Source: Salinimicrobium xinjiangense DSM 19287 (GTDB lineage: Bacteria > Bacteroidota > Bacteroidia > Flavobacteriales > Flavobacteriaceae). From it: a stretch of DNA of 41,947 bases. The notes under the pieces are model-generated. The model worked only from the letters and a program-made list of their open reading frames with translations, was not told the origin of the DNA and did not search any database. The translations under genes were made by a program, and so were the position numbers. Below, piece by piece: positions 1 through 41,947 of the stretch; within the stretch, counting starts at the first letter, position 1; every line of letters begins with the position of its first letter. The stretch is taken from NCBI RefSeq assembly GCF_000423585.1, contig NZ_AUIG01000032.1, positions 1 through 41,947 on the forward strand, written 5' to 3'.

Positions 1-62
1 GATTCCGTCCTATCCTTTTGCAGCCAGGTACCTTTCGATATTTTCTGCATTCTTCCCTTCAT
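1..62 (-). CDS. ltrA: Group II intron reverse transcriptase/maturase, N-terminal fragment (cut by window edge)
   Basis: An ATG at 62 opens a frame of 20 codons beginning MKGRMQKISKGTWLQ that runs off the left edge. An in-frame TAA lies a few codons upstream, so this is the first available start. It sits where intron domain IV should begin, the normal place for the intron-encoded protein that splices the RNA and copies it into new sites. No catalytic motif is inside the window; the call depends on the surrounding ribozyme. Confidence 0.6.
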   Translation of the reverse strand, partial: MKGRMQKISKGTWLQKDRTE

Positions 63-484
63 AAGGTAACAGTCATTGACTACTTACTTCTTAAGGTTCA
101 CCCCTTCCCGGTGTAGTCGATTCTTCCGGTACTATGGGCTCGGCTGACTTCTCACAGTAAATCTTATTTCAACCACAGCTTCATACTCTGTTTCAGTCTG
201 TGTCTGTGAGACCTCCCGCGATAAGACGTATCACTTTCATTCCATGTGCCTGCATCATCTACACCCCGATCTCTGTATAGCTTTAGGACTTCGCTTTGTA
301 TTGCAAGCTCATCCAGATCGGATATGCCTTATATGATGTTCGTGTTCCTCGGGCCGGAACTTTGCCGCCGGCTTCCTTCAGATTCCACCTCGCGATGGAC
401 ACCCTTACCCTTGGCTAATGATAGGTAGCTATAAACCCTCATAGCGGACTTGCACCGCCTAGTGATACGCCATGCACGGCGCAC
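1..484 (-). mobile_element. Group IIC intron, 5' portion (domains I-III and start of IV)
   Basis: Read on the minus strand, the element begins with GTGCG at 484, the usual 5' end of group II introns. It then carries blocks I recognise from bacterial group IIC ribozymes such as the Oceanobacillus iheyensis intron: AAGGGTGTCC, GTGGAATCTGAAGGAAGC, GGCGGCAAA and GAGGAACACGAAC in domain I, then GGGAGGTCT and GTCAGCCGAG...CATAGTACC further down. The reverse transcriptase frame opens at 62 and leaves the window. The intron lies directly behind the ppa terminator hairpin, which is the insertion habit known for IIC introns. The 3' part, with domains V and VI, is outside the window, so activity cannot be judged. 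Confidence 0.88.
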
Positions 485-519
485 AATAAAAAAGGCAGCT
501 ATATTTCTACAGCTGCCTT
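485..519 (-). terminator. Intrinsic terminator of ppa, target of the intron
   Basis: On the minus strand, AAGGCAGCT and AGCTGCCTT (arms 511-519 and 492-500 in plus coordinates) form a 9-bp stem followed by TTTTTTATT, 20 bases after the ppa stop. The intron begins at the very next base, 484. Confidence 0.9.
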
Positions 520-538
520 GAAAAAATTTTAGAAAATT

Positions 539-1054
539 TTAAAGAATAGAGAAATTTCCTTTTTCTCCATTACTGTCTTTATATCGCTGAATACAATCTT
601 CAATGATCTGCTTTGCTTCACTTAAGTTTCCCCAACCTTCAACATCTACCTTCTTCTGCTCAAGATCCTTGTACACCTGGAAAAAATGCTCGATCTCCTT
701 TAAAAGGTGGCCGTTCACATCATTAAGATCATTTAATCTGTTCCAAATGGGATCTGAAACCGGAACGCAGATCACCTTTTCATCGGGACCTTTTTCATCA
801 GCCATATGGAAAACGCCGATCGGTTTAACCTCCATAATACAACCCGGGAAGGTTGGCTCGGTAACAAGCACAAGTACATCCAAAGGGTCTCCGTCTAAGG
901 CAAGTGTTTCGGGAATGAATCCATAGTCTGCAGGATACATCATTGAAGAAAAGATCATCCTGTCGTAGCGGACCTTCTTAAGGTCAAAATCATATTCATA
1001 TTTGTTTCGGCTCCCCTTGGGGATCTCGATAAGAACGTCGAATGTTTTAGTCAT
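539..1054 (-). CDS. ppa: Inorganic pyrophosphatase, family I
   Basis: The enzyme hydrolyses cytoplasmic pyrophosphate to two phosphates and so drives nucleic acid, protein and lipid synthesis forward. The 171-residue protein carries the family I signature DGDPLDVLV with its metal-binding aspartates, plus the upstream block YPADYGFIPETL. Both are hallmarks of soluble bacterial PPases, and the length is normal for the family. The ATG at 1054 is the natural start, 38 bases from a TATATTTG -7 box. The gene stands alone, with its own terminator, now followed by a group IIC intron. Confidence 0.95.
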   Translation of the reverse strand: MTKTFDVLIEIPKGSRNKYEYDFDLKKVRYDRMIFSSMMYPADYGFIPETLALDGDPLDVLVLVTEPTFPGCIMEVKPIGVFHMADEKGPDEKVICVPVSDPIWNRLNDLNDVNGHLLKEIEHFFQVYKDLEQKKVDVEGWGNLSEAKQIIEDCIQRYKDSNGEKGNFSIL

Positions 1055-1091
1055 TATTATATGTTTAGGTCTGTTTTTCTCTTAGGGGCGG

Positions 1092-1099
1092 CAAATATA
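1092..1099 (-). promoter_or_regulatory. -7 box of the ppa promoter
   Basis: On the minus strand TATATTTG matches the Bacteroidota -7 consensus TAnnTTTG exactly. It lies 38 bases before the ppa ATG. No clear TTG is present at the -33 position. Confidence 0.65.
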
Positions 1100-1189
1100 C
1101 TACTTCATTCTGTTTTTAACAGGCTTAAAATGTTGAGAAGTTGCTCCTTGCAGAAAGTTTAGCTTTTTTTTCACAAAAAGCCGAAGGCA

Positions 1190-1363
1190 AATTCCAATAA
1201 ATAATTTCCAAATTCCAATTTGGATCATGGGGTGGGCTTCCTGCATTTGGAATTTGGTGCTTGGAATTTGGTGCTTGATGCCTGGTGCCTGGTGCTTGGC
1301 CCTCCTGCGCTTAAAAGCTTCGGCGGGTAAATGCCTGGAATTTGGTGCTTGGAATATGGAATT
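1190..1363. repeat. Low-complexity direct repeats between ppa and the E1-beta gene
   Basis: The stretch is built from imperfect copies of GGAATTTGGTGCTTGG and shorter variants (GATGCCTGGTGCCTGGTGC). Similar strings of this kind are common between flavobacterial genes. A 101-codon open frame crosses it but has no protein-like composition, and I do not call it. No other function is visible in the 1100-1366 gap. Confidence 0.7.
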
Positions 1364-1366
1364 TTC

Positions 1367-1393
1367 AATAAAAAAGCCTCCATAAAGGAGGCT
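1367..1393 (-). terminator. Intrinsic terminator of the pyruvate dehydrogenase E1-beta gene
   Basis: On the minus strand AGCCTCC-TTTAT-GGAGGCT is followed by TTTTTATT, 24 bases after the stop codon. Confidence 0.88.
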
Positions 1394-1417
1394 CTGAAAT
1401 ATCATTTTTGGAAGGAT

Positions 1418-2398
1418 TTATTCCTTGTACATTACTTTCTTTACAGCTTTGATCACATCATTGTGATTCGGCAACCACTCTTCCAGTAGTACGGGAGAAT
1501 ATGGCGCGGGAGTATCTGCAGTGTTGATCTTTACAATAGGAGCATCAAGATAGTCGAATGCCTGTGACTGCACCTGGTAAGTGATCTCTGTGGCAACGTT
1601 GCCAAACGGCCATGCTTCTTCTACAATAACCAATCTGTTGGTTTTTTTCACCGACTCCAGGATAGCTTCATGGTCCATCGGGCGAATAGTACGAAGATCA
1701 ATGATCTCACAGGAGATCCCTTCCTTTTCCAATTCTTCAGCAGCCTTGTAACAGATCTTGATGATCTTTCCGAAGGAAACTATAGTCACATCGCTACCTT
1801 CTCTCTTAATATCGGCTTTACCAATTGGCAGCACATATTCTTCTTCGGGCACTTCTCCCTTGTCACCATACATTTGTTCAGATTCCATGAAGATCACAGG
1901 ATCGTCATCGCGAATAGCGGCTTTTAAAAGTCCTTTTGCATCATAAGGATTAGAAGGCACAATCACTTTAAGCCCCGGAGTATTCGCATACCAGCTCTCG
2001 AAAGCCTGGGAGTGCGTCGCTCCTAATTGTCCTGCAGAGGCTGTTGGTCCGCGAAAAACGATAGGAATATTGAACTGTCCGCCACTCATTTGACGCATTT
2101 TAGCAGCATTGTTTATGATCTGGTCAATTCCCACCAAAGAGAAGTTAAAGGTCATGAATTCGATAATAGGCCTGTTACCGTTCATGGCACTACCTACGCC
2201 AATCCCCGAAAAACCTAATTCTGAAATAGGGGTATCAATCACCCTGTCCGGACCAAATTCGTCCAGCATACCCTTTGAGGCCTTATAAGCTCCATTATAT
2301 TCAGCAACCTCTTCACCCATAAGATAAACAGTTTCATCCCTGCGCATCTCTTCGCTCATTGCCTGGGCAATTGCTTCCCTGAATTGAATTGTCTTCAT
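1418..2398 (-). CDS. pdhB: Pyruvate dehydrogenase E1 component, beta subunit
   Basis: This is the beta half of the thiamine-diphosphate E1 enzyme that decarboxylates pyruvate and passes the acetyl group to E2 in the cytoplasmic pyruvate dehydrogenase complex. The 326 residues have the order of the family: MGEEVAEYNGAYKASKGM near the N terminus, a TPISELGFSGIGVGSAMNG block, GPTASAGQLGATHSQAFESW around residues 115-135, and the C-terminal transketolase domain with RTIRPMD. The alpha subunit and E2 are not next to it; the divergent neighbour is etfB. A branched-chain 2-oxoacid dehydrogenase beta subunit is a less likely reading, because the MKTIQFREAIAQAM start is typical of PDH. Confidence 0.92.
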   Translation of the reverse strand: MKTIQFREAIAQAMSEEMRRDETVYLMGEEVAEYNGAYKASKGMLDEFGPDRVIDTPISELGFSGIGVGSAMNGNRPIIEFMTFNFSLVGIDQIINNAAKMRQMSGGQFNIPIVFRGPTASAGQLGATHSQAFESWYANTPGLKVIVPSNPYDAKGLLKAAIRDDDPVIFMESEQMYGDKGEVPEEEYVLPIGKADIKREGSDVTIVSFGKIIKICYKAAEELEKEGISCEIIDLRTIRPMDHEAILESVKKTNRLVIVEEAWPFGNVATEITYQVQSQAFDYLDAPIVKINTADTPAPYSPVLLEEWLPNHNDVIKAVKKVMYKE

Positions 2399-2428
2399 TC
2401 TATGTATAGATTAATTTTTTTCGAACCA

Positions 2429-2436
2429 CAAAAATA
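2429..2436 (-). promoter_or_regulatory. -7 box for pdhB
   Basis: On the minus strand TATTTTTG matches TAnnTTTG, 31 bases before the pdhB start. A -33 TTG is not evident. Confidence 0.55.
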
Positions 2437-2515
2437 GTAATTCAAAAAAGGATAACCGACTACTTCAGAACAAAATTTTCTTATGCATGCACAGTAAATT
2501 TCCTCACTTTTTCCG

Positions 2516-2523
2516 TATCTTCG
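2516..2523 (+). promoter_or_regulatory. -7 box for etfBA
   Basis: TATCTTCG fits TAnnTTTG with one mismatch (TTCG for TTTG) and lies 41 bases before the etfB ATG. The same TTCG variant occurs before the DegT gene at 19509. Confidence 0.45.
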
Positions 2524-2564
2524 TAGACCATTTTATAAACTTTATTTAAAAATTTCTGAGAAAT

Positions 2565-3311
2565 ATGAAAATATTAGTGTGTATTAGTCACGTACCTGAT
2601 ACTACGTCAAAGATCAATTTTTCTGAAGGCGATACAAAATTTGATACAGCGGGAGTACAGTTCGTGATCAATCCAAATGACGAATTTGGCCTTACAAGGG
2701 CCATGTGGTTCAAAGAAAAACAAGGTGCCAGCGTGGATGTGGTAAATGTTGGAGGAGCCGAAACAGAACCTACTTTACGAAAAGCTTTGGCTATTGGAGC
2801 CGATAATGCCATTAGGGTGAACACCCCGGCTACAGACGGGATCTATGTTGCAAAACAAATCGCAAAAGTAGCAAAAGACGGAGGTTACGACCTTATAATT
2901 GCCGGACGTGAATCTATCGACTACAACGGCGGAATGGTACCCGGAATGGTAGCAGGCCTTATAGATGCTAATTTCGTAAATACCTGTATTGGTCTTGAAG
3001 TAGAAGGCAATGAAGCTACTGCGATCAGAGAGATCGATGGCGGAAAGGAAACCCTAAAAACCAGTTTACCACTTGTGGTTGGTGCTCAAAAAGGAATAGT
3101 TCAGGAAAGCGATCTTCGTATTCCAAATATGCGGGGTATCATGCAGGCACGCAAAAAGCCGCTGAATGTTGTAGAACCTGTGGAAGCAGGAACACATTCT
3201 GAAGCCGTGAAATTTGAAAAACCGCAGCCTAAAGGAGATATTAAACTAGTTGATGCAGATAATCTGGATGAATTAGTGAACTTGCTTCACAATGAGGCTA
3301 AGGTAATTTAA
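2565..3311 (+). CDS. etfB: Electron transfer flavoprotein, beta subunit
   Basis: EtfB pairs with EtfA to form the soluble FAD/AMP heterodimer that carries electrons from acyl-CoA dehydrogenases to the quinone pool. The 248 residues show the family pattern: MKILVCISHVPDTTSKI at the start, FVINPNDEFGLTRAM around residue 35-50, and GRESIDYNGGMVPGMVA near residue 115, which is the ETF-beta nucleotide-binding region. The subunit is of normal length. etfA follows after 84 bases with no terminator between, so the two genes form an operon. Confidence 0.95.
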   Translation: MKILVCISHVPDTTSKINFSEGDTKFDTAGVQFVINPNDEFGLTRAMWFKEKQGASVDVVNVGGAETEPTLRKALAIGADNAIRVNTPATDGIYVAKQIAKVAKDGGYDLIIAGRESIDYNGGMVPGMVAGLIDANFVNTCIGLEVEGNEATAIREIDGGKETLKTSLPLVVGAQKGIVQESDLRIPNMRGIMQARKKPLNVVEPVEAGTHSEAVKFEKPQPKGDIKLVDADNLDELVNLLHNEAKVI

Positions 3312-3320
3312 AACAATTGA

Positions 3321-3355
3321 GAGTCTAGAATCTAGACTCTAGAATCTAGATTCTT
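3321..3355. repeat. TCTAGA-rich palindromic repeat between etfB and etfA
   Basis: The spacer holds repeated GAGTCTAGAATCTAGA units, which are both direct repeats and self-complementary. Shorter relatives occur near 6833 (AGAGTCTAGAATCAAGAC) and 16950 (AGAATCAAGATC). It could fold in the RNA, but has no U tract. Confidence 0.6.
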
Positions 3356-3395
3356 TCGTAGTCAATATTCACTATAAAATATTCAATAAAAAGAT

Positions 3396-4364
3396 ATGTC
3401 AGTTTTAGTATATACAGAATCAGAAGAAGGAAAATTCAAGAAGACAGCTTTTGAGGTGGCTTCTTATGCCAAAGGAGTGGCCGACATGCTGGGAACAGAT
3501 GTTACAGCAGTTTCCTTTAACGCCCAGAGTGCAGGAGACCTTGGAAAATACGGTGTGAGCAAGCTGCTGAAGGTAAACGATAGTAAGCTTGAAAAATTTA
3601 ACGCAAAAGCCTATGCCGATGCTATAAAACAAGCTGCGGAAAAAGAAGGATCAAAAGTGATCGTTCTCAGCCAGAGTGCAAACGCAAAATATCTTGCACC
3701 TCTTTTAGCAGTGCAACTGGAAGCAGGATATGCGTCAAACGTAGTTACCCTGCCCGAAGGCACAGAACCTCTTAAGGTTAAAAGAACTGCCTTCACCAAT
3801 AAAGCCTTTAGTTTCACCACTATTTCTACAGATGTAAAGATCATAGGTCTTTCAAAGAATGCTTTTGGATTAAAGGAAAACGCAACAGAAACCAGTGAAG
3901 AAGATTTCTCACCTTCTCTTTCTGAAGGAGATTTCGCCATTAATGTAGTCTCTGTAGACAAGGCAGCAGATAAGGTTACCATAGCTGATGCCGAGATTGT
4001 AGTTTCCGGCGGAAGAGGAATGAAAGGACCGGAGAACTGGGGCATGCTGGAAGAGCTTGCTGAAACTCTGGGAGCGGCAACAGCCTGTTCCAAACCTGTA
4101 AGTGATATGGGTTGGAGACCTCACAGTGAACACGTGGGACAAACAGGAAAACCTGTAGCTGCAAACTTGTACATTGCCGTGGGTATTTCAGGTGCTATTC
4201 AGCATCTTGCCGGAGTAAGCGCATCCAAAACAAAGGTGGTGATAAACAATGATCCCGAAGCTCCCTTCTTCAAGGCGGCTGACTACGGAGTAGTAGGAGA
4301 TGCATTCGAGATCGTCCCCAAACTCACCGAAAAATTAAAGGAATTTAAGGCTAATAACGCATAA
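3396..4364 (+). CDS. etfA: Electron transfer flavoprotein, alpha subunit
   Basis: This is the FAD-binding partner of EtfB. The 322-residue protein has an N-terminal alpha/beta domain and the conserved C-terminal FAD domain, roughly residues 200-320. There the ETF-alpha signature is clear: VVSGGRGMKGPENW, ATACSKPVSDMGWRPHSEHV and LYIAVGISGAIQHLAG, ending in NNDPEAPFFKAADYGVVGD. It closes the etfBA operon and is followed by a strong terminator. Confidence 0.95.
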   Translation: MSVLVYTESEEGKFKKTAFEVASYAKGVADMLGTDVTAVSFNAQSAGDLGKYGVSKLLKVNDSKLEKFNAKAYADAIKQAAEKEGSKVIVLSQSANAKYLAPLLAVQLEAGYASNVVTLPEGTEPLKVKRTAFTNKAFSFTTISTDVKIIGLSKNAFGLKENATETSEEDFSPSLSEGDFAINVVSVDKAADKVTIADAEIVVSGGRGMKGPENWGMLEELAETLGAATACSKPVSDMGWRPHSEHVGQTGKPVAANLYIAVGISGAIQHLAGVSASKTKVVINNDPEAPFFKAADYGVVGDAFEIVPKLTEKLKEFKANNA

Positions 4365-4392
4365 TTTTTATAAATTGCGTGCCGTTAAAAGG

Positions 4393-4435
4393 GCTGTCTA
4401 AATTAGGTTTTTTGCCCGTTTAGACAGCTTTTTTT
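4393..4435 (+). terminator. Intrinsic terminator of etfBA
   Basis: GCTGTCTAAA (4393-4402) pairs perfectly with TTTAGACAGC (4419-4428) and is followed by seven T residues. Confidence 0.92.
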
Positions 4436-4436
4436 G

Positions 4437-4444
4437 TATTTTTG
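4437..4444 (+). promoter_or_regulatory. -7 box just before the nuclease gene; leaderless transcript possible
   Basis: TATTTTTG matches TAnnTTTG exactly, starts right after the etfBA terminator and ends only four bases before the next ATG (4449). Transcription from this box would begin at or next to the start codon. Confidence 0.5.
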
Positions 4445-4448
4445 ATGT

Positions 4449-5072
4449 ATGAGTTTAGTGCGCCTTAATATTAAAGGAATTTCTTACAGTCAAACCCAGA
4501 ACGGGGCCTATGCCCTCATCCTGAGCGAGGTAGAAGGAGAACGTAAACTCCCCATTGTTATAGGAGCCTTTGAAGCACAATCTATAGCAATTGCTCTTGA
4601 AAAAGAGATCAAACCTCCGCGACCCCTTACCCATGACCTTTTTAAAAATTTTGCCGACAGGTTTGAGATCATTGTAAAACAGGTGATCATTCATAAACTT
4701 GTTGACGGGGTATTTTACTCCAGCCTCATTTGTGAAAGAGATAAGATCGAAGAGATCATTGATGCCAGGACCAGCGATGCCATTGCGCTCGCATTAAGAT
4801 TTCAGGCTCCCATTTTTACTTATAAGAATATCCTGGATAAGGCGGGTATTTATTTAAAAGGGGATGAGAAAAAGGAGGCAGAAGAAGAGCAGGAAAAAGA
4901 AGATATCATCGTAGAAGAATTGTTTTCCAACGAGGCCAAACCGGCAACTGACAGGCCCGATTATAAAAAACTTTCCCTCAGCGAACTAAATAACATGTTA
5001 GATCAGGCCGTGAAAAGCGAGGACTATGAAAAAGCGGCCCGTATTCGAGATGAGATCTCGAAGCGAAAATAA
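4449..5072 (+). CDS. Bifunctional nuclease (DUF151) with C-terminal UVR motif
   Basis: Residues 1-135 form the DUF151/BFN domain, described in plants and bacteria as a DNase/RNase: LPIVIGAFEAQSIAIALE, PRPLTHDLF and ARTSDAIALALRF are its conserved blocks. An acidic Lys/Glu-rich linker follows, and the last ~40 residues (LSELNNMLDQAVKSEDYEKA) match the UVR motif that mediates UvrB-UvrC type contacts. This BFN-UVR arrangement is usual in Bacteroidota. The precise cellular substrate is not known. The nucleoside transporter gene begins 11 bases later, so the two are co-transcribed; nuclease next to nucleoside uptake suggests nucleotide scavenging, but that is inference. Confidence 0.88.
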   Translation: MSLVRLNIKGISYSQTQNGAYALILSEVEGERKLPIVIGAFEAQSIAIALEKEIKPPRPLTHDLFKNFADRFEIIVKQVIIHKLVDGVFYSSLICERDKIEEIIDARTSDAIALALRFQAPIFTYKNILDKAGIYLKGDEKKEAEEEQEKEDIIVEELFSNEAKPATDRPDYKKLSLSELNNMLDQAVKSEDYEKAARIRDEISKRK

Positions 5073-5083
5073 TCCCCCCATTT

Positions 5084-6796
5084 ATGAATAGAATCTGGTG
5101 CTGCCTGTTCCTGATCTTCTTCGGAATATCCCCCTCTCTTGCCCAATCGATTTCTAAAACCTGGAATTTTGAAGCTGTAGAAGACAGCACGGCAAATGCC
5201 TTTTTTGAAGTCTCTCCCGGAGTAGATTATCTCAAACTTGACAACGGAAGCTTTGAGCTTTCCCTAAGCCAGGAATCCACACCCCGTTCCAGCGGAAATT
5301 ATGTCTTTCAAAACGAAGTGCTCGTACTTTTTCACGACAGTCCGCAAGACAGTATACAAAATTTCAGGGTAAAGACCCTTACCGATTCCACCATGGTACT
5401 CGCATCAAAGTATGGAGAATATTTTCTAACAGAGTTACCTCAAACAGTAGGAGAAGTACTGCCGGTAGAAACTGCAAAGACAGTCATACCCAATCAGGGT
5501 TTCACCTTCACCAGCTTCTGGCGAGGAGCAGTGGGAATGATTTCCCTGATCTTACTTGCCTTTATCTTTAGCAGCAATCGCAGGGCCATTAACTGGAAAA
5601 CCGTTTTGGTAGGCCTTGCTGCCCAACTTCTGCTTGCCATAGGGGTGTTAAAAGTGACAGTTATTCAGAATATTTTTGAATTCGTAGGGAGTATTTTTGT
5701 ACTGATCCTGGACTTTACAGCCGCCGGAAGTGAATTCCTGCTCGGCGGCCTGATGAGCGTTGAGAGTTACGGCTTTATTTTCCTATTCCAGGTGTTACCT
5801 ACCATCATCTTCTTTTCGGCACTTACTTCTGTCCTGTTTTATCTTGGAGTGATACAGGTTATTGTAAAAGGAATGGCGTGGGTACTTACAAGGCTAATGG
5901 GTATATCGGGGCCTGAGAGTTTGAGTGTGGCCGGAAATATCTTTTTAGGACAAACTGAAGCTCCTCTAATGATCAAAGCCTATCTGGAAAGGATGAGCCG
6001 CTCGGAGATCCTGCTTGTAATGGTTGGTGGGATGGCCACTGTGGCAGGCGGTGTACTTGCAGCTTACATTGGTTTTCTGGGAGGAGATGACCCTGCCCTA
6101 CGTCTGGAATTCGCAAAGCATCTTCTTGCTGCATCTGTAATGGCTGCGCCCGGGGCAATTGTGGTTTCCAAGATCCTTTACCCACAACAGGATAAGATCA
6201 CTACAGATGTTGAAGTTTCTTCAGAAAAAATAGGTTCGAATATTCTTGATGCTATAGCCAACGGTACTACCGAAGGATTACGACTTGCAGCTAATGTAGC
6301 CGCGATGTTGCTGGTTTTCATCGCTTTTATAGCTCTTATAAATTACGTTTTGGGCTGGTTTGGGGATTTCACCACCCTTAATGCAGTAATGGCCGATAAT
6401 ACACCGTATGCGAAACTTTCGCTGGAGTCACTGCTGGGGCTCATCTTTGCGCCACTCATGTGGCTTATTGGAGTGGCTACCGAAGATATGATGCTCATGG
6501 GACAACTTCTCGGGATCAAACTGGCTGCCAGTGAATTTGTAGGTTACATCCAGCTCGCCGATCTAAAGAATCCGGTGAATGCGCTGAGCCTTACCTATGA
6601 AAAATCCATTATTATGGCTACCTATATGTTGTGTGGATTTGCAAACTTTGCTTCCATCGGGATACAGATTGGAGGAATTGGTTCCCTGGCTCCCGGGCAG
6701 AGAAAAACCTTATCTGAATTCGGAATGAAAGCCCTTATTGGAGGTACTATTGCTTCCCTGCTTTCGGCCACCATCGCAGGTATGATCATTGGTTAA
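5084..6796 (+). CDS. Concentrative nucleoside transporter (NupC/CNT family) with exported N-terminal extension
   Basis: The membrane protein couples nucleoside uptake to an ion gradient. Residues 1-21 are a signal peptide ending SPSLAQ, and residues 22-140 form an unrecognised soluble domain. From about residue 145 the CNT permease follows, with its markers GNIFLGQTEAPLMIKAY, NGTTEGLRLAANVAAML, GVATEDMMLMGQLLG and CGFANFASIGIQIGGIG. With 570 residues it is much longer than the ~400-residue NupC because of the N-terminal addition. It lies 11 bases behind the nuclease gene. Which nucleosides it takes cannot be read from the sequence. Confidence 0.9.
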   Translation: MNRIWCCLFLIFFGISPSLAQSISKTWNFEAVEDSTANAFFEVSPGVDYLKLDNGSFELSLSQESTPRSSGNYVFQNEVLVLFHDSPQDSIQNFRVKTLTDSTMVLASKYGEYFLTELPQTVGEVLPVETAKTVIPNQGFTFTSFWRGAVGMISLILLAFIFSSNRRAINWKTVLVGLAAQLLLAIGVLKVTVIQNIFEFVGSIFVLILDFTAAGSEFLLGGLMSVESYGFIFLFQVLPTIIFFSALTSVLFYLGVIQVIVKGMAWVLTRLMGISGPESLSVAGNIFLGQTEAPLMIKAYLERMSRSEILLVMVGGMATVAGGVLAAYIGFLGGDDPALRLEFAKHLLAASVMAAPGAIVVSKILYPQQDKITTDVEVSSEKIGSNILDAIANGTTEGLRLAANVAAMLLVFIAFIALINYVLGWFGDFTTLNAVMADNTPYAKLSLESLLGLIFAPLMWLIGVATEDMMLMGQLLGIKLAASEFVGYIQLADLKNPVNALSLTYEKSIIMATYMLCGFANFASIGIQIGGIGSLAPGQRKTLSEFGMKALIGGTIASLLSATIAGMIIG

Positions 6797-7011
6797 TTTG
6801 CATTTGTAGCTCTTGAGGGAACCTGGAACCAAGAGTCTAGAATCAAGACATATAATTTTTTATATTTTTAGGGTCGTATCTTATTAACAGGTACACTTTG
6901 TCCTAAATGCTATGGTTAATAAGTCTGTAAAAACTCCTTTCCGGAATTAACTTTTTTAATCGGGGTAGTTTTCTATTTTAGCTGAAAGTCAGCCGGAATT
7001 GAATAGGTTCT

Positions 7012-7169
7012 GACCTGCAAGGTTTTAAAAACCTTGTAGGTCTCAACGCTTCATGAGACCTGCAAGGTCAGAAAAAGACCTTGCAGGTCTCATGAAGTAA
7101 TTATCGGCAGCAGTTTTTAAATAAGAAATATTCCAGACTTACAAGGTTGAAAAAAAAGCTTGCAGGTCT
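7012..7169. repeat. Palindromic GACCTGCAAGG repeats upstream of thyA
   Basis: The 389-base gap between the transporter and thyA contains three related elements. One is the palindrome 7012-7042 (GACCTGCAAGG.../...CCTTGTAGGTC). The second, 7050-7096, has perfect 20-base arms beginning TTCATGAGACCTGC around a 7-base loop. The third is a decayed copy at 7137-7169. A related AAAACCTGTCAG/CTGACAGG pair occurs near 41700 in another context. They look like REP-type elements. No gene is visible in the gap; the rest (6797-7010) is A/T-rich and unassigned. Confidence 0.8.
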
Positions 7170-7185
7170 ACATAAAAATTAAATC

Positions 7186-8040
7186 ATGAAGCAGTATCAC
7201 GACCTGATCAAACATGTCCTTGAAAACGGAAATGAAAAAGGAGACCGTACGGGTACCGGCACCAAAAGTGTATTTGGTTACCAGATGCGCTTTGACCTGA
7301 GTGAAGGATTTCCCATGGTCACCACAAAAAAGTTGCACCTCAAGTCAATTATCTATGAACTGCTATGGTTTCTCAACGGTGACACCAATATAAATTACCT
7401 GCAGGAAAATGGTGTGCGCATCTGGAATGAATGGGCAGATGAGAATGGCGACCTGGGACCGGTTTATGGACACCAATGGCGTAACTGGAACAGCGAAGAT
7501 ATTGACCAGATCAAAGAGATCGTTGAAACCTTGAAGACAAATCCGAACAGTCGCAGGATGATGGTCACCGCCTGGAATCCTTCCGTTTTACCGGACACCT
7601 CAAAAAGCTTTTCAGAAAATGTAGCTAACGGCAAAGCCGCGTTGCCACCCTGCCACGCTTTTTTTCAGTTCTATGTAAGCCCCCCTGCCGGCGAAGGGGG
7701 AGAAAATGCAAAACCCAGATTATCCCTACAGCTTTACCAGCGGAGTGCCGACATTTTTTTAGGAGTACCTTTTAACATCGCCTCCTATGCTTTGCTTACC
7801 ATGATGATGGCGCAGGTTTGTGGTTATGACCCCGGAGATTTCATTCATACTTTTGGGGATGCCCATATTTACAATAATCACCTTGAGCAGGTTAACCTGC
7901 AGCTTTCCAGAGACTTCAGACCTTTACCGGTAATGAAAATCAACCCTGAGGTAAAAAATATTTTTGATTTTAAGTTTGAAGATTTTAAATTGGAAAATTA
8001 TGATCCGCATCCGGCTATAAAAGGCAAGGTTGCGGTATAA
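7186..8040 (+). CDS. thyA: Thymidylate synthase
   Basis: The enzyme methylates dUMP to dTMP with methylene-tetrahydrofolate, giving dihydrofolate that the FolA encoded at 14051 would recycle. The active site is [13 protein letters not shown] with catalytic Cys156. RTGTGT near the N terminus, the phosphate-binding [11 protein letters not shown], and [20 protein letters not shown] with [12 protein letters not shown] complete the family. At 284 residues it is about 20 longer than E. coli ThyA (264). One extra piece is SENVANGKA before the active site; another is [14 protein letters not shown] (about 165-178), encoded by a GC-rich palindrome. Both sit in loops, so the enzyme is probably functional. 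Confidence 0.96.
7677..7702. repeat. GC-rich palindrome inside thyA
   Basis: CCCCCTGCCGGCGAAGGGGG has CCCCC/GGGGG arms around an inner GCCGGC palindrome. It encodes SPPAGEGGE at a loop where related thymidylate synthases have only a short turn. Its composition differs from the surrounding gene and resembles mobile intergenic palindromes. Confidence 0.6.
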
Positions 8041-8072
8041 TTAATTTCTAATTTTTAAAATTTTAAAGACTT

Positions 8073-8447
8073 ATGAAGAAGTTCTTAATGATCACCTGTT
8101 TTTTCTTTGGAGGATTGGCAGTAAGCCAGGCACAGCAAACTTCGCCGGTATGGCCGGGATGCGAAGATACTGAGGACAAAGCAAAGTGTTTTAATGAGAA
8201 ACTAAGTGCCCATGTAAGAGAACATTACGAGTACCCAATGAAAGATAATGAGTACATTAGGGCACAGGTAAAAGTTTCTTTCGATGTCAATGAAAAGGGA
8301 GTGGTTGTTGTGAAATCGGTTGAAGGTCCTGAACCACTGGTCAACGAAGCAGCAAGAAAAATGCTGGAAAAGATCCCAAACATGCAACCGGGAACTTTAA
8401 ACGGAGAGCCCGATTCCCGTAACTTCTCTACCACCTACAAATTCTAA
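8073..8447 (+). CDS. Secreted TonB C-terminal-domain-like protein, copy 1
   Basis: The 124-residue protein has a signal peptide (MKKFLMITCFFFGGLAVSQA) and one small domain resembling the TonB C-terminal fold, including VKVSFDVNEKGVVVVKSVEGPEPLVNEAARKML and the terminal PGTLNGEP. A PVWPGCE motif and a second Cys (KCF) precede the domain. It has no proline-rich spanner and no retained membrane anchor, so it is unlikely to transduce energy as TonB does; role unknown. It is the first of three related genes in a row with 9-19 base gaps. Confidence 0.78.
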   Translation: MKKFLMITCFFFGGLAVSQAQQTSPVWPGCEDTEDKAKCFNEKLSAHVREHYEYPMKDNEYIRAQVKVSFDVNEKGVVVVKSVEGPEPLVNEAARKMLEKIPNMQPGTLNGEPDSRNFSTTYKF

Positions 8448-8466
8448 AAACCAAAAGCCCCTGAAA

Positions 8467-8880
8467 ATGAAAAACTTATTTCTAATTGTATTTTTATTTG
8501 CAGGGGCTACTGTCTTTGCCCAGGACGGCGTAAATTTCTCCGGTAATACAATGACCACCAAGGAAACCCCGCCTGTGTGGCCGGGTTGCGAACAATCCGA
8601 AAAATCCAAAAAAGCCTGTTTCCAGGAGAAGCTTGTTCAGCATTTAAAGGAGAATTACAAATTCCCAAAAGACGCCGATGGTAAGATCATAAGAGGGAAA
8701 TCTGTAGTTTCTTTTATCATCAATAAAGAAGGTCAACCGGAAATTACAAAAGTAGAAGGCCCAAGGAAAGAATTGAATGACGAAGCTAAAAGGATCATTC
8801 TTTCGATTCCAAAGATGCAGCCGGGAGAACTGGCAGGAAAACCTGTAGCAGTGAGCTATAAAGTGCCATTCACCTTTTAA
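8467..8880 (+). CDS. Secreted TonB C-terminal-domain-like protein, copy 2
   Basis: The 137-residue paralogue of the preceding gene has signal peptide MKNLFLIVFLFAGATVFA, then PPVWPGCEQSEKSKKACF, and a TonB-CTD-like stretch (GKSVVSFIINKEGQPEITKVEGP, ...LSIPKMQPGELAGKPVAVSYKVPF). The two-Cys motif before the domain is shared with copy 1. Both are probably periplasmic or surface proteins that use the TonB-CTD fold for binding. The gene lies 19 bases after copy 1, in the same operon. Confidence 0.78.
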   Translation: MKNLFLIVFLFAGATVFAQDGVNFSGNTMTTKETPPVWPGCEQSEKSKKACFQEKLVQHLKENYKFPKDADGKIIRGKSVVSFIINKEGQPEITKVEGPRKELNDEAKRIILSIPKMQPGELAGKPVAVSYKVPFTF

Positions 8881-8889
8881 TCTTTCTCC

Positions 8890-9672
8890 TTGAAATATTT
8901 ACTCCCTTTCCTGTTCATCTTTTTCCTCACATCTCAGGTATTATCCCAACAACAGGAGGACACTTCTGTCGCCTTTGTTCATATTTTAAAAGCTGAAAAA
9001 TATCCCTTTTCTGCAAATTGTGTAGAAAGATCTCCTGCCTGTGCGGCCACAGAAATTCAGAATTATATTTTCAGAGATATCCATCGAATAGGTCCGTTGT
9101 CTGAGCTGCAATCAGGCAAAATTGAGATCCCGGTGAGGGTGATCATTGACACAGAAGGAAAAGTAAGTTGGGCTTCAGTAAAAGAATTGCCGGCCGACAG
9201 TGCGGAACTGCTTGCCGATCTTCTTAAAAAAATGCCTGCATTCACGCCCGGCGAACACGAGGGTAAAAAAGCTAATATCATTGTGGATCTCAGGCTCCCT
9301 CTGTATTTTTCGGAATCAGACGACCTTGATACTGAGGTAGTCTCCTTTGAAGATGTAGCAACTAAGCCTGCATGGAAGAACTGTCGAAAAGCCGGGGATC
9401 CCTCCTGTACGACAATAGCAATTAATGACTGGATGAACAGGAGTGTCAGAACTTCAGTCATTAAGGAGCCCGGGAGCTACAAATTGACCGCCACGTTTGT
9501 AATAGGTACCGATGGAAAAACCGGAAGAATAGTAGTGTTTGGCGGCGGAGATGAATTCGCAACAGAAGTAATTCACCAACTAAAAAAAATGCCACGCTTT
9601 GAGCCCGGAAGTGAAGCAGGTAAACCTGTAGCCGTAAATTATACTCTACCAATGTCTTTAAAAAAGCGCTGA
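8890..9672 (+). CDS. Secreted protein with two TonB C-terminal-domain-like repeats
   Basis: The 260-residue third member of the cluster begins with TTG at 8890 and signal peptide MKYLLPFLFIFFLTSQVLS. Two copies of the fold follow, at about residues 35-140 and 155-258. Each contains a Cys pair (ANCVERSPACAATEI; WKNCRKAGDPSCTTI) and ends in PGEHEGKK or PGSEAGKPVAVNYTLP. The start has no in-frame ATG alternative that would keep the signal peptide. It ends the operon before a good terminator. Function unknown. Confidence 0.72.
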   Translation: MKYLLPFLFIFFLTSQVLSQQQEDTSVAFVHILKAEKYPFSANCVERSPACAATEIQNYIFRDIHRIGPLSELQSGKIEIPVRVIIDTEGKVSWASVKELPADSAELLADLLKKMPAFTPGEHEGKKANIIVDLRLPLYFSESDDLDTEVVSFEDVATKPAWKNCRKAGDPSCTTIAINDWMNRSVRTSVIKEPGSYKLTATFVIGTDGKTGRIVVFGGGDEFATEVIHQLKKMPRFEPGSEAGKPVAVNYTLPMSLKKR

Positions 9673-9724
9673 TCCATTGTTAGTATTCCTTTAACTAAAA
9701 AGGAATTATAAAATTCTAAATTTG

Positions 9725-9752
9725 AAGGAAACCCGTCGGTTTCCTTTTTTTT
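9725..9752 (+). terminator. Intrinsic terminator of the TonB-CTD gene cluster
   Basis: AAGGAAACC-CGTC-GGTTTCCTT followed by a long T run. It overlaps the longest possible open frame of egtD and so argues for a later egtD start. Confidence 0.9.
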
Positions 9753-9784
9753 ATATGAAAGGAGCTACGGGAAATTCTTTTCAT

Positions 9785-10753
9785 ATGAACGACACCAAGC
9801 CGCCTGAATTTAAAACCCAGTTTGCCGAAGATGTATTTCACGGCCTTACCTCCTATCCGAAAAAGATAAGTTCAAAATTCCTTTATGACGAAAAAGGAGA
9901 TGAACTCTTTCAAAAGATCATGGAGCTGCCGGAATATTATCTCACCGGGAAGGAATACCAGATCCTTATGCGCCACCGGGAGGAAATAGGGAATGCCTTT
10001 GCTTCTCTTGAAGGATTTGACCTCATAGAACTCGGGGCAGGAGACGGTAAAAAGACCAAGGTCCTGCTAAGACATTTTGAGCAAAAGAATTATGATTTTA
10101 AATACCTACCGGTTGATATAAGCCATAGCGTACTGGACCAGTTAAGCCAAAGCCTAGATCGGGAGATCCCGGGAGTGGAGGTAGAACCACAGCAGGGAAC
10201 CTATATGCAGGTTTTAGGAAAGCTGGCAGATTATAAAGAACGAAAAAAGGTGATCCTTTTCCTCGGTTCCAACATAGGAAACCTATCCCAGCAGGAAGCG
10301 GTATCCTTTCTTCAGAAGATCAGGAATTCCATGCATAAAAAAGACATGTTCTTTATGGGAGTCGATCAAAAGAAAGATCCTCAGGTGATACTGGATGCCT
10401 ACAACGACAAAGCCGGAGTGACAGAAGCTTTTAATAAGAACCTCCTGCACCGCATGAACCGGGAACTGGAAGCCGATTTCGATCCCGATACTTTTTTGCA
10501 CTGGCCGCTGTACAATCCCGAAACCGGAACAGCAAAAAGTTACCTGGTAAGCACAAAGGAACAAAGCGTTCAAATCAACAGTCTTGATCTTGAGGTACAT
10601 TTTCAGAAATGGGAGACTATCCACACAGAAGTTTCCCAGAAATACGACGACACCTCTATTGCCTGGCTGGCTGAAGAAGCCGGATTACAAATTGCAGGTA
10701 GCTGGACAGATAAGGAAAACTGTTTTAAAAATTACCTTTTTCAAACTATATAA
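9785..10753 (+). CDS. egtD: L-histidine N-alpha-methyltransferase (hercynine synthase)
   Basis: EgtD trimethylates histidine with three S-adenosylmethionine to hercynine, the first step to ergothioneine. Visible are the family blocks YPKKISSKFLYDEKGDELF, LPEYYLTGKEYQIL, the SAM loop LIELGAGDGKKTKVLL, LPVDISHSVL, and FLGSNIGNLSQQEA. The open frame reaches back to 9722, but that start lies inside a terminator; ATG 9785 gives a 322-residue protein of normal length. The sulfur-transferring partner EgtB is not in the window. A DUF427 gene follows after 2 bases. Confidence 0.92.
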   Translation: MNDTKPPEFKTQFAEDVFHGLTSYPKKISSKFLYDEKGDELFQKIMELPEYYLTGKEYQILMRHREEIGNAFASLEGFDLIELGAGDGKKTKVLLRHFEQKNYDFKYLPVDISHSVLDQLSQSLDREIPGVEVEPQQGTYMQVLGKLADYKERKKVILFLGSNIGNLSQQEAVSFLQKIRNSMHKKDMFFMGVDQKKDPQVILDAYNDKAGVTEAFNKNLLHRMNRELEADFDPDTFLHWPLYNPETGTAKSYLVSTKEQSVQINSLDLEVHFQKWETIHTEVSQKYDDTSIAWLAEEAGLQIAGSWTDKENCFKNYLFQTI

Positions 10754-10755
10754 TT

Positions 10756-11037
10756 ATGAAAGCAATCTGGAACAATACAGTTGTAGCCCAAAGCGACCAA
10801 ACCATTGAAGTAGAAAATAATCATTATTTTCCTCCCGATGCCATTAATTCTGAATTTTTCCAGCTTAGTGACACCCATACAGTTTGTCCATGGAAAGGCA
10901 GAGCCTCCTATTTTCATCTGAAAGTTGGAGAAGAAAAAAATCCCGATGCCGCCTGGTTTTATCCACATCCCAAACCTGAAGCTTCAAAGATCAAAGATCA
11001 TGTGGCCTTCTGGAAAGGAGTGGAAGTGAAAAAATAA
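10756..11037 (+). CDS. DUF427 domain protein
   Basis: The 93-residue protein is a complete DUF427 domain: MKAIWNNTVVAQSDQTIEVE, NHYFPPDAI, THTVCPWKGRASYF and the ending DHVAFWKGVEV are its usual landmarks. The molecular function of DUF427 is not established. Placement 2 bases behind egtD makes co-expression nearly certain and suggests a link to hercynine or ergothioneine. Transcripts reading through its stop would enter the asnA leader directly. Confidence 0.88.
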   Translation: MKAIWNNTVVAQSDQTIEVENNHYFPPDAINSEFFQLSDTHTVCPWKGRASYFHLKVGEEKNPDAAWFYPHPKPEASKIKDHVAFWKGVEVKK

Positions 11038-11092
11038 TTTGGCGGTAAAGAAAAAAGAATTAAGTTTACAAAAATCAAAAGAAACAGAACAG

Positions 11093-11170
11093 GTGATCCT
11101 GAACAACAACAATAATAATTTCAATAACAATCTTAATCAACTAAGATTGCGGAAAGCTATTATTGTTTAA
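11093..11170 (+). CDS. Asn-rich leader peptide 1 of the asnA attenuator
   Basis: GTG at 11093 opens a 25-codon frame: VIL, then NNNNNN, F, NNN, L, N, then QLRLRKAIIV and TAA (11168-11170). Ten of 25 codons are Asn (six consecutive at 11102-11119). The frame is open further upstream to a TTG at 11039, so the start is uncertain; the Asn run and stop are not. An Asn-rich peptide before an asparagine synthetase gene, ending inside an antiterminator arm, is what a translation-sensing attenuator needs. Confidence 0.85.
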   Translation: MILNNNNNNFNNNLNQLRLRKAIIV

Positions 11171-11193
11171 CAAGATCCCTTAAACAATATTCA

Positions 11194-11228
11194 AAGCCTT
11201 TCCGTCACCAGGAAAGGCTTTTTTTTTT
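11194..11228 (+). terminator. Attenuator terminator 1
   Basis: AAGCCTTTCC (11194-11203) pairs with GGAAAGGCTT (11211-11220), followed by ten T residues. The 5' arm is also claimed by an alternative hairpin: CGGAAAG and ATTGTTTAA (within 11150-11170) pair with TTAAACAAT and CTTTCCG (within 11180-11204). Confidence 0.93.
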
Positions 11229-11236
11229 GCACTAAT

Positions 11237-11308
11237 ATGAAACGACTTCAAATAAATAATATCAATAATAATAGTCCGCCACCCGGGGGAGAGGATCTCT
11301 GTGCCTAA
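11237..11308 (+). CDS. Asn-rich leader peptide 2 of the asnA attenuator
   Basis: ATG at 11237 starts a 23-codon frame: MKRLQI, NN, I, NNN, then SPPPGGEDLCA and TAA at 11306-11308. Five Asn codons fall in a 6-codon stretch (11255-11272). The peptide is unrelated to leader 1 outside the Asn run, yet it is also followed at once by a terminator, so the module is present twice. The Pro/Gly-coding segment forms one arm of the antiterminator. Confidence 0.88.
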   Translation: MKRLQINNINNNSPPPGGEDLCA

Positions 11309-11309
11309 A

Positions 11310-11340
11310 AGCCTGCCTCCCTCCCGGGGCGGGCTTTTTT
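11310..11340 (+). terminator. Attenuator terminator 2
   Basis: AGCCTGCC (11310-11317) pairs with GGCGGGCT (11328-11335, one G-U pair), followed by TTTTTT. The competing fold pairs CCCGGGGGAGAGG (11282-11294) with CCTCCCTCCCGGG (11316-11328). Confidence 0.9.
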
Positions 11341-11377
11341 ATTTCCAATAAATAATAAAAACCTAAAGAACAAGAAT

Positions 11378-12400
11378 ATGAAAACTACAGTACAACAATT
11401 ATCAGAAAAACTAGCAACCGAAGAAGCGGTTCAATTTGTAAAGACAGGATTTGAAACACATTTGAAAGAGCAGCTATCACTGCTAAAGGTATCGGCTCCA
11501 ACAGTGGTGCTCCATGGTACAGGGATCAACGATGACCTCAACGGCATTGAAAGACCTGTAAGTTTTCCGATTAAATCCATGCAGGAGCGCCGGGCCGAAG
11601 TTGTTCAATCCCTTGCGAAATGGAAGAGATTAAGACTTAAAGAATATGAACTGGAACCCGGTTTCGGAATAGTGACCGATATGAAGGCCCTGCGTCCTGA
11701 TGAAGATCTTGGACCGCTGCATTCAATCTCGGTAGACCAGTGGGACTGGGAAAAAGTGATGAGCCCAGAAGAGCGGCATCTGGATTTCCTAAAGCAGCAG
11801 GTAAGCCGTATCTATAAAGCTTTACTGGAAACAGAAGCTGCTGTTGCTAGCTCCTATCCTCTTCTCACACCTTTTCTACCTTCAGAAATCACCTTTTTAC
11901 ACGCTGAAGACCTGTTAAAGCAGTATCCTCACCTCACTCCAAAGCAAAGGGAAGATAGAGCCGCGAAAGAGTTCGGCGCTGTTTTCCTGACAGGCATTGG
12001 CGGACAGCTGGAAAGCGGAGAAGCTCACGACGGCCGTGCACCCGATTATGATGATTGGAGCACCCCCACCTCGGCTACTACAAAAGGTCTCAATGGTGAT
12101 ATTTTAGTATGGCATCCGGTCCTGGAACAGGCTTTTGAACTCTCTTCAATGGGAATAAGAGTTGATGCGGAAGTGTTAGAAGAACAACTAAAACTAAGAC
12201 AGGCCGAAGGCAGAAAAGAACTGTTCTACCACAGTGAACTTTTGAAAGGTAGTCTGCCGCAAACGATTGGTGGTGGAATAGGACAGTCGAGATTATGTAT
12301 GTTCCTGTTAAGAAAAAAACACATTGGAGAAGTGCAGGTAAGTATCTGGCCCGAAGCTATGAAACAGGAAATGGCAGGTGCCGGAATATTTTTACTTTAA
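11378..12400 (+). CDS. asnA: Aspartate-ammonia ligase (asparagine synthetase A)
   Basis: AsnA makes asparagine from aspartate, ammonia and ATP in the cytoplasm and is structurally related to class II aminoacyl-tRNA synthetases. The 340-residue protein has the characteristic GINDDLNGIERPVSFPIK, the HSISVDQWDWEKVM block, ILVWHPVLEQAFELSSMGIRVD, and the closing GGGIGQSRLCMFLLRKKHIGEVQVSIWP. Its length is close to the E. coli enzyme (330). Expression should depend on the two upstream Asn attenuators. A terminator shared with the convergent neighbour follows. Confidence 0.96.
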   Translation: MKTTVQQLSEKLATEEAVQFVKTGFETHLKEQLSLLKVSAPTVVLHGTGINDDLNGIERPVSFPIKSMQERRAEVVQSLAKWKRLRLKEYELEPGFGIVTDMKALRPDEDLGPLHSISVDQWDWEKVMSPEERHLDFLKQQVSRIYKALLETEAAVASSYPLLTPFLPSEITFLHAEDLLKQYPHLTPKQREDRAAKEFGAVFLTGIGGQLESGEAHDGRAPDYDDWSTPTSATTKGLNGDILVWHPVLEQAFELSSMGIRVDAEVLEEQLKLRQAEGRKELFYHSELLKGSLPQTIGGGIGQSRLCMFLLRKKHIGEVQVSIWPEAMKQEMAGAGIFLL

Positions 12401-12420
12401 AGACCACAAACAACCTATCA

Positions 12421-12465
12421 AATTAAAGGGTACCCAAAAATGTCATTTTTGGATACCCTTTAATT
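12421..12465. terminator. Bidirectional terminator between asnA and the class V aminotransferase gene
   Basis: AATTAAAGGGTA and TACCCTTTAATT form the outer stem, with CCAAAAATG/CATTTTTGG inside. A/T tracts on both sides let it serve both convergent genes. It overlaps the last codons of the minus-strand gene. Confidence 0.85.
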
Positions 12466-13533
12466 TATGTTCTTAAGCAGATGATCGATATCGGCCTCAG
12501 AATTGAAATAATTAAAACTAACTCTTAATCCATCTCCACGCATGGAGCAAATGATCTTGTTGCTTCGCAGTTTTTGGAACAGTTGCTCGTCTCCTTTGAT
12601 GTTGAAAATAGAAGAATGAAGCTTCCTCCTTACCACTGAGGGTTCTAAAAGCCCTTTCTCGGCAAGTTTTTCTTTTGCCTGTAAAGAGAGTTCTTCAATT
12701 CGGGCTTCAATTTCTTTCATTCCCACCTGATTTATGAGGTCAATCGCAACTTTTAAACTTCCGAAGTTAAGAGTGTCCAGATGTCCGGGTTCAAACTTCC
12801 CGATAAAGCTGCCTTTGTGAGGCTTATTTTTTCCCTGAAGTTCCATTAGCTCCAGTTCTTTAGGTGCTATAATGTCTTTCATATGCTCCTTAAAAAGAAA
12901 AAAACCATTCCCGTAACCGGCATTGAGCCATTTGTAGGCACTTGCGCCAAGCACATCAATACCTGAAGCTTCAAAATCAAATTCTTCGGTTCCGCAATAC
13001 TGGGTACCATCAGCGAAAAGCAGCAGCTGCGGATGCTCTCGTTTTAGCTTCAGAAGAAAATCCGGATCTATTTTGATACCGTTGATGTACTGCACAAGGC
13101 TAAAGGCGAAGAGATGAGGTTTTTCTTTTTCTACAGCTTCAGCAATATTCTCCTCCAGGTGCTCATTGATTTCAGCATAACACACTTCAAAACCACGGGA
13201 TTTTACTGCCCAGTTTACTGAAGGATAATCATTGTGAAGCAGAAGAACCTTTTTCTTCCTGTCGATTCCCTCCATGAGCAGGTTAAAACCATAGGAAAAA
13301 TTTGGCGTTAGTGCCACCCGGTTTGGAGCGCATCCCAGTAATTCTCCCACTGCCTTTCTTGTTTTGAGAAAGAGGCTGTCCCTCTTTTCCCTAAACAGGC
13401 TTCCTCCAATCAAAAAATCGAGGTCATGATCCTGCCGGAATTCCAGGACCACTTCAGGCAAAAGACCCGAAGCAGCTGTATCGAGATATATGTATTGCTC
13501 AAGTAAGGGGAATTGTTTCTTAAAATTCTTCAT
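12460..13533 (-). CDS. Class V PLP-dependent aminotransferase (cysteine desulfurase/selenocysteine lyase-like)
   Basis: This is a fold-type I PLP enzyme. YLDTAASGLLPEVVLEF opens the domain, FSLVQYINGIKIDPDFLL and LLLFADGTQYCGTEEFD hold the cofactor aspartate, and LGASAYKWLNAGYGNGFF contains the Schiff-base lysine. A Cys in the active loop like that of true desulfurases is not obvious, so the substrate is open. The open frame extends to 13614 but would overlap the divergent gene; MKNFKKQFPLLEQYIYLDT at 13533 gives 357 residues and leaves a 64-base promoter gap. Confidence 0.85.
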   Translation of the reverse strand: MKNFKKQFPLLEQYIYLDTAASGLLPEVVLEFRQDHDLDFLIGGSLFREKRDSLFLKTRKAVGELLGCAPNRVALTPNFSYGFNLLMEGIDRKKKVLLLHNDYPSVNWAVKSRGFEVCYAEINEHLEENIAEAVEKEKPHLFAFSLVQYINGIKIDPDFLLKLKREHPQLLLFADGTQYCGTEEFDFEASGIDVLGASAYKWLNAGYGNGFFLFKEHMKDIIAPKELELMELQGKNKPHKGSFIGKFEPGHLDTLNFGSLKVAIDLINQVGMKEIEARIEELSLQAKEKLAEKGLLEPSVVRRKLHSSIFNIKGDEQLFQKLRSNKIICSMRGDGLRVSFNYFNSEADIDHLLKNIN

Positions 13534-13562
13534 TATTCCAAAATTTTCCGAAGTAAAATCTA

Positions 13563-13570
13563 TAAATTTG
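13563..13570 (+). promoter_or_regulatory. -7 box for the 2TM-folA operon
   Basis: TAAATTTG matches TAnnTTTG exactly and lies 27 bases before the ATG at 13598, between two divergent genes. Confidence 0.55.
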
Positions 13571-13597
13571 AGAGAATCTCTAAAATAGTCCTTTAAA

Positions 13598-14047
13598 ATG
13601 ACCTCCAAAAACAAAAGTTCTTCAAAAATTGATCCCGAACAGCGGGAGTTAGTTGAACGTGCTCAACATAGAGCAAGACAAAAGCGACGGTTGTATCAGC
13701 ATTTTGTCGTCTTCCTGCTGGGATCTGTGGTTTTGATCCTCATCAATGTCATTTTTGAGATTGGAACAGACATCAATCCTTTTGGACTGGACTGGTTTGT
13801 GTGGGCGATCATTTTTTGGGCGCTAATTCTCCTTATCCACGTCTTTAATGTTTATGTTACAAATAAATTCTTTGGAAAAGATTGGGAAAATGAGCAGGTA
13901 GACCGGCTGGTTGCTAAACAGCAAAGAAAGATTGCCGAGTTACAGAAGCAGGTAGAAAAGGATCATCCTTTGCCGCACAGGAATGAACCCTATATCCCAC
14001 CCACTACAGAAAGACCCATTGATCCAGATGAACCTATAAATTCCTGA
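13598..14047 (+). CDS. 2TM domain-containing membrane protein
   Basis: The 149-residue protein has a basic N terminus (RAQHRARQKRRLYQHF), two membrane spans at about residues 37-57 and 65-88 separated by a short NPFGLDWFVW turn, and a charged tail rich in Lys/Gln and then Pro. This matches the 2TM family widespread in Bacteroidota, whose members have no assigned function though some are joined to histidine kinases. folA starts 3 bases after it, so the pair is co-transcribed. Confidence 0.85.
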   Translation: MTSKNKSSSKIDPEQRELVERAQHRARQKRRLYQHFVVFLLGSVVLILINVIFEIGTDINPFGLDWFVWAIIFWALILLIHVFNVYVTNKFFGKDWENEQVDRLVAKQQRKIAELQKQVEKDHPLPHRNEPYIPPTTERPIDPDEPINS

Positions 14048-14050
14048 GAA

Positions 14051-14545
14051 ATGGGAAAAGTGACTTTAATAGCCGCCGCAGGCGAAAATAATGAACTTGG
14101 CAAGGATAAGGACCTGGTTTGGCACCTCCCCGATGATTTCAAAAGATTTAAGAGCCTTACCACCGGCCACTACATAATTATGGGTCGCAAGACCTTTGAA
14201 ACCTTTCCAAAACTGTTACCTAATCGCACCCACGTCATCATCACCCGGAAAGAAGATTATAATCCCAAAGGAACCATTGTGGCCAATTCGCTTGACGAGG
14301 CACTCGAAGTTGCAGAGGAAGACCCGCAGCCTTTTGTCATTGGGGGTGGAGAGATCTATAAACTTGCACTTGAAAAAGCAGATGCTATAGAGCTCACCCG
14401 TGTCCACGGAACTTTTGAGGCCGACACTTTTTTTCCCGAGCTTGATGAACAAAACTGGAACCTGGTAGCTTCTGAAATGCACCCAAAAGATGATCGCCAC
14501 AATTATGCTTTCACCTATCTAACCTATGAGCGTGCCGGCCGATGA
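14051..14545 (+). CDS. folA: Dihydrofolate reductase
   Basis: FolA reduces dihydrofolate to tetrahydrofolate with NADPH, restoring the cofactor consumed by thymidylate synthase. The 164 residues show LIAAAGENNELGKDKDLVWHLPDDFKRFKSLT with the substrate-binding Asp, the NADPH-binding IIMGRKTFETFPKLLPNRTHVIITR, and FVIGGGEIYKLAL. All are hallmarks of chromosomal DHFR, and the length is typical. It sits between a 2TM gene (3-base gap) and a fructosamine kinase gene (20-base overlap). Confidence 0.96.
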   Translation: MGKVTLIAAAGENNELGKDKDLVWHLPDDFKRFKSLTTGHYIIMGRKTFETFPKLLPNRTHVIITRKEDYNPKGTIVANSLDEALEVAEEDPQPFVIGGGEIYKLALEKADAIELTRVHGTFEADTFFPELDEQNWNLVASEMHPKDDRHNYAFTYLTYERAGR

Positions 14546-15386
14546 GAAATTTCTGAAGATCCTGGGAGATGATCTGGGTTTTGAGATAAACAATATCCAG
14601 TCGCTTGCCGGGGGCAGCATCAACAATGTTTATCTTCTTGACACTTCCGAAGGAAAAAGGGTCATCAAGATCAACTCTGCCGGAAAATTTCCGGGTATGT
14701 TCCCTGCAGAAAAAAAAGGGCTTGAGACTCTTGCCGGTGCTGAAGCATTTGATGTTCCAAAAGTTTATGCCAGCGGAGAACTGGAAGGTACAGCCTACCT
14801 CCTGCTGGAATATAAAAAAGAAGGGGCTCAAAAATCACATTTTTGGAAGGTATTTGGGGAGCAGCTTTCACAATTGCACCAAACTTCATCTGAATATTTT
14901 GGATTTTCTTCTTCCAATTATATTGGAAGTCTGCCGCAGTACAATGAGCAGCGGGAATCTGCAGCCGACTTTTATGTGAATCAGCGGCTGGAACCACAAG
15001 TGAAGATGGCTTCCGAAAGAGGATTTTCGCTGGGAGATCTTTCAGATTTCTACAGAAACATTTCCGAAGAAATCCCTGATGAACCTCCCGCACTATTGCA
15101 CGGTGACCTTTGGAGTGGGAACTATCTGGTCAATGAAGAAGGTCTCCCCTGTTTAATTGATCCTGCAGTCTGCTTTGGTCAAAGGGAAATGGATCTTGGC
15201 ATGATGAAATTATTTGGAGGTTTCCCTTCTGAAGTCTTTGAAGTTTACCATCATCAGTTTCCGCTTCAGCCGGGATGGGAAGAACGAATGCCCCTTTGGC
15301 AGCTTTACTACCTTTTGGTACACCTTAATATCTTTGGGAGCAGTTATCTTCCGCAGGTAAAAAGAATTATAAGCCGGTTTTCATAA
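14526..15386 (+). CDS. Fructosamine/ketosamine-3-kinase family protein
   Basis: Members phosphorylate sugar residues attached to protein amines so that the glycation product falls off. The 286 residues have the kinase-like fold: GGSINNVYLL near the N terminus, LLLEYKKEG at the hinge, LLHGDLWSGNYLVNEEGLPCLIDPAVCFGQREMDLGMMKLFGGF carrying the catalytic Asp and metal-binding Asp (about residues 192-236). The start overlaps the end of folA by 20 bases, so translational coupling is likely. Confidence 0.9.
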   Translation: MSVPADEKFLKILGDDLGFEINNIQSLAGGSINNVYLLDTSEGKRVIKINSAGKFPGMFPAEKKGLETLAGAEAFDVPKVYASGELEGTAYLLLEYKKEGAQKSHFWKVFGEQLSQLHQTSSEYFGFSSSNYIGSLPQYNEQRESAADFYVNQRLEPQVKMASERGFSLGDLSDFYRNISEEIPDEPPALLHGDLWSGNYLVNEEGLPCLIDPAVCFGQREMDLGMMKLFGGFPSEVFEVYHHQFPLQPGWEERMPLWQLYYLLVHLNIFGSSYLPQVKRIISRFS

Positions 15387-15477
15387 TCTTAACAGGCTTG
15401 CAGGTTCTTTTAGCAGTTCTTTAGTGGAGCTTCCATGTTAAATCATTTATATTTAAATAGTTAAATAAAATGATGAT

Positions 15478-15978
15478 ATGAGCACAGAAAATCTAAATAA
15501 AGAAGAATCCTGGAAAAAACTAAGAGATCTTGTGGATGATATAAAAGTAGCCATGATGGTGACCGGACTTGAAAAGAGGCCAATTAACGCCATTCCCATG
15601 AGAACAAAAAAAATTGATGATAATGGACATATCTGGTTCATTAGTTCGGCAACCAGCGAGCATAATAAAAACCTGCAGATCAATGAACAGGTACATCTTT
15701 TATATAGTGATCCCGATGACAACGAGTTTGTAACTCTTTACGGACAGGCAGAGATCACCAAAGACAGAACTATTCTTGAGGATCTTTATAGCGCCACAAC
15801 AGACAACTGGTTCGATGGGGCAGATGATCCTAATCTAACTGCAATTAAAGTAAAACCTGTAGAAGCCTATTACTGGGACTCTAAAACAAATAAGTACGTA
15901 ACCCTGCTAAAAATGGGAGTTGGAGCCCTAACAGGAAATAAGCAGGACATTGGTGAAAAAGGAAAATTGAACCTCTAA
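15478..15978 (+). CDS. Pyridoxamine 5'-phosphate oxidase-like flavin protein (general stress protein 26 type)
   Basis: The 166-residue protein has the split-barrel flavin-binding fold of the PNPOx-like stress proteins. Characteristic are AMMVTGLEKRPINAIPMRT, GHIWFISSATSEHNKNLQIN, VHLLYSDPDDNEFVTLYGQAEI and KPVEAYYWDS. The family binds FMN or F420 and is induced in stress in other bacteria, but its reaction is not firmly established. The gene is monocistronic with its own terminator. Confidence 0.88.
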   Translation: MSTENLNKEESWKKLRDLVDDIKVAMMVTGLEKRPINAIPMRTKKIDDNGHIWFISSATSEHNKNLQINEQVHLLYSDPDDNEFVTLYGQAEITKDRTILEDLYSATTDNWFDGADDPNLTAIKVKPVEAYYWDSKTNKYVTLLKMGVGALTGNKQDIGEKGKLNL

Positions 15979-15997
15979 CCTGAAACCGGCAAGCCCG

Positions 15998-16036
15998 AAA
16001 ACCTTACAGCCCGAAACTGTAAGGTTTTTTATTTTT
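15998..16036 (+). terminator. Intrinsic terminator before fabD
   Basis: AAAACCTTACAG-CCCGAAA-CTGTAAGGTTTT with an extended T tract, directly abutting the fabD -7 box. Confidence 0.9.
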
Positions 16037-16037
16037 G

Positions 16038-16045
16038 TAATTTTG
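16038..16045 (+). promoter_or_regulatory. -7 box for fabD
   Basis: TAATTTTG matches TAnnTTTG exactly and lies 20 bases before the fabD ATG, just behind the preceding terminator. Confidence 0.6.
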
Positions 16046-16065
16046 CATACCTAATCAATAAAATT

Positions 16066-16947
16066 ATGAAGGCATACATATTTCCGGGACAGGGAGCCCA
16101 GTTCAAAGGAATGGGACAGGACCTGTTTGAAAAGTCCCCTCTTGCAAGAGAGCTTTTTACGAAAGCGAACGAAATACTTGAATTCTCCATTACCGATATC
16201 ATGTTCGAAGGTACAGACGAGGACCTGAAGCAAACAAAAGTGACTCAGCCGGCTGTTTTCTTACATTCGGTCATCCTTTCTAAAGTTTTGGGAGATTCTT
16301 TCCAGCCAGATATGGTGGCAGGACATTCTTTAGGAGAATTTTCGGCCCTGGTTGCCAACGGGGTACTTAAATTTGAAGATGCCCTGAAGCTTGTTTCAAA
16401 ACGGGCGCGGGCTATGCAGAAAGCCTGTGAGCTGGAAGAGTCAACCATGGCTGCTGTTCTGGGATTGGAAGACCACCTGGTAGAAGCCATTTGCGCAGAT
16501 ATTAATGGGGTTGTTGTGGCAGCAAATTACAATTGCCCGGGACAGCTTGTAATATCGGGAGAACTTTTAGCCGTAGAAAAAGCCTGTGAGGAATTAAAAG
16601 ATCGTGGTGCCCGTCGTGCGATGGTCTTGCCTGTAGGTGGCGCATTTCATTCACCTCTAATGGAACCGGCACGCGAGGAATTGGCCGCTGCTATTGAAGA
16701 GACTGAATTTCACAAACCTCTTTGTCCAATATATCAAAACGTTTCGACCTTTGCCGTTACAGACCCTGCCGAAATAAGAAAGAACCTCATCTTTCAACTG
16801 ACTGCTCCCGTGAAATGGACCCAGAGCGTTCAAAATATGATCAAAGATGGCGCAACAGAATTCATTGAAGTTGGACCGGGTAAGGTACTGCAGGGACTGG
16901 TGAAGAAAATTGACAGGAATGCAGAGGTGAGATCGGCGGAATTTTAA
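16066..16947 (+). CDS. fabD: Malonyl-CoA:ACP transacylase
   Basis: FabD loads malonate from CoA onto acyl carrier protein for fatty acid elongation. The 293-residue protein opens with AYIFPGQGAQFKGMGQDL. It has QPAVFLHSVIL with the conserved Gln, the nucleophile elbow VAGHSLGEFSALVA (Ser about residue 89), the substrate-orienting Arg in LVSKRARAMQ, GGAFHSPLM with the catalytic His, and NLIFQLTAPVKWTQSV. The length is typical. It stands alone with its own promoter and terminator. Confidence 0.96.
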   Translation: MKAYIFPGQGAQFKGMGQDLFEKSPLARELFTKANEILEFSITDIMFEGTDEDLKQTKVTQPAVFLHSVILSKVLGDSFQPDMVAGHSLGEFSALVANGVLKFEDALKLVSKRARAMQKACELEESTMAAVLGLEDHLVEAICADINGVVVAANYNCPGQLVISGELLAVEKACEELKDRGARRAMVLPVGGAFHSPLMEPAREELAAAIEETEFHKPLCPIYQNVSTFAVTDPAEIRKNLIFQLTAPVKWTQSVQNMIKDGATEFIEVGPGKVLQGLVKKIDRNAEVRSAEF

Positions 16948-16998
16948 AAAAGAATCAAGATCGCTGCGCTTCCAGAGCCAAGAGCCAAGACGACAATA

Positions 16999-17030
16999 AA
17001 AAACCCCTGGCTAAAACCCGGGGTTTTTAT
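16999..17030. terminator. Bidirectional terminator between fabD and the amidohydrolase gene
   Basis: AAAAACCCC...CGGGGTTTTT with A/T tracts on both sides, between convergent genes. Around it, 16948-16995 and 17045-17075 hold short direct repeats (AGAGCCAAGAGCC; CACTGATCACTGATCACC). Confidence 0.82.
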
Positions 17031-17075
17031 TTAATTCTATTTTTTCACTGATCACTGATCACCGGCCACTGAACA

Positions 17076-18350
17076 CTAATTTTTATAAACCTTCCCCTCT
17101 TTCATTACAAATTCCACTTCTTCAAGGGTTTTTACGTTCTTAGTGGGATCTTCTTTTACAGCAATGATATCAGCGAAGAATCCGGGAGCTACCTGACCCA
17201 GTTCATTTTCCATTTTCAAAATCTTTGCCGGTTCTATTGTGGCTGACTGAATGGCTTCCATTGCAGGCATCCCTGCTTCTACCATATAACCAAATTCTTT
17301 TGCGTTCTTCCCGTGCACAAAAACTCCCGCATCGGTTCCAAAAGCTATTTTCACTCCTTTTTTATAAGCTCGGCCAAAAGTGCTCTGTAACTTAGGTCCT
17401 ATATCCCTGGCCTTTGGCACTACCAGTTCGGGATAATAATTTTCTATCTCTGCCTTTTCACTCACTTCTTTTCCCGCGGTGATTGTGGGAACCAGATAAG
17501 TGCCATACTGTTTCATGAGATCCATGGTAGCATCGCTCATTAAAGTACCGTGCTCTATGGTAGTTACTCCACCTTTTACCGCACGCTGCATTCCTTCATC
17601 GCCATGGGCGTGAGCTGCAACGTGGAAATCATAATCTTTAGCAATATCTACAATCGCTCTGATCTCTTCAACAGTAAATTGTGGATTAGAGCTGCTCTTA
17701 GCAACACTTAAGACACCCCCGGTTGCGGTGATCTTGATCAGATCGGCTCCGTTCTTATAACGTTGTCTAACAGCTTTACGAGCGTCTTCTTCACTATTCA
17801 CTACGCCCTGTGCGGGACCGGGATCACCTGCCAGCAAGCGGTTCATTCCATTCGAAGGATCTGCATGCCCTCCTGTGGTGGCTAAAGATTTACCCGAAGT
17901 AAAAATACGGGGACCATTGATCTTTCCTTTGTTGATCGCGTTGCGTAGTGCAATATTCACCCCTGTACCTCCCAAATCTCTTACGGTTGTAAATCCTGCG
18001 AGCAGCGTAACTTCTGCAAAACCTACTGAATTAAAGGCATCATCTGCCTCATTATTGGTAAAGCGCTCCAGGTATTTTGAAGGATTGGTTTCACTCTCCA
18101 GGTGCACATGCATATCGGTAAGGCCCGGAAGCACCCACATATCTTTCAGATCAATAAGACTGTCTGAAGCTCCTGGCTGAATAAAACCATCTTCGACACT
18201 TTTAATTTTATCTCCGGAGATTATGATTGTCTTGTTGCCCAGGACTTTGCCTGATTTTGTATCTACAAGATTTCCGCTGTGAATATAAATGTCTTGTGCA
18301 GCAGCCGTGAAAGTAAAAAGCAGGCAGAAAGCCCTGAGTAAAATTTTCAT
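17076..18350 (-). CDS. Exported amidohydrolase family protein
   Basis: The 424-residue protein has signal peptide MKILLRAFCLLFTFTAAAQ and the metal-dependent amidohydrolase barrel: LPGLTDMHVHLE binds the first metal, HVAAHAHGDEGMQRAV and TIEHGT the others, and IAFGTDAGVF carries the catalytic Asp. The C-terminal FADIIAVKEDPTKNVKTLEEVEFVMKEGKVYK closes the small beta domain. It belongs to the imidazolonepropionase-like/Xaa-Pro-dipeptidase-like branch, often periplasmic peptidases in Bacteroidota, but the substrate is unknown. It is 6 bases downstream of the DegT gene in one operon. Confidence 0.88.
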   Translation of the reverse strand: MKILLRAFCLLFTFTAAAQDIYIHSGNLVDTKSGKVLGNKTIIISGDKIKSVEDGFIQPGASDSLIDLKDMWVLPGLTDMHVHLESETNPSKYLERFTNNEADDAFNSVGFAEVTLLAGFTTVRDLGGTGVNIALRNAINKGKINGPRIFTSGKSLATTGGHADPSNGMNRLLAGDPGPAQGVVNSEEDARKAVRQRYKNGADLIKITATGGVLSVAKSSSNPQFTVEEIRAIVDIAKDYDFHVAAHAHGDEGMQRAVKGGVTTIEHGTLMSDATMDLMKQYGTYLVPTITAGKEVSEKAEIENYYPELVVPKARDIGPKLQSTFGRAYKKGVKIAFGTDAGVFVHGKNAKEFGYMVEAGMPAMEAIQSATIEPAKILKMENELGQVAPGFFADIIAVKEDPTKNVKTLEEVEFVMKEGKVYKN

Positions 18351-18356
18351 AGGATC

Positions 18357-19490
18357 TTATTTCTTTAAGAATTCTTTTATTGTGCTGGTAATATAATCAA
18401 TTTGCTCATCATCGAGCTCCGTATGCATAGGCAACGATATTACTTCTTTCACCAGCTGATTGGTAACAGGAAAATCCTCTTCCCTATACCTGTCGTCCCT
18501 ATAAGCCTTTTGACTGTGTAAGGGTATTGGGTAATAAATTCCGAAGGGTATTCCCTTTTCCCCCAAATGCTTTGCGAGAGCATCTCTTTTTCCATCGGCG
18601 ATCTTAATCGTATACTGGTGGTATACATGAGTATCTTTTTCACCTGCAGTGAATGGAGTGGTGATTTGCTCAAAATTCTCAAAGGCTTTAGAATATTTAT
18701 TTGCCGCTTCCTGCCTCGCTTGGTTGTATTTGTTAAGCTTCGGAAGTTTTGCCCTGAGCACAGCCGCCTGTATACTGTCCAGTCTTGAATTCACACCCAC
18801 AACATCATGATGATAACGTTCATACATCCCGTGGTTCACAATTCCCCGGATAGTATGTGCGAGTTGATCATTATTAGTAAAGATTGCGCCACCATCCCCA
18901 TAACATCCCAGGTTCTTGGATGGGAAAAAGGAGGTGGAAGCCACATCTCCAATAACTCCGGCTTTTTTTGTACTGCCATCTTTAAAATGATAGTTTGCCC
19001 CAATAGCCTGCGCATTGTCTTCAATTACGTAAAGATTATGCTCCTGTGCGATCTCCATGATAGCGTCCATATTGGCAGTCTGTCCAAAAAGATGTACCGG
19101 CACTATGGCTTTAGTCTTAGGAGTAATTGCTCTCTTTATAGCCTCTGGATCGAAGTTAAAGGTGTCCGGTTCCACATCTACCAATACCGGAGTGAGTTGT
19201 AGTAAAGCAATTACCTCAACTGTAGCCGCAAAGGTGAAGTCGGCCGTGATCACCTCATCACCGGGTTTAAGATCCAGTCCCATCATAGCAATTTGTAAAG
19301 CGTCTGTTCCATTAGCACAGGGAATCACATTTTTCACACCTAAATAATCCTCCAGCTCCTTTTGAAAGCTATGAACCTCCGGGCCGTTAATAAAGGCGGT
19401 AGTATCTATAACCTCCAGAACAGATGAATTTACCGTATCTTTTATTTTTTCGTATTGACCTTTAAGGTCTACCATTTGAATTTTCTTCAT
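18357..19490 (-). CDS. DegT/DnrJ/EryC1/StrS family aminotransferase (sugar aminotransferase)
   Basis: These PLP enzymes transfer an amino group to nucleotide-linked keto-sugars used in surface polysaccharides. The 377-residue protein has CANGTDALQIAM (phosphate contact), VEDNAQAIGANYH with the cofactor Asp, and STSFFPSKNLGCYGDGGA with the PLP lysine, then HGMYERYHHDVVGVNSRLDSIQAAVLRAKL. It resembles WbpE-like enzymes that act on UDP-3-keto-hexuronates, but no other sugar gene adjoins it. A good promoter precedes it, and the Kdo-transferase gene waaA is divergent, which fits envelope glycan work. Confidence 0.9.
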   Translation of the reverse strand: MKKIQMVDLKGQYEKIKDTVNSSVLEVIDTTAFINGPEVHSFQKELEDYLGVKNVIPCANGTDALQIAMMGLDLKPGDEVITADFTFAATVEVIALLQLTPVLVDVEPDTFNFDPEAIKRAITPKTKAIVPVHLFGQTANMDAIMEIAQEHNLYVIEDNAQAIGANYHFKDGSTKKAGVIGDVASTSFFPSKNLGCYGDGGAIFTNNDQLAHTIRGIVNHGMYERYHHDVVGVNSRLDSIQAAVLRAKLPKLNKYNQARQEAANKYSKAFENFEQITTPFTAGEKDTHVYHQYTIKIADGKRDALAKHLGEKGIPFGIYYPIPLHSQKAYRDDRYREEDFPVTNQLVKEVISLPMHTELDDEQIDYITSTIKEFLKK

Positions 19491-19508
19491 CGTATAAAGT
19501 TGTAGCTA

Positions 19509-19538
19509 CGAAAATACGAAGAATGCCACTTTTGCCAA
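19509..19538 (-). promoter_or_regulatory. Promoter of the DegT-amidohydrolase operon
   Basis: On the minus strand TTG (19536-19538), a 19-base spacer and TATTTTCG (19509-19516) match the Bacteroidota TTG-N19-TAnnTTTG promoter with one mismatch. The start codon follows 18 bases later. Confidence 0.6.
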
Positions 19539-19574
19539 TGCGATTTTCTTAATTTAGCACTCAAACTACAAGGC

Positions 19575-20810
19575 TTGAAGTTTCTATATAATTTCGCTAT
19601 ATCCTCTGCTGAAAAGCTTCTCCCGGTTGCAGCCAGGTTTAATCAAAAACTGAAGTCTTTTACTGAAGGCCGGAAAAATCTTTTTGAGAAGCTCGCTGCT
19701 GAAGTTTCTCCCACTGACAAAACAATCTGGATCCATGCTGCATCTCTTGGGGAATATGAACAGGCTGTACCTGTCCTCGTGGAAATGAGGAAAATTTTTC
19801 CACAGCATAAAATTATTGTCAGCTTTTTTTCACCCTCGGGATACGAGGTTAAAAAGAACTCCTCCCTGGCCGATGTGGTTACCTATCTTCCTTTAGACAC
19901 AAAAACCAACGCACAAAAATTCCTTGACATTGTTCATCCGGAGCTTGTACTGTTCGTAAAATATGAATTCTGGCCTAATTTTTTGAAGGAACTGCAGCGG
20001 AGGAAAATCCGCAGTCTTTTGATCTCAGGAGCTTTCAGGGAAGACCAGGCATTTTTCAAGTTCTACGGAAAATGGTTGCGGAAATATCTTAAAAGTTTTG
20101 AGTTCTTTTTCCTTCAGAATAAAGAATCATTAAAACTCCTGGAAGGAATGGGCTTTATTAATGCCCGGGTAAGTGGAGACACCAGATATGACCGGGTTTA
20201 TTCCCAGCTTTCACAGGATAACCGGCTGGATTTCATTGAGGAGTTCGTAGATGGCCGGTTATGTGTAGTAGCCGGTAGTACATGGCCTGAAGATGAAGAA
20301 CTGCTCCTTGACCTGATTAACAATGACAAAACCGGCACAAAATTCATAATAGCACCTCATGCGCTTAAAGTCGAAAAACTGAAGCAATTACAGGAAAAAC
20401 TTCATGTTCCATGGGTTCTTTATTCCAAAAAAGATAAGAAACAGCTGCAGGAGCAAAAAGTTTTTATCATTGACACCATAGGTTTACTAACCCGCATATA
20501 CAGCTATGCAGATATAGCTTACGTAGGTGGTGCTGCGGGAGAAACCGGCCTCCATAATGTGTTGGAGCCGGCAGCTTTTGGTGTTCCGATTGTTATAGGC
20601 AAGAACTTTTCCAAATTTCCGGAAGCCGGTGAAATTCAAAGCCTTGGCGGCCTTTTTTCAGTGAAAAACAGCAGCGAAGCACAGGAAGTTTTCGATAAGC
20701 TCATATCTGACAAACAATTTAGAAACAGCAGGGGTTCTGTAGTAGCTGAATTTGTAGAAAATAACCGGGGTGCAACAAAGAGGATCGCAAAATATATTTC
20801 TGATAAATAA
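19575..20810 (+). CDS. waaA: 3-deoxy-D-manno-octulosonic acid (Kdo) transferase
   Basis: WaaA/KdtA attaches Kdo to lipid A precursor at the inner membrane. The 411-residue GT30 protein has WIHAASLGEYEQAVPVL near residue 50, SFFSPSGYEVKKN, LVLFVKYEFWPNFLKEL, VSGDTRYDRV, VVAGSTWPEDEELLL, and the C-terminal donor region AYVGGAAGETGLHNVLEPAAFGVPIVIG. The likely start is TTG 19575, because MKFLYNFAISSAEKLLPVAARFNQKL matches the usual N-terminal membrane anchor of the family and no nearby ATG retains it. Confidence 0.94.
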   Translation: MKFLYNFAISSAEKLLPVAARFNQKLKSFTEGRKNLFEKLAAEVSPTDKTIWIHAASLGEYEQAVPVLVEMRKIFPQHKIIVSFFSPSGYEVKKNSSLADVVTYLPLDTKTNAQKFLDIVHPELVLFVKYEFWPNFLKELQRRKIRSLLISGAFREDQAFFKFYGKWLRKYLKSFEFFFLQNKESLKLLEGMGFINARVSGDTRYDRVYSQLSQDNRLDFIEEFVDGRLCVVAGSTWPEDEELLLDLINNDKTGTKFIIAPHALKVEKLKQLQEKLHVPWVLYSKKDKKQLQEQKVFIIDTIGLLTRIYSYADIAYVGGAAGETGLHNVLEPAAFGVPIVIGKNFSKFPEAGEIQSLGGLFSVKNSSEAQEVFDKLISDKQFRNSRGSVVAEFVENNRGATKRIAKYISDK

Positions 20811-20860
20811 TAAAAACTCCCATGTCTTCGTCTCCTGCTGCACTTTATCCAAAGACTTCT

Positions 20861-20889
20861 TTGGATATATAAAAAATAGTTTAAATTTG
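20861..20889 (+). promoter_or_regulatory. Promoter of the first small lipoprotein gene
   Basis: TTG (20861-20863), an 18-base spacer and TAAATTTG (20882-20889) fit the Bacteroidota consensus, 24 bases before the ATG. The -33 part overlaps a small hairpin (TCCAAAG/CTTTGGA) that may end waaA. Confidence 0.6.
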
Positions 20890-20913
20890 TTTTAACTAAT
20901 TAAACATACTAAC

Positions 20914-21132
20914 ATGAAAAAATTATTTTTAGGACTACTTGTTGCCGCATTTACTCTATCTATCTACTCTTGTAGAGAAACTACTGAAGAGAATGTAGAA
21001 ACTGACATAGAGCGTACAGAAGAAGACATTGAATCTGGTCTTGAAGAAACCGGAAATGAAATCGAACAAGCCGGTGAAGAAGCTGAACAGGAAATAGAAG
21101 AAGAAGTTAACGAAACTGACGACGTACAGTAG
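20914..21132 (+). CDS. Small acidic lipoprotein, copy 1
   Basis: The 72-residue precursor has a lipoprotein signal (MKKLFLGLLVAAFTLSIYSC), so the mature chain would begin at Cys20 with RETTEEN. The rest is almost only Glu, Thr, Asn and Asp in a heptad-like pattern (DIERTEEDIESGLEETGNEIEQ), probably one helix. Function unknown. The next gene is a clear paralogue with the same SIYSCRETT junction. Confidence 0.75.
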   Translation: MKKLFLGLLVAAFTLSIYSCRETTEENVETDIERTEEDIESGLEETGNEIEQAGEEAEQEIEEEVNETDDVQ

Positions 21133-21153
21133 TTTCTAACTTCAAAGAAGTCT

Positions 21154-21184
21154 AAAGCCATAAGTTCACTTATGGCTTTTTTTA
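21154..21184 (+). terminator. Intrinsic terminator between the two acidic lipoprotein genes
   Basis: AAAGCCATAAG-TTCA-CTTATGGCTTT followed by a T run, shortly after the stop of copy 1. Copy 2 therefore needs read-through or its own promoter. Confidence 0.9.
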
Positions 21185-21201
21185 ATCAAAAATTTTATAC
21201 C

Positions 21202-21426
21202 ATGAAAAAATTCTTTTTAAGTTTGATGCTAAGCCTGTTTGCGCTAAGCATTTATTCCTGCCGGGAGACCACCCAGGAAAAAACAGAAGATGCCCTTGAA
21301 GCCATTGGAGAAGATGTAGAAGATGGTACCCGCCGTGCAGCCGATAAGCTGGAGGAAGGAGCAGAGAATATCGAAAAAGAAGTGCATGAAGAAATGCATG
21401 AGACCGATGACCACATGGAACATTAG
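21202..21426 (+). CDS. Small acidic lipoprotein, copy 2
   Basis: The open frame reaches back to 21172, into the preceding terminator; ATG 21202 gives a 74-residue precursor with signal MKKFFLSLMLSLFALSIYSC, matching copy 1. The mature part starts CRETTQEKTEDALEAIGEDVEDG and ends with His/Met/Asp (HEEMHETDDHMEH), which could bind metal, but that is only a composition note. The central helix with RRAADKLEEGAENIEKEV recalls late-embryogenesis or YtxH-like stress proteins in style. Function unknown. Confidence 0.72.
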   Translation: MKKFFLSLMLSLFALSIYSCRETTQEKTEDALEAIGEDVEDGTRRAADKLEEGAENIEKEVHEEMHETDDHMEH

Positions 21427-21516
21427 TCAGCCCAAATTAAATTGGCTAAGACCTTTTATCATTGTTGTCCGGAAATAGAATTTAGCTCGCTCCGCTAAAA
21501 AATATCATTAAAGCAG

Positions 21517-21542
21517 GCCGCTCGAAATGAGCGGCTTTTTTT
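21517..21542 (+). terminator. Intrinsic terminator after the acidic lipoprotein pair
   Basis: GCCGCTC-GAAAT-GAGCGGC followed by seven T residues. Confidence 0.92.
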
Positions 21543-21589
21543 ATTTTCACATTTCCGGTAATTTCCTATCTTATAATAAAGAGATTACG

Positions 21590-22501
21590 ATGATAAAAAA
21601 TGTGATCTATTTGTTTCTCCTAATTCTCCTTAATTCCTGTATGGGTATAAAGCATCAAAGTTCTGCACAAAATTTGGAGGTAATAGGCCATAGAGGTCAC
21701 GTCTCCACTTATCCTGAAAATACTGTTGAAGGTTTTATTAGTCTTTTAGACACAGGCGCAGAAGCATTGGAACTGGACCTCGTAATTTCGGCAGATAAGG
21801 AGGTGGTTGTTTCACATGAGCCATACATGGCAGCTGCTTATATGTCAAAACCCGACGGAAGTCGCATTAAGAAATCTGAAGAGAAGACATATCAATTATA
21901 TGGAATGACCTATGATAGCATCCGTAGATTTGACAGCGGATCACGATTTAATTTAAAATTCCCCTTTCAAAAAAGAATACCAACTTATAAACCCCTTTTA
22001 AGAGAAGTATTTTCCAAAATAGAAGCTCATAGTAATCAACACGAACATCCAGGTTTAAAATATTATCTGGAATTAAAGTCGCAGCCCTCAGAGTACGGCA
22101 TTACACAACCTCCCCCGGGAGAATTTGCACAGCTTGTAATGGAGGTAGTGCAGAAAAATAACATGGAACAACGAGTCATATTGCAATCCTTTGATGCGCA
22201 ATTGCTTAACGAAGTACATAAAAAATATCCCCAGGTAACAACCTCCTTCCTACTTTATAAGAAATCTATAGAGGAAGGACTTTCTGAACTGGATTTTCAA
22301 CCCGATATTATTAGTCCGTACTTTAAGCAAATAAAGAACAGGGAAAGAGTATTACAACTACAGAAACAGGGCTTTAAGGTGCTGCCCTGGACAGTTAACC
22401 GAAAACTACATATTAAAAGAATGATGAATTATGGAGTGGATGGAATTATTTCCGATTATCCCGAGAAAGTGCTGAAACTAAAGAAAAGAAGGAGCAACTA
22501 G
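21590..22501 (+). CDS. Glycerophosphodiester phosphodiesterase family lipoprotein
   Basis: GDPD enzymes split glycerophosphodiesters to glycerol-3-phosphate and an alcohol. After the lipoprotein signal MIKNVIYLFLLILLNSC, the catalytic start VIGHRGHVSTYPENTVEGF is complete. LELDLVISADKEVVVSHEP supplies the metal-binding Glu/Asp and second His, YLELKS a further Glu, and VLPWTVNRKLHIKRMMNYGVDGIISDYPEKV the C-terminal signature. The protein has 303 residues. The open frame extends to 21527, but that start lies in a terminator, so I chose 21590. Its last 4 bases overlap the convergent receiver gene. Confidence 0.9.
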   Translation: MIKNVIYLFLLILLNSCMGIKHQSSAQNLEVIGHRGHVSTYPENTVEGFISLLDTGAEALELDLVISADKEVVVSHEPYMAAAYMSKPDGSRIKKSEEKTYQLYGMTYDSIRRFDSGSRFNLKFPFQKRIPTYKPLLREVFSKIEAHSNQHEHPGLKYYLELKSQPSEYGITQPPPGEFAQLVMEVVQKNNMEQRVILQSFDAQLLNEVHKKYPQVTTSFLLYKKSIEEGLSELDFQPDIISPYFKQIKNRERVLQLQKQGFKVLPWTVNRKLHIKRMMNYGVDGIISDYPEKVLKLKKRRSN

Positions 22502-22872
22502 GAATTCCGTTTCTCCAGTATTTCCCTGATTTTGACGGTAAGATCTTCCATTTCAAAAGGCTTGGCAATAAAATCGTCAGCTCCGGCTTCCTTACATATT
22601 TTACCCGCATCATGTAAGGCAGACATCATAAGTACAGGAGTATTTGCCGTTTCCGGATTACTGCGAAGATCTCTGCATACATCTGTTCCATTGACCCCGG
22701 AAATTAACATATCCAGCATCACAAGATCTATTTGTTTTTCAAGAATGAGTTTTTCAGTCTCTTCGGGTTTTGGTGTAATGCTAACTTCATAACCATAATA
22801 TTCCAATAAAGTCTTTAGCATCTCTCCTATTCCGGAGTCGTCATCTACAACAAGAATTCTTTTTTTATCCAT
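22498..22872 (-). CDS. Stand-alone response regulator receiver (CheY-like)
   Basis: The 124-residue protein is a single receiver domain: RILVVDDDSGIGEML supplies the acidic pocket, LVMLDMLISGVNG the phospho-acceptor Asp (about residue 53), PVLMMSALHD the conserved Ser, and DDFIAKPFEMEDL the Lys. No DNA-binding or enzymatic output domain is attached. Its start overlaps the end of the PAS-kinase gene by 8 bases, so the two are translated together and the kinase is its obvious phosphate source. Confidence 0.9.
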   Translation of the reverse strand: MDKKRILVVDDDSGIGEMLKTLLEYYGYEVSITPKPEETEKLILEKQIDLVMLDMLISGVNGTDVCRDLRSNPETANTPVLMMSALHDAGKICKEAGADDFIAKPFEMEDLTVKIREILEKRNS

Positions 22873-25510
22873 TATTATGAACTTTATCCTGACCTTCAGA
22901 AAGAATAAAACTAAAATCTGATCCTTTCCCTTTTTCGCTTTTTACTTCAATCACACCTCCGTGTCTTTCAATGATCTCATTTGCCACGTATAATCCTATC
23001 CCAAAACCGGAGTAGGTGTCCTCATTTTCCCCTTCTATCCTGTAGAACCTTTTAAAAATGGATTTTTGATCCTTCTCCTCTATTCCTATTCCTTTGTCTC
23101 TAACGCTTACAGCTACCTTGTCATTTCCCACTTTTAAAATGTGTATCTCAATATATTGACTTTCGGGAGAATATTTGATCGCATTGGTTATAAAATTGAT
23201 CAAAACCTGTCCTATCCTGTCCTTATCGGCAAAAACTTCACACCTGCAGGAATGGAAAATCTCCATTTGATGCCGGGTATTTGTCAACTGAATGTCCTGA
23301 ACAGTCTGAACGACCAGATCATTAATATTGAATACTTCTTTCTGAAGTTCGAGCTTTTGCTCCTCCAGCCTGGAAAGATCGAGCATTTCGGATATTAAAC
23401 GGGTAAGCCTCACAATTTGATTATCAATCCGTTCCAGGGAGGGCTTTATTGGGAGGGCTGAAGCCGGCCTGTGTTCCTCCTGTCTCAGCATATTTAAGAG
23501 CAACTGTACATATCCTTTGATGGAGGTCACCGGAGTCTTCAATTCGTGGCTAACCATCTTAAGAAAATCCCCCTTTCTCTTCTCCTCCTCCTTGAGCTTC
23601 TGTATTTGTGTATTGGTGCCTATCCACATAAGGATCTCTCCTGCTTCCCCTTTAACCGCTTCTGCCCTGCTTAAATGCCACAGGTAATTTCCTTCTTTAT
23701 TCCTGATCCTGAGTTCCATTTCAAAACCGGATCCGTCCCGCAGAGATGATTGCCATTTCTCATTGAATTCTTTTTGTTCATCTGGATGAACAAATTTCTT
23801 CCAGTCTACATTCTTCAGTTTTTCACTCGTAAGGCCTGTATAATCAAGCCAGTTTTGATTAAAATATATTGCTTCTCCTTTTGCACTGGTATTGATAACT
23901 TTTTCGGGCATAAGATCGGCCATTAGCCTGAAATGCTGCTCCCTTTCCTTTAGCAGGTTACGAGATTCTACCATTTCGGTGACATTTAATGCCATGTTAA
24001 GGATCCCATAGATCTTTCCGGCACCATCCCGAAGTGGTTTGTATGTAAAATTATAAAAACCGGTCTCCATTTTCCCATTGCGCATAAGATCTACCCGGTC
24101 TTCTTTTCCCCAATAAATCTCTCCGGTTGTAAAAACATTTTGAAGAAGTTCGTGAAAAGGTTGTCCTTCCAATTCCGGTAAGGCTTCCCTTAGCGTTTTC
24201 CCGATTACTTTTCTGTCCTTTCCCCAAAGATTCAGCATGGCGTCATTCGCAAGATCTATACGCATTTCTTTTCCGGTATAAACCGCAGTTGGTACAGTGG
24301 CCTCTTCAACAATACTCCTGGTCCTGTGTTCCTTTTCCCGGATCAACTGTTCTTTCAATTTGTCTTCATGAACGTCAATCACACTTCCGGTCAATCCCTG
24401 GAATTCACCTTTCGGGCTATATTTGGGTCTCCCCCGGTCTGTTACCCAGCGATAGCTTCCATCATTGGTTCGAAGCCGGTAAGAAACCTGAAATTCCTGT
24501 TGTTCCCGGTGGGAAAGTAAAAACTCTTTTTCCACCCGATCATAATCTTCCGGATGAACTGCTTTTAACCGCCCCCTCCCTATTGATTCAGCCCATGTTT
24601 GTCCGGTATATTTATACCAATTTTTGTTGAGATAAGATCCCTCTCCATCCGGATTAGTAAGCCAGACAATCACGGGCACCGAATCAATCAAATTCCGCAA
24701 TTCCTTTTCACTGTCTTCAAGAGCCCGGCGGTTCTGTACCTTTTCTGTAACATCTATAGCATGTACAAAAATACCTTCAACATCTCCCGAAAAATTCTTT
24801 ATAGGCTGATAGATAAAGTCTACCAGTGAACTCTTTAACTTCCCCTCCTTTTCCAACTTTAAAGGAACCTCTTTTCCTATATAGGTTTCTCCCGAATTAT
24901 AAACAGCATTCAGTTTCTCAATGAAACCCTGGTTTTCTACTTCGGGTAAAGCCTCTTTTACACTTTTCCCAATGATATCGCGGTTCCCAACCAGTTGTAA
25001 ATATTTTTCATTGGCCAATTCAAAGACATGTTCAGGTCCTTTAATCGTACAAATCATGGCGGGAGCTTCAGAAAGAACTTCATTAAGGAGCTTCCTGTAA
25101 TTTATGACCTCATTAGCAGCTTTGGTCTTCTGAAAGCTAAGGAGGTAAAAAACCTTGTCCTCACCGGGAAAAGTCAGGGAACTGGCACCTATAGAAACAT
25201 TTGTTTTAATTCCTTTTCCCGAAGGTAATTCGACGTTTAGTTGTTGAACCTTATCTTCACCTTTTTCCAGGTTTAAAAGAAGTTGCCGCAATACATCAAG
25301 CTCCCAAAGGCCATTGAGGAAATCAAAGATTGTCTTATCCTGAAGATCTTCAGGCCTAAAGAAAAATTCTGAAAAGAAACTTTCACTACCTGCCAGGATC
25401 TGTGAATACTGACTTAACACCAAAACGGGTTCCCGCATAGCAGCTACGACGGAAGAGGCAAATTTTTTATATGCAGGACTTACTGTAAAAGGTTCCCGGG
25501 AGTCTGTCAT
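22865..25510 (-). CDS. Multi-PAS sensor histidine kinase
   Basis: The 881-residue kinase has no predicted membrane span and so should sense a cytoplasmic cue. About five PAS-type modules line up in residues 15-645; several end in PAC-like text such as EGIFVHAIDVTEKV, GSVIDVHEDKLKE, YGILNMALNVTEMV and WIGTNTQIQKLKE. Then comes the dimerisation/phosphotransfer motif FLKMVSHELKTPVTSIKGYVQLL (His near residue 655) and the ATPase domain with NFITNAIKYSP, VRDKGIGIEEKD and YSGFGIGLYVANEIIERHGG. The receiver gene overlaps its 3' end. The ligand is unknown; PAS modules 2 and 4 resemble each other (GKTLREALPELEGQPFHELL versus GKSVKEALPEVENQGFIEKL). Confidence 0.92.
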   Translation of the reverse strand: MTDSREPFTVSPAYKKFASSVVAAMREPVLVLSQYSQILAGSESFFSEFFFRPEDLQDKTIFDFLNGLWELDVLRQLLLNLEKGEDKVQQLNVELPSGKGIKTNVSIGASSLTFPGEDKVFYLLSFQKTKAANEVINYRKLLNEVLSEAPAMICTIKGPEHVFELANEKYLQLVGNRDIIGKSVKEALPEVENQGFIEKLNAVYNSGETYIGKEVPLKLEKEGKLKSSLVDFIYQPIKNFSGDVEGIFVHAIDVTEKVQNRRALEDSEKELRNLIDSVPVIVWLTNPDGEGSYLNKNWYKYTGQTWAESIGRGRLKAVHPEDYDRVEKEFLLSHREQQEFQVSYRLRTNDGSYRWVTDRGRPKYSPKGEFQGLTGSVIDVHEDKLKEQLIREKEHRTRSIVEEATVPTAVYTGKEMRIDLANDAMLNLWGKDRKVIGKTLREALPELEGQPFHELLQNVFTTGEIYWGKEDRVDLMRNGKMETGFYNFTYKPLRDGAGKIYGILNMALNVTEMVESRNLLKEREQHFRLMADLMPEKVINTSAKGEAIYFNQNWLDYTGLTSEKLKNVDWKKFVHPDEQKEFNEKWQSSLRDGSGFEMELRIRNKEGNYLWHLSRAEAVKGEAGEILMWIGTNTQIQKLKEEEKRKGDFLKMVSHELKTPVTSIKGYVQLLLNMLRQEEHRPASALPIKPSLERIDNQIVRLTRLISEMLDLSRLEEQKLELQKEVFNINDLVVQTVQDIQLTNTRHQMEIFHSCRCEVFADKDRIGQVLINFITNAIKYSPESQYIEIHILKVGNDKVAVSVRDKGIGIEEKDQKSIFKRFYRIEGENEDTYSGFGIGLYVANEIIERHGGVIEVKSEKGKGSDFSFILSEGQDKVHNNG

Positions 25511-25619
25511 TCGAAATTTAAAATCAGGCAGAAAAAAGCTAAAATACCTTTTTGAGCTCTCTTTTTTCTAAAAGAAAACCTAAAATGAAAGAGGGGAAAC
25601 ACTTCAGTTATTTGAAAGT

Positions 25620-25712
25620 TCAGGAAGTATAACGTAAAACGATATAAACTGCCAATAGTACACTAAAGATAAGTACGAGAGGTCGCCAGATTCTGGAGTA
25701 TTGATTAAGCAT
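25620..25712 (-). CDS. Possible 30-residue single-span membrane peptide
   Basis: ATG at 25712 opens a 30-codon frame: MLNQYSRIWRP, a hydrophobic stretch LVLIFSVLLAVYIVL and the tail RYTS. The basic-aromatic start followed by one clean membrane span is protein-like. The frame is open 17 codons upstream without another Met. It is not a known family to me, and could be the end of a decayed gene, since the neighbourhood holds other relics. Confidence 0.35.
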   Translation of the reverse strand: MLNQYSRIWRPLVLIFSVLLAVYIVLRYTS

Positions 25713-25926
25713 GACAAGGAATTCTTTGGGATAAAAGTAATGAAGGAGTGACCAAAATCATATAAGGGAAATCCCCCGGTTTGTTGAGTGAATTAAAAAC
25801 TACAATTCCAACTATTTACTATATTACTTCAACAAGGATTTTAGGAGGGGGCATTAATTTTATGCCTGCGGATCTTACAATTATTGACAAAACCTAAGAC
25901 TAATTTTAAAGCAGCAGAAAGTATGT
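25713..25926. other. Intergenic stretch without recognisable gene
   Basis: Together with 25511-25619 this is part of a 416-base gap. Apart from the possible micro-ORF at 25620-25712, I see only A/T-rich DNA and no hairpin terminator or repeat of the families seen elsewhere. Confidence 0.5.
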
Positions 25927-26379
25927 TTATCTGTAAGATCCTATTTTTACTTCTTTCTCTATTATATGCTCCTCCTTTTCTATGAATAAAGAATCATTTC
26001 TTTTTGCCAATAAATTTGAATGAAACTCAAAAGGCTTTATAAGGCAATAAATACCGAGAACATAAAAAAGATTGTCAACATACCTCAATTCGGGAACTTC
26101 TAAAAAGTATATTGAAAACACCACCAAATCTGAAATAGTTAATCCTAAAACAGAAATAAAATAATATGAAGAGATGTTACTTTCCAGATTGGTACTATAG
26201 AACAAAGCCGCAATCCCTAATGTGATAATAACAAATCCATTAATATAAAATAATGTCATTAGCAGTCGATCTTCAATAATTTCAGAAAACCAAAAACTTA
26301 ATGGGAGAAGAATTATAGAATTGATAATATAGAATAAAACTAAAGCCAGAATTTCCCCAATTGATATTGCAGGGTTTTT
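25927..26379 (-). pseudogene. Membrane protein gene lacking its 5' end
   Basis: The first Met (26259) gives 110 residues, but the frame is open 40 codons further upstream and continues hydrophobic: EILALVLFYIINSIILLPLSFWF precedes DRLLMTLFYINGFVII. A stop at 26380-26382 then ends it without any good start. The visible part has four or five membrane spans and a charged tail (KEEHIIEKEVKIG). The upstream end runs into the hsdM relic in another frame. I infer that a deletion joined two gene fragments. Family not recognised. Confidence 0.45.
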
Positions 26380-26813
26380 TTATTCTGTAAGTGCTTAAAA
26401 GTTAAAAAGATTAAATAAAGACAAATTCCACTATGGACAGTATAATAGAAAAATTTCGAGGGTATATATTCCCATTCAAGAAAAATTGGGTTTCGCTTTG
26501 GGTAATTTGCTGCTCGAGGCGTTACCTTTCTCCAATTAGGCTTCGACTTTGGCGACAATGGCTTTTTGTTCCAGTACCAAATTTCCTTAGTGCGTTTACC
26601 TTTTTCAAAAAACAGCAAATTGGTGCTTACCGTAGCTGGAAAAAAGGTGCTTTGAGACAGGCGCACGATAGTATGCAAATTTGCAACTGAGAGTAGCTTT
26701 TCCCGTATCCTGGCTTTTACGCCATCGCCGGTTATGAAACCGTCGGGTAGAACTATGGCGCAACGGCCTAAGGTAGAAATCACCATATCAGTCGGGTTAT
26801 CTGCTAATTTCAC
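26340..26813 (-). pseudogene. hsdM: Relic of a type I restriction-modification methyltransferase (HsdM)
   Basis: About 65 residues are unmistakably HsdM N6-adenine methylase: GRCAIVLPDGFITGDGVKARIREKLL, then NLHTIVRLSQSTFFP and VSTNLLFFEKGKRTKEIWYW. Intact HsdM proteins are roughly 500 residues; here the upstream part with the SAM loop and the NPPF motif, and everything downstream, are missing. After about residue 90 the frame turns into unrelated text. No hsdR or hsdS remains. The fragment cannot be functional and marks a lost R-M system. Confidence 0.82.
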
Positions 26814-26858
26814 TCTTCTTACCTCCCTTTTTTCATTCCTACAGAAAAACCTCTTATC

Positions 26859-26962
26859 TACCTGTTAGAGTGTAGGTAAACAAATAAAAATATACCCTGA
26901 ACAAGGCAGCTTAAATACATGTAAGAGGGGATTTCACAAATTCCGTTTATCCCACAACTTTG
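26859..26962 (+). promoter_or_regulatory. Dyad-array promoter A (before 26994)
   Basis: Elements in order: TACC-N8-TGTA (26859-26874), TACC-N8-GGCA (26893-26908), ATAC-N9-GGGA (26915-26931), then CAACTTTG ending at 26962. Dyad offsets are 34 and 22 bases, and the last right half lies 31 bases from TTTG. The spacings equal those of promoter D at 38638, although the half-sites here are the most degenerate of the four. Confidence 0.72.
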
Positions 26963-26993
26963 TATATCAGATAACAACGTAAACTGAAATAAC

Positions 26994-27866
26994 ATGAAAC
27001 CAATTTATCTCCTTTTTAGCTGCATTATTTTAGGCGGCACTCTCGCCTTTAGACCCAAAGATGTTTTCAATGATCTAAACATCACCCATCAAGAGGTAAA
27101 AACCCAGATCTTGAATGGAATTAAACAGGAAACCTACAGATTTCCTGTCAACAAACTGGCAAAAACGCTTTCTCCCGAAGCAAGGGCGGCTGCCGTAACA
27201 GCCCTGGCAGTATTTGCAAGGGAGTATGTCAGTTCAAAAGATTTCCTCTACGATTACATGGGAACCGGCGAAGCCACTTATGAGGATATTTCAGGAGCTG
27301 AGGAGAATCTGGCTGTCCAGTTTGCTTCTGCGGAAGCTTCATCATTTCAAATGCAAATCGATTTTTCGAGGCAGGGCATTGAATATATGAAAAAGGCCTT
27401 CGACAATCCTTATTTGGGAGCAGCCGAAAAAGCTGAAATGAAAAAACAAATAGCCGAAGCTGAAAAGGAGCTGAACGTATTTGAGCAGGAACATAAAGAA
27501 CAACAGCTGGAAATTGAGAAGGAAGCAAAAGAAAACAACAGGAAAAGTTATGCGCAGGCACAACAGGACCTGGAAGATCAAAAAGCACAGCAGGAATTGT
27601 TGGAGAGATTACAGAAAGAAGAGGAAGAAAAAGTTGCAACAGAAATCAGGAGCCAGCTTAAAAACCGGCTTGAAAAGTTCCTGATCGACACAGAAGGCAT
27701 GGATTTTAACGCAAAACTTGTTCCGGGAAGAAACGGAGTGTACAAATTTACCGATCCGCAACTGGAGGCAAAAGACAAGCAGTGGAAACTATATTTCCGC
27801 GCAGGGGAAGCCCCTGTTATGGCAGCCCGATCCTTTGCCAAAGACTGGTTGAAAGACTTGCAATAA
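26994..27866 (+). CDS. Exported coiled-coil protein, unknown function
   Basis: The 290-residue protein has a signal peptide (MKPIYLLFSCIILGGTLAF). A folded N-terminal part follows (residues 25-125), including TLSPEARAAAVTALAVFAREY. A long charged coiled coil covers about residues 125-225 (KKQIAEAEKELNVFEQEHKEQQLEIEKEAKENN). A C-terminal domain ends MAARSFAKDWLKDLQ. I do not recognise the family. It is the first gene behind promoter A, with a cupin gene 117 bases later on the same strand. Confidence 0.7.
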   Translation: MKPIYLLFSCIILGGTLAFRPKDVFNDLNITHQEVKTQILNGIKQETYRFPVNKLAKTLSPEARAAAVTALAVFAREYVSSKDFLYDYMGTGEATYEDISGAEENLAVQFASAEASSFQMQIDFSRQGIEYMKKAFDNPYLGAAEKAEMKKQIAEAEKELNVFEQEHKEQQLEIEKEAKENNRKSYAQAQQDLEDQKAQQELLERLQKEEEEKVATEIRSQLKNRLEKFLIDTEGMDFNAKLVPGRNGVYKFTDPQLEAKDKQWKLYFRAGEAPVMAARSFAKDWLKDLQ

Positions 27867-27983
27867 GGAAAACCAAAACCTCTCCTGCTTCTTTTAAGAA
27901 TAAGATTTAAACCGAATGGGTAGAAACAAATAACATGGGACAGGAAACCTGTAAAAAAAAACAATAATTAAAAACCATTAAAA

Positions 27984-28496
27984 ATGAAACGAGAAGAAAT
28001 TTTAGAAACATTGGCTCCCAGAGTAGAAATTACAACGGCTACGGCTATTAAAACTAATGAAGTTAATGCGAAATTCCTCAATGATGGGGAAGGTAAAAAA
28101 CTTAATGTCTTGGGCGACCAGATGATCATAAAGCTTACGGGAAAAGACACTAACAATCAATTTACACTTGTTCAGGATCAGATTGAGCCCGGTGTTGGCA
28201 TCCCTCTCCATGTGCATGATAATGAAAATGAAATTTTTCGAGTTCTGGAAGGAGAACTGGAAATAGGAGTAGGTGATCAAAAAAGAATATTAAAAGCAGG
28301 AGATCTTGGCTTTGCCCCCAGGGGCATCCCACACTACTGGAGAGCCGTTGGGGACAAAAAAGTCTTAATGGATACCAGTGTTTTTCCGGCCGGTTTAGAA
28401 AACATGTTCTCTGAGCTCGGAAATCTTCCTTCTGGACCACCAGATTTCGCAAAAATTGTAGATATCTGCGGAAAGTACGGAGTAAGGTTCCTTTAA
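27984..28496 (+). CDS. Cupin domain protein
   Basis: The 170-residue protein has one cupin barrel. Motif 1, PLHVHDNENEIFRVLEGELEIGVG, gives two His and one Glu for metal; motif 2, GDLGFAPRGIPHYWRAVG, gives the third His. A 50-residue lead and a short tail (NLPSGPPDFAKIVDICGKYG) flank it. This type is common in Bacteroidota, without known substrate. Another cupin gene (40254) lies in the same proposed regulon. It probably shares the promoter A transcript. Confidence 0.85.
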   Translation: MKREEILETLAPRVEITTATAIKTNEVNAKFLNDGEGKKLNVLGDQMIIKLTGKDTNNQFTLVQDQIEPGVGIPLHVHDNENEIFRVLEGELEIGVGDQKRILKAGDLGFAPRGIPHYWRAVGDKKVLMDTSVFPAGLENMFSELGNLPSGPPDFAKIVDICGKYGVRFL

Positions 28497-28579
28497 CTGA
28501 CAGAAAGCTTAATCTGTACTCCATAATAGTTCCGCCGTTAGTCACTAACGCGCAAAAAGTTATGCAGATTTTGAATTAT

Positions 28580-28625
28580 ATGCCACATCTCAATTTTTGG
28601 AACAGCCGGGATGTGGCATCTTTTA
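28580..28625 (+). terminator. Terminator-like hairpin after the cupin gene
   Basis: ATGCCACATC (28580-28589) pairs perfectly with GATGTGGCAT (28610-28619), followed by CTTTT. The 20-base loop is large and the T run short, so it may be a weak terminator. Confidence 0.6.
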
Positions 28626-28713
28626 ACTGTTTTTGCTATAAGAGGCACTTCATTCTTACCTGTCAAACATTCAGTAATGTTATTAAAACCCAGTTAATAT
28701 AATTTTCTATACC

Positions 28714-29433
28714 ATGGAACATCTATCCTTTTTCAACCATTTAATTATAGTACTGTCTTCAGTATTTGTTATTTATATGCTTTTCAAAGCGGCCGGAAAG
28801 CCAAAAAATTTTCTAATACTAGTCCTGGTGTGGGCGGGTATTATCAGTTTTTTCGGCTTTACCGGTTTCTATAGGGAGGTAAATGTTGCTATACCTCGTT
28901 TTTTGTTTCTTGTGGGTCCTGGAATAGCATTTAGCCTTCTAATGCTTTTAACTAAAAGAGGAAGAAGATTGATAGATTCTGTAGAGCTCACCGACCTTAC
29001 CCTTTTACATACTGTGCGATTTCCTGTAGAAATAGTTCTTTTTCAACTTTATGCCGCGGGCATGGTGCCGCAGATCATGACCTTTAATGGTTATAATTTT
29101 GATGTAATTACAGGACTAACTGCTCCTGTAATTTTTTATTTAGTCTTCAAGGCGGAACTAATAGGAAATAGAGGGCTGCTTGCATGGAATTTCTTAGGAC
29201 TGGCCTTACTTTTAACCATTATGTTCATAGCAGTTGCGTCTTCACAAACTCCTTTTCAGCTATATGGATTTGAACAACCTAATATTGGAGTTACTTATTT
29301 CCCTTTCGTCCTGTTGCCCGGGATAATAGTCCCCGCTGCTCTTTTTGCCCATTTGGTCAGCATAAGAAGACTTGTTATTAATGTACTTAAACATTCGGCC
29401 AATTTTCAGCCTAAATACACTCCCGAAATCTAA
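28714..29433 (+). CDS. Integral membrane protein, unknown function
   Basis: The 239-residue protein has about seven membrane spans (for example IIVLSSVFVIYMLF, FLFLVGPGIAFSLLMLL, LLAWNFLGLALLLTIMFIAV, FPFVLLPGIIVPAALFAHLV) and short loops. A conserved-looking FQLYAAGMVPQIMTFNGYNFDVITG lies between spans 4 and 5. No family is recognised with confidence. The 3' end abuts the remnant of an S41 protease gene, which appears to have lost its own 5' end there. Confidence 0.7.
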   Translation: MEHLSFFNHLIIVLSSVFVIYMLFKAAGKPKNFLILVLVWAGIISFFGFTGFYREVNVAIPRFLFLVGPGIAFSLLMLLTKRGRRLIDSVELTDLTLLHTVRFPVEIVLFQLYAAGMVPQIMTFNGYNFDVITGLTAPVIFYLVFKAELIGNRGLLAWNFLGLALLLTIMFIAVASSQTPFQLYGFEQPNIGVTYFPFVLLPGIIVPAALFAHLVSIRRLVINVLKHSANFQPKYTPEI

Positions 29434-29445
29434 AAAACAGGTTAA

Positions 29446-30592
29446 ATCTCGATTGAACAGCGATTGACTAAACATTATCTAAATGGTCATTACGATAGTC
29501 TCATTTCTGAAGAAGATTTCGCTTTTAGTGTTACTTAAGATCTGAGGGAAAATAACACAGGATCTTCACCTGGGTTTGACTTATTATCCCGTTGAAAATT
29601 CTGAAAATGGTGTTGAAAGTGACGAGAAAGAGAAGGAAGAATATTTGAAGATGGTTTTAGGCTCATCCGGCTTTGGCTTTAGAAAAAAAGAAATCCTTCC
29701 AGGAAATATTGGTTACCTGGAAATTCCTCTTTTCGGACCATTGGACCGAGTAGCGGACACACTCGTAGATGCCATGCACAAGATAGCCGACACAGATGCT
29801 TTAATATTAGATCTTCGGGAATGCAGAGGAAGTATGGATCAAAACACAGTCCCTTTCCTTCTAGGCTATTTCTTCCAGGATCCGGTGCATCTAATGGATT
29901 TTCATATTCGAGAAACAAACTTCATAAGACAATTTTGGAGTGCCGCCTGGGTTCCCGGTAAAAAGTATCTGAACAAGCCGGTTTACGTGCTTACCAGCGG
30001 CCGAACTTTTTCGGGAGGGGAAGCTCTGGCCTTCCTGATGCAAAAGGAGCAACGGGCAACAATCATAGGCAATATTACCCGCGGAGGATCCCACCCATTC
30101 CAACTGATGAGGCTGAACAATAAATTTGGTGTTAACGTTCCCTATTCAACCTCCGTAGATCCCGTTGATGGTAGTTCCTGGGAAGGAGTGGGAGTAAATC
30201 CGGATATATTCGTAGACACTAAATTGGCTTTACACGAAGCTCACCTGCTTGCCCTCCATGATCTCCTGAAAAAAAATTCAGGAGTTGAACGTAAGAGATT
30301 GGCAAGTATTTTCGAAAAACAGCAGGCCGATAAACCTATTTTTAAACATTTAACTTTTAAACTAAAGGCTTTTCCTGATGCCAAAATGGTAATAGTTACC
30401 GGCAGTTTTAATTCCTGGGAGCGGGAGAGTCTTTTTATGGAACGTAAGGGTGATGAATGGATTTTATCAACAGAAGTTTCTCCCGGCAGACATACCTATA
30501 ATTTTATTGTAGATGGCAAATGGATACTGGACCCTGCAAATCCTGAAATTGAGAAAGGAGAGTTTGAGAATTCGGTTGTATGGGTGAAATAA
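29446..30592 (+). pseudogene. Broken S41 peptidase with C-terminal CBM48-like domain
   Basis: From 29446 one frame reads IEQRLTKHYLNGHYDSLIS, the usual helical start of S41 tail-specific proteases, then meets TAA at 29536-29538 where a Gln (SVT-Q-DLRE) is expected. After GAA at 29548-29550 one extra A in an A run shifts the frame; the new frame continues ITQDLHLGLTYYP and then openly to 30592. That part keeps ALILDLRECRGSM and the nucleophile block SGRTFSGGEALAF. Residues 260-338 form a CBM48/AMPK-type glycogen-binding domain (VTGSFNSWERESLFM, YNFIVDGKWILDPANPE). The gene also lacks a signal peptide, so it is most likely inactive; a shorter product from TTG 29576 cannot be excluded. Confidence 0.75.
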
Positions 30593-30749
30593 AAGATATG
30601 TGCTATTAATCTTTCTTTGGTACAGAAAAACAGAAAAATCATGTGCATTCTCCCGCTCTGTTAATTGGTCTACCCTGAAGATAAAAGAAAGGTTTGAATA
30701 TTTTATGTTTCCGAATTCTCTGTAATTCCCACTGCTCACCGATTTGAAA

Positions 30750-30819
30750 TACCCTATAGACGGTAGACAAAATCCCTCTTAAAGGGTATTTCATATACTT
30801 TATTTCGGTCACACCTTTG
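30750..30819 (+). promoter_or_regulatory. Dyad-array promoter B (before 30863)
   Basis: TACC-N8-GGTA (30750-30765, perfect), ATCC-N9-GGTA (30772-30788), then CACCTTTG ending at 30819. The dyad offset is 22 bases and the last GGTA lies 31 bases before TTTG, as in promoters C and D. A third, distal dyad is not recognisable here. Confidence 0.8.
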
Positions 30820-30862
30820 TATCATAAGAATTACTCTTTTCTAAGAACTAAAGATAGAACAC

Positions 30863-31150
30863 ATGGAAACGATAGACAGGTTATTTGGAAATTACGGTAG
30901 TGAGCACCTGGCAAGGGTATTCAAAAGCTATTGGAGCCTATTGCTGCTTATGAAACAGGTGACGTTTTCTTTATTCCTGATCGGATTACCCATTCAGGAT
31001 CAACTGCCTGTCGAAAACACAGAAATTATTAAAGAAGTCACAGTTAGGGACCGGGAAGAAAATCTGAACAATCCCAATTTTTTCCGGCTCATAGTAAGCC
31101 TGGCCCAGGTTAGTCCCAATGAACAGTTCGAAAAAACCTCTGTAAACTAA
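30863..31150 (+). CDS. Small protein of unknown function
   Basis: The 95-residue protein has a charged N terminus (METIDRLFGNYGSEHLARVF), one possible membrane span (SLLLLMKQVTFSLFLIGLPI, about residues 25-45) and a polar tail. It resembles nothing I know. It is the first gene behind promoter B and is followed after 13 bases by the SpoIIAA-like gene. Good promoter and operon context support a real gene. Confidence 0.6.
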   Translation: METIDRLFGNYGSEHLARVFKSYWSLLLLMKQVTFSLFLIGLPIQDQLPVENTEIIKEVTVRDREENLNNPNFFRLIVSLAQVSPNEQFEKTSVN

Positions 31151-31163
31151 AACCTCTACTCAA

Positions 31164-31616
31164 TTGCCTACTTTAAACCCACATCATCTCCAGGAAGTGA
31201 TCCTGGCTGAAAACGCAAATTACATGTTATCATCTAATGCTGCGGGAACAATTCTTTATCAGGAACACTTTAAACCACACCTGCTAAAGCGAACCGAACT
31301 TAAAGAGATATTACATGCAATGTCCAACGGAAATTTTAAAGCTTACCTCATAAAGATCAACAATGGAAATATTTTACCTCCCGAAGACATGTCCTGGGTC
31401 GAGCGATTTAATCTCATGCGACTCTATAAAGCCGGAATATCAAAAGTGGCTTATGTTTCGCCACAAAACATTTTTAACAGCCTGGAAATGGAAAAGGAAC
31501 TGGCCCCTGGAAAGATCTTCCACATCAGGATTTTCCGAAAAACTCCAGATGCAGTAAAATGGCTGGAAAGTTATCTCCAGGAAGGGGATACTTCTGAATA
31601 TTCAAAAGGCCTTTAG
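31164..31616 (+). CDS. SpoIIAA/STAS-like protein
   Basis: The 150-residue protein, started at TTG 31164, has the pattern of short SpoIIAA-like proteins of Bacteroidota: a beta-rich first half (LSSNAAGTILYQEHFKPHL), then WVERFNLMRLYKAGISKVAYVSPQ, and a C-terminal FRKTPDAVKWLESYL that matches their usual 'F-x-x-x-x-A-x-x-WL' ending. Such domains often act as regulatory or lipid-binding partners. It lies directly upstream of the large kinase gene, so a signalling role is attractive but unproven. Confidence 0.62.
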   Translation: MPTLNPHHLQEVILAENANYMLSSNAAGTILYQEHFKPHLLKRTELKEILHAMSNGNFKAYLIKINNGNILPPEDMSWVERFNLMRLYKAGISKVAYVSPQNIFNSLEMEKELAPGKIFHIRIFRKTPDAVKWLESYLQEGDTSEYSKGL

Positions 31617-31761
31617 TTTATGCGACCTTCAGATGTATGCTAAGCAGTGAGACAAATTTGATTTATTTCATAAAATTTTGGTAAGTATAATTTCATTTAT
31701 GAATTTAAATTACATTTATTCTCCCCTATTACAGAAACGTCGAAAGATTAACAGCTAACCT

Positions 31762-34700
31762 ATGTCTGGTCTTACAATCGTCTCCAAACCAGCCAACAGG
31801 CTTTTAGGTCGAAACAGAGAATTAAAAAAAATCTCTGAAATTCCTTGGGACTCACAAAAGACTTCTCTACTCCTCGTGGAGGGGCCGGCGGGGATTGGAA
31901 AGACCAGCCTTATCAAACATGTGCTGGAAGAAAATCTGCAAAAAAACCACTTTAAGCTCTATGGTAAGTTTCAGAATAACCGGGGAAACACCCCTTATTC
32001 GGCATTTCGCCAGGCATTTACTTTATGGAGTCAACAGATCCTCCTGTTAACCGATAAAGAATTTGATGAACTTCGGGAAAATGCTACCTCTGCCCTGCAA
32101 ACTCATATTAGGGTAATCACCTCTGTATTTCCCGATCTGGAAGTGTTTTTTAACAGGAAACATCTTGCTCAGTACCCCAACAAGGTAGATTCACATCAAA
32201 TTAAAGCCAGGTTCTACTACTTCCTGAAGAAATTCTTTAAAAGTATTACCGCACTCAGATACGAAGTAGTCCTTTTTCTTGACGACCTGCAGTGGGCAGA
32301 TAAAGCTTCCCTGGACCTACTTGAAGAATTGACCAGGAACCATATTCGAGGATTGAGACTTGTAGCTGCCTACCGTCCGCAGGAGGATCCTACTTCTGCC
32401 CTTTCCCAACAATTGGGAAATATATTTACTGACAGCAAGGTGAAACTAATACGGCTCGAACCTTTTCCCCGTTCTGTTGTTGCCCGTATGATCCCACCGG
32501 AATGGAATTTCTCTAAAGAGAATCAAACTTCTTTCTCGAACTACCTTTGGATGGAAACAGAAGGAAACCCTTTTAAAATACAAGAGATCATCAAGGCGGT
32601 CGAAAGCCGGGACCTATTGAGCTTAGGGCCCGGAAATCCTCTTTTTTGGGAACGTTTGCCCAGGCTTGGAGGAGAAAAGGATTCTGTAGTTTTTATTAGA
32701 GAGCAAATAAGAGCTTTACCATTTCACCAGCAGAAACTCATTGCAGCTGCTTCCTGTCTGGGTTTCTATTTTACTCCGGAAGCGCTCCAAAATATTTATG
32801 ACCCGTTTGACGAAGAATCCCGTAAATCTTTGGGTCTACTTAGCACCCGGGGGCTTCTCATAAAGAAGGGGGCAACTTACGTATTTGCTCATGACCACGT
32901 CTTCTCTGCTGCCAATTCCTTACTTTCCAATTCAGAAAAATGCGACCTGCACTTGAAAGCTGCAGTCTATATGCTCAAAGGCTGTGGAGATTACCAGAAT
33001 GCAGATTTATTTAAAGCCGTGAATCATCTTAACCGGTCCAAAGAACTGGCCGGTTCAGGAAAGATCTATTCCCAGGAAATTGTTCTTCTTAACATACAGG
33101 CTGCCCGCCTTGCGATCAACAACTCGGCTTTTGAAACTGCATTAGGCTATATTCAAAATGCCGATAAATTTTTCAGGGAGAGTGAAAAACCAATTAGGAT
33201 CAAGGATCCGGCCCTACAAAGGATCTTTGAAGGAAAGAAACTCGGGATTGAAAGTATTGGGTATCTCATCTTTCATGGATATGCTGAAACCAATTTCCTC
33301 CTGCAAAAATTTGAGGTTGCCCTGTCTTATGCTCAAAAAGTACTTGACCTCAATGGCACCCGACATCAAAGGGTGAAAGCTATGTTGATCAAGATTAGGA
33401 TCTGTTCTGCATTGATGTATCAAAAGAACACTTCTCACCTCCTGGAACACGGGCTTAGCAGCTTTGAGCAGATACTGGGAGAATTCGGCATTCACTTTCC
33501 ATTCCCGGTTGAAAAAATGGAGAAAGAAAACATCAAGAACTGTCGCCTGCTACAGGAAAAAGCTGCTGCTTACACCGAAAAAACAGATTTTACCCGGCTA
33601 CTCAATCCAGATAAGGAATACCAGGACCTGCTAAAGCTCATAACCACTTCCCTCACCTTTCTTTACTACCTCGATGTGAGGAAACATCTTTATCTAACGA
33701 TTAAAGGTCTGCTTCTAATCGTTGAAAAAGGACATACCCCGATGAGTCCGGTGCTCTTTTCGGCTAGTTTTGTCATCTCTTCCCTGAGCCGGGAGAACAG
33801 GGATCTTGCTTATTTCCTGGGAAGACTTTCTCTTAAGATGATCGAAAACGATCCTTTTAAAAGATATTCCCATATCATTTACTATGTAGGTACTCTTAAT
33901 TTTTTTGCCTGGAATAATCACTACAGGATCTGCAGTAAAAAACTTAAAGAATCTGTTGTAAAAGCCTATGAAGCCGGAGACCCTCATTATGCTGCCTTTT
34001 GCTCTACCAACATTCGTCTGCTGGACTGTTATAGAGGCAGGAACCTTCTGAAACATATAGAGGCCACAAAGAGGTTGGAAAAGAACTACCACATTTTTTT
34101 TATCAGCAGCAGCGATGAGGATCTTACTAATTATCTCTTCGGAACTAAACGGGGTTTGGAGAAGGGAAAATTCCGGTTCTCAAAAGATCTTTTAAGGCAG
34201 TCGGAACAAAATCTGAATAGCCGGTACCATTTAAATCTTGCTTTACAAAAGCTCAATTATATTGCCGGTTATAATGAGGCTGCATTAAAAGCAGGAAAGG
34301 TTTGTGAGAGTCTGGGGCACATCTATAAAGGATTCCAGATCGAGCTGGAACATTTTTTCTTTTATTCATTAAGCCTGTTACAGGAAGCATATTCAAACCC
34401 CGGATCTTTTCCGGAAGTTCTATCCAGTGTTCAGCCTAAACTTGAGGAATTCCAACGGCTCACAGCCTTTGGTTCGGGTAATTATCTCCACAAGGTTTAT
34501 TTGCTGCAGGCAGAAATTGCAAAGTGCAGAGGGGATTTTGAAGAAGCCACCCTGCTGTATGACCGGGCCATTGAGCAGGCCCAAAAGATGAAATTCACTC
34601 ATCACGCCGCTATTGCTGCAGAACTGGCTTTTAGGTATTATCAAAGCAAAAACAGAACCGGACTGGCAAAACATTATTTTGAAATATGCCTAAAGAACTA

Positions 34701-35958
34701 CAAACGCTGGGGAGCAATGGCGAAAGTAGATCAACTCCAGTCAATGTATGGATATCTTATTCCAAAGAAGAAGCGATCACAGGAGAAAATTGAGCTCAGC
34801 GGGCACTATGAAACCATTAAAAAGATACTCCGTCGTAATATTCCTTCAGGGAATATAATTTTAGAAGAGCTGGGGCAATATGTTTTAAACCTGTTGATTA
34901 AAGATCTAAAAGCAAAGAAAGGCGGGATTTTAATACTTAAAGACAATAACTGGCAGGTTCTTGCCTCCAAATCTCTGAAGGTACAGGTTCATGATGCATT
35001 AAAGGATCTTAGGGAGAAACTTCCCGTCAGTGTACTGAATTACAGCATCAAAAAAGGCGAAAAATTGATTCTTCAGGAATTACTGCGGGAATCTCTTTTC
35101 GCCGAAGATGAATATCTCAGAGAACAGCAACCCGGGAATATTACCATAATCCCTGTAAAACAAAGTGCAGAAACCATAGCAATATTTTATCTTGAAGACT
35201 GCAGGATTGATTCGGAAGCTGAAAAAGACCTCTTTCCTGTCAAGTTAGAACTCGCCTGCACCACTTTTGCAAATGCCGTCTATCATGAAAATACTAACCT
35301 CCTGAACAAACAGCTTAAACTGCAGGAAAGGAATCGAATAGAAGCGGTAATTGAATCTCAGGAAAAAGAAAGGCAACGTATCGCAGAGGAATTGCACGAT
35401 AGTTTAGGTCAAATCCTCGCACTCACCAGGATCAATCTTTCCCGGCTTCAGCCAACAGATACGGCTCCTGACAACGGACTGCTGCTAAAAAATATTTCAG
35501 ATCTTATTGATGAGAGCTGTGAAGAAGTGAGAAGTATTTCACATAATCTCATGCCTCCCGATCTGGATAACCGCAGTATTGCCGATATTCTACAAAAACT
35601 CATTGCAAAAAACAGGGTAGTCAATGGAATTGAATATACATTTTATGCAGAGAGCCTGGAAAGTGAACCTTCCGCAGCATGTAAGTTTACACTATATCGT
35701 GTACTTCAGGAGATCATTCAAAACATTATTAAACACGCTTCTGCGACCAAAGTCAACGTTAGTCTCAGTGAGACAGGGGACTTGCTGCATCTCCTGGTAG
35801 AGGATAATGGTAAAGGCTTTGACACAAGTGTAACAGGATTCGGCCTTGGATTAAAAAATATTTATTCCCGTATTAAAATTCTTAACGGATATCTGGATAT
35901 TGATTCTTCAATTAATAGTGGGACAGTTTTCAACTTAACTATTCCCCTAAAAATTTAG
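31762..35958 (+). CDS. Large AAA/STAND-type ATPase-TPR-GAF sensor histidine kinase
   Basis: The 1398-residue cytoplasmic protein begins with an AAA/STAND-type ATPase: Walker A GPAGIGKTS (41-49) and Walker B VVLFLDDLQWAD (about 170-181). About 650 residues of helical, TPR-like repeats follow (for example FETALGYIQNADKFF; DFEEATLLYDRAIEQAQ). A GAF-like segment lies around 1030-1190. Next is the HisKA_3 motif QEKERQRIAEELHDSLGQILAL (His near 1210), and then the ATPase domain with VLQEIIQNIIKHA and VTGFGLGLKNIYSRIKILNG. It resembles cyanobacterial and myxobacterial multi-sensor kinases, but the N-terminal Ser/Thr kinase domain is absent. The cognate NarL-type regulator gene starts 2 bases after its stop. 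Confidence 0.92.
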   Translation: MSGLTIVSKPANRLLGRNRELKKISEIPWDSQKTSLLLVEGPAGIGKTSLIKHVLEENLQKNHFKLYGKFQNNRGNTPYSAFRQAFTLWSQQILLLTDKEFDELRENATSALQTHIRVITSVFPDLEVFFNRKHLAQYPNKVDSHQIKARFYYFLKKFFKSITALRYEVVLFLDDLQWADKASLDLLEELTRNHIRGLRLVAAYRPQEDPTSALSQQLGNIFTDSKVKLIRLEPFPRSVVARMIPPEWNFSKENQTSFSNYLWMETEGNPFKIQEIIKAVESRDLLSLGPGNPLFWERLPRLGGEKDSVVFIREQIRALPFHQQKLIAAASCLGFYFTPEALQNIYDPFDEESRKSLGLLSTRGLLIKKGATYVFAHDHVFSAANSLLSNSEKCDLHLKAAVYMLKGCGDYQNADLFKAVNHLNRSKELAGSGKIYSQEIVLLNIQAARLAINNSAFETALGYIQNADKFFRESEKPIRIKDPALQRIFEGKKLGIESIGYLIFHGYAETNFLLQKFEVALSYAQKVLDLNGTRHQRVKAMLIKIRICSALMYQKNTSHLLEHGLSSFEQILGEFGIHFPFPVEKMEKENIKNCRLLQEKAAAYTEKTDFTRLLNPDKEYQDLLKLITTSLTFLYYLDVRKHLYLTIKGLLLIVEKGHTPMSPVLFSASFVISSLSRENRDLAYFLGRLSLKMIENDPFKRYSHIIYYVGTLNFFAWNNHYRICSKKLKESVVKAYEAGDPHYAAFCSTNIRLLDCYRGRNLLKHIEATKRLEKNYHIFFISSSDEDLTNYLFGTKRGLEKGKFRFSKDLLRQSEQNLNSRYHLNLALQKLNYIAGYNEAALKAGKVCESLGHIYKGFQIELEHFFFYSLSLLQEAYSNPGSFPEVLSSVQPKLEEFQRLTAFGSGNYLHKVYLLQAEIAKCRGDFEEATLLYDRAIEQAQKMKFTHHAAIAAELAFRYYQSKNRTGLAKHYFEICLKNYKRWGAMAKVDQLQSMYGYLIPKKKRSQEKIELSGHYETIKKILRRNIPSGNIILEELGQYVLNLLIKDLKAKKGGILILKDNNWQVLASKSLKVQVHDALKDLREKLPVSVLNYSIKKGEKLILQELLRESLFAEDEYLREQQPGNITIIPVKQSAETIAIFYLEDCRIDSEAEKDLFPVKLELACTTFANAVYHENTNLLNKQLKLQERNRIEAVIESQEKERQRIAEELHDSLGQILALTRINLSRLQPTDTAPDNGLLLKNISDLIDESCEEVRSISHNLMPPDLDNRSIADILQKLIAKNRVVNGIEYTFYAESLESEPSAACKFTLYRVLQEIIQNIIKHASATKVNVSLSETGDLLHLLVEDNGKGFDTSVTGFGLGLKNIYSRIKILNGYLDIDSSINSGTVFNLTIPLKI

Positions 35959-35960
35959 GT

Positions 35961-36617
35961 ATGGAAAAAATAAAAATAATACTGGCAGACGATCACCAAA
36001 TGTTCCTGGATGGATTATCTTCTTTATTGTCACAACTAAAAGAAGTGCAGGTATTGGCAGCGGTGAAAAGCGGAAGCGAAGTTCTGGAGAAATTAAAAGA
36101 ACTCTCTCCAGATCTTGTCATTGTAGATCTTAATATGCCTGTGCTCAATGGCATCGAAACTACAAAAGCCATAAAGTCGAAATATCCGGAAATCAAAATT
36201 CTGGGGCTAACTATGGAAAATGACCTGGATTCTGTCACTGCAATGCTGGAAGCGGGAGCCTCGGGATATATTTTAAAGAATACCGGGAAAGCAGAACTTG
36301 AAATGGCGATTATGCAGGTAATGAAAGGAGATCCTTACCTGAGCCAGTCTATAAGCACCCAACTGGCACAAAACCTTCTTCAGAATTTTCAGCAAAGAAA
36401 AGAGCAGGAGAATGAACTGGACGTTCTTACTGAAAGAGAGCTTGAAATTCTCAAATTGATCGCTCATGAAAACTCAAATACCGACATAGCGGATGTTCTT
36501 TTTATAAGTCCCAAAACAGTGGAAACACATCGTAAAAATCTTATGCGTAAAATTGGGGTGAAAAATTCTCTGGGTGTCTATAAATTTGCTTTAAAGCATA
36601 AACTTGTGGAGGAATAA
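35961..36617 (+). CDS. NarL/FixJ-family response regulator
   Basis: The 218-residue transcription factor has a receiver domain (IILADDHQMFLDGL; phospho-acceptor D56 in VIVDLNMPVLNG; SGYILKNTGKAEL with Lys) and a C-terminal LuxR-type helix-turn-helix, LTERELEILKLIAHENSNTDIADVLFISPKTVETHRKNLMRKIG (about 150-195). The HisKA_3-NarL pairing is standard. It is the most likely protein to bind the TACC-N8-GGTA dyads before 26994, 30863, 36881 and 38818, because NarL-type 7-2-7 sites have this length and these ends. That link is inference. Confidence 0.94.
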   Translation: MEKIKIILADDHQMFLDGLSSLLSQLKEVQVLAAVKSGSEVLEKLKELSPDLVIVDLNMPVLNGIETTKAIKSKYPEIKILGLTMENDLDSVTAMLEAGASGYILKNTGKAELEMAIMQVMKGDPYLSQSISTQLAQNLLQNFQQRKEQENELDVLTERELEILKLIAHENSNTDIADVLFISPKTVETHRKNLMRKIGVKNSLGVYKFALKHKLVEE

Positions 36618-36692
36618 ACTGAATTCGTGGGTTTTCTGCATTTCCTGAAACTCTTTTTCACAAGATTTCCTTTTCCTGATTAATAGTGCCGG

Positions 36693-36795
36693 TACCTTAT
36701 GTATGGTACATCTAAATCCTGAAAATACCAGATTTGGTGTATATAAAATCCTATAGATAAGGTATTTCAGGATACTCATTTCTTACCCAATTTTG
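36693..36795 (+). promoter_or_regulatory. Dyad-array promoter C (before 36881)
   Basis: TACC-N8-GGTA (36693-36708, perfect), TACC-N8-TGTA (36726-36741), ATCC-N9-GGTA (36748-36764), then CAATTTTG ending at 36795. Offsets are 33 and 22 bases, and the last GGTA lies 31 bases before TTTG. The array begins about 75 bases after the response regulator gene. Confidence 0.82.
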
Positions 36796-36880
36796 TCCCG
36801 TAGCATTTCTGAAATATCAAATGAAATAATTTGGATACAGGAGCTACTTCATCAATCAATCAAATTTAATTTTTTAAAAA

Positions 36881-37765
36881 ATGAAAACACTAGTAATTGG
36901 AGGTACAGGTACCGTTGGAAAAGAAGTTGTAATGGAACTTCTAAAAGAAGGAAAAGCACTTAGAGTATTAACTACTTCAAAAGAAAAGGCAAAATCTCAA
37001 CCTGCAGGAGTAGAGGCCGTTGTGGGTAATACCGGAGACCCTGAGAGTCTTCAAAAAGCATTTTTAGACATTGACAGGCTTTTTATGGTCAATGCCCACA
37101 CCCAAACCGAAGTCGAACAGGCTATGAATGCCGTTGCCGCAGCAAAAAATGCCGGGGTAAAAAAAATCGTTTACCAGAGTATTCATCGTGCACATGAATT
37201 TCAAACCATTCCACATGTAAAATCGAAGGTTTTGCTCGAAAATGCGATCAAAGATTCAGGTGTTAATTACACTTTTGTCTGTCCCAACAATTTTTACCAG
37301 AATGATTTCATGTTTCATGAAGCTATAACGAAATATGGTGTTTATCCACAACCAATAGGGAACATTGGCCTAAGTCGTAACGATGTAAGGGACATCGCAG
37401 AAGTAGCTGTCAAAGCTTTATTTACTTCAGATCTTGATGGCCTTTCTATTCCTATCGTAGGACCCGATGCGTTGACAGGGAACGATATTGCGAATATACT
37501 TACCGGAGTGCTGGATTACAGAGTTCAATATGCCGGTAATGATCTTGTAAGCTGGGCTGCACAGACCAAACAGTTTGTACCGGAATGGATGGTAGAGGAC
37601 TGGAGGATCATGTATGGCGAATTTCAGAAAAGAGGCTTGATCGCTACAGATGCAGAAGTAGCGCTGCTGACTGATGTATTGGGCAGGCCTCCCAGAAATT
37701 ATGTGGATTTCCTCAAAGAAAATAAATCACTATTCCAGGGAGTACCTACTGTGGCTGAAAGCTGA
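36881..37765 (+). CDS. NmrA-like NAD(P)-binding oxidoreductase family protein
   Basis: The 294-residue atypical short-chain dehydrogenase has the nucleotide loop LVIGGTGTVGKEVVMELL at the N terminus, NTGDPESLQKAF, KNAGVKKIVYQSIHRAHEF and PHVKSKVLLENAIKDSGVNYTFVCPNNFYQN, all typical of the NmrA/HSCARG/QOR2 group. Some members are enzymes acting on quinones, others only sense the NADPH/NADP ratio. The YxxxK catalytic motif is not evident, which favours the sensor-like end. It is the first gene behind promoter C and could be transcribed with the lipoprotein gene 110 bases later. Confidence 0.86.
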   Translation: MKTLVIGGTGTVGKEVVMELLKEGKALRVLTTSKEKAKSQPAGVEAVVGNTGDPESLQKAFLDIDRLFMVNAHTQTEVEQAMNAVAAAKNAGVKKIVYQSIHRAHEFQTIPHVKSKVLLENAIKDSGVNYTFVCPNNFYQNDFMFHEAITKYGVYPQPIGNIGLSRNDVRDIAEVAVKALFTSDLDGLSIPIVGPDALTGNDIANILTGVLDYRVQYAGNDLVSWAAQTKQFVPEWMVEDWRIMYGEFQKRGLIATDAEVALLTDVLGRPPRNYVDFLKENKSLFQGVPTVAES

Positions 37766-37875
37766 ATCTTTTTATCTCCGCGTAAAAAGATACCGGTAAT
37801 TTCCTGAACATGGGAGAACTTGCCCATGTAGAGGTAAACTAATTTCTATTTAATTCTAATAATTCTTTTATTAAT

Positions 37876-38631
37876 ATGAAAAAACAGAAAAAATTTTTAA
37901 TTAGAAGCATCTTCGCCAGCTCAATACTTTTTGCTTTAACAAGCTGCCATCACGAAGGCATCTTCTTCAGAGCAAATAAAGATTCCGAACCTCAATTAAA
38001 CAGTCCGGATGTGCAGTCGGCAATTGAATTTGACGCAACAGGCCAACCTGAACGCATAAGCCTTATCTTTTCTGAATCGACACTGGCAGACCTCCCACAA
38101 AACGTGCATCACCTGCAAATACCTGTGAATGATCCTTCGGGGAAATTCCCTTTTAACCATCTCAGTTTAAAATGGAATCCAACTAAAGACGATGTTGAGG
38201 GAATATTTACCACACCCCATTTTGAAACCGGATTTCACCTCATTTCTGCCGAAAAAAGAAGTAGTATAAAAGTTGCTGATCCGTTGGCTGAGCTTCTGCC
38301 TAACCGCGAATTACTCCCCCAGGATTTTATTCCCTCTAAAGGTTCTTATTCAGGTACTGGCAAACGATGGCTCAATCCCACTGCATCAGAATTACATGAG
38401 CCAAATGAAACATATACTCTTTTGGTTGATTCTTATGCAGGTGAGATCATTTCCTTTGTTCCTTCCTTTACACTAAAATACCTTGAGGAGGCAGAGAACC
38501 AAATCTTTACTATTCCTTTTCCAAAAGGAGCACAAAAGGAGGGTGCATTTTATCCAACCCAGTACAGCCTTTCCTTTGATGCTGCAGAGAAGAAATACAT
38601 AATAAGTCTGTTGGAATTTCAGAGAAGTTAA
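37876..38631 (+). CDS. TTHB210-like (DUF5602-like) lipoprotein with altered His motif
   Basis: The 251-residue precursor has a lipoprotein signal ending FALTSC. The mature part is clearly paralogous to the product of 38818 (FNHLSLKWNP, EGIFTTPHF, DPLAEL-LP, FYPTQYSLSFD). I recognise the type as TTHB210-like, with moderate confidence. In the sister protein the central segment reads WNPHGHEPEGVYNVPHFDMHFYMI; here it is WNPTKDDVEGIFTTPHFETGFHLI. The HxH pair and one later His are thus lost, while the PHF His is kept. A hairpin (ACATGGG/CCCATGT near 37810) lies upstream; no dyad array is seen. Confidence 0.72.
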   Translation: MKKQKKFLIRSIFASSILFALTSCHHEGIFFRANKDSEPQLNSPDVQSAIEFDATGQPERISLIFSESTLADLPQNVHHLQIPVNDPSGKFPFNHLSLKWNPTKDDVEGIFTTPHFETGFHLISAEKRSSIKVADPLAELLPNRELLPQDFIPSKGSYSGTGKRWLNPTASELHEPNETYTLLVDSYAGEIISFVPSFTLKYLEEAENQIFTIPFPKGAQKEGAFYPTQYSLSFDAAEKKYIISLLEFQRS

Positions 38632-38637
38632 TATCAG

Positions 38638-38741
38638 TACCAGATTCACGGTAGAAAAGAATAAAAATAAATACCTGAACACTGGTAATTAAAAACCTGT
38701 CAATCAGGTATTTAAAACTTTAAATACTCGGCACAACTTTG
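38638..38741 (+). promoter_or_regulatory. Dyad-array promoter D (before 38818)
   Basis: TACC-N8-GGTA (38638-38653, perfect), TACC-N8-GGTA (38672-38687, perfect), AACC-N9-GGTA (38694-38710), then CAACTTTG ending at 38741. Offsets are 34 and 22 bases, and the last GGTA lies 31 bases before TTTG. This is the best-preserved copy of the array. Confidence 0.84.
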
Positions 38742-38817
38742 TCTCTGGAAGTTTTGCAAAACCAAACCGAATTTTCAAGTAAACAAAAATTAATTTATCA
38801 ATCAAAATTTTTAAACC

Positions 38818-39576
38818 ATGAAAACGCTTAATTCAACTTTTCTGAAACTCTACTTTCTAAGCTTTATTTGTTTAACGGCAGTTAGCTGTCAGGACGATAA
38901 TCCACTGCCACCAATGACTTTTCATGGGCCGGTAACCCAATTGGGTGATGGGGCCATTAGATCCTTTGTAAAGATAGATGAGGACGGGGCTCCGGAGGAA
39001 ATAGGACTCACCTTTCCGGAATCCGCTTTAAATAACCTTCCTCATACAATGACTTTTTTTGAGATACAGCTTCCACAACAAGCTTATAAAACTCCTTTTG
39101 ATCATATTGGATTTGACTGGAATCCTCATGGACATGAGCCTGAAGGAGTTTACAATGTTCCACATTTTGATATGCATTTTTACATGATCCCTTCGGCTGA
39201 ACGCATTCAGATTGGAGTGGAAGATCCATTATCTGAAAAGCTTCCTCTCCCGGGGTATATGCCTGCCAGTTATATTCCCTTACCTGGATCTGTTCCTCAA
39301 ATGGGAAAACATTGGGTAGATCCTTCTACTCCGGAACTCAATGGTGGGGAATTCACGCAGGTAATGATGATGGGGTCCTACAACGAAGAGGTAACATTCT
39401 ATGAACCTATGATTACTCTTGAATATTTAAAAGAAAAGAAAAGCGATAATATTCTCCTTGAATTACCACAGCAGTATCATCAGGAAGGGAAATATTATCC
39501 TACGGCTTATAAGATCTCCTTTGATCAAAGGAAAAAGGAATATACCGTTAGTTTAACAGGTTTGACCCTAAGATAA
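38818..39576 (+). CDS. TTHB210-like (DUF5602-like) lipoprotein
   Basis: The 252-residue precursor has a lipoprotein signal (MKTLNSTFLKLYFLSFICLTAVSC) and one domain of the TTHB210-like kind. Its core is a His-rich stretch WNPHGHEPEGVYNVPHFDMHFYMI (about residues 101-124), followed by DPLSEKLP, MPASYIP, MGKHWVDPSTPEL and FYEPMITLEYL. The clustered His residues suggest metal binding. The Thermus protein that gave the family its name was found, as far as I recall, as a target of an alternative sigma factor; its function is not known. The gene leads the promoter D unit with the cytochrome c, cupin and VOC genes. Confidence 0.78.
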   Translation: MKTLNSTFLKLYFLSFICLTAVSCQDDNPLPPMTFHGPVTQLGDGAIRSFVKIDEDGAPEEIGLTFPESALNNLPHTMTFFEIQLPQQAYKTPFDHIGFDWNPHGHEPEGVYNVPHFDMHFYMIPSAERIQIGVEDPLSEKLPLPGYMPASYIPLPGSVPQMGKHWVDPSTPELNGGEFTQVMMMGSYNEEVTFYEPMITLEYLKEKKSDNILLELPQQYHQEGKYYPTAYKISFDQRKKEYTVSLTGLTLR

Positions 39577-39587
39577 AATTGACAATG

Positions 39588-39615
39588 TAGGTGTGGCTTT
39601 TCGAAGCCACACCTA
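39588..39615. other. Perfect hairpin with TTCG loop
   Basis: TAGGTGTGGCTT-TTCG-AAGCCACACCTA is a perfect 12-bp stem closed by a UUCG-type loop, 12 bases after the lipoprotein stop. There is no U tract, so it is more likely an mRNA stabiliser or processing barrier than a terminator. Confidence 0.65.
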
Positions 39616-39658
39616 ATTATCGGCATCTAAACCAGATTTAAAAAATACATTTTACATT

Positions 39659-40243
39659 ATGAAAAATCTTTTACTCGCACTTGGATTTTTAAGTCTTACA
39701 TCCTGTATTCAGGAAAGTAAATCTTACACTCCTGAGGAACAACCTGTAAACCTGTCTCTGGAGGAATCAATTAGAAGAGGAGAATACCTCGTAACTATAA
39801 TGGACTGCCATGCCTGTCATTCTCCAAAAATAATGACTCCGCAAGGTCCCGTACCGGATCCAAACCGTCTGTTGAGCGGATTTGATGCCTCACAGCCTCT
39901 GGAGGAATTGAGCAAAGAAGAAAAAATTACTTCTAAAAAGTGGGTGCTTTTCCATCCACAAATGACCTCAGCCATAGGTCCCTGGGGAACCACCTTCGCC
40001 GCCAATATCTCTTCTGATGATACGGGCATTGGAACCTGGTCCTATGAACAGTTTAAAAAAGCACTTACAGAGGGAAGGTATAAAGGTCTGGTAAATACGA
40101 GGCCTCTGCTACCGCCTATGCCTTGGCAAACCTATCAGGATCTCGAAGATAAAGATGTGCGTGCCATCTATGATTATTTGAAAACCACTACCCCTATAGA
40201 AAATATAGTACCGGCACCACAACTTGCAATGCAGCCACAGTAA
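39659..40243 (+). CDS. Mono-haem cytochrome c lipoprotein
   Basis: The 194-residue precursor has a lipoprotein signal (MKNLLLALGFLSLTSC). The mature protein starts with a linker and then RGEYLVTIMDCHACHSPK, a standard CxxCH haem-attachment site. The likely Met ligand is in LLPPMPWQTYQDLEDKDVRAIYDYLKTTTPI near the C terminus, the usual end of such domains. It should be an electron carrier on the periplasmic or outer face. A 60-residue insertion (NRLLSGFDASQPLEELSKEEK...WGTTFAANIS) resembles membrane-anchored c-type subunits. The cupin gene follows after 10 bases. Confidence 0.88.
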   Translation: MKNLLLALGFLSLTSCIQESKSYTPEEQPVNLSLEESIRRGEYLVTIMDCHACHSPKIMTPQGPVPDPNRLLSGFDASQPLEELSKEEKITSKKWVLFHPQMTSAIGPWGTTFAANISSDDTGIGTWSYEQFKKALTEGRYKGLVNTRPLLPPMPWQTYQDLEDKDVRAIYDYLKTTTPIENIVPAPQLAMQPQ

Positions 40244-40253
40244 TAACAGCATT

Positions 40254-40706
40254 ATGCATTTCATAGAGTCAGAAAATTTTAATGCAGGCAGGATCTTTGG
40301 TCCCGAACATGGTGCAGGAGTAATCTTTAGAGACAGGGAACGGCACAAAGAAGGATTTTTTGTTGGCCTGCACATTCATGAAGGAGACGAATCATTTGAA
40401 GTCCTGGAGGGTAAAATCCGTTTTACAGTTAACGGACAGCAAAAAGTATGTGGCCCTGGATCAATCATATTTATACCCGCCGGGATAGAACATGGATTTC
40501 TTGTTATAGAGAATGCATGTCTGGATGTTATTTCCCAGCAGAAAATGGGCCTTACTGTTAAGATTCTGGCTCCTGACGGTTCTGTGACTTTTGAGGAAGT
40601 ATATTTGAAGGATTTCCCTTCCTGTAGATTTCCGCCTCCTGGCAAAGATTTTGATTCTCGGGAACGGGTTCGGCATCTCTATCAATCCACCAGGCATCTC
40701 CTTTAG
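40254..40706 (+). CDS. Small cupin protein
   Basis: The open frame reaches into the cytochrome gene, but ATG 40254 gives a 150-residue protein that starts with a sensible MHFIESENFNAGRIF. Cupin motif 1 is GLHIHEGDESFEVLEGKIRFTVNG (HxH, Glu); motif 2 is GSIIFIPAGIEHGFLVIE (third His). The tail (DFPSCRFPPPGKDFDSRE) is unusual. It lies 10 bases behind the cytochrome c gene and 45 before the VOC gene. Substrate unknown. Confidence 0.85.
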   Translation: MHFIESENFNAGRIFGPEHGAGVIFRDRERHKEGFFVGLHIHEGDESFEVLEGKIRFTVNGQQKVCGPGSIIFIPAGIEHGFLVIENACLDVISQQKMGLTVKILAPDGSVTFEEVYLKDFPSCRFPPPGKDFDSRERVRHLYQSTRHLL

Positions 40707-40751
40707 TTCTGTAGCCTGAGCAAACTTCCTCTCTTATTTAAAACTTTTCAA

Positions 40752-41444
40752 ATGAGAATAGAGCAGTTATCCCTTAAGACCTCGGACATAAAAGGTGCAG
40801 GGAAATTCTATGGAGATCTTCTAAATCTACCTGTTATCAACGGTACCCGAAGTAAGATCTCCTTTCAGGTTGGATCGAGTATCCTCAGTTTTTCCAAAGC
40901 TTCACATAAATGTTTTTATCACTTCGCCTTTAACATTGCACCCCATCTTTTTGACGATTCCTTTAAATGGATAAGGAATAGAGCCCGGATATTACCTTTT
41001 TCGGCCAGCTCTCCTATCGCCGATTATCCCGGATGGCATGCTAAAGCATTTTATTTTTATGATCATGAAGAGAATATAGCCGAATGCATCGCGCGTTTTG
41101 ATCTTCCTAATCCTCCCCCTGCAGTCCCTAAAATTATCCCTTCATTTATTTCAATAAGTGAAATTGGAATTGTGGTAAAGGAAGTAGAACTGGTACTTCA
41201 TCAAATCAACCAGGTATATGAAATACCCTTATTTAAAAAAGGACCGCAACTGCCCGATTTCACTCCAATGGGAGATGATGAAGGTTTGCTCCTCATAACA
41301 CAAAATTCCAGGGGATGGTGGCCCACCCAGCGACCTGCAGAGCAACATGATGCAGAAGTATGGTTTACCCAGAATAAAAAGGTCAGAAATCTAAAAGTGG
41401 AATCTGGTAAAATTCTGATACCAAAAAATAATACTTTTATTTAG
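40752..41444 (+). CDS. VOC (glyoxalase/dioxygenase superfamily) protein
   Basis: The 230-residue protein has two vicinal-oxygen-chelate modules. The first (1-115) begins IEQLSLKTSDIKGAGKFYGDLLNLPVI and ends KAFYFYDHEENIAECIARFD, with a possible metal Glu. The second (about 130-205) begins ISISEIGIVVKEVELVLHQINQVYEIP and contains GDDEGLLLITQNSRGWWPT. This arrangement is frequent in Bacteroidota and its reaction is unknown. It is the last gene of the promoter D unit. The 400 bases after it hold only repeats and the left end of an IS element. Confidence 0.84.
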   Translation: MRIEQLSLKTSDIKGAGKFYGDLLNLPVINGTRSKISFQVGSSILSFSKASHKCFYHFAFNIAPHLFDDSFKWIRNRARILPFSASSPIADYPGWHAKAFYFYDHEENIAECIARFDLPNPPPAVPKIIPSFISISEIGIVVKEVELVLHQINQVYEIPLFKKGPQLPDFTPMGDDEGLLLITQNSRGWWPTQRPAEQHDAEVWFTQNKKVRNLKVESGKILIPKNNTFI

Positions 41445-41618
41445 TCCCTCTTAGTTCCTGTCCCTATGTTCTATTTTTAATTAGCTAAAATAGTGGCCTT
41501 TAATCTCATATTAACCCAAACTATAAGAAAGACCCTTTTTAAATTTTACGGAGAAACCACGGAGAAAATTAAGTTTTATTAAACAAAAAAACTGATAATC
41601 AATAGATTAACAGGGTTT

Positions 41619-41646
41619 AAAGTACTCGGAGCGGGTCCCGATAGCT
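41619..41646. repeat. Left half of a REP-like palindrome, probable IS110 target
   Basis: AGTACTCGGAGCGGGTCCCGATAGCT stops being palindromic at 41646. A full palindrome would continue ATCGGGA. The break is exactly where the mobile element is proposed to begin, with CT (41645-41646) as the shared core. The preceding 41445-41618 holds A/T-rich sequence and two near-repeats (ACGGAGAAA, CACGGAGAAAA), with no gene. Confidence 0.55.
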
Positions 41647-41693
41647 ACCTTAGGTTTGTATTGATACTTTTTTAATTAAAAGTAGTATAATTG

Positions 41694-41824
41694 AAAACCT
41701 GTCAGCGATCCAGCGATAGCCTTAGAAACGCACTATCCCGATATTTGGAACTGACAGGTTTTAATGAACCAAGACCTGTATAAGATATCAGCCCTGACCT
41801 GTTAAGGTTTTTAGGTAAAGGTTC
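41694..41824 (+). ncRNA. Candidate bridge RNA of the IS110 element
   Basis: Two hairpins stand in the leader. The first has perfect 12-bp arms, AAAACCTGTCAG (41694-41705) and CTGACAGGTTTT (41751-41762). Its loop contains CGATAGC (41714-41720), identical to the left flank CGATAGC at 41639-41645, and TCCCGAT (41736-41742), the complement of ATCGGGA expected on the right of the palindrome. The second, closed by GAACC/GGTTC (41766-41770, 41820-41824), contains TAAGGT (41803-41808), the complement of ACCTTA at the proposed element start (41647-41652). These are the positions that target and donor guides would occupy. Exact RNA ends are unknown. Confidence 0.6.
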
Positions 41825-41848
41825 TTCTTTTTTAACTCAATCTAAACT

Positions 41849-41947
41849 ATGAAATTTAAATCATTTATCGGAGTCGATGTTAGCAAATTATCCCTGGATA
41901 TTTGTTCTATCACAGAAGACGGCGAAATTAAAAATTTTAAAATTGAC
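41849..41947 (+). CDS. IS110-family transposase, N-terminal fragment (cut by window edge)
   Basis: ATG 41849 opens a frame of 33 codons, MKFKSFIGVDVSKLSLDICS..., running off the right edge. The IGVDVSKLSLDI motif is the start of the DEDD RuvC-like domain, with the first catalytic Asp. The remaining acidic residues and the C-terminal serine domain are outside the window. Confidence 0.85.
   Translation, partial: MKFKSFIGVDVSKLSLDICSITEDGEIKNFKID

Follow-up and report, generated by a model that had tools for sequence, protein, structure and literature searches.

Does the stretch of DNA analysed here (the window: 41,947 nucleotides of Salinimicrobium xinjiangense DSM 19287, contig NZ_AUIG01000032.1), in which four similar arrays of inverted repeats surround the genes of a sensor kinase and a response regulator, encode both a regulator and its operators? 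We put the probability at about 0.85 that the arrays are operators of the response regulator encoded at 35961, in a joint explanation by which that protein would bind them, activate the promoters behind them and regulate its own operon. The arrays and their parts are as follows, with centres given relative to the predicted transcription start.

26859 to 26874, plus strand: distal third dyad of the 26994 promoter, TACC-N8-TGTA, 1 mismatch from TACC-N8-GGTA; 34 bases 5' of dyad 1, centre about -100.5
26893 to 26962, plus strand: array 1, 26994 promoter, 3 mismatches, recovered by leave-out model R2; dyad 1 26893-26908, dyad 2 26915-26931, TTTC 26932-26935, CAACTTTG 26955-26962
30750 to 30819, plus strand: array 2, 30863 operon, two-dyad form, exact match; dyad 1 30750-30765, dyad 2 30772-30788, TTTC 30789-30792, CACCTTTG 30812-30819
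36693 to 36708, plus strand: 36881 promoter, distal third dyad; TACC-N8-GGTA without mismatch, centred at about -99.5
36726 to 36795, plus strand: array 3, 36881 promoter, exact match; dyad 1 36726-36741, dyad 2 36748-36764, TTTC 36765-36768, CAATTTTG 36788-36795
38638 to 38653, plus strand: 38818 promoter, distal third dyad; TACC-N8-GGTA without mismatch, centred at about -100.5
38672 to 38741, plus strand: array 4, 38818 promoter, exact match; dyad 1 38672-38687, dyad 2 38694-38710, TTTA 38711-38714, CAACTTTG 38734-38741

The initial annotation had described one order of bases before 30863, 36881 and 38818, and the composite TACC-N8-NGTA, N6, AWCC-N9-GGTA, N27, TTTG is indeed exact to the base at all three, with 31 bases from GGTA to TTTG; its description of a more degenerate copy before 26994, and of one more dyad 33-34 bases farther 5' in all but one of the arrays, holds as well, the extra dyads starting at 26859, 36693 and 38638, at that distance from dyad 1. 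The genome-wide search it had proposed, run over both strands of the 3.76-Mb genome, returns three exact matches, all inside the window, where base composition predicts 6.9e-05. With up to 3 mismatches there are 8 matches against 1.8 expected, and the reversed pattern, used as a control, gives none. The window arrays account for four of the 8; the others, of which three lie on contig C3 and one on C6, are taken for chance, judged from counts without gene context. Among 397 family genomes searched at no more than 1 mismatch, this genome has three matches, G154 has one and no other genome has any; the reversed control gives two. Model R2, trained on 8 arrays with the 26893 copy and its orthologue left out, recovers that copy at E 6.3e-7 in 499,750 bases searched, the best background match standing at E 0.041. 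By mismatch count alone the 26893 copy would not stand out. Exact lone TACC-N8-GGTA dyads number 4 in the window, all within arrays, and 9 in 400 kb of background: the single dyad is not unusual, and the composite is. Motif columns are 92% identical and spacer columns 39%, a comparison that is partly circular, as the motif columns were chosen from the same alignment.

The genes that the arrays precede, with the kinase-regulator pair, are these.

26994 to 27866, plus strand: first gene downstream of array 1, for a protein of 290 aa
30863 to 31150, plus strand: 95-aa protein, first gene of the putative kinase-regulator operon
31164 to 31616, plus strand: 150-aa protein, family unassigned
31762 to 35958, plus strand: sensor kinase of 1398 aa, with an AAA_16 ATPase followed by a long middle region, then HisKA_3 and HATPase_c
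35961 to 36617, plus strand: response regulator of 218 aa, with a receiver and a DNA-binding domain of GerE (LuxR/NarL) type; candidate binder of the arrays
36881 to 37765, plus strand: NmrA-like NAD(P)-binding protein (NmrA E 3.7e-30), first gene behind array 3
37876 to 38631, plus strand: 251-aa TTHB210-like protein, 26.5 bits, just under the cut-off of 26.6
38818 to 39576, plus strand: 252-aa TTHB210-like protein (E 2.9e-16), first gene behind array 4

The 31762 product qualifies as a HisKA_3 sensor kinase (HisKA_3 E 2.7e-11, HATPase_c E 2.4e-13, both above cut-off), and the 35961 product, with Response_reg (E 8.3e-26) at residues 6-117 and GerE (E 3.4e-20) at 154-208, both above cut-off, is by domain order a NarL/FixJ (LuxR-type) response regulator. 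Searches returned no Pfam or NCBIfam match at 0.001 for the 290-aa protein, no Pfam match for the 95-aa protein, and none at 0.1 for the 150-aa protein, whose structure prediction is of low confidence (mean pLDDT 41.4) with no usable fold. No separate array turned up for the 37876 gene with as many as 4 mismatches allowed, and the gene probably belongs to the transcription unit of 36881. A literature search for TTHB210/TTHB211 found no paper, and PADLOC gave one weak match, mad8, at E 0.00067.

Positions in the array promoters are predictions on a start-site scale borrowed from Flavobacterium psychrophilum, on which the dyad centres fall near -44 and -66.5, with a third at about -100 at the target promoters only. 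Predicted starts for the four units lie near 26967, 30824, 36800 and 38746. The proximal dyad overlaps a degenerate -33 element (TTTC in 9 of 11 arrays from this genome and a second one, TTTA in 2, at -35 to -32), itself 5' of the -7 box. That box is CAnnTTTG in 11 of 11 arrays, which, if the same register is assumed, is one base off TAnnTTTG and misses the main-sigma consensus; the presumably weak box lacking its usual first T, as first annotated, is present throughout and fits an activator-dependent promoter. Bulk upstream regions show no -33 signal at 39 TAnnTTTG sites of this genome, and none is described for F. johnsoniae promoters in the relevant part of PMC7366714.

We propose that the large AAA-ATPase/HisKA_3 kinase phosphorylates the 35961 regulator, whose dimers would then bind head-to-head half-sites, AWATACC and GGTATTT, 11-12 bp apart. 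Dimers would stack, two at about -44 and -66.5 and a third about -100 at target promoters, and the proximal one, over the degenerate TTTC or TTTA, would help the main RNA polymerase onto promoters that, because the -7 box is CAnnTTTG rather than TAnnTTTG, should be weak without the regulator. Since the operon of the pair carries a two-dyad array itself, positive autoregulation would be expected. The array positions appear to match those from which NarL activates ogt, which we count as support. The same regulator might instead repress, or do either according to its state, with the proximal dimer covering the -33 element; dyad 2 does end in GGTATTT, the TTT of which begins that element. Repressed promoters, however, need good core elements, and here both are one base off in all 11 arrays; the dyads, moreover, extend to about -100, and parts of PMC7419079 and PMC3029386 describe activation by NarL and DevR from such positions. 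We consider repression improbable.

The arrays recur in a second genome of the genus, G400, where all four are found at an orthologous locus with a kinase 94% identical, a regulator 98% identical and a 94% identical orthologue of the 290-aa protein that is likewise preceded by an array. A second, diverged locus in G400, whose kinase is about 53% identical and whose response regulator is 77.5% identical, has two arrays with 1 mismatch each, one 5' of the kinase operon (at L095 9511, the counterpart of array 2) and one just 3' of the regulator gene. Among 14 window proteins compared, only the 95-aa protein (first 38 residues 45% identical to an 88-aa protein), the 150-aa protein (67% over 132 residues, the counterpart being SpoIIAA-like at E 0.048 only, below cut-off), the kinase and the regulator have counterparts there; of these four, the regulator alone carries a recognised DNA-binding domain, and its recognition-helix stretch, S183-I198, is identical in all three loci. 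Near the diverged locus also lie a second LuxR-type protein of 250 aa (L098 5124-5876; 37.5% over 48 residues) and a candidate sigma-like frame of 162 aa (L095 18496).

The eleventh array came up at E 1.0e-10 (8.4e-11 with R2) without having been in the training set, and lies in G400 about 64 kb from the first kinase gene, the nearest one. The regulon had been called local, which stands for this genome at the reach of the model but fails for G400, with one array so far off. Its tie to the kinase-regulator pair is well supported, by the restriction of arrays and kinase to the same two of the 12 genus genomes and by the two arrays at the diverged locus. Run across the 12 genomes with up to 3 mismatches allowed, a shortened array pattern gave non-array matches at chance level (one each in four kinase-less genomes and one off-array in this genome; control 8 in all). 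Kinase searches found, besides this genome and G400, one 25% match (E 1.1e-63) among 60 relatives, no further close copy in 397 family or 336 order genomes (own only at 1e-90), and own plus one 26% match in 395 class genomes at 1e-70; the family, class and order searches scored no more than 2 candidates per genome, over overlapping genome sets. A scan of viral contigs gave no relative. A whole-kinase contig scan was drawn to the common histidine-kinase motif, and its 80 loci, matching only the kinase core, at 34-42%, were left unused. Within the genomes searched, the system is present in two only.

A regulator encoded elsewhere might bind the arrays, the pair being merely one of its targets, and the arrays do depart from the NarL consensus in their geometry. 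The dyads had been equated with the NarL 7-2-7 repeat of TACYYMT; that equation fails, as none of the 38 half-sites conforms to TACYYMT or to TACYNMT and 8 of 38 have T at heptamer position 7, while conservation lies outside TACC, A-rich and outward (AWATACC), not inside. Single genuine NarL sites also deviate from the consensus, so the mismatch speaks against motif identity, not against a NarL-type protein. The distant G400 array would also suit a regulator from elsewhere, but the arrays sit in just the 2 of 12 genomes that have the kinase, and at both G400 loci, and we find this reading highly improbable. Some observations do weigh against the proposed explanation: the system occurs in only two of the genomes searched; dyad 2 is irregular, its spacer being 9 bases long and its left half weak, and poor in the 26893 array; and motif columns are hardly more conserved than their surroundings when the orthologous loci are compared (3 of 124 changed, against 14 of 172 in spacers and 10 of 232 in the upstream flank).

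Promoters of an alternative (ECF-type) sigma factor would account for the atypical -7 box and for GGTATTT near -35, but bases are invariant as far as about -77 and, in 5 of the 7 non-redundant arrays, dyads extend to about -108, which exceeds a sigma footprint; the TTTG register agrees with that of the main sigma factor (-12 to -5 in part of PMC9723704), and no sigma gene is common to the loci, leaving this scarcely credible. That the likeness reflects chance or recent copying of one promoter has negligible probability: single dyads are common, and for them chance is not rejected, but the exact counts reject it for the composite, and flanks 30-33% identical among the seven non-redundant arrays reject recent copying.

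If the arrays are operators of the 35961 regulator, then the sequence itself gives the operator, the promoter register, the likely autoregulation and the regulon, all open to test with a single purified protein, and CAnnTTTG beneath an array of dyads becomes a marker for other activator-dependent promoters. Tentatively, and with some doubt, we suggest a grammar in which an 11-bp half-site lattice offsets weak -33 and -7 elements and dyad number sets the order of response; two dyads would then mean a low threshold, at the pair's own operon, and three a higher one, at the targets, a falsifiable prediction. Operators of NarL-type regulators seem little described in Bacteroidota; we found no on-point paper in the open-access literature, by title and start of abstract.

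Plasmid proteins annotated "AAA family ATPase" or "trifunctional serine/threonine-protein kinase/ATP-binding protein/sensor histidine kinase" align over 79-83% of the kinase at 21.9-25.6% identity (best 20 of 219 records), but the alignments stop at residue 1146 or 1199, leaving out most of the kinase core. The boxes of mycobacterial DevR (DosR) are unlike the array half-sites in sequence, and the sigma factor and promoter type are different; a literature search on DevR spacing gave nothing relevant. The likeness, as part of PMC3029386 describes that regulon, lies in a NarL-subfamily regulator, close-packed boxes, the proximal one over the -35 element, and autoregulation. E. coli NarX/NarL shares the HisKA_3-type kinase, the NarL-type regulator and the outer TAC..GTA of a 16-bp dyad, but here the inner heptamer positions go unmatched, the extension is outward and A-rich, dyad 2 has its longer spacer, the kinase is large and carries an AAA ATPase in front, and the regulator reaches 137.6 bits against a cut-off of 250 for the NCBIfam equivalog NF007935, on which we rejected it as a NarL orthologue. 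Closest in position is ogt of the NarL regulon, activated from -44.5 and -77.5 and, when engineered, from -67.5 (PMC7419079, in part), like the dyads near -44 and -67 here.

The initial annotation described four promoters with one dyad arrangement, and this description held: the arrays starting at 30750, 36726 and 38672 fit the composite of TACC-N8-NGTA (dyad 1), N6, AWCC-N9-GGTA (dyad 2), N27 and the TTTG of a CAnnTTTG -7 box to the base, and the array at 26893 fits it with three mismatches. The genome-wide search that it had proposed, run with the gapped pattern over the 3.76-Mb genome containing the window, returned three exact matches, all of them window arrays, against 6.9e-05 expected from base composition. 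With up to three mismatches allowed, the whole genome holds eight matches, four of them the arrays, against 1.8 expected and none for the reversed pattern. Because a single TACC-N8-GGTA dyad is common (nine exact in 400 kb of background), the evidence rests on the composite. A sequence model trained on eight arrays, leaving out the 26893 array and its orthologue in the same-genus genome G400, was used to search 499,750 bases; it recovered the 26893 array at E 6.3e-7 and the orthologue at 0.00036, the best background match scoring 0.041. The form of this likely regulon is unusually clear, its kind ordinary.

The kinase is present in two of the 12 genomes of the genus, that of the window and G400. 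One G400 locus is orthologous (kinase 94%, regulator 98% identical to the window copies) and carries four arrays with zero to three mismatches. The other has diverged (kinase 52-53%, regulator 77.5%) and carries two arrays with one mismatch each, one 5' of the small-protein, kinase and regulator genes and the other directly 3' of the regulator gene. The gene in this last position encodes an NmrA-like protein in the window, versus an outer-membrane-barrel-like frame (match below cut-off) at the diverged locus; the array is retained while the genes behind it differ. A model built from ten arrays was run over all 12 genomes, with 150 first-pass candidates scored in each; at E < 1e-9 it found four arrays in the genome of the window and seven in G400, and the best match in the ten other genomes was 0.0015. 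Ten of the eleven are training members and match by construction; the eleventh is independent. On this sample of two genomes and eleven arrays (seven non-redundant), the arrays evidently travel together with the kinase-regulator system. The regulon had been called local, which stands for the genome of the window but not for G400, where the eleventh array lies about 64 kb from the first kinase gene. Two G400 frames lie behind arrays, on the stretches with the diverged locus (L095) and the eleventh array (L142):

L095 15797-16291: 164-aa barrel-like frame behind an array (outer-membrane-barrel match below cut-off)
L142 8369-9823: 484-aa lipoprotein-like frame behind the eleventh array (lipoprotein by reading of the sequence)

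Neither has a counterpart behind the window arrays, and the 484-aa frame has no match in the genome of the window at 1e-10.

A gapless alignment of ten arrays spans 82 columns, of which 24 are invariant. The half-sites occupy array positions 2-4 (ACC), 13-15 (GGT), 24-26 (WCC) and 36-38 (GGT), so that direction alternates every 11-12 bp. The spacer of dyad 2 is 9 bases long and its left half is weak; an 8-base register suits that half better in the 26893 and 30750 arrays and equally well in 36726, and the remaining four favor 9 bases. The 44-bp double dyad is near-palindromic, and the minus strand at 36723-36766 and 38669-38712 also matches at two to three mismatches. Between orthologous loci, changes affect 3 of 124 motif columns, 14 of 172 spacer columns and 10 of 232 upstream-flank columns; constraint on the motif is hardly visible at this distance.

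On a start-site scale borrowed from Flavobacterium psychrophilum, where the -7 box is placed at -12 to -5 (PMC9723704), the centers of dyads 2 and 1 fall at -44 and -66.5, respectively, and that of the third dyad, where there is one, at -99.5 or -100.5. Positions -35 to -32 on this scale read TTTC in nine of eleven arrays and TTTA in two. Bacteroides fragilis promoters are described as having TTTG near -33, an element that the same source reports as not found in F. johnsoniae (PMC7366714). The -7 box described as lacking the usual first T was confirmed, CAnnTTTG occurring in all eleven arrays; across 195 upstream regions (crude gene calls), sense-strand enrichment was highest for TAnnTTTG (52 versus 31 antisense), with CAnnTTTG at 21 versus 19. 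The -7 box and the putative -33 element each deviate by a single base, as would be expected of an activator-dependent promoter.

A rule absent from the first reading is added here. Among the seven non-redundant arrays, a third dyad begins 33-34 bp 5' of dyad 1 in all five that precede target genes; it is exact in four of these and has a single mismatch in the fifth. In the two arrays that precede kinase-regulator genes, a search of 120 bp with one mismatch allowed found no such dyad. This difference suggests that the system's own genes, taken to form an operon, may respond to less regulator than its targets do.

The S41-peptidase-like frame at 29576-30592 (338 aa) matches residues 90-427 of a G400 frame 427 aa long, and the window copy looks shortened at its start. 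TTHB210-like frames lie in tandem at 37876-38631 and 38818-39576 with one array in between; in the orthologous G400 stretch one such frame was found (252 aa), 90% and 37% identical to the pair. The small protein 5' of the kinase (window 30863-31150; L095 9627-9893) keeps its first 38 residues between loci and not the remainder. Two further window frames flank the region:

26340-26813, minus strand: frame of 157 aa that lies close 5' of the first array and may encode part of a DNA methylase subunit
41850-41947: start of a frame, cut by the window end, for a putative transposase of IS110 type

When 14 window proteins were compared with the open frames of six G400 stretches (E 1e-4), counterparts on L095 turned up for just four of them, the 95-aa and 150-aa proteins, the kinase and the regulator, and among these the regulator alone has a recognized DNA-binding domain. 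Its residues S183-I198, including the recognition helix, are identical in all three copies, and it is the likely binder of the arrays. At E 1e-15 the genome of the window encodes two other regulators of its type; they share 33% and 32% identity with it and differ from it in the recognition helix. The suggestion that the half-sites are NarL heptamers fails, none of 38 matching TACYYMT or TACYNMT; conservation is directed outward, not inward, with A at -3 in 31 and at -1 in 27 of the 38. The kinase has an AAA ATPase front and a HisKA_3 core, and its long middle part has no Pfam match at 0.001. From the kinds of likely target (NmrA-like, TTHB210-like, cytochrome c, cupin), our guess is an envelope or redox response.

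Putative regulator action at the arrays would resemble that of NarL at ogt, described with sites at -44.5 and -77.5 and an engineered -67.5 site that is also active (PMC7419079), and that of DevR, described as binding close-packed boxes cooperatively, the proximal one over the -35 element (PMC3029386). The proposed mechanism is like those of both; the window regulator is not a NarL orthologue.
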